This document shows positions 1 through 64,000 of a stretch of 64,000 bases of DNA, piece by piece. Source of the stretch: Allocoprobacillus halotolerans. GTDB taxonomy: Bacteria; Bacillota_I; Bacilli_A; Erysipelotrichales; Coprobacillaceae. The stretch is from contig NZ_CP101620.1 in NCBI RefSeq assembly GCF_024399475.1, forward strand, positions 787,608 to 851,607, written 5' to 3'. The notes beneath the pieces are model-generated. The model had not been told where the DNA came from. It made no database searches and was given only the letters and a program-made list of their open reading frames with translations. The translations under genes and the position numbers were made by a program. The first letter of the stretch is position 1; every line of letters begins with the position of its first letter.

Positions 1-917
1 CTTTGATTAAATCAGCAAATTTTACACGCATCCCAATAGCCGCTAAAGCAATAATTTCAAATTGTGTACTAATAGTTTTGGCTGTCACTGATAGCATTTC
101 AGGAACTAAACCACTACTGTTGATTAAACTAAAGATAAAGAAACCAAGTACAAACCAAGGAACTTTAGCTTTGACTTTAGCACTGACTCCTTCTTTTTTC
201 GCAAATAGTGGCTGATTCTCATCAAGATTCATTCTAGCATAAGTTAATGCCACAACAACTATAAAAATAATTCTCACAATTTTAAAGATAGTCGCAAATT
301 CTACAACTTCCTGATTTACAAGCGAAGCCGAAGCAATCACTTGACCGATGGATTGCAAAGTTCCCCTATCATCGCTGAAGTTTGTAACGTATCATGGTGA
401 TATAAAAGACCTGTTAATAACGGTAAAACAACCATTAAGATTGTTCCTGTTACATTAACAATCGTGATGGAAATCCCTTTATCTTTACTATCAGCCTCAA
501 CAATTGGTGAAACTGTTCCAATAGCTGAAGAACCACAAACAGCATTTCCGCACACATCAACAATGAAAACTTCTTGGTGAATTTTAATCTTCTCCCAATA
601 AAATAACAAATAGCGATTGTACAAATCATTTGTAAAGCAATAAAGCCAACACCATGGAAACCTATTCCCATAATATCCGTTAACTGTAATGTTAAACCCG
701 TTAAAACAATGGAATATTCAAGTAAACGACTTTCAGAAAACTTTGTACCAATATTAAAAATCTCTTTATTTAAAAATGTATTACCTGCCAACATCCCTAT
801 TCCAATCGCAAACAGAGCTGCTCCAATACTTGGAAAGAATTTGGCGATTTGTTGAGCAAGCAAACCAATCACAAGACACACGATAAACCCTGGTAATATT
901 TCTTTCATTCTTTTCAT
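1..917 (-). CDS. YeiH-like (UPF0324) membrane exporter, partial, two apparent frameshifts
   Basis: Polytopic membrane protein of the YeiH/UPF0324 family, putative sulfate exporters. The first 120 or so residues read from the ATG at 917, preceded by GGGAGAAG. The conserved segment GNAVCGSSAIG then appears in the next frame near 555, and a second shift near 360 (MIGG to TLQSIGQ) restores the rest down to the window edge, where the C-terminus is cut off. Each shift is cured by one extra G in a G run, so these are probably undercalls, not decay. The divergent LysR gene is the usual arrangement for this family and suggests it is the regulator. Substrate specificity is inferred from the family only. 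Confidence 0.75.
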
Positions 918-976
918 TTTTAATCTTCTCCCTTTTTACAAAAGCTATATTACCATATTTTACTTATAAATAAAAA

Positions 977-999
977 TTATAATATTTTATTTATTATAA
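977..999. promoter_or_regulatory. Palindromic candidate operator in the LysR/YeiH divergent promoter region
   Basis: Arms TTATAATA and TATTATAA are perfect inverted repeats around a 7-bp spacer, between the two divergent start codons. Position and symmetry fit a LysR-type binding site. The region is very AT-rich, so chance symmetry is possible. Confidence 0.4.
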
Positions 1000-1030
1000 G
1001 AATATATTATAATAAATAGAGGTGATACAT

Positions 1031-1897
1031 ATGATCGATGATAAAATGAGAACATTTATAAAAGTTGTAGAATATCAAAGTTATACGCAAGCAGCCAAAC
1101 ATCTCCATATTACACAACCTGCAGTAACTCAACATATTAAAGCATTAGAAGAACATTATCAACAAAAATTTATTGATAGTACACATAAATCATTTCGTTT
1201 AACAAAAATGGGCGAATTGCTTTATCATTATGCGAAAACACAAATTCATAATGAAAATCTTTTTCAAGAACAATTACAAGCTGTTCAACCATCACTTGTG
1301 ATTGGCTCAACATTATCCATCGCCGATTACTATATTCCCCATATCATTGCTACAAAGATAATTCAAAATAGTCATCCCTGTGAAATCGTTGTAGCCAATA
1401 CACAAACTTTAATCCATAAATTGATTAATGGAGAAGTAGAGTGTGCCTTTGTTGAAGGGCAGTTTGATACTGAATTATTTGATTATCATTTATTAAAAAA
1501 AGAAAGATTTATTGCAGTGGCGAGCATTCATCACCCCTTAGCTCACCAAAACATCAGTTTTGAACAATTATATGACTATCCTTTATTTATTAGAGAAAAA
1601 GGTTCTGGAACACGTGATATATTAGAAAACTATTTGCATCAGACAATTTATTCATTATCACGTTTTTCACAACTTGTAGAAATTGGTAGTTTATCTATGA
1701 TTAAAACGATGTTAATGGATACACAAGCTATTACTTTTGTCTATGCAGGTGTCGTTGAACAGGAAATAAAAAATAAACAGCTTGTAGAGCTGCATATTCA
1801 AAACTTCGATATTACAAGACCAATGCATTTTATCTATCTTCAATCCCATATCCATAAAAAATATTATCAAGAATTATTCAATACCATGACAAAATAG
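1031..1897 (+). CDS. LysR family transcriptional regulator
   Basis: A 288-residue LysR-type regulator: an N-terminal winged helix-turn-helix (about residues 3-62, with AAKHLHITQPAVTQHIKALE) followed by a periplasmic-binding-like effector domain (about 85-288). The ATG at 1031 is preferred over the in-frame GTG at 1022 because GAGGTG overlaps that GTG and lies 7 bases before the ATG. It is transcribed away from the YeiH-like exporter, the classic layout for a LysR activator and its target. The effector is unknown; anion or sulfur-compound sensing is a guess from the partner gene. Confidence 0.85.
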   Translation: MIDDKMRTFIKVVEYQSYTQAAKHLHITQPAVTQHIKALEEHYQQKFIDSTHKSFRLTKMGELLYHYAKTQIHNENLFQEQLQAVQPSLVIGSTLSIADYYIPHIIATKIIQNSHPCEIVVANTQTLIHKLINGEVECAFVEGQFDTELFDYHLLKKERFIAVASIHHPLAHQNISFEQLYDYPLFIREKGSGTRDILENYLHQTIYSLSRFSQLVEIGSLSMIKTMLMDTQAITFVYAGVVEQEIKNKQLVELHIQNFDITRPMHFIYLQSHIHKKYYQELFNTMTK

Positions 1898-1910
1898 AAA
1901 GGAGAACTCT

Positions 1911-2312
1911 ATGATATATTATCTTATAACAATGACAATAATTGGTTGTTTCATCATGGAAATAGATAAATATAAAGCTGCTCATCATCGCTATCGTATC
2001 AGTGAAAAATTAATTTTTTTAATCGCTCTTATTGGGGGTAGTTTAGGTGTATGGATGGGCATGTATCTTTTTCATCATAAAACAAGGCATTGGTATTTTG
2101 TTTGGGGAATTCCCTTTATTTTGTTGATTCAAATTTTCATTGGCTATCAATTTCACAATGCATTTGATTTTTTCTTTGATAGCTTCATCCATAATATGTT
2201 GAACGACTTCACTTTTCGCATCAGCATAATTCTGTACATATTTCCATGTTTTTTTAGCAAGCTGCTTTTTGGTATCTTCATAAAGCTGTCTTGCTTTTTT
2301 ATTTTTACGTAA
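1911..2312 (+). CDS. DUF1294 membrane protein with abnormal C-terminal extension
   Basis: The first 80 or so residues are a small DUF1294 membrane protein: two or three membrane segments and the conserved HHKTRHWYFVWGIP core. It begins 13 bases after the LysR stop with GAAAGGAG upstream. Family members usually end soon after this core, at about position 2150 here. The frame instead runs on to 2312 through what is, on the other strand, the conserved 3' part of a GrpB-family gene, so the last 50 or so residues are antisense-derived. A deletion that removed both natural 3' ends is the simplest explanation. Confidence 0.65.
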   Translation: MIYYLITMTIIGCFIMEIDKYKAAHHRYRISEKLIFLIALIGGSLGVWMGMYLFHHKTRHWYFVWGIPFILLIQIFIGYQFHNAFDFFFDSFIHNMLNDFTFRISIILYIFPCFFSKLLFGIFIKLSCFFIFT

Positions 2313-2726
2313 GTAATTTCTAAAGATTAAATACTTGTCTATTTCTTTTGAACCTTGAGAAAACACATGCAAATTTATGTCTGTATCTGGACCTTTAAAC
2401 ATATGATGATTTTCAAACTCTGGCTCTTTTATTCTTAAAACATAGCCATGACTGACTAATGCATCTAAATAATCTTCTTCCCTACTTGCATCTTCAACAA
2501 CTAATAAAATATCAATAATAGGTTTCGCCATTAAGCCTTCTACTGAAGTCGAACCAATATGTTCAATCATGAGTGCTTTATCTTTAAGAATATTTGATAT
2601 TCTCTGTTTTTCTCTTTCAAACAATATTGGCCATTGCTTATCATAGGGTTTTAAAACAATTGTTTGATTATGTTCAACATTTCCACTTACAACGACTTTT
2701 TGAATATATTCATCACTTAATTTCAT
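2043..2726 (-). CDS. GrpB family protein (nucleotidyltransferase fold)
   Basis: GrpB-family protein of the nucleotidyltransferase superfamily, of unknown cellular role. The family core is clear: IEHIGSTSVEGLMAKPIIDIL (about residues 45-65), then LRIKEPEFENHHMFK and DINLHVFSQGS. The start is the ATG at 2726, seven bases or so after GGAGGTG; the longer frame to 2756 has no ribosome site. The core ends at about residue 185; the last 40 residues read antisense through the DUF1294 gene and are not family sequence. The genes overlap by 270 bp tail to tail. Confidence 0.7.
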   Translation of the reverse strand: MKLSDEYIQKVVVSGNVEHNQTIVLKPYDKQWPILFEREKQRISNILKDKALMIEHIGSTSVEGLMAKPIIDILLVVEDASREEDYLDALVSHGYVLRIKEPEFENHHMFKGPDTDINLHVFSQGSKEIDKYLIFRNYLRKNKKARQLYEDTKKQLAKKTWKYVQNYADAKSEVVQHIMDEAIKEKIKCIVKLIANENLNQQNKGNSPNKIPMPCFMMKKIHAHPYT

Positions 2727-2813
2727 ACAAACACCTCCTGTCTTTTTATTATACAATAAAAATCATCCTAAAAAATGATAAATTTATGTTACAATAGAAA
2801 CAGGAGGTTCCTT

Positions 2814-3321
2814 ATGAAAAATATCTTGATTATACAAGGTGGTGGTAGACTTCAAGGTAATACTGTCTAGGTTGTAATGCCTGTCGCTATGAAAAACCAT
2901 GTATTCAAAAAGATGACTTTCAAGAACTCGTTCCCAAAATTCTTGATGCTGATTTAATCGTTTTTGCATCACCTTTAATGTTTTGGACAATTTCAGCAAA
3001 ACTCAAAGCCTTTATTGAACGTTTTATAGTCTGGCTCAAGATGATTTACATCCACCTTTAGGAAGATATGAAAAATATCCTATCAAAGATGCTGCTTTAT
3101 TAATGACTTCTGCTGATCAGTTTTTTTGGACTTATGAACAAGCAGTCTCTTATTATCAGTTTACATTGATTCACTATATGGGGTTTAGTGATAAAGGGAT
3201 ACTATTGGCTGGTGGTTGTGGAGATATAAATAGTCCACCCCAAATTAAAAAAACAGATTGGTTACAAAAAGCCTATGACTTTGGTTTTACAATTTATTCA
3301 AAAGAAAACAAGGAAATATAA
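2814..3321 (+). pseudogene. Flavodoxin/NADPH-dependent FMN reductase-like pseudogene
   Basis: Remnant of a small iron-sulfur flavoprotein or NAD(P)H-dependent FMN reductase. AGGAGG precedes an ATG at 2814 reading MKNILIIQGGGRLQGNT, then a TAG at 2868. The sequence jumps directly to the cysteine segment GCNACRYEKPCIQKDD, so about 35-45 residues are missing. A second break near 3030 (RF to YSLAQDDLHPP) needs one extra T. The C-terminal part then reads openly to 3321. The internal deletion is real decay; the second break looks like a homopolymer undercall. It resembles the other flavodoxin pseudogene at 38778-39314. Confidence 0.7.
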
Positions 3322-3335
3322 AACATTTCCTTGTT
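3307..3335. terminator. Bidirectional rho-independent terminator
   Basis: Hairpin AACAAGGAAAT / ATTTCCTTGTT followed by a T run on both strands, between the converging flavodoxin pseudogene and the ABC permease gene. Confidence 0.8.
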
Positions 3336-3341
3336 TTTTAT

Positions 3342-4943
3342 TTATGAAATCTGATCAAACTGGTGAACACCCCATGTTTGTATCATATAATATAGGAAAA
3401 CATCTAAAATCAATGCCACTATAATCACGCAATACATATAAACCGATACAGACATGATATCCACCAACCATAAGCCATAAACCATTGCAATCACAACCGC
3501 AATGCCCATTGAAATAAACATCGTTAAAACAACAGGTAAACTTTGTTTCACACAAACTGTTTCATTAACCCAGTCAAATTTAGGTTTCCATAAGTTTAAT
3601 ACAAGTCCTAAAAAATCTATTAGTAATGTAAATAAAATAGGAACAATGACTACAAACAAACTTTCAATAATCCCTATCTTTGTAACAAAGATTAAGACGA
3701 TTGATAAGAGTAAACCTCCAGGAATACAAAATATTGCATGCATTGCTAATTTAGAATTCAAAATATCTTTTGTTGTGATTGGCAATGCCTTAATAATCCA
3801 GAAACGATCTCCTTCAAGTGAAATAGAAGATGCACTAATCATATTCAATGATGATACAGCTATAATCATTAAACATAAAACTGGTGTAATAAATTCCTGT
3901 ATCTGTGGGATTTGAACAATCATATGAATTTCATCTTGATAGAAAAGAATCGCAACAGAAGCAATTATACATAATATAATACCCATTGCCCCATTTAACA
4001 TCACCATTGCATTAGATGTAAAATGCTTTACTTCTCTTATCACAAGTGCTTTGAATATTGTATTTTGTTTCATAGGTTTTGCTTTATAAATAGCTTTTTT
4101 TACCTTTGGTTTTGTTGTTGCCATCTTAATGAAGTTGACTGACAATAAGTAAATAACCAAAACAAATGGAAGTAAAGCACACAATAGATAAATCATAAAA
4201 CTCATGATGTTTCCTTGTGTTAAAGCCAAGCTTAAATGATAAAGTGGAAATACTGAATTTTCAATAGCCTCTGCAATACTTTTTCCATTTTCAATAAGCC
4301 ATGCCATATAAACCTGAAGTGAGTTCACTGCATACATATATAATGCAAAAACAGCAACAAACAATATAACTGCTATCATTGTTTTAAAACGATGAATCTT
4401 GACTAAGATATGTGCTAATATCCAGCTAAAGAAACAAGATAAAGCCAATACAAATAAAGGAAGAGTTAAAAAGACACCTATAAACATCATGATTTCCATA
4501 ACACTCATTCCTATATTTGTTACATAAATATAGAAAGCTGGTAAAGCAATGACTGATTCATAAAGATAATTTAAAATCAAGATTGTAAAAACACGACTTA
4601 ATAAAACATCACTATTTTTAATAGGCATGGATAATAAAAGTTCATTATCTTTGGCCTCATAGATTTCATGATGGGTTAAAAAGATACTTCCAATAAAACA
4701 AAGAATCACAATAAATAATGCCATTAATGCAAAGTAAAACCATTCAATTCCCATCATTTGGAGTGGTTCAACCAATGAATCAAATAACATTCCAAACATC
4801 CCAACAAAAACAACCGCAACATATACAAACAACAATCCATAAAGAATAAGTTTCCCAATACCTGTCCCTTTGCTTTTCTTAGTTGATTTTGTCTGTCTTA
4901 AAAGAATACCTTGTAATCTAATTTTAATAAGTTTCATTAGCAT
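3342..4943 (-). CDS. ABC-2 type transporter permease
   Basis: Large hydrophobic permease of about 533 residues with roughly a dozen predicted membrane segments. It is encoded directly after an ABC ATPase, so it is the membrane half of an ABC-2 (putative exporter) system. The reading frame opens at 4994, but GGAGG lies nine bases before the ATG at 4943 (MLMKLIKIRLQGIL), so the shorter start is chosen. It overlaps the ATPase gene by about 20 bp, indicating translational coupling. The arrangement resembles EcsAB/YthPQ-type exporters. The substrate is not evident. Confidence 0.75.
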   Translation of the reverse strand: MLMKLIKIRLQGILLRQTKSTKKSKGTGIGKLILYGLLFVYVAVVFVGMFGMLFDSLVEPLQMMGIEWFYFALMALFIVILCFIGSIFLTHHEIYEAKDNELLLSMPIKNSDVLLSRVFTILILNYLYESVIALPAFYIYVTNIGMSVMEIMMFIGVFLTLPLFVLALSCFFSWILAHILVKIHRFKTMIAVILFVAVFALYMYAVNSLQVYMAWLIENGKSIAEAIENSVFPLYHLSLALTQGNIMSFMIYLLCALLPFVLVIYLLSVNFIKMATTKPKVKKAIYKAKPMKQNTIFKALVIREVKHFTSNAMVMLNGAMGIILCIIASVAILFYQDEIHMIVQIPQIQEFITPVLCLMIIAVSSLNMISASSISLEGDRFWIIKALPITTKDILNSKLAMHAIFCIPGGLLLSIVLIFVTKIGIIESLFVVIVPILFTLLIDFLGLVLNLWKPKFDWVNETVCVKQSLPVVLTMFISMGIAVVIAMVYGLWLVDIMSVSVYMYCVIIVALILDVFLYYMIQTWGVHQFDQIS

Positions 4944-5652
4944 TGTCATCATCCTCCAACTCCAAGAATACATCTTCGAGCGATTCATCACCAATCACAT
5001 CTTGAGTTTTTCCACTGACAATTAATTTTCCTTGTTTGATAATTGCAATTTTATCACATAGCTTTTCAGCTACTTCCAAGACATGGGTAGAAAAGAAAAT
5101 AGCTCCACCTTTATCACAATGTTCACGCATTAATTGTTTAAGTATATGTGATGCTTTAGGATCCAATCCAACAAAAGGTTCATCCATTAAAATTAATTGA
5201 GGCTGATGCATAAAAGCAGCAATAATCGCTAACTTTTGTTTCATACCATGTGAATAGGCACTAATAGGTTGTGCTAAATCACTTGTCAATTCAAATAAAT
5301 CTCCATATTTTTGAATCAACTGTTCCCTTTGTTGTTTAGATACCTGATAGACATCGGCTACAAAATTTAAATATTGAATACCTGTTAAATATTCATATAA
5401 ATCTGGATTATCCGGTATATAAGCCATGACACGCTTACATTCTAAAGCATGACTCTTCATTGATTTTCCATCAACAATAATCTTTCCTTCATCAAAAGGC
5501 ATAATCCCAGCCACAGCTTTTAGTGTCGTTGTTTTACCGGCACCATTATGACCAATAAAGCCATAGATATGTCCTCTTTCAATATGCAATGATAAATCAT
5601 CAACAGCTTTATATTGATCATATGTTTTTGTTAAATGTTCAATCTTTAACAT
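4924..5652 (-). CDS. ABC transporter ATP-binding protein
   Basis: A 242-residue ABC ATPase. Motifs: Walker A GHNGAGKTT (about residues 34-42), Q-loop region AYIPDNPDLYEYLT, signature YSHGMKQ, Walker B LILMDEPFVGLDP and switch histidine FSTHVLE. AGAGAGGAA precedes the ATG. It energises the overlapping permease at 3342-4943. EcsA- or YthP-like ATPases are the closest type by motif and length. Export of peptides or lipids is possible but not shown. Confidence 0.88.
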   Translation of the reverse strand: MLKIEHLTKTYDQYKAVDDLSLHIERGHIYGFIGHNGAGKTTTLKAVAGIMPFDEGKIIVDGKSMKSHALECKRVMAYIPDNPDLYEYLTGIQYLNFVADVYQVSKQQREQLIQKYGDLFELTSDLAQPISAYSHGMKQKLAIIAAFMHQPQLILMDEPFVGLDPKASHILKQLMREHCDKGGAIFFSTHVLEVAEKLCDKIAIIKQGKLIVSGKTQDVIGDESLEDVFLELEDDDNANETY

Positions 5653-5722
5653 AACAATAAATTCCTCTCTTTCTTAAACAATTATTAAAATTATTTATAT
5701 TATTATTTTATATCTTTGTCTT

Positions 5723-6362
5723 TTACTCGTCAATATCTTTCGTCTTTTCTTTAAATAAAAAATAAGAATAAACATAAATGACAATTGTCATAGCTATTAT
5801 TGTTACCATCAAAACAATATAACTATATGAAAATTGAGTCAAAGCACATACAGCAATAATAAGACCTATAACAACAAAACCAAAACCAGATATTTTATGT
5901 GTTTTCTTCCAAACATACTCATTTGCTAATGTCCATGGTGTTTTGATTCCAAAAAATAGTTTTGGGGTATTTTAGGAAAATAATTACCCATTCCAATAAG
6001 CAAAGCAGCCACCAACAATAAGATAAACTGTTCACCATCTTGATGAGGGTTAAAAGTCATATATTCGAAAAAAACTGCCATGACCAAAAAGAATAATGTA
6101 AGTCCACATTGAAATAAACGATATGTTTTCTTTCTTTTTCAAGATTACATCTTTTAGGATCAATTCTTTTGGTAAGAGACATTTCATAATAAACGAGGAC
6201 TGGTAAAAACACTATAATCAAAAATAAATAACGACTTCCATAACCATCTACTTCCCAGTTTGCATCCCAATGAACTGGTACAGTTTCAGGCATCAAAAAG
6301 ACACCTACAGTCAACAGCAACGTCATTATCCATAAAACATAGTCAAAAACTTTTATCTTCAT
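5723..6362 (-). CDS. SdpI/DUF1648-like membrane protein, two apparent frameshifts
   Basis: Membrane protein with the SdpI-type layout: DUF1648 at the N-terminus (MPETVPVHWDANWEVDGYGS, about residues 24-43) and a C-terminal SdpI domain (KLFFGIKTPWTLANEYVWKKTHKISG). Two shifts split the frame, near 6130 (A run) and near 5975 (C run). Adding one base at each restores 213 residues ending at the TAA at 5723. SdpI of Bacillus subtilis gives immunity to the SDP toxin and pairs with the ArsR-type repressor SdpR. Here the ATG overlaps the stop of the upstream ArsR gene, matching that pair. An immunity role here is inference. Confidence 0.7.
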
Positions 6363-6628
6363 TTTTCATCCCCCATATCTATAAAATTCATAAACCATTT
6401 CATGACCTCCTGAAAAACAGACATATCAATACTATAAACAATATTTTGTCCTTGTCTTTCATCAACAATTAAACCACTAGATTTCAAAATAGATAAATGA
6501 TGTGATATAGATGGTTTAGTCATTTGAAAACAATCTGCAATTTCACCTGCATTTAAAGGTTTCTCTTGTAATAATTCTAAAATCCTTCTTCTTGTTGGAT
6601 CACTTAACGCTTTAAATGCATCACCCAT
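6359..6628 (-). CDS. ArsR/SdpR-like autorepressor
   Basis: An 89-residue winged-helix ArsR-family regulator. The recognition region is NAGEIADCFQMTKPSISHHL (about residues 27-46). No metal-binding cysteine pair is visible, which fits the SdpR subgroup more than metal sensors. AAGGAGGGAG precedes the ATG. Its stop overlaps the start of the SdpI-like gene, so the two are co-translated, and a palindrome just upstream of its start suggests autoregulation. Confidence 0.85.
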   Translation of the reverse strand: MGDAFKALSDPTRRRILELLQEKPLNAGEIADCFQMTKPSISHHLSILKSSGLIVDERQGQNIVYSIDMSVFQEVMKWFMNFIDMGDEK

Positions 6629-6648
6629 GCATCTCCCTCCTTTTTAAT

Positions 6649-6676
6649 ATTTAGATATTTGTCTAAATATCTAAAT
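6649..6676. promoter_or_regulatory. Probable ArsR/SdpR operator
   Basis: Arms ATTTAGATATTT and AAATATCTAAAT form a perfect 12-bp inverted repeat around four bases, 21 bases upstream of the ArsR start codon. This is the expected place and shape for an operator of this family. Identification is from position and symmetry only. Confidence 0.7.
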
Positions 6677-6718
6677 ACATTTTATCACTTTTCATTGTAT
6701 TGTCAAACAAAAGAAAAA

Positions 6719-6741
6719 GAACTATACAAAATGTATAGTTC
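6719..6741 (-). terminator. Rho-independent terminator of ptsH
   Basis: Hairpin GAACTATACA / TGTATAGTTC followed on the minus strand by a T-rich tract, just downstream of the ptsH stop. Confidence 0.8.
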
Positions 6742-6761
6742 CATGTATTTGAAGCCTAATA

Positions 6762-7031
6762 TTATTCAGCAACTTTTTGTTCTTTAATAACTTTAGCAAT
6801 TGAAGCGATTACGTCTTTTTCATCATCACCTTCAGCTACGATTTCTACAGTAGCTTTAGTAGGTACACCTAAAGACATAACACCCATAATTGACTTCAAA
6901 TTAACTTCTTTACCATTGTAACATAATTTGATATTGCTAGTGAATTTGCTAGCTTGGTTTACTAAGATAGTTGCAGGTCTAGCATGTAATCCTACTGGAT
7001 CTGAAACTACAAAAGATAATTTTTCTGCCAT
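6762..7031 (-). CDS. ptsH: Phosphocarrier protein HPr
   Basis: Cytoplasmic phosphocarrier of the sugar phosphotransferase system: it takes phosphate from enzyme I and passes it to sugar-specific EIIA domains. The 89 residues carry the active-site histidine in GLHARPA (near residue 16) and the regulatory serine in LKSIMGVMSLG (near 47), the target of HPr kinase in Firmicutes. AAGGAGG precedes the start. Enzyme I is not adjacent; the gene stands alone between terminators. It would serve the PTS permease at 60089-61414 and take part in CcpA-mediated catabolite control. Confidence 0.96.
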   Translation of the reverse strand: MAEKLSFVVSDPVGLHARPATILVNQASKFTSNIKLCYNGKEVNLKSIMGVMSLGVPTKATVEIVAEGDDEKDVIASIAKVIKEQKVAE

Positions 7032-7202
7032 CTTATTGACTCCTCCTTAATAATTTATAGTATTATTATAACACATTTCCATTACTTTTCCATACATTTT
7101 CAAAAGAAATTAATACGCTTACATAATATTTTTTTGTCAAGTCTTTTCACAATCTTTTTCTAACAATTTTCATTTATCAAAAAGTATTGATGTAAACAGA
7201 AA

Positions 7203-7229
7203 AAAGAAAACTTTCAGTAAGTTTTCTTT
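7203..7229 (-). terminator. Rho-independent terminator
   Basis: Hairpin AAAGAAAACTT / AAGTTTTCTTT overlapping the stop codon of the methyltransferase-like gene, followed by a T tract on the minus strand. Confidence 0.7.
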
Positions 7230-8280
7230 AAAACATTTTTTGAGCAACCACTAAAAATCTATGGGTTGTCATTTCAAAATATGAATGATCTTTAATCTCT
7301 TTTAATGCCTGCAAATAAAACATTTGATATCTATTGATATTGGCAAAATCAGATGAAACTTTCGTAAAATATTGATAAATCGCTTGAATACTATGAAAAC
7401 GAATTGTTCCATAGTCCTCAAATTTATCCACAACACGCATACCAATACTTTCTAAAGTTTGTACACAACTTTCAGCGTCCCATTTTCCTTTCATCTGAAA
7501 AGGCATGTATAAACGGACAAATTCTTTTAAATTATCTGTTCCATGTTGATTCACAACAAAATAGCCACCTTTTTTTAACACTCTCAAAATTTCACTTTTA
7601 TCATAATTGCATTCTTGACACATCACTGTGTCAATTTTTTCATCTTTAAAAGGCATTTTTCCTGTTGGCGTTAAAGTTGTAACTTTAACAGATGAACCAT
7701 CCACAAATTGTCCTTGAACTCTTTGTGTGTCTGTATAAGGTTCAATAATAAACATCGCTTCTGTATCATCTTTAAACTGACTGGCAAATTTTCCAGCATC
7801 TACACTCATAACTGCCAAATGATCCTCAGGATTGATATAACGTCTTAATATCTCACTTTCATTATAGCTTGGTAAAGTGACTGTATAATCATTTTCAAAC
7901 TCTGCACCTGGCGAAAAATGCTGCAATTCATTTTGTAATAAATGAGCATCCTCAATTTGACGACGACATCTTTTTTTACTATAAACCATAATAGCATACT
8001 GTACAACGGCATCAGCTACAATTCCCATCGCTAAAAACAATACAAAGTAAACAAACCAGTTAAGCGTAAATAGTTCGACTGGTGATGAAATCAAATAACA
8101 AATTAAACAAAGAAAAACCATATAACCAACACGATTATAACTAAATGGTTTATCCAATGATAAAAACCAATTCATATTGTTCGCTTTTTCCATTTTACTT
8201 CTTGTCATTTCAAAAAAGACAACCTGCATCAAAAACAAAATACCTATAAAAATTAACAGCAATACAATCAAATATTCCAT
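7228..8280 (-). CDS. Membrane-anchored SAM-methyltransferase-like protein
   Basis: A 350-residue protein. The N-terminal 110 residues hold about three membrane helices. The rest resembles a class I SAM-dependent methyltransferase: LAVMSVDAGKFAS, then MPFKDEKIDTVMCQECNY (motif IV-like), then ILRVLKKGGYFVVNQHG (the post-motif strand typical of Methyltransf_11). The glycine-rich motif I (GxGxG) is not clear, so activity is uncertain. It starts 9 bases after the lipoprotein stop, so the two are probably co-transcribed. Substrate unknown. Confidence 0.6.
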   Translation of the reverse strand: MEYLIVLLLIFIGILFLMQVVFFEMTRSKMEKANNMNWFLSLDKPFSYNRVGYMVFLCLICYLISSPVELFTLNWFVYFVLFLAMGIVADAVVQYAIMVYSKKRCRRQIEDAHLLQNELQHFSPGAEFENDYTVTLPSYNESEILRRYINPEDHLAVMSVDAGKFASQFKDDTEAMFIIEPYTDTQRVQGQFVDGSSVKVTTLTPTGKMPFKDEKIDTVMCQECNYDKSEILRVLKKGGYFVVNQHGTDNLKEFVRLYMPFQMKGKWDAESCVQTLESIGMRVVDKFEDYGTIRFHSIQAIYQYFTKVSSDFANINRYQMFYLQALKEIKDHSYFEMTTHRFLVVAQKMF

Positions 8281-8289
8281 ATAAACTCC

Positions 8290-9792
8290 TTAATTAATAT
8301 TTTTTCCTTCAATTGTATAGTAATGATGATACTCATCAGAGAAATAACCATCCTTATGGAATGTTAAATCTCCTTCAACAGAAAATAATTCTTCCATATC
8401 ATTATTTATATCATAAATATAACTTCTACCATTTTTATTCAACATCATATAATTTTGATCATTATATTCAATCAATGGTGTTGCAGGTAAAGATGTATAT
8501 TCGATAGGGAAAACTTCTTCTCCTGTAATATCAATAATACCATACATACCATTTTCATTATAAACCGCATAATATGAACTGTCTATGTACTCCATACGAT
8601 AATATGTCTTTTTTGTCAAGATTTGTCCTTTTTCATCAATTAATGAATAACCCTCTTCGCTCGCCTTTACAATAGCTCTATGACTAGCATCAAAGGGTTG
8701 AGCTTCAATATAGGTTTGTTCAATTTCTTGTTTATTACTAAAATTGTAATAAACATATCCTTTATTTTGAACATAGACTGGGAAAACCTCAAAATACAAT
8801 TGTTTTACTTCTGGATAAAGTTGACAATTTTCAAGTGTTCCAAGAGGTACTCCACTTTTATAAATATGATGTGGTCCATAAACATCATCTTCACGAATCA
8901 CATATGTTTGGGCATCAAAATAATAAGAATTGATGAGAGTTGGAACACCACCAATTGGATAAATATAAGTCTTATCTTGCGAAGTTAAAACAATGTTATC
9001 CTTATCATCAAAATAAGCATCATTAATTGCAATATTATTTTGTGAAGCCTCTTTCTTTTCAAAATCAATATATATCATACTCTTTAATTTTTCATCATTC
9101 AAAATACATCCTTTATTATTTTGAATTAAAAACTGATATGTTCCTTTATCAATTTGAATATCAAAGCTTTTCTCATCATCACTAACATTATAATAAAAAT
9201 GATTTTTATCTTTAAAACCAACCACTACTGATTTTGCACTAGCATATTGACTGACATAACTCACAACATCTTGACCTTTATAAAGTTCTTCGCCATTTTG
9301 ATATAAGACAATATACTCCTTATCTTTTTGAATAACTGGCAATCCACTTTTCATAATTGCTGTTGAATTATCAGCCTGATATAAAATTTCTCCCTCATCA
9401 TTTAAAACATAGAGATTTTCTTGGACAAATTGATTTATCAATACTGATTCTTTATCATCTTTATTTTCCTGATCTTCTTTGTTTTCTACTTTTTTAGTCG
9501 CATAAAACATATCATCAACACTTTCTAATGTTGCATATTCACCAAATGGAATGATTTCTTCACCATCTCTTGAAATATATCCCACTTGTTCATTTGTGTT
9601 TGTAACTATATATCCTTGACTACCAATCTTTTGAAAAGATTGATATTCATAATCTGTTATTTGTTCACCTTCAGAATTATATAAAGCATTTAATTGCTGA
9701 TCATTTGTTAACATAAAATAACTCATTTTTTGATTTTGATGACATCCCGTCAACAATAAAAGTGCCATGAGTCCAACGAATAATTTCTTCAT
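8290..9792 (-). CDS. WG-repeat-containing lipoprotein
   Basis: A 500-residue secreted lipoprotein: signal peptide with lipobox LLTGC (Cys about residue 17) and then repeated WG-type beta units, for example QVGYISRDGEEIIPFGEY, YSLIDEKGQILTKKTYY and MYGIIDITGEEVFPIEY. WG repeats form beta-rich surface modules of unknown ligand. AGGAGGAAT precedes the start. The adjacent membrane methyltransferase-like gene follows in the same operon. Function unknown. Confidence 0.8.
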   Translation of the reverse strand: MKKLFVGLMALLLLTGCHQNQKMSYFMLTNDQQLNALYNSEGEQITDYEYQSFQKIGSQGYIVTNTNEQVGYISRDGEEIIPFGEYATLESVDDMFYATKKVENKEDQENKDDKESVLINQFVQENLYVLNDEGEILYQADNSTAIMKSGLPVIQKDKEYIVLYQNGEELYKGQDVVSYVSQYASAKSVVVGFKDKNHFYYNVSDDEKSFDIQIDKGTYQFLIQNNKGCILNDEKLKSMIYIDFEKKEASQNNIAINDAYFDDKDNIVLTSQDKTYIYPIGGVPTLINSYYFDAQTYVIREDDVYGPHHIYKSGVPLGTLENCQLYPEVKQLYFEVFPVYVQNKGYVYYNFSNKQEIEQTYIEAQPFDASHRAIVKASEEGYSLIDEKGQILTKKTYYRMEYIDSSYYAVYNENGMYGIIDITGEEVFPIEYTSLPATPLIEYNDQNYMMLNKNGRSYIYDINNDMEELFSVEGDLTFHKDGYFSDEYHHYYTIEGKNIN

Positions 9793-9890
9793 TCTTATTC
9801 CTCCTCGCCCCTAGTATATCATAAAATTTATCTTTTAGCATTGTTTTTTCAAATAATCAGACTATAATAGGAAGTAAGAGGTGAGATTCA

Positions 9891-10442
9891 ATGAATGAAA
9901 CATTACAAACAATTGCACAAAGAAAAAGTTGTCGAAGTTATCAAAATAAAATGATTAAAGACGAAGAATTACAAATGCTTTTACAAGCCGCTATTCAAGC
10001 TCCTAGCGCAATGAATAGACAGCTTTGTGAAGTCTATGCCATTACAAATCCCGCTTATATTGATGAACTCACTGAAACGATTAAAAAAGTCAGTGAAGAA
10101 CGTGGCGAAAAGAAACCTGATGGTTACCACTTTTCATATCACGCTCCTATCTTGTTGATTGTCAGTGGACCTGAATATGATTCAAGACGTATAGAAGATG
10201 GTAGCTGTATGTTACAAAACATCTTTTTAGCTGCAACAAGTCTCAATATTGGTTCTTGTTGGATTAATCAATTGCGTGATACCCAAAACGTAGATGAAGT
10301 CAGAAATGTTCTTAACAAATTTGGTATTCCAAATAATCATCAAGTTGTAGGTTGTGCTGCCATTGGTTATATCAAACAAGATACTCCAGCTAAAGAAAAG
10401 AAACAAGAAAGGATTCATATTGTGGAATCGAATAGGGGCTAA
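9891..10442 (+). CDS. Nitroreductase family protein, C-terminus altered by an intron
   Basis: FMN-dependent nitroreductase fold of 183 residues: AQRKSCRSYQNKMIKDEEL at the N-terminus (FMN phosphate contact), APSAMNRQ, then NIGSCWINQLRD. AAGAGGTGAG precedes the ATG. The group II intron on the other strand begins at 10427, inside the last codons. Without it the frame would end in IHIVE and a TGA formed across the junction with 15866. With it the protein gains SNRG before a TAA supplied by the intron. The loss is only of the natural stop, so the enzyme is probably active. Confidence 0.88.
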   Translation: MNETLQTIAQRKSCRSYQNKMIKDEELQMLLQAAIQAPSAMNRQLCEVYAITNPAYIDELTETIKKVSEERGEKKPDGYHFSYHAPILLIVSGPEYDSRRIEDGSCMLQNIFLAATSLNIGSCWINQLRDTQNVDEVRNVLNKFGIPNNHQVVGCAAIGYIKQDTPAKEKKQERIHIVESNRG

Positions 10443-10500
10443 GAATTAATATCTTTCGCCCCTTTCACAACACCATGCATAGGGTCCCCTACACGGCGTT

Positions 10501-11823
10501 TCATAAGTTTATAGAATTGTAATAGTCTAGTGCACTGATAAACCCAAAGCTTTTCAGTCTTTCGTTTGTCAGTGTTCTAGAGAGTATAAAGCTATTGGCT
10601 ATATGCCAGTAGCCTTTTCTTGTATTTGCCCATTCCCATGCCTTTTTCCTGTTTATTCCTAACTTTTGTAGATTTTTATATCTCGTCCTTACCAGTTTCC
10701 ATCTCTTCCAGTATATCATTCGTATTCTTCGTCTTAACCATGAGTCAACTTTACCAAGATACACTTTCATATCGGCTACCCTGTAATAGTTTATCCATCC
10801 CGTCATATAGAGTTTTAATTCTTGGCCTAATTGTTTACTACTGACAGGTCTGTTTCTTTTTGTGATTTCCTTGATTCTTCTTTTCATCTTTTCTCTTGAT
10901 TTCTTATGAACAGTGATTCGTACGTTACCACTCTTCTCTATATAAAATCCAAATCCTAGAAATTTTATATCAGTAATATAGGCTACTTTTGTTTTCTCCT
11001 GGTTGACTTTAACGAATAACTTCTCTTCAAGATACCTCCTCACTGTTTCCTTGACTCTCATTGCACTTCTTTTACTTTTGAATAGTATGACACAGTCATC
11101 TGCATATCTTACATATCTATTGCCTCTTCTTTCCATTTCTTTATCAAGTTCATTAAGATAGACATTTGATAGTAATGGACTTAGTGGTCCTCCTTGAGGT
11201 ACGCCTTTAGTCGTTTCTTCGAATTTATGCTTTACTACGACTCCTGCATTGAGATATTTATGTATGAGTGATATGACTCTTCCATCCTTAATAGTTTGTG
11301 ACAGTATCTGTATAAGCCTTGAATGATTGACTGTATCAAAGTATTTCTCCAAGTCCAAGTCTACTGTGTATCGATATCCTTCATTGGCATAGTCTACGAC
11401 TCTTCTTACTGCTTGATGAGCATTTCTTCGAGGTCTAAATCCATAACTGTTTTCACTGAATAGTGGCTCAAAGATAGGCGTAAGTATTTGCACTATCGCT
11501 TGTTGAATGACCCTGTCAGTCACAGTTGGAATTCCTAGTCCTCTTTTCTTTCCATTATCTTTTGGTATTTCTACTCTTTTAACGGCTTGTGGACTATAGT
11601 GTCCCTCCATGATGAGTTTCTTTAGATAAGACCAGTGCTGTGCGAAATGCGTACGAACTTCTGCGACTTGCATTTTATCTACACCACCACTTCCCTTATT
11701 GCTCACAACCCTTTGGATTGCCTTTTCTATATTGGCATCTTCTACGATTGTTTCAAGTAACTTCTCATGTATTACAAATCTATTGGTGTTCTTCGTATGC
11801 GATATCTCTTGTTTTGATATAGG
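10501..11823 (-). pseudogene. ltrA: Group II intron reverse transcriptase, 3' part (split by transposon)
   Basis: Reverse transcriptase/maturase of intron no. 1, residues about 33-472. RT motifs: GIPTVTDRVIQQAI, SYGFRPRRNAHQAVR, GVPQGGPLSPLLSNVYLNELD and the catalytic YADD in VRYADDCVILF, followed by the maturase (X) region ending RKGYWHIANSFILSRTL. No C-terminal HNH domain. The frame continues past 11706 to the target duplication and rejoins the first exon at 15367-15462, giving 472 residues when the transposon is removed in silico. The GTG at 11706 is not a natural start. Confidence 0.85.
11818..11823. repeat. Left target-site duplication TATAGG
   Basis: TATAGG directly precedes TGTTAAACC, the left end of the transposon. 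The same hexamer follows the right end at 15361-15366. Removing the element and one copy restores an open intron RT frame, which proves the boundaries. A true 5-bp duplication plus one chance match is possible. Confidence 0.9.
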
Positions 11824-11862
11824 TGTTAAACCGAAAACTCTACAAAATCAATTTAGATGAAA

Positions 11863-11930
11863 AACCGCAGATTAATATAATCAAAAGGATATAAGATTTG
11901 CCGTTAGAAACCGCAGTTCTTATATCCTTT
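11863..11930. repeat. Left-end transposase-site repeats and hairpin
   Basis: AACCGCAGATTA (11863-11874) and AACCGCAGTT (11909-11918) are direct repeats near the left end. The second lies in the loop of a hairpin with 13-bp arms AAAGGATATAAGA / TCTTATATCCTTT (11884-11930). Inverted versions occur at the right end (15275-15286, 15320-15331). They are probable transposase-binding sites; the hairpin may also act as a terminator against read-through. Confidence 0.65.
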
Positions 11931-12004
11931 ATCTGTTTTTTGATTTATAATATTCTATGTGTTATTTATTTTGACTGATTTTTTTAATCTTAAGAAAGGA
12001 AAAA

Positions 12005-12050
12005 GAGAAAAGATAGGTTCAGTTTTGCAGGCTCAATCTCATCTTTTCTC
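12005..12050. repeat. Hairpin upstream of the DUF6431-like gene
   Basis: Arms GAGAAAAGAT and ATCTTTTCTC are perfect 10-bp inverted repeats just upstream of the first transposon gene. It could be an attenuator or a protein-binding site; there is no clear T run. Confidence 0.4.
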
Positions 12051-12065
12051 CTGGGTTCATCTTTG

Positions 12066-12689
12066 ATGAATCCACCCGCTACTATGGTACAATCATTTTC
12101 TGTTTTAATCAAGCATATTTTTCAAACTTGTCCTATTAATTTTAACCATTCTCTCTCTGCTAGTGAATTTCAGCTTCTCGAAACCTTTTTATTAAATCAT
12201 CTGGAACTCTCTGCGTTTCATATCCATGATGATCATATATGTAAGTCACCTAATTTTAAATTCTTTATCTCTTATGATCGCTATTTTATTACTTTCCGTG
12301 ATAATGCCGTTGTTGAGGAAACTGTTTCGATTCCCGTGCTTTACTGTGAAAACTGCAAACATTTTCATGCTGTCCTTCCTCATCTTTTCATTGTGCCTCA
12401 TTGCCAATATTCTATTCCTTTTATATTATCTGTCCTTTTTGATAAATTTTATTCTTCATTGACTGTAAATGATGTTTCAAATAAATATGGAATATCTATT
12501 TCTACAATCTACAGATGGATCAAAAAATACATGTGCTATCTACGCTACTATATGCAGCTTAGAAACAGTTACCGCATGTCTTTTTTTGTTTCAATGATTT
12601 ATCTTTATGAGGATGTCATGAATGATATCTACGATTTGAGTTCCCATGCTTTATTTCAATATGACCGCAAATTATTTGCTCCTTCGTGA
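12066..12689 (+). CDS. DUF6431-like helix-turn-helix transposon protein
   Basis: First gene of the transposon, about 207 residues. A C-x2-C pair (YCENCKHFH, about residues 93-99) suggests a small zinc site. A helix-turn-helix follows (VNDVSNKYGISISTIYRWIKKY, about 134-155), typical of transposon-associated DNA-binding proteins. The N-terminus is not recognisable. The start is weakly defined: TTG at 12063 or ATG at 12066, neither with a good ribosome site. From its place beside a DDE transposase and AAA+ ATPase it may recognise target DNA or regulate transposition (inference). Confidence 0.6.
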   Translation: MNPPATMVQSFSVLIKHIFQTCPINFNHSLSASEFQLLETFLLNHLELSAFHIHDDHICKSPNFKFFISYDRYFITFRDNAVVEETVSIPVLYCENCKHFHAVLPHLFIVPHCQYSIPFILSVLFDKFYSSLTVNDVSNKYGISISTIYRWIKKYMCYLRYYMQLRNSYRMSFFVSMIYLYEDVMNDIYDLSSHALFQYDRKLFAPS

Positions 12690-12778
12690 AATGATGATCA
12701 TTAGAATATAAAAATAAATAAGATGGAAATATCTTTATCATTTTCACTGTTCTATACTTTTTTGGGAGGTAAAAAGTT

Positions 12779-14119
12779 ATGAACAAACAGAATACTGATC
12801 GTTACGAGTACAGAAAACTCGTTGCACAGGTCAAATTTTCACTTATTGCACCTGTCGTTTCGGCTACATTTACGGATATATCCGCTGAAGCCTATTTTAG
12901 GCGTGTTTCCAAGAATGAGGTCGATTGGCCCGATGGTACCAGAAGAAAGTTTTCTGCTGTAACTTTAAAGAATTGGCTTTATATTTATAGAAATTGTGGA
13001 TTTGATGAACTGATGCCTAAAGATCGTCTGGATGCCGGAAGAGTCAGGAAGCTGGACAATCGCCATAAAGATTTTATTAGCGATATGATCAAGGAATTCC
13101 CTAAAATGACAGGCGTCATGATCTATGAAAGAATGATTGAAAAGGGGCTCCTCAACGTAGGTGATGTATCGGTAGATACTGTTCAGAGGTACATTAAAAA
13201 TTCAGGATTGCGTCATGGGTCAAAACCTGTCACAAAAGAAAGACGTACATGGGAATTTGCTCATTCATGTGATGGATATGAAGCGGATACCTGTCATACC
13301 TTTTATATTTTTGATGAAGCCGGTGAGTACAGAAAAACTTATCTGATTGCCATCATCGATAATCATTCAAGAATGATAGTTGGTGCTGAATTCTTTTTTA
13401 ATGATAATGCCGTTAATTTTCAGAAGGTATGGCATGATGCAGTACTAAGATATGGGAGAAGTAAGATGATCATCCTTGACAATGGATCAAGCTACAAAAA
13501 TAAAAGCACCAAGGAGATAGAAGCAAGGCTGGGCACAAAAATCATCTACAATCCACCTTATTCACCGGAAGGAAAGGCCGTTATTGAAAGGTTCTTTTCT
13601 ACCATCAAGATGAGATGGATGAATGGGGATCATGGAAGCCATTATCATTCATTGACCGAGCTCAATATGAGATTAAAAAGTTGGATTAACGAATATAACC
13701 GTACCCCTCATTCTTCACTGAAGGATGACATTCACGACAATCACACTCCATTGGAAAGATACATGTACGATATGAAGGACGTGGAGGTATGTCAGCTATC
13801 CAATAAATCATCCGTTGAATACAGAGCCTGGCTTGACGATGTGTTCATGCATGAAACGACACGTAAGGTAAATGGAGATTCAACCGTATTGATTGAAAAT
13901 GTTTTATTTGATGTTCCGTCCATTTATATCGGGATGAGGGTAATCATTCGATATGATCCAAGAACTTTTGAAAATACCTATCTGTATGATATATCCGAAA
14001 AAAGAAAGTTCCAATCAGTAGGACAGATAAGGTTGAAAACGGAAGGACAAGAAGAGAGGAGATTATTTATTAATGGAAATGACAACGTATTACGGAATGG
14101 ACAGAAATCCATTTACTAA
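12779..14119 (+). CDS. DDE integrase-type transposase (TniA/TnsB-like)
   Basis: A 446-residue transposase with an rve/integrase catalytic core. The acidic triad is visible: D170 in YEADTCHTF, D234 in IILDNGSSY and E270 in GKAVIERFFSTIK, with the canonical 35-residue D-E spacing. N-terminal HTH segments (for example VTLKNWLYIYRNCGFDELMP) bind the ends, and the C-terminal beta-rich region resembles Mu-type transposase tails. TTGGGAGGT precedes the ATG. It overlaps the ATPase gene by 47 bp, as expected for a transposase and its AAA+ partner. Confidence 0.88.
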   Translation: MNKQNTDRYEYRKLVAQVKFSLIAPVVSATFTDISAEAYFRRVSKNEVDWPDGTRRKFSAVTLKNWLYIYRNCGFDELMPKDRLDAGRVRKLDNRHKDFISDMIKEFPKMTGVMIYERMIEKGLLNVGDVSVDTVQRYIKNSGLRHGSKPVTKERRTWEFAHSCDGYEADTCHTFYIFDEAGEYRKTYLIAIIDNHSRMIVGAEFFFNDNAVNFQKVWHDAVLRYGRSKMIILDNGSSYKNKSTKEIEARLGTKIIYNPPYSPEGKAVIERFFSTIKMRWMNGDHGSHYHSLTELNMRLKSWINEYNRTPHSSLKDDIHDNHTPLERYMYDMKDVEVCQLSNKSSVEYRAWLDDVFMHETTRKVNGDSTVLIENVLFDVPSIYIGMRVIIRYDPRTFENTYLYDISEKRKFQSVGQIRLKTEGQEERRLFINGNDNVLRNGQKSIY

Positions 14120-14879
14120 AGATACAATGATTAAAACATTATATGAATCTAATGATTTTAAACAGATGACGAACCGATTGGAATTTATCATCAAATCAAG
14201 AGGAATCGGTGTATTTTTAAGCAATCCTGGGATGGGAAAGACCACATGTCTGAGAAAAACATTGGAATCTCTCAACCCCAATCGATATGTAGTAATCTAT
14301 ATCTGTATGACAACGATTACAGCCATAGATTTTTACAGAATGCTTAATGATGCACTGGGGCTTGAAGAGATGACAAAAAAGTCGAAGATGTTTCAAGCTA
14401 TCCAGGATGAACTGAGAAGATTGACAGTAGAAAACAAAATGGAAGTCATTATAGCGATAGATGAAGCACAATTTCTCAGAAAAGAAGTGCTTAGAGAATT
14501 CATCATGCTTATGAATTTTGATTATGATTCAAAAGATTACTGTACACTGATATTCGTAGGGCAGAATGAATTTATAAGAACACTGCGACTTAAAGTCCTG
14601 GAACCATTTAGACAACGTATCAATATGAATTATACGTTTACAGGATTCAATGAAGAAGAAGTAAAAAATTATGTGGAATCACGTTTGGAATCGGTCGGTT
14701 GCCGAACAGACCTGTTTACAAAAGAAAGCTATCATACACTTTATACACTGATGAATACCTCCGTCAGGATACTCAATCAGATCATCAGTAAGAGCCTGAT
14801 ATTAGGAATGCATTATAAAAAGGATATCATTGATAGCGAACTGATCATGGAAGCAGGCAAGGAATTAATGATAGGATAG
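14073..14879 (+). CDS. ExeA/TniB-like AAA+ ATPase of the transposon
   Basis: A 268-residue AAA+ protein. It opens with YYGMDRNPFTKD, typical of ExeA-like ATPases, then Walker A NPGMGKTT (residues 51-58), Walker B VIIAIDEAQFL (D130, E131) and a sensor-like LIFVGQNEF. In TniB, TnsC, IstB and MuB systems such ATPases choose the target and activate the transposase. The overlap with the transposase gene supports that role here. All catalytic motifs look intact. Confidence 0.85.
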   Translation: MEMTTYYGMDRNPFTKDTMIKTLYESNDFKQMTNRLEFIIKSRGIGVFLSNPGMGKTTCLRKTLESLNPNRYVVIYICMTTITAIDFYRMLNDALGLEEMTKKSKMFQAIQDELRRLTVENKMEVIIAIDEAQFLRKEVLREFIMLMNFDYDSKDYCTLIFVGQNEFIRTLRLKVLEPFRQRINMNYTFTGFNEEEVKNYVESRLESVGCRTDLFTKESYHTLYTLMNTSVRILNQIISKSLILGMHYKKDIIDSELIMEAGKELMIG

Positions 14880-14884
14880 GAAAG

Positions 14885-15226
14885 ATGGATTATATATATA
14901 AAGATAGAGAAAATAAAAAACAGGTTGGGGAGATCGACTGCATAGAAATCAGACCATATTATACATTTAACATAAAAACAGAAAAAAGTATATATAGGTG
15001 TCAGATGCACGTAATAGCGGGGGAATGGGAATTGTTTATACATTACTACGATAAAATCATAAGAAAAAACCAGGATAGATTTATACCACTGGCATATCCA
15101 ACAGATATCATGTGGAATACGGAATCTGTGTATGATAATATAGATGATGAATTAGAAAGCAGAAGGATTGCATACGCGATAAAAAGTATATTTGAACAAT
15201 ATAACTATGAGGATGTATCGATATGA
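14885..15226 (+). CDS. Small unknown protein of the transposon
   Basis: A 113-residue acidic protein starting 5 bases after the ATPase stop, with AGGAAAG just before the ATG. It ends inside the right end of the element, so it belongs to the transposon. The sequence (YTFNIKTEKSIYRCQMHV, then IIRKNQDRFIPLAYPTDI) shows no motif known to me, no membrane segment and no zinc motif. A role in target choice or immunity is possible, without direct support. Confidence 0.6.
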   Translation: MDYIYKDRENKKQVGEIDCIEIRPYYTFNIKTEKSIYRCQMHVIAGEWELFIHYYDKIIRKNQDRFIPLAYPTDIMWNTESVYDNIDDELESRRIAYAIKSIFEQYNYEDVSI

Positions 15227-15274
15227 TATATCCTTTTTTCATTGATCACTTACTATCCATCAGCAGGTAGCAAA

Positions 15275-15331
15275 TAATCTGCGGTTAAAAATAAAAGGAC
15301 GTGATAAATCAGTATAAATTAATCTGCAGTT
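15275..15331. repeat. Right-end transposase-site repeats
   Basis: TAATCTGCGGTT (15275-15286) and TAATCTGCAGTT (15320-15331) are inverted relative to the left-end AACCGCAGATTA units. The last 9 bases to 15360, GGTTTAACA, complete the terminal inverted repeat. Confidence 0.65.
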
Positions 15332-15360
15332 AACATTATCGCAGAATTTGTGGTTTAACA

Positions 15361-15366
15361 TATAGG
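15361..15366. repeat. Right target-site duplication TATAGG
   Basis: Second copy of the hexamer found at 11818-11823, directly after the right end of the transposon. Confidence 0.9.
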
Positions 15367-15462
15367 ATACACTTCTCCATTATTGTCGTATTCCGTACTA
15401 TCTTCATAGAGTAAGCCTAATGATAGTTGACAGTATCCAATTTTATCCTGAGTATCTTTCAT
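15367..15462 (-). pseudogene. ltrA: Group II intron reverse transcriptase, 5' part
   Basis: First 32 residues of the intron no. 1 RT, starting at ATG 15462 with AAGGAGGTG upstream and reading MKDTQDKIGYCQLSLGLLYE. The frame continues into CCT-ATA of the target duplication and joins the part at 10501-11823 when the transposon is removed. With the transposon present the protein is cut. Confidence 0.8.
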
Positions 15463-15481
15463 TTCCAGTTCACCTCCTTAT

Positions 15482-15864
15482 GTTCGGTCCTTCGCTAGAT
15501 AACCATTACAGTTATCATCATCACTACTATGACCTCGGCTGACTTCCTAGGACAAACATTTCCACCATGATTACATTTTCATCATGTCCCTAGGACCTCC
15601 CACGGTAAGACATAACACTTTCATCCCATGTACCCACTATCTTTACACCGCTTATTCCGTCGTACTATTGGACTTTGATTTGTCATGCAATCTCATCCAA
15701 TAAGCATATGCCTTAAATAGTTCGTATTCCTTGGGTCAGGATTTTGTCTCCGACTTCCTTCAGTTCTCACCTTACGATGGATACCTTGTCTTTGACTAGT
15801 GGTTGGTAGTACGAAACCCCCACAGTGGACTTTCACCACCAAGTTTTATGCCATGCATGGCACA
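15482..15864 (-). ncRNA. 5' ribozyme domains of group II intron no. 1
   Basis: Non-coding stretch between the intron 5' end and the RT start. It holds domain I to IV sequence, including GGTGGTGAAAGTCCAC near the 5' end, which is shared with introns 2 and 3 (about 29570 and 56600). No reading frame here looks real. Confidence 0.75.
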
Positions 15865-15868
15865 CATG

Positions 15869-15900
15869 AAAAAGACTATAACTTTTGTTATAGCCTTTTT
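15869..15900. terminator. Nitroreductase terminator, now displaced by the intron
   Basis: Hairpin AAAAAGACTATAAC / GTTATAGCCTTTTT, usable in both directions. Before intron insertion it followed the nitroreductase stop directly. On the minus strand it is the 5' exon of intron no. 1 and probably its homing signal. Confidence 0.8.
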
Positions 15901-15932
15901 CGTTTGGGTATACGTTTTTTGTAATATTAAGA

Positions 15933-16151
15933 TTAACCGATGTATAATGGTTGGTCATTTCCAACGACTTCACCAGTTTTTGTTGTCGCAACATAATATA
16001 CTGAAGAATCTTCTGGTTTATAGTAAACCTCTAATGTATCAATAGTTGTCATTTTAACACCTTTTGATTTAACATCCTCTTTTACTAGTTTCTCAATAGA
16101 TGTTGTTTCAACGTTTTTATTATGAAATTGTACTTGTAATTTAATTTTCAC
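15933..16151 (-). CDS. DUF6465 family protein
   Basis: A 72-residue protein of the DUF6465 type known from gut Firmicutes, with a ferredoxin-like alternating strand pattern (MKIKLQVQFHNKNVETTSIE, then TLEVYYKPEDSSVYYVAT). The start is a GTG at 16151, placed 6-7 bases after AAGGAGG. It shares the terminator at 15869-15900 as the next hairpin downstream. Function unknown. Confidence 0.7.
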   Translation of the reverse strand: MKIKLQVQFHNKNVETTSIEKLVKEDVKSKGVKMTTIDTLEVYYKPEDSSVYYVATTKTGEVVGNDQPLYIG

Positions 16152-16650
16152 TGCGTCCCCTCCTTAATTTATATTATAAATGAAAGCGTTTTACTTTGCA
16201 ATAAATTACTTCATTTACCTTCAACAATATATCACTTTTTTTATAAATACTCAAATTTTTATTGAAATTTTCTTATTTTATTGCATAAAAATATGAAAAA
16301 AATTAAAAATATTAGCATATTTTCACTATAGACAACAGTTTTTATCACATCAACTCACTTTTAAAATCATAAATTCATAACCTTTCTCTATCATTTCTTC
16401 AATAGATAAATCTTGATTTTCATCTATTTCTTCAAAAACACAAGATAAATATAAAATTTTTTCAACCACACTATTAAGTTATTTTATATGAACAAATGAA
16501 ATCATTTCTTTTCAATCTTTTATTTTAGACAACTCCTACCCATAGTATAAGTATTCTTTCGATGCTCAAGATCCTCAATAAGCAACAAAATCATTGACTG
16601 ATTTTATACCTATAATGCGTTTTATATTTTAGGTTAAAAATAATATTTAT
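16152..16650. other. Intergenic region upstream of typA's 3' end, no intact gene
   Basis: About 500 bp of very AT-rich sequence. A cre-like sequence (near ATGAAAGCGTTTTAC, 16180-16194) lies upstream of the DUF6465 gene. On the minus strand around 16360-16470 a short open stretch reads like the end of a coding sequence (EEIDENQDLSIEEMIEKGYE), without a start or ribosome site. It may be a gene remnant. Nothing else is seen. Confidence 0.35.
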
Positions 16651-16689
16651 AAAAAATTCTTACTTGTTTTTTCCAAGTAAGAATTTTTT
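16651..16689 (-). terminator. Rho-independent terminator of typA
   Basis: Arms AAAAAATTCTTACTTG / CAAGTAAGAATTTTTT form a perfect 16-bp stem with T tracts, directly downstream of the typA stop. Confidence 0.9.
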
Positions 16690-16691
16690 CA

Positions 16692-18515
16692 TTATCCATT
16701 CATTTTTCTTGTATAAGCTTTTCTTCTTTCATTTTCTGTTAATAAACGTTTTCTTAAACGAATATTTTGAGGCGTTACTTCCACAAGTTCATCATCATTA
16801 ATATAATCTAAACAAGCTTCCAAGTTAAAGATTCTTGGTTTCTTTAAGACAACAGTTGAATCTTTTGTAGAAGAACGTGTATTTGTTAATTGTTTTCCTT
16901 TTGTCACATTGACAACCAAATCATTGTCACGACTATGTTCTCCAACAATCATACCTTCATAAACATCCACACCTGGTCCTACAAACATGACACCACGATC
17001 TTCAACACCACCAAGCGCATAAGCAGTTGTTTGTCCTGTATCAATAGAAACAAGGACACCTAGTTGTCTTTCACCAACAGCGTCACCTTCCATTGGACGA
17101 TAATCTAAGAATGAATGATTGATAATTCCATAACCTTTTGTCATTGTTAAAAAGTTTGTCATGAAACCAATTAAACCACGAGATGGAATAATATAATGAA
17201 CTTTTGTCATACCATTATCAGATTCCATATTTTCTAAGCTTCCACGTCTAAATCCTAAAGATTCAATAATACTTCCAATACATTCATCAGGTGCTTCAAT
17301 AAAGACTTCTTCATAAGGTTCACATTTAACACCATCAATTTCTTTAATAATAACTTTTGGTTTTGATACCTGTAATTCAAAACCTTCACGACGCATATTT
17401 TCAATCAAGATTGATAAATGTAATTCTCCACGTCCTGAAACAATCCATTCTTCAGCATTAGGAACTCTTTCAATTTTTAAAGATACATCTCTGTTTGTTT
17501 CTTTGAATAATCTTTCTTCAACTTTACTTGCTGTAACAAATTTTCCTTCTTTTCCTGCAAAAGGAGAAGTATTTGTTCCAAAGACCATTTGAATTGTTGG
17601 TTCATCGACACGTAATAATGGTAATGGTTCTTCATATCCCATTGTACAAACTGTTTCACCAACGCCAATATCAGCAAGCCCCGCAATCGCAACAATATCA
17701 CCAGCACTCGCTTCATCAATTTCAATTCTATGCAATCCTAAAAATCCAAATAGTTTTTGAACCCTAAACTGTGTCTTTGTGCCATCCGCTCTTAAACAAA
17801 CAACAGTTTCATTCACTTTCACTTTTCCTCTTTGAATACGACCAATTCCAATACGTCCAACATAATCATTGTAATCAAGTAATGCTGGTTGGAATTGTAA
17901 TCCACCTTCTTCATCAACTAAAGGTGCAGGAATTTCTTTGATAATCATATCAAATAAACAATCCATATTAGGCACTTGCGTTGCAATATCAGGATCTAAA
18001 CTAGAAGTTCCCATTAAGGCAGATACAAAGACAGTTGGGAAATCTAACTGATTATCATCTGCTCCAAGTTCCATAAATAATTCTAATACTTCATCCATAA
18101 CTTCATTAATACGAACAACTGGACGGTCAACCTTATTAATCACAACAATTGGTTTGACTTTTGCTTCTAAGGCTTTCTTTAAAACGAAACGTGTTTGAGG
18201 CATTGTTCCTTCATAGGCATCAACAACCAACAAAACACCATCTACCATATTCATAATACGTTCTACTTCTCCACCAAAATCGGCATGTCCTGGTGTATCC
18301 ATAATATTAATACGATAGTCTTTATAATTAATAGCAGTATTTTTTGCTAAAATTGTAATTCCACGTTCTCTTTCAATCGCATTTGAATCCATTGCTCTTT
18401 CAGCAATCTGTTCATTATCTTTTAAAGTTCCAGATAATTTTAATAATTGATCTACTAAAGTTGTTTTTCCATGATCAACGTGTGCAATAATTGCTATATT
18501 TCTAATGTTATTCAT
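16692..18515 (-). CDS. typA: Ribosome-associated translational GTPase TypA/BipA
   Basis: A 607-residue translational GTPase, the usual BipA length. G-domain motifs: P-loop [15 protein letters not shown] (about residues 11-25), switch [17 protein letters not shown] and NKVDRP; then elongation-factor domains and the BipA-specific C-terminus with [20 protein letters not shown]. It acts on 70S ribosomes, in stress adaptation and ribosome assembly. AAAGGAGTG precedes the ATG. It is a single-gene unit with its own terminator, and the frame is intact. Confidence 0.97.
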
Positions 18516-18640
18516 GTTTTTTCACTCCTTTTTTGCCTTTTTGATTATAACACAATTCATTGAAAAGACAATACAAAATACTTTGACTTTAACGATAAAA
18601 AAGCATGAATCATATCATTTTTATTTCTTAATCAAAAAAG

Positions 18641-20116
18641 TTATTCATACAGACGATATATTGTTGCAAAATTTTTTTGAAAATAACACAATAACGAAAG
18701 ATAATTGATACACACAACAATGAATAGTATCGTCCATTCTATTGGATAGGCATATAGAATCATCAAAGATACCAACATCATTCCTATTATTTCATAGAAT
18801 AATAATTTGAATTGATTTTTATAAGCTATACCTAATGATGTCATAATGAGGATATATTTTATTTGATAGCGTTGCATTTTTTGAAAATAGAAAGATACAA
18901 TAAGTAAAGTGACACCAAAAAGTAATATTCGATAAAAAATCACAATAACATCTTTTTCCATTGTCAAGGTTTCTCGATTTTCTTTTTCCATATATAAAGA
19001 TTGAATATTTTGTATTTCATATTGTGCATATAATTGACGCATTAATGACGGATAAACATATGGATCATCAAAAGTAATGAGATAACCAACTTGATGCTTT
19101 TCTAGTAATGGATAATCTTTTTTGATATAACAAGTATCTTTATTTTCATAATATGTTATTGTTGTATTGTTCAATTGAATACTTTTTTGTTTATAAGTGA
19201 GTGGAAAGGCTTGTTTAACAAAAGTATAGTCTTGATATTGATAAAGATAATAAGGTTCAATTTGACAATTGATATTTTGAATATCAGGTTTTTCTAAATG
19301 AGAAACAATAATATTTTGTCTTGTGCTATTAACCAGCTTTGATTGAATAGATTTTTCTTTTTGAAAAACAAAACTTCCAATAAGAAAATAGAAACATGTC
19401 AATATCATCAAAAAACAAAATGTATAACGAAATGGTAAAGAATGTATACGCATCTTTAAAAGGGACTTTTGACAAATAGAAGCTGGTGTTAAAGGTAATG
19501 AATGATGTGAGATTGTTTTTTTAATACATTCTAATTGTTTATTTTCAAAATGATAATGACAATCACTTTGTTGAATTAATTCTTGATCATGGGTCACAAT
19601 GATAATGATTTTCCCTTTTGCTTTTAACTGCTTTAATAACTCTAAAACTTTCTCTTTCATATGTGTATCTAAAGCTGACGTTGGTTCATCTAACAAATAA
19701 ATAGCTTTATCTTGTAAATAACCACCATACAATAAAAGATATTGTTTCTCTCCTAAAGAAAAATCTTTGATTTTCTTATTTAAAGGAAAAGGTACATCAT
19801 ATGATGATTTTCCTGCCATCATATCCAAGTAATCTTGTAAAATCATATCATCATATAAAGATAATTCCTGTAATAAAAAATAAATATATTGATAACGAAA
19901 AAGATGTGTCTGTGAACTTTGTAAATCTATGACTTGCTGATGATATTGATATTTTCCTGTTCCTGTTTTTAATAATGCTAAATAATAAAGTAACGTTGTT
20001 TTTCCAATGCCATTCGTTCCTGTAATTACAGATATTTCTCCTTCATAAAACTGAGCATCTATAACGCCTAAAACTTTCTTATCCCACGTGATGTTCATAT
20101 TTTCGATACAAAGCAT
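18641..20116 (-). CDS. ABC transporter, fused ATPase-FtsX-type permease (second half-transporter)
   Basis: About 491 residues. N-terminal ATPase (1-200): Walker A GTNGIGKTT (33-41), signature FSLGEKQ, Walker B AIYLLDEPTSAL and switch THDQE. A membrane helix near 230-250, an extracellular region of about 130 residues and three C-terminal helices follow: a MacB/FtsX-like layout with the ATPase in the same chain. The ATG at 20116 (MLCIENMN), after TAGGAG, is chosen; it overlaps the end of the first transporter gene. It probably pairs with the product of 20079-21917 and exports or extrudes the secreted protein at 21955-22368 (inference). Confidence 0.75.
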   Translation of the reverse strand: MLCIENMNITWDKKVLGVIDAQFYEGEISVITGTNGIGKTTLLYYLALLKTGTGKYQYHQQVIDLQSSQTHLFRYQYIYFLLQELSLYDDMILQDYLDMMAGKSSYDVPFPLNKKIKDFSLGEKQYLLLYGGYLQDKAIYLLDEPTSALDTHMKEKVLELLKQLKAKGKIIIIVTHDQELIQQSDCHYHFENKQLECIKKTISHHSLPLTPASICQKSLLKMRIHSLPFRYTFCFLMILTCFYFLIGSFVFQKEKSIQSKLVNSTRQNIIVSHLEKPDIQNINCQIEPYYLYQYQDYTFVKQAFPLTYKQKSIQLNNTTITYYENKDTCYIKKDYPLLEKHQVGYLITFDDPYVYPSLMRQLYAQYEIQNIQSLYMEKENRETLTMEKDVIVIFYRILLFGVTLLIVSFYFQKMQRYQIKYILIMTSLGIAYKNQFKLLFYEIIGMMLVSLMILYAYPIEWTILFIVVCINYLSLLCYFQKNFATIYRLYE

Positions 20117-21917
20117 AAATATCAACTCCTACTGGTAAAACATACAACAACAAAATAGGCAAAATAATCATTCCCCACCAAAATAGCAACAATGGATAGT
20201 GAATAGTGTAAAGAAATAAGTTGACACATACATATAAAACACCATAAAACCAGAAGAATATCAAAATCTCTAATAAATATTTCTTTATAATCCAAACTAA
20301 AGTTTGATTGAAAGATAATTGATAATGCATAAGTTTATCATATTCCTGCAAACGTAATCGTTTTTGTCCAAAGATAGTATATACAAGCACAATCATTAAC
20401 AATCCTAATGGTATAATACAAATCAAAGATAATATTTTAACAAACTGTAAGACTGTATCAGCTATCTGATTTAATGAATAAGCACAATAAAATTCTAATG
20501 TCGAAGCAACTTTTTCAACTTGACTTTGAATAGATTGATACTTTTCTAAGTGATCTATTTTTGCAAAATAAGCATTAGGTTGATAATTGATATTATACTG
20601 TTCAAACAAAGATAACATCGTTGTTTGATCCAAATATGCAAAACAATAATCACGACTTATAAAAAGTCCATTCTCATCTAAAACACCTTTTATATCAAAA
20701 GTCATAGTCATTTCCTGATATTCAATTTCTCTGCCCTCTATATCTTTCCATATGACTTCATCATTTTCATCTAAAATCGCTGTTTGCATCCCATCAATTG
20801 TATCGCTTTGTTGAATAGGGATGGCTATATTTATTTTCAATTGCATATTTTCTAAATCATGATAAGACATATCCAATTCCTCTAAGAACCATTTGGATAA
20901 AATAAGTCCTTGTTGATGGGATGTTCGATATTCTAAAGAATCATCCATTTTAGAAAAAGATGTATAACCATTAATAAAATACTGTTTATCATTAGATAAT
21001 GTTTTTTCAACTTCTTGTTTACCATCCATCACAACAACAGAATCATAATAGACTTCATGATTTTGATTTCTTTTTTGTTTTAAACAAAAAGGAATATAGG
21101 GTTGAAAATCACTTAAACCCTCAATCTTCTTTAAATCTTGAATTTGTTGATTCGTCAATGATTGGTAATAAATATCATATTGTTGATAATAGGGATGATA
21201 AACATCCGTATTATTCATGACAAAGACTTCCTGTGACATATTTTTTGCAAGTTGATTGTTCATATCAGCATAAGTCATTTCACGATAATATTGTGTAAAA
21301 AATATAAACAACAAACATATGGACATCATTACAAAAATAAGTATCTGTTTGATACGATTTTTATTTTGATAAACCCATATATCTTTCCATGATATTTTTG
21401 AATGTTTCTTAGGTGATAAAAAATCTAATTCTAGCTTAATATCTTGATTTTCTATATCAATAACTTCATCACATTGATCGATGATTTCTTTTTGATGTGT
21501 CACAATAAGAATCGTTTTATTCTCTTGCAAAGATATTTTTTGACATAGAGGAAACAAAAAATTCAAAATATCATGATTTAAACCACTCAATGTTTCATCA
21601 AAAATAATCACTTCACTTTCACTATATAACGCTCCTACAATCACAGCCATTTGCCTTTGACCTAAAGATACTTGTGAAGGATAGAGTTGTCCTATTTCCT
21701 GTAATTCTAATAAACGATTAATCTGTTGATTTTGAAAATTGTAACCAAAAAACTGTAAGTTCTTTTCAATAGTATATTGTTCTATCAAGAAATTATTTTG
21801 TTGGATATAGACTATCTTTTGATGGTGATGTTGTAGAAAAATCTGATTCATTAATGTGGTTTTGCCACAGCCATTTTTTTCAACCACTGCATATATCTTT
21901 CCTTGTTTAATCCTCAT
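20079..21917 (-). CDS. ABC transporter, fused ATPase-FtsX-type permease (first half-transporter)
   Basis: A 612-residue fusion like its neighbour. The ATPase is short at the N-terminus: it opens with MRIKQGKIYAVVEKNGCGKT, so the first strand and A-loop are missing and the first Walker A glycine is a glutamate (E13-K-N-G-C-G-K-T). The signature is VSLGQRQ, Walker B VIIFDETLSGL and the switch VTHQKE. One helix near 190-210, a large extracellular domain (about 215-480) and three or four C-terminal helices follow. AGGAGG lies 8 bases before the ATG, so the short start is real. It lies downstream of the secreted protein gene and a weak terminator. Confidence 0.75.
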   Translation of the reverse strand: MRIKQGKIYAVVEKNGCGKTTLMNQIFLQHHHQKIVYIQQNNFLIEQYTIEKNLQFFGYNFQNQQINRLLELQEIGQLYPSQVSLGQRQMAVIVGALYSESEVIIFDETLSGLNHDILNFLFPLCQKISLQENKTILIVTHQKEIIDQCDEVIDIENQDIKLELDFLSPKKHSKISWKDIWVYQNKNRIKQILIFVMMSICLLFIFFTQYYREMTYADMNNQLAKNMSQEVFVMNNTDVYHPYYQQYDIYYQSLTNQQIQDLKKIEGLSDFQPYIPFCLKQKRNQNHEVYYDSVVVMDGKQEVEKTLSNDKQYFINGYTSFSKMDDSLEYRTSHQQGLILSKWFLEELDMSYHDLENMQLKINIAIPIQQSDTIDGMQTAILDENDEVIWKDIEGREIEYQEMTMTFDIKGVLDENGLFISRDYCFAYLDQTTMLSLFEQYNINYQPNAYFAKIDHLEKYQSIQSQVEKVASTLEFYCAYSLNQIADTVLQFVKILSLICIIPLGLLMIVLVYTIFGQKRLRLQEYDKLMHYQLSFNQTLVWIIKKYLLEILIFFWFYGVLYVCVNLFLYTIHYPLLLFWWGMIILPILLLYVLPVGVDIYALYRKYEHHVG

Positions 21918-21931
21918 ATAATATTCCTCCT

Positions 21932-21956
21932 AAAAAGCAGGAATAATTCCTGCTTT
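21932..21956 (-). terminator. Attenuating terminator after the secreted protein gene
   Basis: Hairpin AAAGCAGGAAT / ATTCCTGCTTT with a short T run on the minus strand, overlapping the secreted protein's stop and ending just before the transporter's ribosome site. Partial read-through would give much more small protein than transporter, as in bacteriocin operons. Confidence 0.7.
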
Positions 21957-22368
21957 AATAATTATGTATTAAAGGTTGTACAACTGAAGCAGTAGATGCA
22001 ACATATGATCCGGCATGTACATATTTAAAAGTACATTTTGCATAAGGATTTGTTTTTCCTGATCGCTTTGTCATTTTAATATTGTCAAAATAATTAAACC
22101 AGTTATCATCTGTCTGCGTTGTACTTAATCCACCAACCGTAACCCCAGAAGAAGTATAGTTACCACTTGAATAGAAAGTAAGTCTTACCCCTGTACTAGA
22201 CTCTCTATAACTTGATTTATATGTTATATCCGCTAACGGCATTATATCATCAGCCGCTGCAACTGGAATAATAAATAACATACATAGTAAAACTGTAAAT
22301 ATAAATATTTTTTTGTAATAATTACACTTTACTTTCCTTGTTGACTTCAAACCATACTTAATTATCAT
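21955..22368 (-). CDS. Small secreted protein of a putative peptide system
   Basis: A 137-residue protein with an N-terminal basic stretch, a hydrophobic signal segment (KKIFIFTVLLCMLFIIPVAA, about residues 19-38) and a likely cleavage after VAAA. The exported part is about 97 residues, rich in Ser, Thr, Tyr and Gly (YKSSYRESSTGVRLTFYSSG). It has one cysteine and no lipobox. I do not recognise the family. The arrangement of a small secreted protein, two ABC fusions and an adjacent LytTR two-component pair resembles lactococcin-972-type and other bacteriocin loci. The start codon has no clear ribosome site; an internal start is possible. Confidence 0.6.
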   Translation of the reverse strand: MIIKYGLKSTRKVKCNYYKKIFIFTVLLCMLFIIPVAAADDIMPLADITYKSSYRESSTGVRLTFYSSGNYTSSGVTVGGLSTTQTDDNWFNYFDNIKMTKRSGKTNPYAKCTFKYVHAGSYVASTASVVQPLIHNY

Positions 22369-22533
22369 AGTTCATTTGATTTGTGTGAACCTTCTAATTT
22401 TAAATTTAAATCTTCCCTTTTTACGAACAATCTCACCTATGTTAATTTATTTTAACGGAAATGAAATTTCTGACTCTTTTTGAATATTTTCTTAATCACC
22501 TCCTGTTAACCATTATAAATAAATGACGAACAA
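22369..22533 (-). promoter_or_regulatory. Leader region of the secreted protein gene
   Basis: Non-coding region between the kinase terminator and the secreted protein. It contains a strong ribosome-site-like AACAGGAGGTG (about 22496-22506) not followed by a good start codon, and a CCGTTAA element downstream of it that could be one half of a LytTR-type site. The promoter for the secreted protein and transporters is expected here, probably the target of the adjacent response regulator. Confidence 0.35.
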
Positions 22534-22565
22534 AAAGATGGTTAATCCGCTGATTGACCATCTTT
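22534..22565 (-). terminator. Rho-independent terminator of the LytTR/kinase unit
   Basis: Arms AAAGATGGT / ACCATCTTT followed by TTG-rich sequence on the minus strand, overlapping the stop of the kinase-like gene. It separates the regulators from the secreted protein operon. Confidence 0.75.
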
Positions 22566-23430
22566 ATTGGCTAAAAGGTAATGTTATGAAGTAAATATAG
22601 TCATTTGAAAACTTATTTTCAACAATGGATATATCATGAGAAATATCAATTTGATAATGAAGGGGTTGTAAAGAAACCAAACGACAAAGATAAGACTCTT
22701 GATTCATTTGAATATAAAGCTTGATTTCATTGTGAGGTTTTCTCGCATCTTCTAGTAATTGATAAATAAAGACAGTATAATTTTCATGCCAATATTTTTC
22801 AATTTTACAAAGATAATATTGAAAAGGAATATGTTCTTTATGATACAAACTTAATTCTGTTTGAAACATATGATTGAGCGAAGGAATATTTGATATTGTT
22901 ATTGCAGTGTCCTGATAAGATTCCTGCGTTAATGCTTGTAGATGATGAATGGCTTTTTGAGAATCATTCATGCGAATATCGTTCATAACTTGATATAACT
23001 TTTGATTATAATCATGGCGTAAAACATGAATATAACTTTCATAAATTTCTTTTTCTATCTGGTTAATATATTTTTGTTGATTGACTTTATCCATATGTAA
23101 TCTTTGAATAAAAGCATAGAAATAAATAATGAAAGCTATGAAAGATAATATAAAAAGTAAACCAAATAAGAAAACAATCTTTGTATAATAATGAATACTT
23201 ATAAAAACCTGTACAAAATAACTTAATGAAAAACTCAAGGCATATATAATCATGGCTGTGATGCAGGCAAAATGACGTTTGTGATGATAGAAATAAAAAC
23301 TGAGTATCAAAGATAAACCAGATACGAAAACAAACAAAAATTCGTAGATTTGAGAAGGCAAAAATACAACATGAAAAACATAGAGATAAGCTAAATAGCC
23401 CAATCCTGATATGATTGCTATTATTTTCAT
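22564..23430 (-). CDS. AgrC-like sensor histidine kinase with degenerate catalytic domain
   Basis: A 288-residue membrane protein: about five helices in residues 1-108, then an AgrC-type phosphoacceptor helix with H139 in HVLRHDYNQKL. The ATP-binding half is abnormal. The N-box position reads QLLEDARK instead of LLDNAIEA, and no G1/G2 glycine motifs follow before the stop. Autophosphorylation by the usual mechanism is therefore doubtful; it may be a pseudokinase or phosphatase, or may act with another kinase. It starts one base into the response regulator's stop (overlap at 23430), so the two are co-translated. Confidence 0.75.
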   Translation of the reverse strand: MKIIAIISGLGYLAYLYVFHVVFLPSQIYEFLFVFVSGLSLILSFYFYHHKRHFACITAMIIYALSFSLSYFVQVFISIHYYTKIVFLFGLLFILSFIAFIIYFYAFIQRLHMDKVNQQKYINQIEKEIYESYIHVLRHDYNQKLYQVMNDIRMNDSQKAIHHLQALTQESYQDTAITISNIPSLNHMFQTELSLYHKEHIPFQYYLCKIEKYWHENYTVFIYQLLEDARKPHNEIKLYIQMNQESYLCRLVSLQPLHYQIDISHDISIVENKFSNDYIYFITLPFSQ

Positions 23431-24089
23431 TATGAAACAATCCTATTAAAATATTCTCTTACTTCTTTGATACATTTTCTAGAAATAGGTATATATTGTC
23501 CCATCATAATCAGTTGCGTTCTATACATTCCCTGAATATGATCTTTATTAATAATATAAGACTGATGAATACGCATAAACTTTTCTGATGGTAATTCCTT
23601 CATTAATTCTTTAAATGTTCCCCAATATGAAATATCCTTTTCTTCCATGTGAATTGTGATTTTCCCACCATAAACTTCTATATAATGAATATCATTCATA
23701 TCAACCATAATCTTTTGTTTTTGAGATATAACTGTTAAAAAATGAGCTGTTTCAGCTTTAAACATATCCATAGCTATCTTTAAATCATCTTCAAAATGAG
23801 ATTTACGAATCAAATAAAAAGGATTATAAACTTGAGTGTTAAAGATATAAGACTGATGATGTGTCATAAACATAAAAATAGCCTGTGGATGAACTCTTTT
23901 TAATTCTCTTGCAATGTCTTGACCACTTGGTTTCATCTCTAAATCTAAAAAATAAACATCGTAATTTTGATAAAACTTTGATGTTATTTCTTTAGGTTTT
24001 AATATCATAACATCTTCAAAATATTGATTTATATATTGAGCAGCTTGTTTTGCTTCTTTTCTTGAGTCATCAACAATCACAACTTTCAT
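23430..24089 (-). CDS. LytTR-family response regulator (AgrA-like)
   Basis: A 219-residue regulator: receiver domain (1-115) with acidic pair D7-D8, phosphoacceptor D49 in YFLDLEM and K near 95 in YLIRKSHFE, followed by a LytTR DNA-binding domain (about 120-215) with IHYIEVYGGKITIHM and FMRIHQSYIINKDHI. Such regulators control bacteriocin and quorum-sensing operons by binding paired direct repeats. It is the first gene of the unit that ends with the degenerate kinase. Its likely target is the adjacent secreted-protein/ABC operon (inference). Confidence 0.88.
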   Translation of the reverse strand: MKVVIVDDSRKEAKQAAQYINQYFEDVMILKPKEITSKFYQNYDVYFLDLEMKPSGQDIARELKRVHPQAIFMFMTHHQSYIFNTQVYNPFYLIRKSHFEDDLKIAMDMFKAETAHFLTVISQKQKIMVDMNDIHYIEVYGGKITIHMEEKDISYWGTFKELMKELPSEKFMRIHQSYIINKDHIQGMYRTQLIMMGQYIPISRKCIKEVREYFNRIVS

Positions 24090-24144
24090 CTATGAACACC
24101 TTACCTTTATAAACAGATTATAGCACAAACAATATATAAATAAA

Positions 24145-24169
24145 AACAGAGATATTATTCATCTCCGTT
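24145..24169 (-). terminator. Rho-independent terminator
   Basis: Arms AACAGAGAT / ATCTCCGTT with a T tract on the minus strand, at the end of the alpha/beta hydrolase gene. Confidence 0.7.
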
Positions 24170-24898
24170 ATTTGTTAAAAAATGATATGTAAGTTGAATC
24201 ACCTGATTGATATGTTCTAAACTATCATAGTTATGAGTTGCACCTTCAATAGGATAAAAAACAGGATGTGAAAAACCTTTTAAATATTTTTTTGATATAT
24301 CATAAGGAACAGTTGCATCTTTTGTTCCATGAAGTATCATTAAATCATTTTGATAAATATCTAAATCGTGATACAAATCTCTTGATGTGATATCTTCTAC
24401 AAACGCATGAGAGATTTCAAAACCACTATGATCATAATATGGTGTTTCATCCACATGTCCTTTTAAATATTCAATGGCTTCTGGAAGATTTAAGGCTGGT
24501 GCCCATAAACACATTTTAGAAATATCTTGTGGGTATCTTTTCGCCACTTCACTGGCAATCGCTCCACCCATGGAATGTCCTAATAAATAAATCTCTGTCA
24601 CACAATCCATGTTTTTGACTTCTTGAAAAATTTTGATTGCTGAATCAAGTTCATTTTCAAAAGTCATATCCCTAAATGGTAAATCAGATTGTCCACTACC
24701 TAAAAAATCCATACGCAATGAACCAATATTTTGTTTTTCTAACATTCTTGATAATTGCACATAAGAAAATTTTGTACCGGTGCATTGTCCTGTAAAACCA
24801 TGAAAAATAATACACACTGGAAACTGAGAAACATCTGGTTTATGAAAAAAACCACGCATTGTTCCTAATTCTGTTTCTATTTCATAATATTTTTGCAT
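24155..24898 (-). CDS. Alpha/beta hydrolase (esterase)
   Basis: A 247-residue serine hydrolase. Oxyanion loop FHGFTGQ (about residue 33), nucleophile elbow GHSMGGAIAS (Ser near 108), acid in ILHGTKDATVPY (Asp near 195) and histidine in EGATHNYDS (near 222). It resembles the Lactobacillus LJ0536/Butyrivibrio Est1E cinnamoyl-esterase group, which release hydroxycinnamic acids from plant esters. The ATG lies 1 base after the stop region of the SGNH hydrolase gene, so both probably form one transcript. Substrate not proven. Confidence 0.82.
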   Translation of the reverse strand: MQKYYEIETELGTMRGFFHKPDVSQFPVCIIFHGFTGQCTGTKFSYVQLSRMLEKQNIGSLRMDFLGSGQSDLPFRDMTFENELDSAIKIFQEVKNMDCVTEIYLLGHSMGGAIASEVAKRYPQDISKMCLWAPALNLPEAIEYLKGHVDETPYYDHSGFEISHAFVEDITSRDLYHDLDIYQNDLMILHGTKDATVPYDISKKYLKGFSHPVFYPIEGATHNYDSLEHINQVIQLTYHFLTNNGDE

Positions 24899-24899
24899 A

Positions 24900-25556
24900 T
24901 TATTCTCCTTTCAACGTATCTTGTATAATTTGAGTTATTATTTGATAACCTTCATCATTAATATGTAAACCATCAATAAAGACATCTTCTTTTAATTGAC
25001 CATTTTCAAATAAAGAATGATAAATATCCATAAAATGAACATAATCATAAGGAATCATACGTTGATATTCTTGCATAATCATTTCTAAGGTATCATGACT
25101 TCTTAAGCCTTGATGCATGGACTGATAACCATGTAGATTTTCTATACATGGAATAGGACTTAATAAATGAATTTGACATTCTGGTAAATTATAATGAATA
25201 ATTTCAACCATTTCTTTAACATTTAATGCAATATCTCGAGGACTTGCCATCATCGTATTTCCTAAATCATTTGTCCCAACCAAAATAAAAACTTTGGCAG
25301 GATGATATTTAATCACACCTTCATCTACAAAATGCAACAACATATCTGAAGTGATACCACCAATCCCACAATTATAGACTGGACCTAAATCTTTAAAGAC
25401 ATGTTCAACATCGTAATATTCAATAATGGAATCACCATAAAAAACAATACTATTGTCTTGAACATATCTTTGTTGTTGAATAATTTGAATCATTCTTTTT
25501 AAAACAGATTCTCTTAATTGATAAATATTTGTATCATATTTCATATTTTCACGCAT
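24900..25556 (-). CDS. SGNH/GDSL family hydrolase
   Basis: About 218 residues of the SGNH hydrolase fold: block I FYGDSIIEYYDVE (Ser near residue 44), block II glycine GIGG, block III VGTNDLGN and block V DGLHINDEGY with the Asp-His pair. The frame is open to 25613, but GAGGTG lies six bases before the ATG at 25556 (MRENMKYDTN), so this start is chosen. A lipase, acetyl-esterase or platelet-activating-factor acetylhydrolase-like role is known for the fold. Its pairing with the downstream esterase suggests carbohydrate or plant-ester deacylation (inference). Confidence 0.82.
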   Translation of the reverse strand: MRENMKYDTNIYQLRESVLKRMIQIIQQQRYVQDNSIVFYGDSIIEYYDVEHVFKDLGPVYNCGIGGITSDMLLHFVDEGVIKYHPAKVFILVGTNDLGNTMMASPRDIALNVKEMVEIIHYNLPECQIHLLSPIPCIENLHGYQSMHQGLRSHDTLEMIMQEYQRMIPYDYVHFMDIYHSLFENGQLKEDVFIDGLHINDEGYQIITQIIQDTLKGE

Positions 25557-25588
25557 ATCATTCACCTCTGCATCTATTATACCATAGT

Positions 25589-25903
25589 TTATATGAAGAT
25601 AATTTGAACACATAGCATATAAATTATAGTTCCACCAATAATGGATAATAATGTATTACGTTTGAGCAAATGTAAAATAACCACACTGCTGACACCAATA
25701 ATTTCACTTAAACCATGATTATCACTCAATAAATCAACACTTTTTAAACAATATACAACAAGCATTGCCATAATTGCATAAGGTAATACATCCCCTAGAT
25801 ATTCAATAATAGGATAAGATTTATCTTTAAGCACCACAAAAGGGAGAACTCTAGTGATAAACGTCACAATCGCTATCACACCAATTAGCAATAACTCATA
25901 CAT
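25589..25903 (-). CDS. azlD: Branched-chain amino acid export protein AzlD
   Basis: A 104-residue AzlD-family membrane protein with four hydrophobic segments (ELLLIGVIAIVTFITRVLPF at the N-terminus). AzlD is the small partner of AzlC; together they export branched-chain amino acids or their analogues. The start overlaps the end of azlC by 8 bases, the usual arrangement. Confidence 0.88.
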   Translation of the reverse strand: MYELLLIGVIAIVTFITRVLPFVVLKDKSYPIIEYLGDVLPYAIMAMLVVYCLKSVDLLSDNHGLSEIIGVSSVVILHLLKRNTLLSIIGGTIIYMLCVQIIFI

Positions 25904-26582
25904 GCTGTTCCCCTCCTTTTTGATAAACCAAAATCAAACTTAAAATAATCCCAATCATAGATGGAATAATAAAGGCATCACTTCCAAAAAGCAATAAACA
26001 AGCAATACTGATTCCAAAACCAATATATGTATAAAGATGTTTATCAGAATTTAAATATTGATCAACCACAATCACTACGAACAATGCTGTCATAGCAAAG
26101 TCTAAACCAGTGGTATTGATTGTGAGTAATGAACCTACAAAACTTCCTAATAAACTTCCAATAATCCAATAACATTGATTAAACAATGAAATAAAAAAGA
26201 AATAATATTTTTGATCACACCCTTCAGGTGTTTTCGCACTGACCAATAAAGAATAAGTTTCATCCGTTAAAGAAAAAATCATATAAGGTTTGAGTTTCCC
26301 CATATCCTCAAACTTTTTAATCATAGATAATCCATAAACCAAATGTCTGGCATTAATCAACAATGTCATAATCACTGTATTCATCAATGTCGCTCCTGAT
26401 GTTAATAAATTAATCGCTACAAATTGCATACTTCCTGCATAAATAAAAACTGACATCGCTAATGCATATACAAATGAATAGCCTTTACTTTCCAATAACA
26501 TCCCAAATGCCATACCTAATACAACATATCCCATCATGACTGGCACTGAAGCAATCAAGGCTTCTTGCATTATCTTTTTCAT
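25896..26582 (-). CDS. azlC: Branched-chain amino acid exporter AzlC
   Basis: A 228-residue AzlC-family permease with about seven to eight membrane segments. The N-terminal signature region is EALIASVPVMMGYVVLGMAF, and ARHLVYGLSMI and SLTDETYSLL are the conserved central blocks. Two adjacent ATGs (26585, 26582) follow GAGGGGTGAA; the second has the better spacing. With AzlD it forms an exporter in the LIV-E class. No Lrp-type regulator is nearby. Confidence 0.88.
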   Translation of the reverse strand: MKKIMQEALIASVPVMMGYVVLGMAFGMLLESKGYSFVYALAMSVFIYAGSMQFVAINLLTSGATLMNTVIMTLLINARHLVYGLSMIKKFEDMGKLKPYMIFSLTDETYSLLVSAKTPEGCDQKYYFFFISLFNQCYWIIGSLLGSFVGSLLTINTTGLDFAMTALFVVIVVDQYLNSDKHLYTYIGFGISIACLLLFGSDAFIIPSMIGIILSLILVYQKGGEQHV

Positions 26583-26639
26583 CATTTCACCCCTCAAAAT
26601 CATTGTTATGTCTTATTTTAGCACTATCTTTGTTATTTT

Positions 26640-27156
26640 TCATAAATAATCTTCTTAAAATAAAAACTCTTTAGTACAATCATATTTATACATAATTTTT
26701 AATATCTACTTGCATTATTCTATCAAAATGCTAATGGGACGACCGATTTCCTTTATGGAATACAACAAGAACATATGATATTCAAAATCTTGAATCCAAT
26801 GAAAATATGACATACCCACGTGATGGTGATTTGGTTTTGACAAGGCAATTACTAATGCCATAATGAATCTATCTTCTAAAGAATATTTCTCTCATCTGTT
26901 TTCTACTTCAATAACCTATTCATGAGTGACATTTATTAACCTGCTCAAATCTCACTTTCATCAACAATTATAACAATCATCTCTATTTAACTTTGTTCCT
27001 TTACGCTCCTAGCAATTCCAATCATATACTATATACATGATATTTACACATTTCAAATAGATAAATATATATAAGCCTCCTTATATCAATGAGTATTATA
27101 TTTATTATCATAAGATTCGTCATAAAAAATATATATCGTTTAAATTTATGAACAAA
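26640..27156. other. Intergenic region, possible gene remnant
   Basis: About 500 bp with no intact gene. A short plus-strand stretch near 26725-26815 reads like a degraded coding fragment (NANGTTDFLYGIQQEH) with no start. The rest is AT-rich and stop-dense. No repeat ends or RNA structure are recognised. Confidence 0.3.
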
Positions 27157-27181
27157 AAAGAGCCCTGGATTTAGGCTCTTT
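27157..27181 (-). terminator. Rho-independent terminator
   Basis: Arms AAAGAGCC / GGCTCTTT with a six-T run on the minus strand. It lies downstream of the TIGR02328 gene. Confidence 0.8.
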
Positions 27182-27209
27182 CTAGAATACATATTTTAAA
27201 GGGAGTTTT

Positions 27210-27266
27210 ATGAATTCTATTATCTTTACACCTATAATATACTTTGTCAATATGAACGATATATGA
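27210..27266 (+). CDS. Candidate 18-residue small ORF
   Basis: AAAGGGAG lies about five bases before an ATG near 27210, followed by 18 codons (MNSIIFTPIIYFVNMNDI) and a TGA. The first part is hydrophobic. It is too short for family assignment, and the only support is the ribosome site. Confidence 0.2.
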   Translation: MNSIIFTPIIYFVNMNDI

Positions 27267-27278
27267 ACATTTTTAAAA

Positions 27279-27653
27279 TTATTCATTTTTGTGAATCATT
27301 TTTAATTCTTTAAGACATTGTTCATAATAATCTTGATTGTGTTCTGGATAAATAGGATGATGAATAGTCATTTTATCAATAAAGGTCATAGATGAAACCT
27401 CATATCCAATTTCCATTCCTCGATAACATGCATCTTTCCAAAGTGGATTGACAAAAAATTGATATTTTTCAAGTGCTTTAATAATCAATAAATGAAATGC
27501 ATAAAGATATTGATATGGATGACAATAAATATATTTTTGATAATCCTTTTGTTTGTTCCACTTTGAACCTCTTATTTTACAAATTTCATAATGTTGTTTT
27601 AATAATTGTTCCTGAGATAAATATGGAATTAAATCTTGATGGTATAAGTGCAT
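27279..27653 (-). CDS. TIGR02328 family protein
   Basis: A 124-residue cytosolic protein beginning MHLYHQDLIPYLSQEQLLKQH, the conserved start of the TIGR02328/DUF1722-neighbour group sometimes annotated as pyrimidine-dimer DNA glycosylase-like. Conserved blocks YLYAFHLLIIKALEKYQFF and IYPEHNQDYYEQCLKELK are present. AAGGAGGAAA precedes the ATG. Activity is not established for this group. Confidence 0.7.
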   Translation of the reverse strand: MHLYHQDLIPYLSQEQLLKQHYEICKIRGSKWNKQKDYQKYIYCHPYQYLYAFHLLIIKALEKYQFFVNPLWKDACYRGMEIGYEVSSMTFIDKMTIHHPIYPEHNQDYYEQCLKELKMIHKNE

Positions 27654-27794
27654 CTTTATTTCCTCCTTATACCATTATTATGAAATTTATTTAAAAAATA
27701 CTCAATAATCGAGTAGGAGAAAATAAATAATTTTATATTTATTTTCGACCTCTCACACCACCGTACGTGCCGTTCGGCATACGGCGGTTTAAAT

Positions 27795-29078
27795 CTATAC
27801 TGAAATATGTTTTAACTGATATTGGGCTACCATTGATGGTAGTCCTTTTCTATATAATAAATCATTAGTTATTCTTGTTCGAAGAAATGTACTTGCACAT
27901 CTTGCATATGATTTTCGACTGTTTGCCCAAGTTTTAGCTTGCCATGGTAATGCCCCTAACTTTCTTAGTTGCTTTTCTCTATTTCCTATGGTTTTCCATT
28001 TCTTCCATAAGTACATACGTATCCTAAATCTTATTTGTGCATCTAGTTTTCTACAGACTTTTATAAAATTTCCAATACGGTAATAGTTAATCCACCCATT
28101 TACAAGTTGTCTTATCTTAAGTATTCTATATTCCCACGATACTGACCAACTTCTATTTGTTAGTCTCCTTAGTTTTGTTTGCAGTGTTGCGATAGATTTC
28201 TCATGTGGTTTTGCTTTCCACATAGATGAAAAAGAGTCATAATAGAATCCAAATCCTAGATATTTAATATCATTAGGTTTGGAAACTTTACTTTTAGTCA
28301 TATTTACTTTAAGTCCTAGTTTCTTTTCTATGAATTTACTAATGTTTTCCATTACTCTATCGGCGGCTTTACTGCTACCCACTAATATAATACAATCATC
28401 TGCATATCGTGTGAATCTTAGTCCTCGTGCTTCCATTTCCTTATCTAGTTCATTGAGAACTATGTTACTGAGTAGCGGACTTAGATTTCCACCTTGTGGT
28501 GTTCCTACGACTGACTCTTTATATTCATTATCAATCATAATCCCGCTTACTAGAAACTTCCTAATTAGGGATACTATTTCTCCACTCTTTACATCTTTCA
28601 TGACAAGTGAAATAAGTTTATCATGATTAACTGTATCAAAGAACTTTTCTAGGTCTATATCTACTATCCACTGATAGCCTTCATTCATATATTCCAATGC
28701 TTTGATGATTGCCATTTCGCAACATCTATTTGGTCTAAATCCAAAACTATTGTCACTGAATATTGGTTCATAGATAGGTATTAACACTTGGGCTATGGCT
28801 TGTTGGACAAATCTATCAAGTACTGTTGGCACTCCTAGATTTCGTATTCCGCCATCGGGTTTGGGTATTTCTACTCTTCTCACAGGTTGTGGCTTATATG
28901 TCTTGTTTCGTATACTGTCCTTAATTTCTTCTAGATGTTTATCTAAATAGTCTTTAAGTTCAGCTACTTCCATTCCATCTACTCCACTTGCACCTTTGTT
29001 TCGTTTGACTTGTGTAAATGCTAGTTCTAGATTAGTATCACTAAGCATTTCCTCAAGCAATGTGTTATCAGTTTTCAT
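27795..29078 (-). CDS. ltrA: Group II intron reverse transcriptase/maturase
   Basis: A 427-residue multifunctional intron protein of the B.h.I1 (class C) type. It has RT blocks NKGASGVDGMEV, GVPTVLDRFVQQAIAQVL, SFGFRPNRCCEMAI, GTPQGGNLSPLLSNIVLNELD and catalytic FTRYADDCIIL, then the maturase/thumb region and end WANSRKSYARCASTFLRTRI. No HNH endonuclease domain. It reverse-transcribes the intron lariat and aids splicing. The start is the ATG at 29078 after GGAGGTAAC; the longer frame to 29120 begins in the ribozyme. Confidence 0.93.
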   Translation of the reverse strand: MKTDNTLLEEMLSDTNLELAFTQVKRNKGASGVDGMEVAELKDYLDKHLEEIKDSIRNKTYKPQPVRRVEIPKPDGGIRNLGVPTVLDRFVQQAIAQVLIPIYEPIFSDNSFGFRPNRCCEMAIIKALEYMNEGYQWIVDIDLEKFFDTVNHDKLISLVMKDVKSGEIVSLIRKFLVSGIMIDNEYKESVVGTPQGGNLSPLLSNIVLNELDKEMEARGLRFTRYADDCIILVGSSKAADRVMENISKFIEKKLGLKVNMTKSKVSKPNDIKYLGFGFYYDSFSSMWKAKPHEKSIATLQTKLRRLTNRSWSVSWEYRILKIRQLVNGWINYYRIGNFIKVCRKLDAQIRFRIRMYLWKKWKTIGNREKQLRKLGALPWQAKTWANSRKSYARCASTFLRTRITNDLLYRKGLPSMVAQYQLKHISV

Positions 29079-29596
29079 ATTTTCGTTACCTCCATTTCTT
29101 TCGCTATCCATTATACTCACCTTCCCTACATTCTTCTTTCGGGTCTTCTAGTGTACTCGTCTATCTCCACGGTTTCGTATAATGAAATCAATTCAAAATT
29201 CAATAACTGATAGATTTATTCAGTCCTTCGCTCCATGACCATTACAGTCACTTCCTTACTACTACGACTTCTGCTGACTTCTCACTATTCGTTGTTACTG
29301 CTGTATCGCTAGTGAGACCTCCCGGGATAAGGTCATATCTCTTTCCTCCCATATATCCGCCACATTTACATATAATAGTCCTATTCCGCAACCTCTTATG
29401 ACTTCGTGTTGTTTTGCACACTCGTCCCTATTATATGCCTGATGTGATTCGTGTTCCTCGGACCAGGACTTTGCCTCCATCTTCTTTCAGATTCCATCTC
29501 ACGATAGACACCCTTGATATTGGCTAGTGGTTGGCAGTTGCGACATCGCCCCCACAGTGGACTTTCACCACCTAGATATATGCCATGCCCGGCATA
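29079..29596 (-). ncRNA. 5' ribozyme domains of group II intron no. 2
   Basis: Non-coding intron RNA upstream of the RT start, with the conserved GGTGGTGAAAGTCCAC segment near the 5' end. Short open frames here are not genes. Confidence 0.8.
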
Positions 29597-29603
29597 CAAA
29601 ATG

Positions 29604-29633
29604 AAAGAGATGTTTTGGGGAAACATCTCTTTC
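29604..29633 (-). terminator. Terminator hairpin at the intron no. 2 insertion site
   Basis: Arms AAAGAGATGTTT / AAACATCTCTTT. It is the likely end of the tdk transcript and forms the 5' exon of intron no. 2. Confidence 0.75.
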
Positions 29634-29730
29634 TTAGGGATATATGATAGATTTGAGGGGAATCAATACTATCGTATTTGTCTTTCGACACTATAAATAT
29701 ATATCACAAATGTGTCTTGAGTGTGAACTT

Positions 29731-30321
29731 TTAAAATTTATGTGGTTTATTTAAAATTTCATGGCAATGGCGGCAACGTGGTTCATAATGATCAACAGCA
29801 CCTACTAAAACAATTGGATCTTCAAAAGAAGCAGGATGTCCATCGACCAATCTTTGTGTACGTGTTGCTGGGGCACCACATTTAGCACAAACAGCTGTTA
29901 ATTTTGTCACAAATTCAGCACGTGTCAACAATTCTGGTAAAACACCAAATGGTTCACCTCTAAAGTCTTTGTCCAATCCAGCAACCATGACACGTAAACC
30001 TTTGTCAGCTAAATATTCGCAAACATCAACAATATCACGATCAAAAAATTGTACTTCATCTATCGCCACAACCTCAGTATCAGGTTTAATATTTCTTAAT
30101 ATTTCTTTTGAATCTTTGACAACCACACAAGGAACTTTTGTTCCAGCATGAGAAACAATTTCTTTTTCAGAATAACGATTATCAATAGACGGTTTAAAAA
30201 CAATAATATTCTTTTTGGCATAAGAAAGGACATTGATACGACGAATTAATTCTTCTGTCTTTCCCGCAAACATGCATCCACAAATCACTTCAAGCCAACC
30301 TTCACGATATTGATTATACAT
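29731..30321 (-). CDS. tdk: Thymidine kinase
   Basis: Type II thymidine kinase of about 196 residues: ATP + thymidine to dTMP + ADP in the pyrimidine salvage pathway. P-loop [15 protein letters not shown] (about residues 13-27), DEVQFF, and zinc-ribbon cysteines CAKCGAP ... CRHCHE. The ATG at 30321 ([12 protein letters not shown]) follows GGAGG by 11 bases; an upstream GTG lies inside the ribosome site. The transcript ends at the hairpin where intron no. 2 sits. Confidence 0.95.
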
Positions 30322-30450
30322 AATAACTTCAACCTCCACAAATACTCATTATACTATAAATATCGTCAAATTCATACATCTTTTACATAAATTATGTGAG
30401 TACATATTTCATTCACAATTCATCTTTATAATAAGGCGCAGGTGATAAAA

Positions 30451-30837
30451 ATGAATTGGTTAAGAAATTTTATGTATGGTCGCTATGGGGTTGATCAGTT
30501 TGGAAACTTTTTATTTGTAACTTATATTATTTTATTGGTGCTTTCGTTATTTTTCCCTTTTGTATCCGTCTTATGTTATGCATTGATTATTTATTCTATC
30601 TTTAGAATGTTTTCTAAACAAATCTATAAACGTCAGGCAGAAAACGAATGGTTCTTATCCAGAACATCAGGTATAAGAAAATTTTTGAATCGTCAAAAAA
30701 ACAAATGGAAATATCGTAAAACACACAAATATTTAAAATGTCCTCACTGTCATCAATATTTGAGAGTCCCTAAAGGAAAAGGTGAAATTACAATCACTTG
30801 TCCTTCATGCCATCAACAATTTGATAAACGCACTTAA
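30451..30837 (+). CDS. Small membrane protein with C-terminal zinc ribbon
   Basis: A 128-residue protein: two membrane helices at about 20-55, a basic linker (RKFLNRQKNKWKYRKTHK) and a zinc-ribbon end (CPHCHQYLRVP ... TCPSCHQQF). CAGGTG lies seven bases before the ATG at 30451. It is convergent with dnaB and shares its terminator. Function unknown. Confidence 0.7.
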   Translation: MNWLRNFMYGRYGVDQFGNFLFVTYIILLVLSLFFPFVSVLCYALIIYSIFRMFSKQIYKRQAENEWFLSRTSGIRKFLNRQKNKWKYRKTHKYLKCPHCHQYLRVPKGKGEITITCPSCHQQFDKRT

Positions 30838-30860
30838 AAAAGACACTTTGTGTCTTTTTT
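30836..30860. terminator. Bidirectional rho-independent terminator
   Basis: AAAAAAGACAC / GTGTCTTTTTT hairpin between the convergent zinc-ribbon protein and dnaB, overlapping both gene ends. Confidence 0.85.
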
Positions 30861-32228
30861 ACGTTCTTAAATCTTTTACACCTTCTAATGGATTAATTTG
30901 TTGATCAGATCTAGCAGGATTTGCAAATTTACTAAATTGTTTTAAGAAAACCAAACGAATATCAGCCAATGCCCCATTACGATGTTTAGCAATAATAATA
31001 TCTGTTGCTCCTTGTGTTTGTGCTTCTTTTTTAGGATCTTGGTAATCTTCACGATGAATAAAAGAAACAATATCGGCATCCTGCTCAATCGCACCAGATT
31101 CTCTTAAATCAGATAAGACAGGACGTTTATTATCACGTTTTTCAACGGAACGAGATAACTGACTTAAAGCTAAGACAGGAACTTCTAATTCTCTGGCAAT
31201 CATTTTTAATTGTCGAGAAATATCAGATACTTCCTGTTGTCTTGATTCTCGACTATTGGCAGGACCAGAAATCAACTGAAGATAGTCGATCACAATCATC
31301 TTTAAACCTTGTTCTCTTTTTAAACGACGACATTTTGCAGCAATTTCACCGACACGAATACCTGGTGTATCATCAATATATAAATTACATTTTGAAACTT
31401 TATCGGCTGCTGCATAATAACGTTCACTACTTTCCTTTAAAATAGAGCCAGAACGTAATGATTCAGCTTGTAAACTTCCAGCTGAACAGATAATACGTTG
31501 AATTAACTGTTCAGCTGGCATTTCTAGTGAGAAAATAGCAACTGCCTCATCTGATTTATAAGCTACATTATAAGCCACATTTAACGCAAAAGCTGTTTTT
31601 CCCACTGATGGTCTAGCTGCCAAGATAATCAAATCACCCTTTTGAAAACCAGATGTCAATTTATCCAAATCATAGTATCCAGTTTTAACACCTGAGATTT
31701 TCCCATCAGCCTTTTGTAACATCACTAAACGATCCGTTACTTTTTGAATCACCGATTTAACATTTTGAAATTCCCCGCATTACGATCTCTTGTGACATTC
31801 AAAAAATCTTTTTCGACCTCTCCAATAAAATCATTGATATTTCCCACTTCATCATAAGCTCTTTCAATAATTTGGGTTGACTCTTTAATCAATCTTCTTA
31901 ACAAAGATTTTTCATTCAATATTCTTAAATAATACTCACTATGAGCAGTCGTTGGTACAGATTCACTTAATTCCAGTAAATATTCTACACCACCCGTTTT
32001 ATCTAATAATTTTTTATCCATCAAATAAGAAGTCAGTGTTGTCACATCCACTGGTTTATTTTCATTATAAATACTTTGCATAGCCTCAAAAAGAATACGA
32101 TGACTATCCAAATAAAAATCATCTTTTGAAGCTAGAGATAAAATATTTTGACACGTATCACTTGATATTAACATTGAACCTAACAATGATCTTTCAGCCA
32201 CTAAATCATGGGGATATTCTCTAGCCAT
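30859..32228 (-). CDS. dnaB: Replicative DNA helicase DnaB, apparent frameshift
   Basis: Replicative helicase at the fork, about 456 residues after correction. The N-terminal domain (PHDLVAERSLLGSML) lies at 31749-32228. The RecA-like motor lies at 30859-31752 and has Walker A LAARPSVGKTAFALN, Walker B MIVIDYLQLI and SQLSRSVEKR. The two parts are out of frame near 31780: RNAG is followed by NFKMLNR, while one more G in the GGGG run gives RNAGEFQNVKSVIQKV. An essential single-copy gene should not be broken, so this is most likely a sequence error. Part of the yybS-gdpP-rplI-dnaB block. Confidence 0.93.
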
Positions 32229-32240
32229 CTTTCTTCCTCC

Positions 32241-32687
32241 TTATTTTTCTGATAAATGCACTTTAATTGTCGCAATGACTCCTTTATATAATTCAATCTT
32301 TAAGTTCGTATAACCTAATGCCTGAATAGGTCTAGCATTAATAAATTTTCTCTTATCAACTTTAATATCATATTTTTTTGCAAGTTCTTCAACCACATTC
32401 TTTGTGGAAATACTTCCAAATGTTTTTCCATCTTTTCCTGAAGATAATTGAAATTCTAAAGTTAAACTTTCAATTTTTTCTTTTAATGCTTCAGCATTTT
32501 TCTTATTTTCTAAATCTTGTAATCTTTCTTTTTCTTTTGTTTGAGCAACCATTTCTTTACCATGTTCAGTTGCGAGAATGGCTAAATTATTTTTAATCAA
32601 ATAGTTTTGACCATATCCATCAGCCACCTTCACTATATCATTTTTCTTTCCTAATTTTTTCACATCTTGTAATAAAATCACTTTCAT
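32241..32687 (-). CDS. rplI: 50S ribosomal protein L9
   Basis: A 148-residue L9 with the conserved N-terminal domain [20 protein letters not shown] and [16 protein letters not shown], a long central helix and a C-terminal rRNA-binding domain. It binds 23S rRNA. It overlaps the end of gdpP by one base and is followed by dnaB after 12 bases, the conserved Firmicute order. Confidence 0.97.
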
Positions 32688-34650
32688 TATGCTTCACCTC
32701 TATCATCTAAATATTCTTGAATTTTTTCTTCCAATAAAAGACGAACTTCTTCAATCGTTCGATTTTCAAATTGGGCAGCTGCCATACTAAAATGTCCACC
32801 ACCATCCATTGATTCCATAATCACTTGAACATTCATATCCTTGGTACTTCTGGCACTAATCGCAACAGTTGTCTTAGACACTTTCCCAATTGAAAAACTC
32901 GCCTTAATGCCACTAATTTCCAGTAGAGCATTGCTTGATTTTGCAAGTAAACTACGCGTATATTCTTCATCGTCTTGTCCACAAGCAATCAAGATTTGGG
33001 AATTGTACTGATAAGCTGTCTGCGTAATTGATAAACGTTGCAATGTTTCTTCATATGAATCTTTAATAAACTCATAAGCCATTGGTACATTTGCCTGTAA
33101 TTCTTTTAAATGAGCCGCAGATTGGAATGTTCTCACACCTACACGTTGTTTAAAGTTATTTGTATCAACTAACATCCCAGCATACATTATTGTAGCATCT
33201 AGCTCATTAATTTTCAAATCCACATTCTGGTAATCACAAAGTTCAATGACAAGTTCTACTGTACTAGAAGATGCCGGTTCGAGATAAGTCAACACGGGTG
33301 CCTCAATAAATTCTTCACCACGACGATGATGATCAATAATGACTTTATTTTTAACACGATCCAACAATGCTTTAGAAAGTGCTAAACTTGATTTATGATT
33401 ATCCACCACAATCAATAAAGTATTCTTATTAATATTTTCCATCGCTTCACTTGCTGATTGTAATAAACCTTTATAACGACTATCGGCTTTGACCTGCACC
33501 GCCACTTCTTTAGTTTTCTTTTCAATAGAATCAAAATCAATAATCACATTTGTTTTTTTACCATAAGCCATCGCAATTTTCGCAACACCAATAGATGCTC
33601 CAAAGGAATCTAAGTCAGAATTCTTATGTCCCATAACTAAAACATGACTAGCATTTTTAATCAAGCCAGCTAAAGATTGGGCAATAACTCTGGCACGGAC
33701 TTTACTGCTTTTTTCAAAAGTATCGCTATTTCCACCAAAGAAACGAACTTTCTTATCATCACCTGACTTCACAGCAACCTGATCACCACCACGAGAATAT
33801 GTCAAGTTTAAAGCTGCCGAAGCCATTTCATCAAGTTCTCTTAACACACGTGAATCTTTCCCAATCCCAATACTTAAAGTCATTACTTCATCTAATTCTT
33901 TAGACATTTCTTTAAACGTATCAAGAATGGCAAACTTATTTTCTACTTGTTTACGATAAGTACGTTCATTAAAGAAAGCTAAATATCCACCTGATTTAAA
34001 ACGACGAATAATAATTCCATTAGAATATGCCCAATCAACAATAACTTGTCTTGAACGTGATTGAATCAAAGCCATCTTTGGTTCATCAGCATTTTCCAAT
34101 GTTTCTTCATAATTATCAATTGTAATATAAGCCATACAAACCTGTTGATCTAAATAATCTTGTTGTAAAGACATCAATTGTGTAACATCTTTTAAATAAA
34201 TCAACTTTGTTTCTTGACTATTATAAGTCTCAAATTTTTTCCTTTAATATCAATCACTTTGACATCTTCATCATCAAAAAGACTAGCTAGATGTGGTTGC
34301 CATTCTAAGAGTTTAACTCCTACCACATTAATATTCATTGCTTTTAATAAATCACTTGTCCAAACAATATTTCTATTTTCATCATATTGAATGAGGGCAA
34401 TTCCACCAAATAGAAATGCATTTTTAGCATCTTTATTTAAAGCCTCCTCAACACTTAAATGATTATTTTCTAATATATAAGAAATATAAGCTATAATCAA
34501 AAATATAACACTATTCTTAATCAATGCATAAGCACTAAATGTCAACAATACAGGAATATTTAATAAAAGATATAAACCAAATAATAAACCACATTCTCCA
34601 ATCAATACAACCATGATAAGATTTCTCATTTGTATCATTTTCCTTGTCAT
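32687..34650 (-). CDS. gdpP: c-di-AMP phosphodiesterase GdpP, apparent frameshift
   Basis: Membrane phosphodiesterase that hydrolyses cyclic di-AMP, about 654 residues after correction (Bacillus GdpP is similar). Two N-terminal membrane helices and a degenerate PAS domain lie at 34201-34650. A degenerate GGDEF domain follows, then DHH ([32 protein letters not shown]) and DHHA1 (GGGHFSMAA). The break near 34235 is cured by one extra [11 protein letters not shown] becomes [21 protein letters not shown]. The frame fusion and the syntenic position argue for an undercall. Confidence 0.92.
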
Positions 34651-34661
34651 TATATCCCTCC

Positions 34662-35573
34662 TTATTGTTTATTACGTATATTATACAATAGTTTTTGTCT
34701 TAAATCACTAAATATATCTATGATTCCTATCACAACGTAAATGCGTATGATTACAGGAATCAAAAAACCAATAAAAATCAATATAATCCAACGTGGCTGT
34801 TGGTTCATAATCACAAACCATGATAGAAAAGCCACACCTTCAACTGCTAAAATCAACAAGCTTATCAAATGCATATAAGTCAAATAGATGGAGTCAAGAT
34901 GATAGATATTCTGTAAAAAGATACTTAAAATTAATAGGGCTGTCACAATGATTCCAACACGTTTATTTAAATGCATAAGAGCAATATGAAAGGAAGATGG
35001 AAAAGAAATGTGAAAACGTGATAAAGTCAATTGACAAAGTAAGATAATCACATACATTTCTAATACTGACATAATGAATAAAAGAAGTGGAGCCAAAGCT
35101 AAAAATGCGCTTAATGAAATGTTTTGTGATAGGGTTGGAATCATACTTTCAATCATTATATATATTTCTTTCATTTCAGCCATCAAATCCATGCCTAATA
35201 CACCAGCAAAAACTTCAAAAAGCAAAAAGTTTTTCAAGAACGTAAGTGTTAATGTTCCTATTAAAAATACACCTCGCGTTGCTTGACGCTTTAAAGCCTG
35301 ACTAAGAAATAAACCAATCAAGCAGGATGAAAAAGCAGAAATTGCAAAAAATGGTAAACCCGTAATTACAATTACTAACATGGCTGTCAAAACCACCAAT
35401 AACCCATCTTGTAAACGATAGTGATAACTATACCAAACCAATGGAATCACCATACCATAACAAATAAAAATATCAAATAAACTTCCTGTATACGTATTCA
35501 AAATAGATAATGCTCCAAAGATAGCTGCAATCATAGCACCTTGAACCATCTTTTTTATTTTCACATTTCCCAT
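34662..35573 (-). CDS. yybS: YybS family membrane protein (DUF2232)
   Basis: A 303-residue polytopic membrane protein with about eight helices, encoded directly before gdpP as in many Firmicutes. The N-terminus KKMVQGAMIAAIFGALSILN and the YybS/DUF2232 profile fit. Related to S-component-like proteins; the molecular role is not known. TAGAAAGGAC precedes the start. Confidence 0.85.
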   Translation of the reverse strand: MGNVKIKKMVQGAMIAAIFGALSILNTYTGSLFDIFICYGMVIPLVWYSYHYRLQDGLLVVLTAMLVIVITGLPFFAISAFSSCLIGLFLSQALKRQATRGVFLIGTLTLTFLKNFLLFEVFAGVLGMDLMAEMKEIYIMIESMIPTLSQNISLSAFLALAPLLLFIMSVLEMYVIILLCQLTLSRFHISFPSSFHIALMHLNKRVGIIVTALLILSIFLQNIYHLDSIYLTYMHLISLLILAVEGVAFLSWFVIMNQQPRWIILIFIGFLIPVIIRIYVVIGIIDIFSDLRQKLLYNIRNKQ

Positions 35574-35634
35574 ATGATTGTCCTTTCTACTAAAGTATCG
35601 CTATTATAACACAAAAGAAAGAAGATATGCAAAA

Positions 35635-35659
35635 AAGGAATAATGCTAGACTATTCCTT
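35635..35659 (-). terminator. Rho-independent terminator
   Basis: Arms AAGGAATA / TATTCCTT with an AT-rich tail (six A on the plus strand), overlapping the stop of the HAD phosphatase gene. Confidence 0.7.
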
Positions 35660-36410
35660 CATGTTGTAAAGCTTTCATAATCCCATCACAATCAATAGAA
35701 TCCGTAATATATGTCGCTTTTTGTTTTAATTCCTCTACAGCATTTCCCATCGCAATACCATGTCCAACTTCCCTAAACATAGCCTGATCGTTATAACCAT
35801 CACCAAAAGCATAAGCATTATCTCGATCAATATCAAAATAGTTTAGTAAATAAGCAATGCCATCCCCTTTATCAAAACCAATGGTTGAACAATCACATGA
35901 TCCATGTCCACCGTGATCATTGATAACAAGCTCTTCTTTAAAGGCTTCAATCAGTGTATCTCTTTGTTTTAATGAATGATAAAACAAATCAAAAGTATAA
36001 AACGATAAATCTTGAATTGATTCTTGTATATGACTTGGTCCATATTCATTCTGAATCTCTTGTATCTGTTTGTCATCTAATAAATAAGGAATAGCCACTT
36101 CATCTGAAACAAACATCGCTCCTGCATTCAAATCTTTGATTTTATTTTGATAATATAACAATTCTTTCTTTGAAAAAGCTTCACCATGTAATTTTTGTCC
36201 TTGATATAAAATATATCTCCCATTACATGTGACCAATCCACTCACTAAATGAGAAAATAAACTTTGAGCATAAAAAGGTGATCTTCCTGTACAAATAAAA
36301 GTCAAATAACCACGTTCTTTTAATAACTGCAAAGCTTTTAAATTGCTTTCTGGAATCACACCACGAATAGCTAATGTACCATCAATATCAAAGAAAAATA
36401 TCTTTTGCAT
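35646..36410 (-). CDS. Cof-type HAD family phosphatase
   Basis: A 254-residue HAD hydrolase: motif I FFDIDGTLA (Asp nucleophile near residue 7), motif II CTGRS, motif III lysine in DKGDGIAYLL and motif IV GDGYNDQAMF, with a type IIB cap. It probably dephosphorylates sugar phosphates or flavin intermediates. The start overlaps the Nudix gene by about 23 bases, so both are co-transcribed. Confidence 0.88.
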   Translation of the reverse strand: MQKIFFFDIDGTLAIRGVIPESNLKALQLLKERGYLTFICTGRSPFYAQSLFSHLVSGLVTCNGRYILYQGQKLHGEAFSKKELLYYQNKIKDLNAGAMFVSDEVAIPYLLDDKQIQEIQNEYGPSHIQESIQDLSFYTFDLFYHSLKQRDTLIEAFKEELVINDHGGHGSCDCSTIGFDKGDGIAYLLNYFDIDRDNAYAFGDGYNDQAMFREVGHGIAMGNAVEELKQKATYITDSIDCDGIMKALQHEGIV

Positions 36411-36897
36411 AACTATACTCCTTTTCTAAATATCTTTTAACAAATGATTGGGCTAACGATCCTTGCTTAATCACTTTTAAAACATCTCCTACTGGTATCC
36501 ATTTGGCTATATCGACTTCACTTGTTAGAGAAAAATCCATTGAATCCACAACCACTGCATAATTATGCATTAACGTATTCGTCCTTTGATAATATTCATT
36601 ATCATTATACATATAATCTTTCACTTGCAGATGGACTTCTTCTTGAATTTCTCTGATTAATGTTTCTTTAGCATTTTCACCCTTATTAATATAACCAGCG
36701 ACCAGAATATAATCTTCTTGTCCATATTGTTGAATTAACAAAATTTTATCTTTTTGAGGATTAAAGATAATCGCTGAAATAGCACTATTAAACATTGGAA
36801 ACTTAAATTTTTGACAATGTTGACAATAAGGCATTGTGCCATCAATTCCACAAGCTTTTTCTATAAGTTGATTACCACATTCATCACAATATTTCAT
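36388..36897 (-). CDS. Nudix hydrolase with N-terminal zinc ribbon
   Basis: A 169-residue Nudix protein. An N-terminal ribbon (CDECGNQL ... MPYCQHCQKF) is followed by the Nudix box GYINKGENAKETLIREIQEE (about residues 67-86), which binds magnesium and pyrophosphate. NADH pyrophosphatase-like proteins have this ribbon-plus-Nudix layout. Its partner in the operon is a HAD phosphatase. Substrate inferred only by family. Confidence 0.85.
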   Translation of the reverse strand: MKYCDECGNQLIEKACGIDGTMPYCQHCQKFKFPMFNSAISAIIFNPQKDKILLIQQYGQEDYILVAGYINKGENAKETLIREIQEEVHLQVKDYMYNDNEYYQRTNTLMHNYAVVVDSMDFSLTSEVDIAKWIPVGDVLKVIKQGSLAQSFVKRYLEKEYSYAKDIFL

Positions 36898-37028
36898 AAT
36901 CTCGACTTCCTTTGTAATATTATAACATAAATAAAACTATTAAAATAAAATAATTTTTGATAATCCTAATGAGAGTAGAAAAGGTATATTCTAAACATTG
37001 TCAATCTATTTGTTGATCAATAAAGAAA

Positions 37029-37067
37029 AAAGAATCTCAATATTTCTTAAAAATATTGAAATTCTTT
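37029..37067 (-). terminator. Rho-independent terminator
   Basis: Arms AAAGAATCTCAATATTT / AAATATTGAAATTCTTT with one mismatch, downstream of the AAA-ATPase gene. Confidence 0.75.
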
Positions 37068-37092
37068 AAGTTTAATTTAATGACATTGACTT

Positions 37093-38658
37093 TTACAAAC
37101 TTTTATTTTTTTCGATATGACATGTATGTTTCTTTGTTTGTGGATCATAGGTAATCTCTACAATCAGTAAGTTATCTTTATATTTTTCTAATTCTTTTGG
37201 ATATTTCTTTTCTTTGATTTGCGTGATAGCTGTTTGGACATCTTGTTTCCACTTGAGTTCGACAATCATGGCTGGTTTATCATGATAAGGTATAAAAACC
37301 ATATCTGCAAAGCCTTTGCCTGTTGGCATTTCCCTAATGATTGTGTAATGATTTCTGGCATATATATAAGCAATAGACAATGTATATGCCAATGCATTTT
37401 CATTGTTGTAGGTTAAAATGGATGTATCCAAATGGGCTTCTTCTATATACTTAGCAACCATTTCTTCGTCTTGATTACACGTAGCTTCCAATAGTTTTTG
37501 ACTGTTCAGTAATGCCTTGGTTGGTTCTTTCCAGTCAGAATTTCTAATTGAATTGACAAAGGAATCAATCACTTCTTTATTAGGTATATAACATGTCTGA
37601 TGAGAGTCGTTATATCCCAAATAGCCTAGATGGATTAATAATGTCAAGACATCGTCCTTTGATTTTAAAGTCGTCATATCATTTTGAAACGATGAAGTCT
37701 GCACAGGAACATTTTCTCCTGCTAGAAGTTTAATAACGTCATCTTTCAAGCCATCAAAGTTCATATCAATATAGACTTGCAAGGCTTCATAAGTTTCGGT
37801 AGATGTCCAATAGTTGCCAAATTTCTTGCAAACAATCGCTGAAATGACAGATTGTGGAGAAAATGTAGACAAGTCATCTCTGACCTGATAGCCATCATAC
37901 CATTGTTTCATTTCATCATAGCTGACATGATGTTGTAAACAGAGATTTTCAACTTCTGTTTCAGTCAATCCCATAAATTCAGGAAGTGGTCCTGCATCAA
38001 TCATGGATATTTCTTCAAACATGTTCAAGGCACTATGAGTTCCATATTTTTTAATAGGAAGAATACCTGTCATATAGGCGAGTTCAACATAAGGCTTATC
38101 TTTTAGTAGATTTCTTAAAAAATCAAGATAAGTTTTTTGTGCATCCTTATCGTTTTTATATTCTCTAAAGATACAATCCCATTCATCAATAATGAAAATG
38201 AATTGTGTTCCCGTTTCTGCATAAATATCTTCTATAATTTGAACAAGATTGGATGAATCTATAAAATCTACATCTGAAAAAAATTTTTTGATTTCTCTAA
38301 AAAGAAGTTTAGCAAGCAGTGCAATCATCTTTTCAATATTATGCGTTTTACTTAAAAAATCTTGCATATTCAAATGAAAGACATTATGGTTGTTGAGATG
38401 AATTTCATATTGTTCAGTCTGACTTATTTTTAAATGATTAAATAAATCTGATGAATCACAGCCCTTAGAATAATAAGCCACAAGCATATTAGCATCAGTA
38501 GACTTACCAAAACGTCTAGGTCTAGATACACAGATATATTTATTCACATTTTTCTTTAAATATTCAACCTGTTGAATCAGTAATGATTTATCTACATAGA
38601 TTTCTTTATTAAATGCTTCTAAAAATTGAATATTATCAGGATTAAGATAAATTCCCAT
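37093..38658 (-). CDS. AAA-ATPase/PD-(D/E)XK nuclease-like protein (DUF1703)
   Basis: About 521 residues. An AAA-ATPase-like domain has the P-loop variant SRPRRFGKSTDANML (about residues 44-58) and FIFIIDEWDCIF (Walker B-like). The C-terminal nuclease-like domain has GKGFADMVFIPYHDKPAMIVELKWK, where D and E-x-K fit a PD-(D/E)XK core. The start is the ATG at 38658 (MGIYLNPDN) after GGAGG, not the upstream frame. These proteins are common and multi-copy in gut Firmicutes and Bacteroidetes, with unproven function; a defence or mobile-element role has been suggested. Confidence 0.82.
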   Translation of the reverse strand: MGIYLNPDNIQFLEAFNKEIYVDKSLLIQQVEYLKKNVNKYICVSRPRRFGKSTDANMLVAYYSKGCDSSDLFNHLKISQTEQYEIHLNNHNVFHLNMQDFLSKTHNIEKMIALLAKLLFREIKKFFSDVDFIDSSNLVQIIEDIYAETGTQFIFIIDEWDCIFREYKNDKDAQKTYLDFLRNLLKDKPYVELAYMTGILPIKKYGTHSALNMFEEISMIDAGPLPEFMGLTETEVENLCLQHHVSYDEMKQWYDGYQVRDDLSTFSPQSVISAIVCKKFGNYWTSTETYEALQVYIDMNFDGLKDDVIKLLAGENVPVQTSSFQNDMTTLKSKDDVLTLLIHLGYLGYNDSHQTCYIPNKEVIDSFVNSIRNSDWKEPTKALLNSQKLLEATCNQDEEMVAKYIEEAHLDTSILTYNNENALAYTLSIAYIYARNHYTIIREMPTGKGFADMVFIPYHDKPAMIVELKWKQDVQTAITQIKEKKYPKELEKYKDNLLIVEITYDPQTKKHTCHIEKNKSL

Positions 38659-38777
38659 AAAATCATCCTCCTTTGGCTTATTATACCATTTTTTATTTGA
38701 TTTATCATCTTGAAAAGATTTATTTGTTTTCCATAAAAATATTATAAACCAAAAAAAGACTCGTGTTGCCAAGAATC

Positions 38778-39314
38778 TTATTTTATACTTTTTCCTAATT
38801 GATAAGCCTTTTCCATAAAGGAAGAACGAGATGTCATTGTTGGTGTACCACAACCTGTCGCAAGAATCATACCTAAATCTTCAAAATGCATATAATCCTC
38901 GAGTGCTTCATAATGCATTTGCACTGCATCCATAGTACCTTTAGAACTATTTCATGCTGCACATATAAAAGCTGTCTTTTTATGCATTGAAGATAATTCC
39001 ATTGTAAAGCTATATATACGATCAATAGCGGCTTTTAACTGTGCTGACAAATCAACGTAATAAAGTGGTGATACAAATACAATCATATCATGACTTAACA
39101 TCAGTTCTTTCAATGTATTCATATCATCTTTTTGAACACATGGTCCATTCATACCACAACGTTCACAACATAAACATGGACCAATGTGATGATGGGCAAC
39201 ATCAAATTCTGTGATTTCATGATGATTTTCTTGAACACCTTTGACGAATTGACTGGCAAGCAGATTAGAAGATCCTTTGACATGTGAACTTCCTTTCACA
39301 ACTAATATTTTCAT
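38778..39314 (-). pseudogene. Flavodoxin family protein with in-frame TGA
   Basis: Iron-sulfur flavoprotein-like NAD(P)H-dependent FMN reductase. ATG at 39314 after AAAGGAGTG; FMN loop VKGSSHVKGSSN, cysteine motif CLCCERCGMNGPCVQKDD, FVSPLYYVDLSAQLKAAIDR. After FICAA a TGA stands where the family usually has tryptophan (TGG to TGA). The same frame then continues to a natural stop at 38778 (GMILATGCGTPTMTSRSSF). A single substitution explains the loss. It lies with YczE and the redox cluster. Confidence 0.75.
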
Positions 39315-39330
39315 AACAAATCACTCCTTT

Positions 39331-39996
39331 TTATTGTTGTTGTAAAATGAGATTTTCTTTTGAAAAAGCTAATGATTTCAAAGTTGGTTCCATATATTTT
39401 GTAAAGACACCAATCAGTTTTCCAGTTAATAACGCCGAAATTAATGTTCCCTCTCTAATCGCAACAATATGCCCTATAAAAACAAGTGCAATGATAACCC
39501 CAACACTTATAAATAATAAATCTGATAAAACTTTTGCTTTAGAGAATGGCATTTGAAATCTTTTCGCTACTGCTAGATTAAATCCTTCCGGTGCATTAGG
39601 TACAATATCCATAATAATATAAATCGTTGCACCAATCGCACAAATCACAATACCTATAATCATACAAATAAACTGTTCAATATAGTTGTGTAATCGAATA
39701 AAACTTAACATTTGTCCTGTTAAATCAACAAAGATACCAAAAACTAAACTAAATGGCACTTGTAATAAATTCTTTAACTGAAAGTTTTTTCCTAATAATA
39801 ACCATTGTATCAAAACTAGACAGGCATAAGTCATAAAAGTAGTTGTTCCTAAAGTAATATGCGTTGCTTGACTTAATGGAAAAGTAAATGCTGATACTGG
39901 CGAAATGCCTAAATTAGAAATAATTGATAAGTTAATTCCAATTGTAATAATAAACAAACCAAATAAATATAACAAAACACGATTCATCATTTTCAT
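39331..39996 (-). CDS. YczE/YitT-like integral membrane protein
   Basis: About 221 residues with five or six membrane helices and the YczE-family start LLYLFGLFIITIGINLSII, then NLGISPVSAFTFPLS. The ATG at 39996 after AGGTGG is preferred over upstream methionines. It is followed by the flavodoxin pseudogene after 16 bases and is upstream-adjacent to the LysR gene. Transport function unproven. Confidence 0.8.
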   Translation of the reverse strand: MKMMNRVLLYLFGLFIITIGINLSIISNLGISPVSAFTFPLSQATHITLGTTTFMTYACLVLIQWLLLGKNFQLKNLLQVPFSLVFGIFVDLTGQMLSFIRLHNYIEQFICMIIGIVICAIGATIYIIMDIVPNAPEGFNLAVAKRFQMPFSKAKVLSDLLFISVGVIIALVFIGHIVAIREGTLISALLTGKLIGVFTKYMEPTLKSLAFSKENLILQQQ

Positions 39997-40135
39997 CTGT
40001 ATTCCACCTTTCATTATTATCATATACCCTTATTCCAATTATGTCTAATACCTATTTTTTATGATTATTCATACATTTTAAGCATAATTAAAACTCAAAC
40101 TTTATAAAGATAAACTTCATAAATATTTGAGTTTC

Positions 40136-41020
40136 TTATTGAAAGATTTTTCTTAACATTTGAACAAATTCTTCTATATAATAATTGGTATTCTTTTTAC
40201 TCCAACATGCAAAATAGTTTCTTTGAATTGGCTTACCATTTTTATAAAGAGGAATTCTTTTAATTCCATAAATCGGTGTCGCCATATGTCCAATCACATC
40301 AATCGGTAAATAACCACGATTCCCAGCTACCATTAAACGTGCTTGTTCCAAAGAATCTACATATAAAAACTGATGGGATAAACTTAAATCTTTTTCATAG
40401 AAATTCTTTTCTGATTCTTCATAACCTTTTGATACAACCAAAATACATGACATAGATTTTAAATCTTCAATCGTTATGACTTCTTTTTGAATCAAAGCAT
40501 TGACTGATGCAATTTCTACATAGGACTCACTATATTTTAATTCATAATTATAATAATCATCATTATAAGCTCTTCTTTGTTCACTCACTTTTAAATCTAT
40601 TTTTCCCTGAACAAGATATTCATATAATTCTTCATGTGTCCCACTGACAATGGATATTTTCACTTCAGGATATAAATCATAAAATTGTGTAATGGCTTGT
40701 TGGAGTTCAAATAAATTAAAGTTTTTTGGATAACCAATTATTAATGTCAGTTCTTGATCTTCACCTAATCTTTTGGTTTCTAAAGTTACCTGTTCAACTT
40801 CTTTTAAAATAGCTTTAGCATGACGATAAAAATATTTTCCAGCTTCCGTTAATTCAAAATGCCTTTTTTGACGAATCATCAATTGCACTTGTAAATCAGC
40901 TTCCAATGCTTGAATTTGTTGAGAAATCGCAGATTGAGAAATATAACATTGTTGAGCAGCTTCAGTAAAACTCCCACATTCTACAATTGTGACAAAATAA
41001 GTCATTTGTTTCAATAACAT
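40136..41020 (-). CDS. LysR family transcriptional regulator
   Basis: A 294-residue LysR regulator: HTH AAQQCYISQSAISQQIQALEADL (about residues 19-41) and effector domain (about 90-290). GAGGTGAG precedes the ATG. It lies between the YczE/flavodoxin unit and the four-gene redox operon, all on the minus strand, and is a likely controller of one or both. Effector unknown. Confidence 0.88.
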   Translation of the reverse strand: MLLKQMTYFVTIVECGSFTEAAQQCYISQSAISQQIQALEADLQVQLMIRQKRHFELTEAGKYFYRHAKAILKEVEQVTLETKRLGEDQELTLIIGYPKNFNLFELQQAITQFYDLYPEVKISIVSGTHEELYEYLVQGKIDLKVSEQRRAYNDDYYNYELKYSESYVEIASVNALIQKEVITIEDLKSMSCILVVSKGYEESEKNFYEKDLSLSHQFLYVDSLEQARLMVAGNRGYLPIDVIGHMATPIYGIKRIPLYKNGKPIQRNYFACWSKKNTNYYIEEFVQMLRKIFQ

Positions 41021-41100
41021 GATTTCTCACCTCTGTTTCCATTTTATCAAAAATCATTTTTCTTCACAATAACGTTATCAAAGTCTAATGGACAATATTT

Positions 41101-41132
41101 AAAAAAAGAGTTTCATATGAAACTCTTTTTTT
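41101..41132. terminator. Strong bidirectional terminator
   Basis: Perfect palindrome AAAAAAAGAGTTTCAT / ATGAAACTCTTTTTTT, downstream of the redox operon. Confidence 0.9.
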
Positions 41133-41148
41133 GAACTGTTATTTAACT

Positions 41149-42399
41149 TCATGCTTTTTGAACACATTTTAAAGCATTTAAAGTTCTTGGAAAACCAATA
41201 AATGGAATACAATGAGAAAGCACTTGAATTAAAAATGACTTATCATTTCCCAAACGTATATTGGCTTGAATATGTGAAGATAACTGTGCTTCACAACCAC
41301 CTTGTGCTGTTAAGAAACAAAACGTTATTAATTCTCTATGACGATAGTCAAGACCATTACGTGTATAGTAATCACCAAAGCAATGATCTGTTAACCAATA
41401 ACGGATATGTTGTATTTCTGCTTCTCCACTTTTATAATAACCATCCATCGCAGGGCCGAAAATATCAATCTGTGCCTGATTTCCTTTTTCTAAACGATTT
41501 TCACGATTAGTTTGTGCTTGCTTTTCTAAAGGTAAAGAAATCCCTTGAGATACTAAAAACTCATTCGTTGCATGTAAGAAAGGAAAAACACGTCCAATCC
41601 CTAAATAAGCAGTTGCCTGATAAACAATTTCTTTCATTTCTACTGGTGTAACTTGAAACTGATATGCCGCCTTTAACATAGCTTTATATTCATCAATACC
41701 TTGACAACCTATAAGCATCGCAAGAATGGCAATATGTCTTGTATAATCATCTAAATCATCATGATTGATGATTTCATCAAAGGCAAAATTATCAAATAAA
41801 GTGATAAATTCAGGATCTGTTTCTAACAATTTAGACTCATAACCAGGAAACATCTTATTATGATATTGTTTAGCTTTTTTGTTATTTCCATTGGAATCAC
41901 CTACCCATTTTTGAATTTGTTTAAAACTATCTTGAACTTGATGTCCATAAATAGCTAACCCTTGATGAATATTAGCATAAGGAATAAGCATTTTTAAATC
42001 TTGTATACTTTTACCAAAGCCACTGCCTTCATGCGTGACAAAAGGATAAATATCTTTTCCATCAAAATCATAGCTTTCTAAAAATGTCCAAACACACATT
42101 GGCATCGTTGACCACCAGTTAGGAAAACCTAAATATATTTTTTGATAATGCTCAAAATGTGGAATGATGTTTTTCACTTTTGGCCTAGCCTGTGTTTCTA
42201 ATTCTTTTTTCGCAAGTTCTGTACAATCATGATAGTGAACTGGATATTCATGTAAAGGTTCAATTTCAAAAATATTACTCTCTATCATTTCATGTATTTG
42301 ATTGGCAATGACTTGAGTATTGCCTTTTTCTAACTCCACAATATTTCCATTGACATAGTTTTCATGACGATGTGAAAAATAAACAATTAAAGACTTCAT
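41149..42399 (-). CDS. Flavodoxin - carboxymuconolactone decarboxylase (x2) fusion
   Basis: A 416-residue fusion. Residues 1-165 are flavodoxin-like (LIVYFSHRHENYVNG, IYLGFPNWWSTMPMCVWTFLE, FVTHEGSGFGKS). The rest is two carboxymuconolactone-decarboxylase/AhpD-like domains (EYKAMLKAAYQFQVTPVEMKEIVYQA about 235-260; HRELITFCFLTAQGGCEAQL about 360-380). Separate flavodoxin and CMD proteins often sit together in LysR-controlled redox clusters; here they are one chain. The second CMD domain keeps one Cys and lacks the CxxC of peroxidatic AhpD. It is the last gene of the operon, 3 bases after the aldo/keto reductase. Confidence 0.82.
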   Translation of the reverse strand: MKSLIVYFSHRHENYVNGNIVELEKGNTQVIANQIHEMIESNIFEIEPLHEYPVHYHDCTELAKKELETQARPKVKNIIPHFEHYQKIYLGFPNWWSTMPMCVWTFLESYDFDGKDIYPFVTHEGSGFGKSIQDLKMLIPYANIHQGLAIYGHQVQDSFKQIQKWVGDSNGNNKKAKQYHNKMFPGYESKLLETDPEFITLFDNFAFDEIINHDDLDDYTRHIAILAMLIGCQGIDEYKAMLKAAYQFQVTPVEMKEIVYQATAYLGIGRVFPFLHATNEFLVSQGISLPLEKQAQTNRENRLEKGNQAQIDIFGPAMDGYYKSGEAEIQHIRYWLTDHCFGDYYTRNGLDYRHRELITFCFLTAQGGCEAQLSSHIQANIRLGNDKSFLIQVLSHCIPFIGFPRTLNALKCVQKA

Positions 42400-42402
42400 C
42401 TT

Positions 42403-43383
42403 TTAATGTCCTCCAAAGACTTCAAATTCCATATTTGCAAGTTGATGATCAATCATTTGAATATCTTCATCTAAGAGTTGAATATTTCCTGCTTCAAAAT
42501 TAGAGGCTAATCTTTCAATTTTTCTTGAACCAGGAATAGGAATAATATTATCAAATTTACCAAGCATCCATGCTAATGAAATCTGCGCATTCGTTGCCTG
42601 ATATTGTTCACTCATCTTAGAAATCACTTCTAATAATTGATTGGTTTTGACAATTCCTGTTTCACTGTATTGAGGCATATTTCTTCTAAAGTCTTGTTGA
42701 TCATTTTGAAAATCTGCCTGTGAATGATAAGCACCTGTTAAAGCTCCATTAGCTAAAGGAGAAAAAGCAATATAAGTGATTCCTAATTCTTGACACACTT
42801 TAATTAGAGGTTCATGCCATCTTGCCATCATAGAATATCTATTTTGAATCACTGTGACTGGACATACAGCATGTGCCCTTCTTAAATAATCTTCATTGAC
42901 TTCACTTATTCCCCATGCTTTAATTTTTCTTTCTTGAATCAATTCTTTCATCACTTCAGCCACAACTTCTGGTTCAACTTTTGGATCAATACGATGTTGA
43001 TAATAAATATCAATATGATCAGTTTGTAATCTTTTTAAAGAGCCCTCTATTGATTCTCTGATTTTTCGTGGAGAACTGTCAAACTCTAAATGATCTCCTT
43101 TATGTGTGACTCCAAATTTTGTACAAAGCACAATTTCATCTCTAAAATCTTTAATCGCTTCACCTACAATTTCTTCATTATTACTAATCGTTCCATCAGG
43201 ATTGACACCCGTATAACATTCAGCAGTATCAAATAAATTATACCCCATACGAAAAGCTTCCTGTAAAATATGAATCGCTTCTTGTTTTGGTGTAGGTGTT
43301 CCACTGGCATGAGATAATCCCATACATCCTAACCCCACACTACTTACATACATATCTGTTTGTCCTAATCTTCTTTTTTCCAT
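42403..43383 (-). CDS. Aldo/keto reductase
   Basis: A 326-residue NADPH-dependent reductase of the YhdN/AKR11-like group. Catalytic tetrad: Asp in NLFDTAECYT, Tyr in the same loop, Lys in CTKFGV and His in IYYQHRIDP. C-terminal NADPH contact IPIPGSRKIERLASN. It sits third in the operon, 3 bases after the SDR gene. Substrate unknown; aldehyde or quinone reduction is likely. Confidence 0.9.
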   Translation of the reverse strand: MEKRRLGQTDMYVSSVGLGCMGLSHASGTPTPKQEAIHILQEAFRMGYNLFDTAECYTGVNPDGTISNNEEIVGEAIKDFRDEIVLCTKFGVTHKGDHLEFDSSPRKIRESIEGSLKRLQTDHIDIYYQHRIDPKVEPEVVAEVMKELIQERKIKAWGISEVNEDYLRRAHAVCPVTVIQNRYSMMARWHEPLIKVCQELGITYIAFSPLANGALTGAYHSQADFQNDQQDFRRNMPQYSETGIVKTNQLLEVISKMSEQYQATNAQISLAWMLGKFDNIIPIPGSRKIERLASNFEAGNIQLLDEDIQMIDHQLANMEFEVFGGH

Positions 43384-43386
43384 TGT

Positions 43387-44219
43387 TCAATCCTCCTTTG
43401 GTTGTAGTGGTCCATAGAAATAACATGCAGTTGCTCCACCATCAATTAAAAAATCTGCTCCGGTAATAAAGGCACCTTGTGGACTCATTAAAAGTTCTGC
43501 CATATTTGCTACTTCATCTGCTGTACCTGGTCTTTTAGCTGGGCAAGATGCAAACATATTCTTATAAAAATCGCCTCTTGGTCCATTCAATTCATCAATC
43601 GCTAATGGTGTCACAATAATACCTGGTGAGATGGAATTGATTCTGGCACCTTTTTCACCCCAAATGACAGATTCAGCCATTACTCTTTTTCATTACAACG
43701 TTTGGCAAGCTGATAGGCATGTAGAGTATCATGAATCTGATCTGGTTGCAAAAAATCTAATTGTAATAATTCTTCTGTTGGTGTCATAGCAAGTAATCTG
43801 TCTTTTTTTGCCCCTAATTGTTCCATGCGATGTCCGGATTGTGATGAAATCGTTACACCAACACCTCCTGGTTCAATGACTTTTCCAACTTCTTCTAATA
43901 AAACAGCTGTTCCAAATAAATCAACTTTTAAAATTGTTTCAATGGATGCCTGACTAGGTGATACACCAGCTCCATTGACTAACATTGTAATTTTTCCTAG
44001 TGACTTTGCATAAGCAATCATATCTAAGATGGATTGACGAGAAGATAAGTCCATTTCATAGGCTTCCACATCAAAACCAGCCTCATCCATAATCTTTCCA
44101 ATAGATAAAGCATGGTCAATATTTTTATCTCCTAATATAATCTTTTTTCCATACCCCATACGTCTAGCAATCGCCATACTGATTTGACCTGCTCCAACAA
44201 CAATCATTACATCTTTCAT
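43387..44219 (-). CDS. SDR family oxidoreductase, apparent frameshift
   Basis: Short-chain dehydrogenase of about 277 residues after correction. Nucleotide-binding GAGQISMAIARRM, NGAGVSPSQ, then the catalytic region and SISPGIIVTPL, ending FLIDGGATACYFYGP. The usual YxxxK appears as YQLAKRC across the break near 43690: one extra A turns CNEKE-stop into CNEKRVMAESVIWGEKGARIN. Operon position 2 of 4. Probably acts with the alcohol dehydrogenase and aldo/keto reductase on carbonyl compounds. Confidence 0.85.
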
Positions 44220-44231
44220 TCTCTCATCCTC

Positions 44232-45412
44232 CTATAAACACATTTGATAAATATTGATACAATCTTCTTGCGTTAATGGTCGATATGCCTTTGGTAAAGA
44301 CTCCTGATTACGACAAGTTTTTTTGCCATGACTGCAAAATAACGATCATCAACATTCACTTCTGATAAAAATTCAGGTAAACCAAGTTCTTCTTTAATAA
44401 AAGTCTGTAATGCTTCAATAGCTTGATAAGCCATAGTTTCTTGATCATCTTGTTCTTTGATTCCTAATACTTCTTTTCCAAATCTTGCAAAATCTTCTAC
44501 GACTGTTTTATCTTTATCTAGTAAATACTTCATCCATTTTGGTGTAATAATCGCTAACCCTAAACCATGTGTCAAATCATAAGTTGATGACAATTGTTCT
44601 AAAGCATGTAATGAAGCTTGGGTTTGAAAACCTGATGTACAAAAACTATTCAATGCCCAACTTGCCGCCCATAATAAAGTCGCTCTGGCTTCATAATTAT
44701 TCGGTTCTTTAATGGCAATCGGTAGTTCTTGTCTAACTGTTCTTAACAAAGTTTCAACCACTTGAAATTGTAATGGATACTTCTTCGCATTTACAAAATA
44801 ATTCATATCTAAAAAATGCGCCATAATATCAAATCCTCCACAAGCTGTTTGAAAAGCTGGTACAGTCATCGTATTTCTTGGATCAAGAAAAGCGACTTTT
44901 GGTCTAATCACCTCTCCATTAATACCACTTTTGATACCTTTTTCAACGTTTGCAATAACACAAGATTTATCCATTTCACTTCCCGTAGAAGCAATTGTAG
45001 GCATAGCAATCACAGCTAAAGCATCTTTCCATTTGACATTACCTTCAACCAAATCCCAAATATGATCAGATTCACTTAAAGCTGTTGCGCTAATCGCTTT
45101 ACAACAATCAATCGTTGAACCGCCACCAACAGCCAAAACACTTTGAATATGATTGTCTTTACATATTTTCACACCACGATCAACCGTTGTATGACGAGGA
45201 TTCGGTTCAACTGCACCAAGTTCAAAAACCTGTATACCATGTTGTGTGAGTTCATCCATCACTTCTCGATATAATGGTGATTGCTTAATAAATTCTCCAC
45301 CATAAGCAACCAATACCTTATCACCAAATCGTAAAACTTCTTCATGTAAATGTTTTAATTGATTTTGTCCAAAATAAACTTTTGTAGAGTTTTGAAAAAC
45401 GAAATCATTCAT
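44232..45412 (-). CDS. Iron-containing alcohol dehydrogenase, apparent frameshift near the end
   Basis: A 393-residue (corrected) group III alcohol dehydrogenase of the butanol-dehydrogenase/YqhD type: NAD(P) loop AVGGGSTIDCCKAIS, metal ligands in CGGFDIMAHFLDMNYF, HALEQLSSTYDLTHGLGLA. The frame breaks near 44325 in a run of seven A; an eighth restores AVMAKKTCRNQESLPKAYRP and a stop at 44232. It is the first gene of the redox operon. Reduces aldehydes to alcohols, often in quinone or aldehyde stress. Confidence 0.9.
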
Positions 45413-45511
45413 CTTTAATCTCCTCCTATCTGTTTATATTTTATGATTTTTATCATTATCAAACAATTTCAATTCCTAATACAATCCATAAGTTTTACTT
45501 ATAAATCAAAA

Positions 45512-45536
45512 AAGAAATGACCTTAGCCATTTCCTT
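45512..45536 (-). terminator. Rho-independent terminator
   Basis: Arms AAGAAATG / CATTTCCTT with a T run on the minus strand, after the isochorismatase-like gene. Confidence 0.75.
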
Positions 45537-45552
45537 GATATTTCAATCTTTT

Positions 45553-46077
45553 TTATTCATAGTCTAAAACCTGAATTTGACAACTTTTCATTGTTTCAAT
45601 AGCTGCTTTATGTTTACTTTCATTCACGCCAGCACAAGCATTTTCATAAACTGTCATTGGTATTTCAGGAAAATTTGCTTTTAAAATTAAAGCATTAGAA
45701 ATCACACAAATATCTGTACAAACACCTACAAGCACAATTTCTTCAGGTTGATATGAAGCAATCAATTCAGGTAATTGCAAACTTCCAAATGTTGGTTTTT
45801 CTACCACAATGGCTTCATTTGCATATTCTTTTAATCCTGGTACAATTTCCCATCCTTCTGTTCCTTTCAAACAATGTTCAATTGGTAACATTTTACCCTC
45901 ACTTGTTGATAAATAATCTTCATGATGTGTATCTTGTGTAAAAATCACTTGTGCATCTTTGTTATTGTCTAACAAATCACGAATCACTGGAATTGTCGCA
46001 CAAGCCTCTGCTGTTTTTAAACTTCCTGTCACAAAATCATTTTGCATATCCACAACAATAATCGTTTTTCTTGTCAT
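45553..46077 (-). CDS. Isochorismatase-like cysteine hydrolase (nicotinamidase-related)
   Basis: A 174-residue cysteine hydrolase. Triad: Asp in VVDMQNDFV, Lys in VVEKPTFGS, Cys in VGVCTDICV (near residue 128); metal-site-like DTHHEDY follows the first strand. These match small nicotinamidase-type enzymes, which convert nicotinamide to nicotinate in NAD recycling. The ATG at 46077 is preferred over an upstream frame. Other amidase substrates cannot be excluded. Confidence 0.82.
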   Translation of the reverse strand: MTRKTIIVVDMQNDFVTGSLKTAEACATIPVIRDLLDNNKDAQVIFTQDTHHEDYLSTSEGKMLPIEHCLKGTEGWEIVPGLKEYANEAIVVEKPTFGSLQLPELIASYQPEEIVLVGVCTDICVISNALILKANFPEIPMTVYENACAGVNESKHKAAIETMKSCQIQVLDYE

Positions 46078-46160
46078 TATCCTTCGCCCCTTTTCTTTGT
46101 TTTCTATTATACCACAGTTTTCTATCAAAACTCATTGAATATAAAGATTTATACACAAAA

Positions 46161-46185
46161 GAAAAGTTGAATCAATCAGCTTTTC
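46161..46185 (-). terminator. Rho-independent terminator
   Basis: Arms GAAAAGTTGA / TCAGCTTTTC with one mismatch, followed by T-rich sequence on the minus strand. It ends the LRR surface-protein unit. Confidence 0.65.
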
Positions 46186-46205
46186 TCATACTTTATGAAT
46201 ATATT

Positions 46206-47884
46206 TTAATTTTTCTTACATTTTACAACAATTCCAATAACAGCAATAGATAATACCATACCAATAACCCAAATAGTTCCAAAACTATTATCATCCGTTT
46301 TCACTGTATCTTGGCTTAAAACATTATTTTGAGTATCCTTTTTATCATTAGATGTCAACTGACTCTTGTCGTTTTCAACTGTAATATTAATATGTGAATT
46401 ATCATCAGAATCAACTGTTTCTTTTTTTATCAAACCATTGATTGGTAAATCAATATTATAAACAGTTTCATAATTCAATGTATCTTCAGGAATATAAACC
46501 GCTTTATAAGTTTGAATACCTTCTTTATCAATAATTTGACTTATATCTTGCCATTTCCAGCCACTAGGTAATTGAATATCTTCCAAAGTATCACCTATAT
46601 AACCATTTAATGATTTTGGTAATTGATAAGATGGTTTTGCTTTACTGATAATAAAGTCTTGTACACCTTGACAACCATTATAGTAATCATCAGATGGTAC
46701 ATTCACAACAAGTTTGTATTCTCCAGCTTGTACTGGTGCTTTATCAAGTTCTTTCCATCCTTCTCCATCTTTTTGCCACCATGAATATTCAGGTATTTCT
46801 TGACTTCCTATGAATTCTATATCATTCTCAGGTACTTCCACTGCCTTTCCATCATGTGTCTTGTCTAGTTCTTTGTGAAATACTACTGCACTTTCCCCTT
46901 TAACACCTGCTGCTTTACTAAAAGATAAAGAAACTCTATATTTTAATGGTTTTCCATTAATTGTACCACAATCATATTTATAAACTATATCTTCACCAAA
47001 ATTATAGCCATACACAATATCAGTATTTTGATCTATTTTTCCATTTTCAATAATAGTCACTTTATTTTTATCAATATTTCCTAATTTTGTTTGTTCTTGA
47101 ATTTTAAAACTATTTCCAATAGCTCCAAGACTAAACCTACCATTCTTTAAGGTATAAATTGATATTCCATTCTTTTCTCCAATATCTAACCAAGCTAAAT
47201 TGTTTGAAGTACTAAGAGTTCTAAACTTCTCATTTTTACTAAGGTCTAGGTAAGTAATGTTGTTTTCAGCTATGTCTAAATAAGACAAATTTTCAAGATG
47301 GGAAACATTTATATTGCTTATGTTTGTTCTACTAATATACATTGTTTATATTAATTTATTATTACTGACATCTAATTTACTAATACTTGAATTATTCATT
47401 AAATCTATACTTGTTAACTGTGTATTCTTAGAAATATCAATAGAATATAATCGCATCCTCTAAGACCAAGAATCATCAATGATGGATTATTTTTTAAATT
47501 GATACCATTTTTCAAATATCTTCCATCGCAAGTTAAAGATTTTAATTTAACATTTTGTCTTATATCAATTGTAAAAGCAAAACGTTACTGAGAACTTACA
47601 GAACAGTCTAACCTTTCTAATTCAGTAAAAAATTCTATTCCTTTTAAATTTTCAATATCATCACCATAACTCCATTTTCTGCTTATATTCATTTCTGTTG
47701 TAGAGAGAATTTCACTCTCAGATAAAACATTATTTCCATTAGCATCTATTTCTTCACTTACATATCGTCTAAAATTTTCATCAGGAAAATTTGTTTCATT
47801 TATCGCTATATCATCAGTTGCCATTATTTTATTATCCATAATATTTACATTTAGCAATATAGTTGAAACAAGTAATAATGCCAT
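46206..47884 (-). pseudogene. Leucine-rich-repeat surface protein, decayed
   Basis: A BspA/internalin-like cell-surface protein: hydrophobic signal-like start, LRR units (LSYLDIAENNITYLDLSKN and similar), a beta-sandwich region, a low-complexity stalk and a C-terminal membrane helix with basic tail, without LPxTG. It is broken by stop codons near 47585 (after SVSSQ) and 47343 (before TMYIS), both readable as C-to-T changes of CAA, and by one A-run shift near 47455. The first codons have no ribosome site and lie 10 bases from the IS1634-like element, so the 5' end was lost as well. Confidence 0.75.
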
Positions 47885-47893
47885 AAAAATATT

Positions 47894-47901
47894 TAACGTT
47901 A
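47894..47901. repeat. Left 8-bp target duplication TAACGTTA of the IS1634-like element
   Basis: TAACGTTA precedes the left inverted repeat and recurs after the right end at 52143-52150. Confidence 0.75.
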
Positions 47902-47921
47902 ACTTCTACTAAAATTATACA

Positions 47922-47929
47922 TCTATATA
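47922..47929. repeat. IS66 target duplication TCTATATA (left)
   Basis: TCTATATA precedes the IS66 left end and recurs at 50374-50381. Eight bases is the duplication length of IS66. Confidence 0.92.
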
Positions 47930-48032
47930 GTAAGCGTCAAATAATAAAGCCCTATAAATAATGCTGAAGAAACACTATAATAGGACTGTAAGTATTTATT
48001 GGATTTCATTTAACGACTAAAAGATCGTATTT

Positions 48033-49615
48033 CTACGATTTTTTAGTCAGATATATGTTTTCTGGTAATGATTTTGACCATGGCATGATCTTTTCTAGTT
48101 CCTTGTCATCATTAATATCTATTTCAGTTAATGCTGTTAAAAGATATTCAAAATAATCATATGGCTTGAGATTATTAAGTTTTGCTGTTTCAAGGAGCGA
48201 ATAGATTGCTGCACTTGCTTCTGCTCCTTTAACTGTGTTTGAAAACAGCCAGTTGCGACGACCTACGCAGAATGGACGAATTGAATTTTCTGCTCGATTG
48301 TTGGATATTTCAATACGACCATCTTCAAGATACAATCTTAAGTTTTCTTCCTGGTTGATACTGTATGTTAAGGCTTGGCTGAGTTTGGTCTTTTCAACTG
48401 CTACTTTTGCACATTCCTTGACATCCTTGAAGAAATCATCAATGATTGGCTTTGCTTCTTTTTGTCTTGTGTCTTTGATCTCTTCATAGCTTTTGCCTTT
48501 TAATTTCTTTTCAAGCGTAAAAAGCTTATTGATCTTATGAAGAAGTCTGTAACTTGCAGTACCTTTTAGATCTGTATCAGATGGTGCACCATCAAGTGCT
48601 TCTAAATACTTTCGACGACAATGTGCCCAGCATCCCATGTGTCTGATATCATCAAGTTTGTCATAGGCCTGATATCCATCTGTCTGAAGTATATTATGAT
48701 ATCCTTCAAGATGTTTCTTTGCATGTTCATGACCTCTTGTGTTTTCATAAATGAAATGAACAATTTGCTTGTCTTCACTTCGTCCTGTCTTGTATACCCA
48801 CATATAGGATTTTGTTGTTGGTTTCTGGTCTGGAACATTCAAAACCTGATTTGTTGTTTCATCCGCATGCAGATATTCACTTTGAAGAAGTGTCTTATGC
48901 ATATAATCAGTCATTCTTTTGAAATATTCATCATGAAGCTTGATCATCCAGTTGGCCATTGTCTGTCTTGATAGTTTCAATCCAATCTGATTGAACATCA
49001 CTTCCTGTCTGTATAAAGGCAATGCCTTATTGAATTTATTATCAATAATATATGATAAAAGTGATGGTGATGCAAAACTCTTATAGATAACGGAAGCTTT
49101 CATATCTGCCTTGAATATTTTTGATTTTAATGAATCTTCCTCACATCTGTCACAGGTATAGACATATTGAACATGCTCAATAACTTCATATTTTGCAGGA
49201 TGATAGACAAGTTCTTTTCTGATGTTTTCACCAATCTTTCTTAATGGTTCACCACAGTCAGGACAGTTCTTGTTTTCTAGATCATAAATCTTTGTTACAG
49301 CGGGTAATGATGAAATATCAATGCCACGTTTATTGTTTTTCTTTTTTCGTTTATATGTCACTTCTTCAAGTTTTGGTTCTGCTTTGATTGGAGTTGATTC
49401 AATTTCAATTTCATCAAAAAGAGAAATCTGGTCAGGAAGAACAATTTTTTCTGATGATGAACCAAAAGCTTCTTCTGCTGAAGTCTGATCTGCTGACTGT
49501 ACCAGTTTAACTGTTCACTTAAAACATTGATCTCGTTATCCTGTCTTTTGATTCTTTCTTCAAGCATATTGATTTTTTTGATTAGTTCTTCCTGACTTAA
49601 ATTTCTCAGATTCAT
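48033..49615 (-). CDS. tnpC: IS66 transposase TnpC, apparent frameshift
   Basis: DDE transposase of IS66, about 527 residues corrected. N-terminal coiled-coil LIKKINMLEERIKRQDNEIN, zinc-finger CPDCGEPL...CDRCEEDS, DDE core with YLHADETTNQVL and GCWAHCRRKYLEAL, and C-terminal ENSIRPFCVGRRNWLFSNT. The start is ATG 49615 after GGAGTG. The frame shifts near 49468: LQQKK must be followed by AFGSSSEKIVLPDQISLFDE, which one extra G in AAGC gives. Undercall or recent mutation. Confidence 0.85.
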
Positions 49616-49681
49616 TGTATAATTCACTCCATATCTTAATAATTCAACGAATAGTATTGTACCATATTTCAATATGAATTA

Positions 49682-50029
49682 TTAGATGAGAAGCTGTTTT
49701 TCTTTGAATTTTTCTTCAAATTCAAGGCCTTCCAGAAGCCAGTTGAGCTGAGTGGAAGTTATTTTTCTTGTATTGGAATCATCATGTTCTTCAATCTTGA
49801 ACCTGCCATGTTCAAGTCTTTTGATAAACAGCCAGAAACCATTGGATTCATAATAGAGTATCTTGATCCTGTTTCTGGCTTTGTTTGTAAAGATAAACAA
49901 ACTATGATCAAGAACATTCATCTGAAACTGAAGATTCACGATCTGTGTCAAACCATCAATCGACTTTCGCATATCAACATAATGGCTTGAAACATATATA
50001 TTCTTGATTTCATCGGTGTTAATGATCAT
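49682..50029 (-). CDS. tnpB: IS66 accessory protein TnpB
   Basis: A 115-residue IS66 Orf2 (TnpB) protein: IYVSSHYVDMRKSIDGLTQI, SLFIFTNKARNRIKILYYESNGFWLFIKRLE. The start overlaps the end of tnpA by 4 bases. Required for IS66 transposition; the mechanism is unknown. Confidence 0.93.
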   Translation of the reverse strand: MIINTDEIKNIYVSSHYVDMRKSIDGLTQIVNLQFQMNVLDHSLFIFTNKARNRIKILYYESNGFWLFIKRLEHGRFKIEEHDDSNTRKITSTQLNWLLEGLEFEEKFKEKQLLI

Positions 50030-50310
50030 TTTAATGCACCAATGACTTTATCAAGCAATGAAGAATCAAATTCAACAGTATGACCATCAATATTCATCGA
50101 TACAAGAGCTGGCATGTCATCAATAACTCCAACAGGCAGAAAGATATCAGTAGAAACCGAATCCTTTTGAATCTTCCTTTTATTTTTATAGAAAGAGCTG
50201 AGAGCAAGATGATGTTCATCACAGTATTTATTAACAGTGAGTCCACTGTTCAGCTGATCATCAATGATCTTTTTCCAATCATATTTCATGTAGCTAAACC
50301 TCCTTTTCAA
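50026..50310 (-). CDS. tnpA: IS66 accessory protein TnpA
   Basis: A 94-residue IS66 Orf1-type protein: YDWKKIIDDQLNSGLTVNKYCDEHHLALSSFY, a helix-turn-helix region. Weak start options; the ATG at 50310 or MKYDWKKI at about 50289 (after AGGAGG) is more natural. Confidence 0.82.
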   Translation of the reverse strand: MKRRFSYMKYDWKKIIDDQLNSGLTVNKYCDEHHLALSSFYKNKRKIQKDSVSTDIFLPVGVIDDMPALVSMNIDGHTVEFDSSLLDKVIGALK

Positions 50311-50373
50311 TTGGTAGTTACATTTTATATGATTTGTTTTATAAATATCAGTGCTATTTCATTTGACGCTTAC

Positions 50374-50381
50374 TCTATATA
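50374..50381. repeat. IS66 target duplication TCTATATA (right)
   Basis: Second copy of the 8-bp target site. Confidence 0.92.
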
Positions 50382-50395
50382 AATATATCAAGCCA

Positions 50396-52045
50396 TTAGT
50401 CCTTATCTAATGGCTTGATAGTTTCTCTTGCGAATTCTAAATAATCTTTTTCATTTATTCCTATTTGCTTTAAGATTTTCTTTTGCTTATTGGTTAATTT
50501 ATACCTTATATGATATTTCTTATCTGATAACTTTGTTACTCCCATTTTATCGTATTCTCTCAAAACCTTTGGTACTGTATATTCTTTTTTGTTTTTTAGA
50601 TATAATGGTTTTAATGACTTGTAAATCTCGTTCCTTATGATAAGCGCTATAAATGATATAAATACTTTGCTTTCTAAATGTTCATCCAAATGCACTCTAA
50701 ATACATCGTTGCCTAAATATGTCTTCTCCATTCTAAATACTTTCTCTATCGCATCTCTATCTCTATATATTTTTAACGCTTCTATTGCACTCATTTTTCG
50801 TGATGTGATGATTGTAAAGAACCCAGCTCTATTTATGAGTCCCTTTATCTCCTTATCTTTTCTTGTATAACTTTGAAAATATCCATTTTCATCAAATTTC
50901 AGCTTATAATATTTCTTATATCCCGCTACATCTTCCTGCCTTTTTATGATCTTGTTTCTCTTTTCTTCCAGTTGCTGATCCAATTTATGAAATCTCTGAT
51001 TTATGATGATCTTCTCTCTTTCAGCAGCGACTCCATCATAATATACATGTATATATTGTTTGTTCCCTGTATTGAATAATTCCTTTTCTATTGTTTTCCC
51101 ATACAGCTCATAATCTTCCATATAGTATTGATACCCTTCTCTTAGCAATGCTGCACTTTCTTCTATTGACTTTGTAATAAATGCTGCATTACCTTTCGCC
51201 ATAAGAATATAGTCATAATCATTCCTTTCAAAATATTTTATATTTTCTATGGAAAAATATTCTCTATCCAATATGAATCCCACATCTTTGCATCCATAGG
51301 ATCTCGCTCTATCTACCATTTTTTGACATTCTGTATTATCTATGATACTTCCTGGATATATTTCATAAAACATGGGAACTTCATCTGTCTGATTATATCC
51401 TATAGACAAATTCACCTGTGGCAGGTCAGGATCATCTTTCGCATGTCCATACTCTGCCAATGTCAATGACCCTGCCACAGTATTCATATTGGAAGAATCA
51501 TAGCAAACATAGATGCCATCCTTATTTTGCATAGCCACCCACGACCTGATAAATAAATCCATTTGACAACCCGTTAAAGAGCCTAGCAGTTTTCCAATAG
51601 TGCCGTCTGTAAAATTAGCTTTATTAAATAAAGAATGGCTATAGCCATAATCATCAAAATACTGCATGACATTATTTTCAGACATAATCATATAGGTAGC
51701 GATGTCAAGGATCTTATCTGCTTTATCATGAAAAACAGTTTCAAGAAGAGAATATAAAGATAACTGACCAGAAATTTTATCTACAACCAAATGAGGGCCA
51801 ATGGAAATAAAATCAGCTCTGTCACCGAGTTCATCTAAATCGTTAGAATCAGGAAACAATTCAAAATATTTCTTATTGGGAATTAGCATGCCATTTTCAT
51901 CAAGCTTGCCAATAGAAACACGTGACGGGACAGAACGTTTTAATTGGGGAGAATACTTAACACATTGAGTTAAGTAGACATATTGACGTCCATTGTTTTT
52001 GACAATGACAGTTCTATCAGGTCTAACCACAGGATTATATTTCAT
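50396..52045 (-). CDS. IS1634 family transposase
   Basis: A 549-residue IS4-superfamily transposase. DDE-type blocks: VCYDSSNMNT (first D), VGFILDREYFSIENIKYFER (second D region) and YRDRDAIEKVFRMEKTYLG (Y-2-R-3-E signature). AGGGACAGCG with GGAGGG upstream sets the start at ATG 52045; the frame upstream to 52084 is not used. The gene is complete. Confidence 0.9.
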   Translation of the reverse strand: MKYNPVVRPDRTVIVKNNGRQYVYLTQCVKYSPQLKRSVPSRVSIGKLDENGMLIPNKKYFELFPDSNDLDELGDRADFISIGPHLVVDKISGQLSLYSLLETVFHDKADKILDIATYMIMSENNVMQYFDDYGYSHSLFNKANFTDGTIGKLLGSLTGCQMDLFIRSWVAMQNKDGIYVCYDSSNMNTVAGSLTLAEYGHAKDDPDLPQVNLSIGYNQTDEVPMFYEIYPGSIIDNTECQKMVDRARSYGCKDVGFILDREYFSIENIKYFERNDYDYILMAKGNAAFITKSIEESAALLREGYQYYMEDYELYGKTIEKELFNTGNKQYIHVYYDGVAAEREKIIINQRFHKLDQQLEEKRNKIIKRQEDVAGYKKYYKLKFDENGYFQSYTRKDKEIKGLINRAGFFTIITSRKMSAIEALKIYRDRDAIEKVFRMEKTYLGNDVFRVHLDEHLESKVFISFIALIIRNEIYKSLKPLYLKNKKEYTVPKVLREYDKMGVTKLSDKKYHIRYKLTNKQKKILKQIGINEKDYLEFARETIKPLDKD

Positions 52046-52142
52046 ACGCTGTCCCTCCAAAATAATAGATGTATATTCATACATCTATTATAACATATAT
52101 TTTCTAATTTTTACGTTATAGATGTATAATTGTAGTAGAAGT

Positions 52143-52150
52143 TAACGTTA
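52143..52150. repeat. Right 8-bp target duplication TAACGTTA
   Basis: Matches 47894-47901; lies 19 bases upstream of the HxlR start codon. Confidence 0.75.
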
Positions 52151-52169
52151 GAAAGAATTGGTGATATAT

Positions 52170-52498
52170 ATGATAAAAAAGAAAATTTACCTGAATGTCC
52201 TGTCGCAACAACAGTTCAACTTATTGGCAGCAAATGGAAATTATTAATATTAAGAGATTTATTAAATGGCACAAAGCGCTATAACGAATTAAGAAGATCT
52301 CTTCCAGAAATATCACAAAAGGTTCTTACATCAACTTTAAAATCAATGGTCAGTGATGGAATTGTTGTAAGAACAGCTTATCCAGAAGTTCCACCACGTG
52401 TTGAATACTCATTAAGTTCTTTAGGTGAATCTATGAAACCAGTCATTGCCTCAATGGAACAATGGGGTTATCATTATAAGGAAACACTCAATAAATAA
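52170..52498 (+). CDS. HxlR family transcriptional regulator, apparent frameshift
   Basis: A 109-residue (corrected) winged-helix HxlR regulator: ECPVATTVQLIGSKWKLLILRDLLNG, KRYNELRRSLPEISQKVLTSTL, VEYSLSSLGESMKPVI. The ATG at 52170 reads MIKKKIY out of frame; one extra A in the AAAAAA run gives MIKKENLPECPVA, the expected N-terminus with the redox-type cysteine. Its promoter region was displaced by the IS1634-like element only 19 bases upstream, so native expression is probably lost. HxlR proteins answer to aldehydes or quinones. Confidence 0.8.
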
Positions 52499-52523
52499 CA
52501 CAATCGAGTAGGAGAAAATAAAT

Positions 52524-52531
52524 AATTTTAT
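52524..52531. repeat. IS256-like target duplication AATTTTAT (left)
   Basis: Also present at 54760-54767. In intron no. 2 the same sequence is uninterrupted, which confirms the insertion. Confidence 0.9.
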
Positions 52532-52646
52532 GAGAATACGTAAAATGTTGTGTAAGTAAATAACGACAAAGTACGACAACCACTTAAATTAATGAAGCTC
52601 CCGGGTCAAGACCTGGGTATCTTCACGCTTCGCTTATGCGATGCTA

Positions 52647-53092
52647 TCATATACTCAAATACAACTGCTTATATTCCGTATCTTGTTTACCCTGTTCTTT
52701 CACATATTCTCTGATTACTTTTTCGTTTTGATTTTTACCGACAGATGCGATAAAATATCCGTCGCTCCAGAATTGTCCTCCCCATAGTTGTTTTTTGACC
52801 TGCGGACACTCAGCAAATATTTGCCTTGCAGTTATACTTTTTATGATTTTTACCAATTTTGAAGGAGCATACTCAGGTGTACTTTGAACAAGAAAATGCA
52901 CATGATCTTTGTCTGCCCCTATTTCAAGAAAATGTATATAATCATATCTCAGTTCTATCCCAGGCAAATTTGCTTCAGATGTTCTTCAACAGAATCATCA
53001 AATACTACGCGACGATATTTTGCCGGACAGACAATGTGGTAAACAAGATTACTCACATTATGTGATAGATGTATAAATTGACTATTTCCCAT
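52647..53092 (-). CDS. tnpA: IS200 family Y1 transposase TnpA, apparent frameshift
   Basis: A 148-residue (corrected) Y1 single-strand transposase: HNVSNLVYHIVCPAKYRRVVFDD at the start, HUH motif in DKDHVHFLVQS, catalytic Tyr in SVGKNQNEKVIREYVKEQ. The frame breaks near 52965; one extra G in the GGG run gives KQICLGIELRYDYIHF. The start is ATG 53092 (MGNSQFIHLSHN). Confidence 0.85.
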
Positions 53093-53109
53093 TATCATCG
53101 CCCTCACTC

Positions 53110-53270
53110 TCGTATGATTGCGAAATCACTCTGTGATTTCGATAATAAATTGTTTTACACAATTTATTATATCATACTTCGTTCGGCTTTACGCAGCAAG
53201 CTGCGGGAAATGCCCATTGAGTTCTTCCGTATCCTTCACTCGGATACTTCAGAACTTATTATATTTTCTT
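53110..53270. repeat. Hairpin cluster in the IS200-like element
   Basis: Three strong stems in the 5' region of tnpA: GCGAAATCAC/GTGATTTCG, AATAAATTGT/ACAATTTATT and AGTTCT..GTATCC/GGATAC..AGAACT. In IS200 such structures hide the ribosome site and form the transposon end. Confidence 0.6.
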
Positions 53271-53360
53271 CGTATTTTAAGTATACCCTGTTCTTTTTTG
53301 GTTATACTATAATGTATGTCTTTTTGAATATATTTCATGATCTTTATCAAGTTTTGAACT

Positions 53361-53416
53361 GTCAGGAATGATTTGATTATTGATGCTTAAAAGTATCTTA
53401 ATCAAACTTTCCTGAC
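53361..53416 (+). terminator. Long inverted repeat with T run
   Basis: GTCAGGAATGATTTGATTA / TAATCAAACTTTCCTGAC with two mismatches and a TTTTTT tract on the plus strand. It may block read-in to the IS256-like transposase gene from the IS200 side. Confidence 0.55.
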
Positions 53417-53474
53417 TTTTTTCTCATGAATGATTTAGCTTTTTTCAAATTATCACGTTTTTTCGACTTATTTC

Positions 53475-54683
53475 TTATTCTTCCATTATTCTTAATTGTG
53501 CCATGATCTTATCCCAATCTCTATATCTTACCGTCCACTTTTTACTTATTTTTTCTACTGCCAGATATAATATCTTTCTTAGACTTTCATCGGTTGGAAA
53601 TGATGATTTTGTTTTGGTAATCTTTCTAAATTGCCTATTCAACCCTTCTATTATATTTGTTGTATAGATGACCTTTCTAATTTCCACTGGATAATCAAAA
53701 TATGTTGATAAGATATCCCAATTGTCTTCCCAACTCTTTACAGCTGATGGATAATGCTTATTCCACTTCTCTTTGAAGACTGATAACTGATTCAATGCCA
53801 TTTCTTCTGTATTTGCCTGGTAGACCAATTTAAGATTTTTCATGAATTCTTTGATATGTTTATAACTTACAAATTTGGTGCTGTTTCTAATTTGATGGAT
53901 AATACATCTTTGAACTCTAGCTGTTGGATAAACTGCTTCTATTGCTTCTTTAAAACCTGTCAATCCATCAACGCAGAATAGTGAAACCTTGGATACACCT
54001 CTACTTTTCAGTTCATTAAGAACTCCTGTCCAATATTTACTTGATTCACTTGCACCAACCCAAATACCTAGCACTTCCTTCATTCCTTCTTCATTAATGG
54101 CCAAAACAACATATGATGCTTTTGTCACGATATGATGATCTTCTCTGACTTTATAATGTATTGCATCCATAAAGACAAATGGATAATAATTATCTAATGG
54201 TCTGTTTTGCCAATCAGTAACAATAGGCATAATCTTATCGGTAATTTTGCTTACCAATTCTGATGAGATATCAACATCATAAAGTTGTTTAATCTGGTCT
54301 TTGATATCATTCAAGGACATACCTGTTGCATAAAGGGATAATATTCTTTCTTCAAGACCATCAGCATTTCTTTGATATTTCCCAATAATGCCAGATTCAA
54401 ACTCGCCATTTCTATCTCTAGGTACATTAATTTGAACTTCACCAAGCTGAGTTTTAAGAGTTCTTTTAGTAGAACCATTACGATAGTTCTTCTCTTGAGA
54501 AGAATCTGCTCTTCTTTGGGATTTATCGAAACCAAGATAATCATCCATTTCAGCATTAAGTGTTTCTTGAAGAACATCAGCAAACATCTCTTTCATACAG
54601 TTCATGACATCTGTTGTTGATGTAAAATGTTGTTCCTTAACAAGTTGTTTGATTAAATCTTTAGAATTAAAAGTTGTGTCCAT
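53475..54683 (-). CDS. IS256 family (mutator-type) transposase
   Basis: A 402-residue MULE-type transposase: N-terminal EQHFTSTTDVMNCMKEMFADVLQETL, VPRDRNGEFE, DISSELVSKITDKI, DDE region VFMDAIHYKVR (first D), CVDGLTGFKEAIEAVYP (second D) and IVYTTN-like IYTTNIIEGLNRQFRKITK (E). ACAGGAG precedes the ATG. The gene is complete. Confidence 0.93.
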   Translation of the reverse strand: MDTTFNSKDLIKQLVKEQHFTSTTDVMNCMKEMFADVLQETLNAEMDDYLGFDKSQRRADSSQEKNYRNGSTKRTLKTQLGEVQINVPRDRNGEFESGIIGKYQRNADGLEERILSLYATGMSLNDIKDQIKQLYDVDISSELVSKITDKIMPIVTDWQNRPLDNYYPFVFMDAIHYKVREDHHIVTKASYVVLAINEEGMKEVLGIWVGASESSKYWTGVLNELKSRGVSKVSLFCVDGLTGFKEAIEAVYPTARVQRCIIHQIRNSTKFVSYKHIKEFMKNLKLVYQANTEEMALNQLSVFKEKWNKHYPSAVKSWEDNWDILSTYFDYPVEIRKVIYTTNIIEGLNRQFRKITKTKSSFPTDESLRKILYLAVEKISKKWTVRYRDWDKIMAQLRIMEE

Positions 54684-54759
54684 AACGTTTTCTCCTGTCT
54701 TTCTTATAATTTAAGTATTGACGTTTTGTCGTTATTTACACAACTTTCTTTTTACTACC

Positions 54760-54767
54760 AATTTTAT
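54760..54767. repeat. IS256-like target duplication AATTTTAT (right)
   Basis: Second copy of the 8-bp target site. Confidence 0.9.
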
Positions 54768-54825
54768 ATTTATTTTCGACCTCTCACACCACCGTACGTG
54801 CCGTTCGGCATACGGCGGTTTAAAT

Positions 54826-56109
54826 CTATACTGAAATATGTTTTAACTGATATTGGGCTACCATTGATGGTAGTCCTTTTCTATATAATAAATCATTAGT
54901 TATTCTTGTTTGAAGAAATGTACTTGCACATCTTGCATATGATTTTCGACTGTTTGCCCAAGTTTTAGCTTGCCATGGTAATGCCCCTAACTTTCTTAGT
55001 TGCTTTTCTCTATTTCCTATGGTTTTCCATTTCTTCCATAAGTACATACGTATCCTAAATCTTATTTGTGCATCTAGTTTTCTACAGACTTTTATAAAAT
55101 TTCCAATACGGTAATAGTTAATCCACCCATTTACAAGTTGTCTTATCTTAAGTATTCTATATTCCCACGATACTGACCAACTTCTATTTGTTAGTCTCCT
55201 TAGTTTTGTTTGCAGTGTTGCGATAGATTTCTCATGTGGTTTTGCTTTCCACATAGATGAAAAAGAGTCATAATAGAATCCAAATCCTAGATATTTAATA
55301 TCATTAGGTTTGGAAACTTTACTTTTAGTCATATTTACTTTAAGTCCTAGTTTCTTTTCTATGAATTTACTAATGTTTTCCATTACTCTATCGGCGGCTT
55401 TACTGCTACCCACTAATATAATACAATCATCTGCATATCGTGTGAATCTTAGTCCTCGTGCTTCCATTTCCTTATCTAGTTCATTGAGAACTATGTTACT
55501 GAGTAGCGGACTTAGATTTCCACCTTGTGGTGTTCCTACGACTGACTCTTTATATTCATTATCAATCATAATCCCGCTTACTAGATATTTCCTAATTAGG
55601 GATACTATTTCTCCACTCTTTACATCTTTCATGACAAGTGAAATAAGTTTATCATGATTAACTGTATCAAAGAACTTTTCTAGGTCTATATCTACTATCC
55701 ACTGATAGCCTTCATTCATATATTCCAATGCTTTGATGATTGCCATTTCGCAACATCTATTTGGTCTAAATCCAAAACTATTGTCACTGAATATTGGTTC
55801 ATAGATAGGTATTAACACTTGGGCTATGGCTTGTTGGACAAATCTATCAAGTACTGTTGGCACTCCTAGATTTCGTATTCCGCCATCGGGTTTGGGTATT
55901 TCTACTCTTCTCACAGGTTGTGGCTTATATGTCTTGTTTCGTATACTGTCCTTAATTTCTTCTAGATGTTTATCTAAATAGTCTTTAAGTTCAGCTACTT
56001 CCATTCCATCTACTCCACTTGCACCTTTGTTTCGTTTGACTTGTGTAAATGCTAGTTCTAGATTAGTATCACTAAGCATTTCCTCAAGCAATGTGTTATC
56101 AGTTTTCAT
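54826..56109 (-). CDS. ltrA: Group II intron reverse transcriptase/maturase (intron no. 3)
   Basis: A 427-residue RT almost identical to that of intron no. 2; the visible differences are K-F versus K-Y before LVSGIMIDNE and L-R versus L-Q in TFLQTRITN. YADD and all RT blocks are intact. GGAGGTAAC precedes the ATG at 56109. The ribozyme around it is interrupted in domain VI. Confidence 0.93.
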   Translation of the reverse strand: MKTDNTLLEEMLSDTNLELAFTQVKRNKGASGVDGMEVAELKDYLDKHLEEIKDSIRNKTYKPQPVRRVEIPKPDGGIRNLGVPTVLDRFVQQAIAQVLIPIYEPIFSDNSFGFRPNRCCEMAIIKALEYMNEGYQWIVDIDLEKFFDTVNHDKLISLVMKDVKSGEIVSLIRKYLVSGIMIDNEYKESVVGTPQGGNLSPLLSNIVLNELDKEMEARGLRFTRYADDCIILVGSSKAADRVMENISKFIEKKLGLKVNMTKSKVSKPNDIKYLGFGFYYDSFSSMWKAKPHEKSIATLQTKLRRLTNRSWSVSWEYRILKIRQLVNGWINYYRIGNFIKVCRKLDAQIRFRIRMYLWKKWKTIGNREKQLRKLGALPWQAKTWANSRKSYARCASTFLQTRITNDLLYRKGLPSMVAQYQLKHISV

Positions 56110-56626
56110 ATTTTCGTTACCTCCATTTCTTTCGCTATCCATTATACTCACCTTCCCTACATTCTTCTTTCGGGTCTTCTAGTGTACTCGTCTATCTCCA
56201 CGGTTTCGTATAATGAAATCAATTCAAAATTCAATAACTGATAGATTTATTCAGTCCTTCGCTCCATGACCATTACAGTCACTTCCTTACTACTACGACT
56301 TCTGCTGACTTCTCACTATTCGTTGTTACTGCTGTATCGCTAGTGAGACCTCCCGGGATAAGGTCATATCTCTTTCCTCCCATATATCCGCCACATTTAC
56401 ATATAATAGTCCTATTCGCAACCTCTTATGACTTCGTGTTGTTTTGCACACTCGTCCCTATTATATGCCTGATGTGATTCGTGTTCCTCGGACCAGGACT
56501 TTGCCTCCATCTTCTTTCAGATTCCATCTCACGATAGACACCCTTGATATTGGCTAGTGGTTGGCAGTTGCGACATCGCCCCCACAGTGGACTTTCACCA
56601 CCTAGATATATGCCATGCCCGGCATA
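56110..56626 (-). ncRNA. 5' ribozyme domains of group II intron no. 3
   Basis: Non-coding intron RNA matching 29079-29596 except for a one-base C-run difference near 56415. Confidence 0.8.
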
Positions 56627-56632
56627 CAAAAC

Positions 56633-56658
56633 AAAGGAAGTCATGAAAAACTTCCTTT
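56633..56658 (-). terminator. VOC gene terminator at the intron no. 3 insertion site
   Basis: Arms AAAGGAAGT / ACTTCCTTT followed by TTTGTTTT on the minus strand, directly before intron no. 3. Confidence 0.8.
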
Positions 56659-57162
56659 TTATAAGCTATATTTTTGTCTATCTTCTTCAATATTTCCATG
56701 ATGTTGTAAAGATAAATCCGTATATTGCATAATTTCAAATTTATTACCATCAGGATCATGTATCCACATTTGCCATGTCTGGGATTGCCCTTTATTTGGT
56801 TCAACATCTATTTCTATTCCTGCCTGAACAAGTTCTTCTCTTGCTTGAAATATGTCATCAACCATTAATGCAAAATGAGAATATCCTACTCTTGAATTTG
56901 CTGGTTCATGTTCTTTTTGACCATCAGCTTTAGGAAAGAGTTCTAAATATTGACCCGGTGCTATTTCAATAAAAATATAAGCAATATCTTTAGGAAGTGT
57001 TCTGGCTCTTTTGGTCCAAGCTTGACGTTTAGGATTATCTTTGTAAGCATCATATCGCATGATAATCTTTGCTTTTAAACCTAACTTATTTTCATAAAAA
57101 TCTCTCATAACATCCATCTGGTCTGTATAAAATGATAAATGCATTATTTCATTAAATTTCAT
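56659..57162 (-). CDS. VOC/glyoxalase family protein
   Basis: A 167-residue vicinal-oxygen-chelate protein: LSFYTDQMDVMRDFYENKLGL at the start, HFALMVDDIFQAREELVQAGI, and the metal/product end WIHDPDGNKFEIMQYT. Last gene of the beta-glucoside operon, 15 bases after the glycosidase. Possible metal ligands H (near 9), H and E. Lactoylglutathione-lyase names are common for this family but not supported. Confidence 0.82.
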   Translation of the reverse strand: MKFNEIMHLSFYTDQMDVMRDFYENKLGLKAKIIMRYDAYKDNPKRQAWTKRARTLPKDIAYIFIEIAPGQYLELFPKADGQKEHEPANSRVGYSHFALMVDDIFQAREELVQAGIEIDVEPNKGQSQTWQMWIHDPDGNKFEIMQYTDLSLQHHGNIEEDRQKYSL

Positions 57163-57177
57163 TATTATCCTCCAATT

Positions 57178-59026
<1,849 letters not shown>

Positions 59027-59030
<4 letters not shown>

Positions 59031-60039
59031 CGTCTACTGCCCGCCATTCTTTTCCATGTTAATCGTCTACCTTTTGCTGTGAGTGCCATTTGATAAATAT
59101 CTTCAGGTATACTCATACCATTTAATCCAGCATCTCCAATGGCATGAATATCAGCACCAGTTTTTTTAGACTCTATTGTACAAAGACGAATTGTATCTTG
59201 ATCACTGCCTTCAACTGAACCATCTAAAAAAGATAATGCCAATGTTCCTGGTTTGTAAGTATGAATGAATGTCACAAGTTCACGCAAATCTTCTGTTGCT
59301 ATGCCAAAACGTGCTCCTGGCATAGGCAAAGTAATACAATCCGCCCCTGCATCAATAAGACGTTGAATAATTTCTTTTGATTTTTCTAATCCCAATTGTG
59401 GATCACCTAAAACTGGCTCAATGTTTCCATCTTCCCATTTCCCTGCAAAAATCAAAATATCATCTTTCACAATGTCTTTACACATTTGAGTTGCTTGAAT
59501 AATATTCTCATAAGTCACACCCGATCCTGGATTACCTGCCAGTACTACAAAATCTGCACCTTCTTCCTTTAATAAAGCAAAGTTCTGTTGTAATGCTTGT
59601 CGTCCTTTTGGAATATTTTTCCACCCATAAGTTGTCACTTCTTGTTCTTCAAAAGTTTGTGATTGTCCTGTTTCAAGATAAATACCAATTGGTATATCAA
59701 TATAATTTTTTAATTCTTTTAAACGAATTGTTTTATTGGTCCAACCTTTTTCTTTTCCCTGATATTCTTGAATCATCCAATCACTTCGAGCTGGCGCAAC
59801 ATCATTAGGAGCAATAAAAACTTCATCTTTATTCATACTATAACCATTCACCATAATCATATCCGCTCCCATTGCTTGAGCTAATTCTGGATTTGTCACA
59901 TCATTCAAAACACTTCTACGAGGATTTAATTGAGCCATAATCACTCGTCCTTCTGAACCTTTAATAGAAGCTTTTAATTCTCTCGCATTTAAATCTTTAA
60001 TTCACTTCTTGAATTACTAATCAAACGCATAACTGCCAT
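59027..60039 (-). CDS. DUF7916-like TIM-barrel protein, apparent frameshift
   Basis: About 337 residues corrected, resembling DUF7916/PEP-mutase or aldolase-like barrel proteins found in PTS operons: MAQLNPRRSVLNDVTNPELAQAMGADMIMVN, EEGADFVVLAGNPGSGVTYEN, LIDAGADCITLPMPGARFG, LDGSVEGSDQDT, AIGDAGLNGMSIPEDIYQMAL. The ATG at 60039 follows GGAGGTACAG; MAVMRLISNSRSELK is joined to DLNARELKASIK by one extra A near 60000. Catalysis unproven. Confidence 0.72.
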
Positions 60040-60056
60040 TACTGTACCTCCTTAAC

Positions 60057-60086
60057 AAAGAATATCCTAAAGATAGGATATTCTTT
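60057..60086 (-). terminator. Terminator between EIIC and the DUF7916-like gene
   Basis: Arms AAAGAATATCCTA / TAGGATATTCTTT, perfect 13-bp stem, 18 bases before the next start codon. It has few T residues after the stem, so partial read-through to the rest of the operon is likely. Confidence 0.75.
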
Positions 60087-60088
60087 GC

Positions 60089-61414
60089 TTAATTTTCACT
60101 TTCTAAACGTAATTCATCTTCTTTATTTTGTTGTTTTTCATAAGCCATGACAAAAGGCATATAAATAAGTGTTGAAATAATAACTGCTATAATTTGTATG
60201 AGCCCACCCATAAAGTTTCCGCCAGATGCAAAAAATCCAAATAAAAATGGTGGCATTGTCCAAGGTAATTGAATGTAATAAACCGGACATAATCCAATGA
60301 ATGTCATAAAATATCCAAATAAAATACATACAATTGGTGCTAAAATAAATGGAATAATTAAAATTGGATTCAAAACAATAGGAACACCGAAAATATTGAC
60401 TTCAACAATATTAAATAAGTTTGGAACAATAGCGACTTTCGCAATCGCTCTATTATCTGCACGTTTTCCTACTAAGAAAATGGCTAATGTTAATGCTAAA
60501 CCAAAGCCTGTACCACCTGTACATAAGAATATTCTAAAGAATACCCAGTTAATAATATTAGTAGCTTCTCCACCAGCTTGTACCATTGTTAAGTTTTCTA
60601 ATAATAAAGCTGTCATTAATGGATTTAAAATACCACTGACCATACTTTCTCCATGAATACCAACTGACCAGAACAACAAAATTAAAAAAGCAAATACTAA
60701 GAAACCTGGAAGTGATCCACCAATTCCCATAAGTGGCTGTTGAATAAATTTTGAAATTAAATCGTTTAAATATAAACCACCTGTCAATAAATTCACTGCC
60801 AATCCAACAAATGATATAATCACAACTGAAAGACCGGCTGGAATTAAATCTTCAAAAGATTTTGAAATTCCCGGAGGAACCTGTTCAGGCATTTTAATTT
60901 TTAGTTGTTCGACTTGACATAATTTTGAAAAAATAGTCACCACAACAATTGTTACAATCATCGCTGTAAACATACCTTTAGAACTTAAATTATTTTCAAA
61001 GATACCTTTGATAGTTGCTAAAACTTCACCTTCATCATTTGTCACAATATTTTGTATAGGCGAAACAATAAATACGCTTAGTACTGCTAATAAACCTGCA
61101 AATGTTGTTCTCACACCATTTTCTTTCCCTAATTCTATCCCCATAAATAATGCAATACCAATAGAAATACATCCAATTGTACAGAAGTTCACCGCTGTAA
61201 AAGCTGGATTTAAGAAATCTAATTTCATGATTGGTTCCCATAAGGCCCCTAAACCATTTTGATTATTACAAATAACAGCTGTCCATAATGTCGCAATCGC
61301 TCCAATAATTGTAAATGGCATAAACTGTTGAAATGCACTACGAATAACTTTTAAAATTTTAATTTTTGTGACTTTTTGTCCAAAATTAATTAAATGATTT
61401 GAAAATGTATCCAT
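60089..61414 (-). CDS. PTS cellobiose/lichenan-type EIIC permease
   Basis: A 441-residue EIIC of the lactose/cellobiose family with about ten membrane segments: QKVTKIKILKVIRSAFQQFMPF, GGSLPGFLVFAFLILLFWSVGIHGESM (conserved IHG loop), CTGGTGFGLAL, and LFNIVEVNIFGVPIVLNP (conserved NE motif). It imports and phosphorylates beta-glucosides with partner EIIA and EIIB, which are not in the window. ATG after AAAGGAAG. Confidence 0.9.
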   Translation of the reverse strand: MDTFSNHLINFGQKVTKIKILKVIRSAFQQFMPFTIIGAIATLWTAVICNNQNGLGALWEPIMKLDFLNPAFTAVNFCTIGCISIGIALFMGIELGKENGVRTTFAGLLAVLSVFIVSPIQNIVTNDEGEVLATIKGIFENNLSSKGMFTAMIVTIVVVTIFSKLCQVEQLKIKMPEQVPPGISKSFEDLIPAGLSVVIISFVGLAVNLLTGGLYLNDLISKFIQQPLMGIGGSLPGFLVFAFLILLFWSVGIHGESMVSGILNPLMTALLLENLTMVQAGGEATNIINWVFFRIFLCTGGTGFGLALTLAIFLVGKRADNRAIAKVAIVPNLFNIVEVNIFGVPIVLNPILIIPFILAPIVCILFGYFMTFIGLCPVYYIQLPWTMPPFLFGFFASGGNFMGGLIQIIAVIISTLIYMPFVMAYEKQQNKEDELRLESEN

Positions 61415-61497
61415 TTTTTCTTCCTTTCCTTTTTATATTTTCTTTCTAAACATTTCAGTAAGGCTTTTGATATTATCAAGCTTATTAAAAATAAGTA

Positions 61498-62493
61498 TTA
61501 TGAATGAAACATTTCTGTATCGCTATCAAACTGAATTCCTGCCTGTTTTCTTGCTTCCTGCATCAATTCACTAGCAATAGATGAAATTATCAACATTTCA
61601 TTTGCACGATCATAATCTTTCTGTTCAATGATAGAAATAAATTCTTTAAATTCATAATACAAACGATGTTTATTTTCATCAAAATGATATGTTTGTTTTT
61701 CTTGATCATGAAGCATGACATCATATTCCATAAATGAATTAACTGGCTTATGTAAAACAATGCATCCTTGATCTCCTTGTATTAAAGATGTAATCGGTGC
61801 TTTACAATCTTTTGCGCCAATACAAATAACTTTAAATGAGTCATAATCCAATGTTAAAATACCACTTGTATCAATATGTCTTTCAATATTTGCCAAATAT
61901 GTGACTTTTTGTGGTTTACCAAACAGTCCAACAACAAAATGTATATTATAAACATTAATATCCATCAATGCCCCACCTGATTTATGATAATCAAAGGCTG
62001 GTAATACTGTTCCTGATTTAAAGGCATTATATCTTGAGGAATATTGACTATAATTCAAAGAAATGATTTTTAATTGCCCTAATTTTGGGAGGATGTTTTT
62101 CATGGACTGATAAGCTGGTAAATAATGAATATTCATAGCTTCTAAAATAATCAATTTTCTTTGATTTGCAATATCTATCAAATCTTGTAATTCTTTGTAG
62201 TTGGATGTGATTGGCTTTTCAATAATCACATGTTTGTCATGAAGCAATGCCTGTTTTGCAAACATATAATGTAAATGGTTTGGTAAAGCAACATAAATTG
62301 TATCTACATCACTTTTCAGCATTTCTTGATAATCATAAAAACATTTTTCTAGACTGTATTTTTTAGCAAGTTCTTCAGTTTCTTCTTTTGTCTGATCTGT
62401 TCCTAAAATATATATTTTTTCAAATTCTAATAAATCAATAGTCTTTAATAACGCTTTGACTATCATCCCCGTTCCTAAAATTCCTACTTTCAT
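61498..62493 (-). CDS. Gfo/Idh/MocA family oxidoreductase
   Basis: A 331-residue NAD(P)-dependent sugar dehydrogenase-like protein: Rossmann GILGTGMIVKALLK (residues 4-17), DTIYVALPNHLHYMFAKQAL, HVIIEKPITSN with catalytic Lys, and C-terminal GGALMDINVYNI with His. It is the first gene of the operon. It may convert a glucoside aglycone or sugar intermediate. Confidence 0.88.
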   Translation of the reverse strand: MKVGILGTGMIVKALLKTIDLLEFEKIYILGTDQTKEETEELAKKYSLEKCFYDYQEMLKSDVDTIYVALPNHLHYMFAKQALLHDKHVIIEKPITSNYKELQDLIDIANQRKLIILEAMNIHYLPAYQSMKNILPKLGQLKIISLNYSQYSSRYNAFKSGTVLPAFDYHKSGGALMDINVYNIHFVVGLFGKPQKVTYLANIERHIDTSGILTLDYDSFKVICIGAKDCKAPITSLIQGDQGCIVLHKPVNSFMEYDVMLHDQEKQTYHFDENKHRLYYEFKEFISIIEQKDYDRANEMLIISSIASELMQEARKQAGIQFDSDTEMFHS

Positions 62494-62554
62494 ATGGCCT
62501 CCTTCTTTCTATCTTTTCCTTACTGCACCTTCATTTTATCAAACAAAAAAATAA

Positions 62555-62569
62555 ATAAAAGCGTTTACA
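62555..62569. promoter_or_regulatory. cre-like CcpA site
   Basis: ATAAAAGCGTTTACA differs from the WTGNAANCGNWWNCA consensus at one base. It lies about 60 bases upstream of the Gfo/Idh start, in the expected promoter region of the beta-glucoside operon. Confidence 0.6.
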
Positions 62570-62610
62570 AAAGTATAGAAACATTAGTCTTTTCTTTTGT
62601 CATACAAGAT

Positions 62611-62645
62611 AAAAAAAGAAGACTTTTAGTTCAAAAAGTCTTTTT
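62611..62645 (-). terminator. Rho-independent terminator of the RpiR gene
   Basis: Arms AAAAAGACTTTT-like around TGAACT with a seven-T run on the minus strand, overlapping the RpiR stop. Confidence 0.8.
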
Positions 62646-63452
62646 CCCTTCGTTAATTTTAGAAAAAATAATACTGTAAAGAATATTTAATATATATGTA
62701 AATGCAATTTGAGAATAAAATGTTGTAATTTTCATTTCATTTTCTTTAGGTGGAATAATAATAGAATAATGTCCATATTTACTCACTGGACTCTTTTCAT
62801 TGGATGTTAAAGCAATAATTTGACACCCTGTTTTTTTAACTTCTCTTAAACATTGATTCACCTTTGGCGTATTTCCTCTATAACTCACAAAAATCACACA
62901 ATCGTCTGGTTTTAAATTCTTAGAAAAAGAAAGTTCTTCATTATTATCAGTCATCACAATACAATAAATACCAATTTTGACAAGTTTATTAATGAAACCA
63001 GTTGCTGATATTTTTGAATCACCCATTGCAGCTATAAAAACATATCGACTTTTTAAAATAACATCACTCACTTCATCAAGCACATTTCTGTCTAAACAAG
63101 AATTAATCAGATTAATAGTATTTTTATGTAAAGAAGACATATTTTCAATAATGGCTTCTATGGATTCATTATGATGAAACGGTACACTATAATCAACTTC
63201 TTTTTTCAAATACTTTCCTGCTTCCATTTCTTTAAATAAAGCATATTTAAAATCTTTAAACCCATTTGTACCTAATTTTTTACATATACGAATGATTGTT
63301 GCATTAGAAGAATAAGTAACTTTTGCAAGTTCTTGAATAGACATATGGATGATTTGTTCCATATTATCTGTCATATAATTTAAGACTGATAGTTCAACAG
63401 CTGTAAAAAGTTGTGTGTCTGACATTTTTTCTATAAGTCCCACTTGACTCAT
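62631..63452 (-). CDS. RpiR/MurR family transcriptional regulator
   Basis: A 273-residue regulator: N-terminal RpiR-type HTH (MSIQELAKVTYSSNATIIRICKKLGTNGF, about residues 37-65) and a C-terminal SIS sugar-phosphate-binding domain (YVFIAAMGDSKISATGF, CVIFVSYRGNTPKVNQC). It lies upstream of the PTS operon on the same strand and should sense a phosphorylated sugar and control it. Confidence 0.88.
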   Translation of the reverse strand: MSQVGLIEKMSDTQLFTAVELSVLNYMTDNMEQIIHMSIQELAKVTYSSNATIIRICKKLGTNGFKDFKYALFKEMEAGKYLKKEVDYSVPFHHNESIEAIIENMSSLHKNTINLINSCLDRNVLDEVSDVILKSRYVFIAAMGDSKISATGFINKLVKIGIYCIVMTDNNEELSFSKNLKPDDCVIFVSYRGNTPKVNQCLREVKKTGCQIIALTSNEKSPVSKYGHYSIIIPPKENEMKITTFYSQIAFTYILNILYSIIFSKINEGKKTF

Positions 63453-63487
63453 CCTCCTTTGATTCTTCTTTTCATAAACCTTATAAA

Positions 63488-63955
63488 CTATTTTTCTTCA
63501 TCTATCACAACAATCTCTTTTTTATGTCTATGCTTTAAATATTTTAAAATTGTCTGATCTTTTAATTCTATTTGAATATGTTGTGATTTTAAAAATCTAT
63601 TCATTACAAATGCTTCATCATCTCGTAAGCAATCTATCCAGTTTGAAGCATCAACACTTAAAATCAAACGTAAAAATACAACAAGAAATACGAGTATCGC
63701 AGCGAATATAAAAAAGATAAATGCTAAAGGATAGATATGTTGTTGTATAAAGAAGATGAAAAAAACTATCAAAATAATTGAAACTGCAATAAAAACATTA
63801 AGCATAATGTTCCCAGTGATTGCTAATAATTGCTTTATTTCATTGCAGAGATTATAGACTTCTTTAGTATCTTTAATAATACGCTCCAATGCTGGTTCTT
63901 GACTTCCTCTTATTGCTATAATAATTTCTGATTCATATTCAAACATTTTTTTCAT
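63488..63955 (-). CDS. Hypothetical membrane protein
   Basis: A 155-residue protein: an N-terminal amphipathic helix (ALERIIKDTKEVYNLCNEIKQ), two membrane helices (about 45-70 and 75-95) and a basic/acidic C-terminus ending KHRHKKEIVVIDEEK. No family recognised. It precedes the RpiR gene on the same strand with 35 bases between them. Confidence 0.5.
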   Translation of the reverse strand: MKKMFEYESEIIIAIRGSQEPALERIIKDTKEVYNLCNEIKQLLAITGNIMLNVFIAVSIILIVFFIFFIQQHIYPLAFIFFIFAAILVFLVVFLRLILSVDASNWIDCLRDDEAFVMNRFLKSQHIQIELKDQTILKYLKHRHKKEIVVIDEEK

Positions 63956-64000
63956 CCTCTATCATATAAGTCATTATAACTTAATCAATGACTTTTAGGC

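Follow-up and report, generated by a model that had tools for sequence, protein, structure and literature searches.

A five-gene island of Allocoprobacillus halotolerans resembling lactococcin-972 loci: a candidate competition locus with an orphan secreted protein and a two-part transporter

Loci of the lactococcin 972 family, including lcn972-orf2-orf3, scbABC and the mediterrocin mdc cluster, encode a small unmodified protein secreted through the Sec pathway, followed by a membrane protein and an ATPase. The antimicrobial action of bacteriocins of this family is exerted through lipid II. Lactococcin-972-like proteins exit through Sec, while the B and C functions have been described as unverified (PMC11796350), and immunity is the role ascribed to orf2-orf3 (PMC4055356). 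The secreted gene is sometimes missing with the remainder kept, as for scbA in pneumococcus (PMC11796350), and the secreted proteins are very divergent, mediterrocin sharing 18 % identity and a similar predicted fold with lactococcin 972 (PMC12345188). Using PF09683, genuine lactococcin-972 proteins were found in three genomes of the bacterial family that includes A. halotolerans (L125, L126 and L127). The gene order in L126 and L127 is LytTR response regulator (RR), kinase (HK), bacteriocin, FtsX membrane protein and ATPase, with a transposase-like insertion between the HK and bacteriocin genes of L127. Matches to TIGR01653, TIGR01654 and TIGR03608 were obtained at both loci, with only TIGR03608 passing its curated cut-off.

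The 64,000-nucleotide stretch of A. halotolerans DNA analysed here (the window) contains a self-contained five-gene insertion, which equips this gut-type bacterium with a small secreted protein (S) together with dedicated regulators and a membrane pump in two parts. The earlier note had likened its layout to that of bacteriocin loci, and the order of RR, HK, secreted protein and permease/ATPase genes, shared by the window and the loci L096 and L115, is indeed that of the genuine lactococcin-972 loci L126 and L127. The island resembles the lactococcin 972 family further in the divergence of its secreted proteins and their occasional absence. The transporters differ: lactococcin-972 loci encode one tandem-FtsX protein (TIGR01654/DUF1430) and one free ATPase (TIGR03608), whereas in the window each FtsX half is a protein in its own right with a fused ATPase. 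Our leading interpretation, for and against which we find the case about evenly balanced, is that the island is a lactococcin-972-like interbacterial competition locus, with a secreted protein and a transporter of undescribed families.

Extent, insertion site and control sequences of the island

Five adjacent open reading frames are encoded on the minus strand of the window (18641-24089), as the earlier note had claimed. These specify the LytTR response regulator (RR; 23430..24089; 219 aa), an AgrC-like membrane kinase (HK; 22564..23430; 288 aa), S (21955..22368; 137 aa) and two ATPase-FtsX half-transporters, large (20079..21917; 612 aa) and small (18641..20125; 491-494 aa, with an ATG at 20116), the latter overlapping large by about 45 nt. 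The flanking genes, coding for an abhydrolase (24155-24898) and TypA (16692-18515), are adjacent in four congeners, with an intergenic gap of only about 115-135 bp and intact flanks, and, in comparison with these empty sites, homology of the window resumes at 18585-18591 and ends at 24135-24179. Since the flanking genes nearly abut in the four congeners, the intervening ~5.5 kb is a single insertion in a variable site (18592..24135, with the right edge placed only to about 24135-24177). Judged from these alignments, the island comprises exactly these five genes, gained or lost together. The division into two units made previously thus holds for transcription, given two terminator-like hairpins, but not for gain and loss. 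A bacteriocin derived from a mobile element was considered and set aside, as none of the ORFs within the island was recognised as a transposase or integrase. As it recurs in other genera and its site is empty in congeners, the five-gene module is more than a chance arrangement, and is almost certainly real and conserved.

In another genus, the abhydrolase-typA site is occupied by a different pair, the large protein of which is about 20 % identical to that of the window. This pair lies beside a PadR gene in L090 and beside an S gene in L084; the typA of L090 is 90 % identical to the window typA, and the abhydrolase is 67-69 % identical at the other-genus site. The site is empty in genome G026 and contains unrelated genes in G022. 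Because the same site accommodates a different pair, unrelated genes or nothing, it is an insertion hotspot. The insert in G022 (L128; G022:C27, 1699-4847) encodes a secreted protein of 512 aa along with two RpiR-like regulators.

A terminator-like hairpin (attenuator) with a 10-bp stem and a dG of -12.2 kcal/mol is located between S and large (21931..21956, minus strand), and hairpins with T runs occur between these genes in the window, L094, L096, L097 and L120. The RR-HK unit is closed by another terminator-like hairpin (22531..22565, minus strand), read from the sequence as AAAGATGGT...ACCATCTTTTT and absent from the list produced by the consensus scan. S has a separate leader region. Upstream of 22368, where binding of the regulator had been suggested as a check, LytTR-box pairs did not exceed chance in a scan against shuffled sequences, and a sigma-70 promoter scan scored below the shuffle mean. 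Between HK and S, a perfect Shine-Dalgarno-like AGGAGGTGAT (22495-22504, minus strand), which lacks a well-spaced start codon, is possibly the remnant of a lost small gene.

The regulatory pair and the transporter pair

The LytTR domain of the RR scores 77.6 bits, over the Pfam cut-off, while the receiver domain, at 23 bits, falls below its own. By alignment, the RR is homologous to its counterparts at the other transporter-pair loci and at the lactococcin-972 loci. The HK has about four transmembrane (TM) segments and, in an alignment with nine kinases of comparable loci, retains the DHp histidine (RHDY) and has lost the N and G boxes. With these boxes absent and no HATPase domain matched in Pfam, the label of pseudokinase given to it previously is fair. 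In the same alignment, the kinases of L096, L095, L093, L126 and L127 are canonical, with both boxes retained, while those of L086, L089 and L115 are degenerate like that of the window. A LytTR regulator paired with an AgrC-like membrane sensor is also characteristic of AgrC/AgrA and ComD/ComE, although the window sensor differs from AgrC and ComD in its about four TM segments and its degenerate catalytic domain.

Both half-transporters carry their own N-terminal ABC ATPase (Pfam, NCBIfam), as the earlier note had proposed. For both ATPases TIGR03608, the lactococcin-972 ABC model, was the best of 18,950 models, with scores (95.6 and 64.1 bits) below its cut-off of 254.85. The permease parts did not match TIGR01654/DUF1430. 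Their relation to the lactococcin-972 membrane protein is a distant FtsX one only: that protein, from its hydrophobicity, reads as a tandem of FtsX halves, and hhalign aligns it to the small permease at 94 %. The window permeases also fall under the Pfam FtsX cut-off (PF02687; no match for large or small), the family member L100 scoring 31.6 bits against the cut-off of 25.5, and the permease profile matches YtrF weakly. The window large protein matches the family profile at 2.2e-102. A back-translation search for close relatives of the window transporter found none. Large is missing about 25 N-terminal ATPase residues of its relatives and has an altered Walker A motif (EKNGCGKTT, with the first Gly replaced), while the motifs of small are intact, so that the two likely form an asymmetric pair.

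The predicted structure of large, modelled from ten relatives (pLDDT 66.7, moderate confidence), consists of an ATPase, TM1, a beta-rich extracytoplasmic domain and TM2-4. Full-length Foldseek matches of this model were to MacB chains only, with low TM-scores (0.24-0.28) because the placement of the domains is uncertain. The PDB-linked matches cover almost only the ATPase, so that the absence of other folds among them is uninformative. The window transporters are thus predicted to have a MacB-type architecture, with an N-terminal ATPase and a 4-TM permease with a large domain between TM1 and TM2, as in the type VII transporters MacB, LolCDE and FtsEX. Unlike these, the window encodes two unequal partner chains, probably forming a heterodimer, and unlike MacB it has no MacA or TolC partners. 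PADLOC matches to mad3 and AriA were discarded as generic ATPase matches.

The secreted protein and its counterparts in other genomes

The signal peptide of S can be read in the sequence (KK-IFIFTVLLCMLFIIPVAAA|DD), leaving a mature protein of about 98 aa; the earlier description of a small secreted protein therefore stands, with a mature length of about 98 rather than 97 residues. S has no Pfam match and no significant NCBIfam match, a PDB sequence search retrieved nothing, and no homologues were found in 148 relatives, 392 genomes of the phylum, genome contigs, viral contigs or plasmids, the near-threshold matches being partial and some containing internal stops. Both the statement that the secreted protein is not recognised and the description as undescribed, the latter applying to S and the permease halves within the libraries searched, are therefore upheld. 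A predicted structure of mature S (pLDDT 34) was discarded. As S matches neither PF09683 nor TIGR01653, unlike lactococcin 972, it is considered to work like a member of that family and is not filed as one.

Related transporter pairs were detected in 24 of the 43 genomes of the bacterial family (profile search, E<=0.001, weak matches included). A sample of 395 genomes from the class yielded 13 with such pairs at E<=1e-15, and most of these 13 again belong to the family. The RR-HK-S-large-small order of the window is intact in L096, from the same genus, and in L115, from another genus, while L120 has the order RR-S-large-small. S, large and small occur with a nearby LytTR gene in L086, L100, L101 and L087, and S and large with no LytTR gene seen in L084, L094, L097 and L112. 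RR, HK and the pair occur without S in L095, L093 and L089; L095 has the RR, HK and pair in common with L096 (large 70 % identical), in which alone S is found. Other pair loci are associated with PadR/DUF6120, XRE or OmpR regulators, and many lack S. An S-like gene is present directly upstream of large at 10/36 loci compared to 5/204 control genes (Fisher p=3e-6), as counted by an automatic rule that left out L084 and L120 and over loci that are not all independent. LytTR regulators were found within 5 kb at 11/36 loci, after removal by hand of two OmpR-type matches. Refutation had been tied to homologues of S that are always unlinked from the transporters, which is not literally applicable to a protein with no detectable homologues; its positional equivalents, however, are linked to the transporters.

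The S-like proteins of these loci have a Sec signal, mature lengths of 81-112 aa, a Thr/Ser-rich composition and between zero and two cysteines. S and thirteen of its positional equivalents or neighbours had no family match in Pfam, and S and nine of these had none in NCBIfam at E values up to 10. Pairwise similarity among the S proteins is at chance (mean Z 0.14), with the exception of the L100/L101 orthologues. The best Z values of about 3 (window versus L034 and L112 versus L120) are within what 105 comparisons allow, and a forced alignment was rejected as evidence of relatedness. Given these chance scores and the failure to match PF09683 or TIGR01653, a common antimicrobial fold is unsupported. 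The orthologues of L100 and L101 are 86 % identical, with a dN/dS of about 0.37, compared to about 0.2 for large and small and 0.03 for a neighbouring gene. By these ratios, S is a real and fast-evolving coding gene, at least in this pair.

Further arrangements of the transporter pairs were observed. A second, decayed copy occurs in the same genome as the window (L015; C1:234000-252000, 5446-10115), in which small is intact (620 aa), large is frameshifted and the S-like gene upstream is truncated to 71 aa. Among the secreted proteins encoded near this copy is one resembling a C92 peptidase. In L031 (G022:C29, 5743-15001) two divergent pairs flank PadR and DUF6120-like genes, and a LytTR RR-HK lies at a distance of about 3.4 kb. 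PadR and a small protein with one TM segment (identified as DUF6120, PF19615, for L034, and similar in L037, L092 and L117) accompany the pairs of these four loci and constitute a second recurring regulatory setting. Two near-duplicate proteins of ~320 aa with one N-terminal TM, which are possibly detached extracytoplasmic domains, adjoin two transporter pairs in L098 (G013:C23, 7344-9293).

Function of the island and alternative readings

The earlier note left open an antimicrobial, a signalling or an envelope-stress function. The comparative evidence favours the first, as the RR-HK-secreted-transporter order is that of lactococcin-972 loci and S is hypervariable and is missing from L095, where the regulators and transporter remain. 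S is accordingly the likely antagonist on comparative grounds, and the heterodimeric MacB-type pair the likely means of self-protection; killing, immunity, the target of S and control by LytTR are what we infer. With somewhat more doubt than attaches to the reading of the island itself, the family may carry competition islands of an undescribed class, which combine Sec-secreted proteins unrelated in sequence with a heterodimeric ATPase-FtsX immunity transporter, are controlled by LytTR regulators and form a parallel to the lactococcin-972 loci while being distinct from them.

Since many related pairs lack S and lie beside PadR/DUF6120, XRE or OmpR-type regulators, the transporter family has uses without S, which speaks against the competition reading, as do the failure of S to match PF09683 or TIGR01653, the chance-level similarity among S proteins and the LytTR-box scan. 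Such pairs, as in BceAB-like modules, and the predicted MacB/Lol-type fold would fit an island for envelope stress or antimicrobial detoxification, in which a foreign peptide would be detected by the RR and HK and cleared by the MacB-type pair, S being a non-killing secreted accessory such as a decoy or carrier. BceAB-BceRS modules likewise combine a two-component system with an ABC transporter of the FtsX type, but consist of a 10-TM BceB, a separate BceA and an OmpR-type regulator, while the window has a LytTR regulator, two ATPase-fused 4-TM halves and an adjoining secreted protein. Detoxification also leaves unexplained the hypervariability of S, its position directly upstream of large and its occupation of the slot that lactococcin-972 loci of this family give to the bacteriocin, and we consider it unlikely. 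A signalling role, with the AgrC-like membrane protein recognising S or part of it as a ligand and the pair exporting or recycling it, is improbable. An AgrC-like kinase and LytTR regulator do adjoin the secreted gene, and the degenerate catalytic domains of the kinases of the window, L086, L089 and L115 suggest unusual sensing, but S has a Sec signal rather than a double-glycine or AgrD-type leader, and RR and HK are kept where S is absent (L095, L093 and L089). Furthermore, no AgrB-like ORF occurs among the island ORFs of at least 40 aa, although a very short AgrD would fall below this size. That S is an adhesin-like or host-facing protein, linked to the transporter merely through insertion at a hotspot, would accord with the different inserts of the abhydrolase-typA site (unrelated genes in G022), but S and large are found linked in many different genomic locations, making this very improbable.

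Under the competition reading, the AgrC-like membrane protein would sense a cue and the LytTR regulator would turn on S, with most transcripts ending at the hairpin between S and large, so that S would be made in excess over the transporter. S would exit via Sec and, with the cell envelope as its plausible site of action, inhibit close relatives without the island. Large and small would together form a heterodimeric MacB-type mechanotransmission transporter, pulling S, or envelope targets to which it is bound, off the producer's own membrane and thereby conferring immunity; loci with the transporter and without S would be immunity-only.

If this is true, the island points to a whole family of candidate antagonists, secreted proteins that would escape bacteriocin searches based on profiles, since the libraries searched contain no model for either S or the permease. 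It would also provide a direct test of whether the FtsX-type transporter of lactococcin 972 serves immunity or export, with the sister loci that lack S and the unoccupied site of the congeners as ready-made controls.
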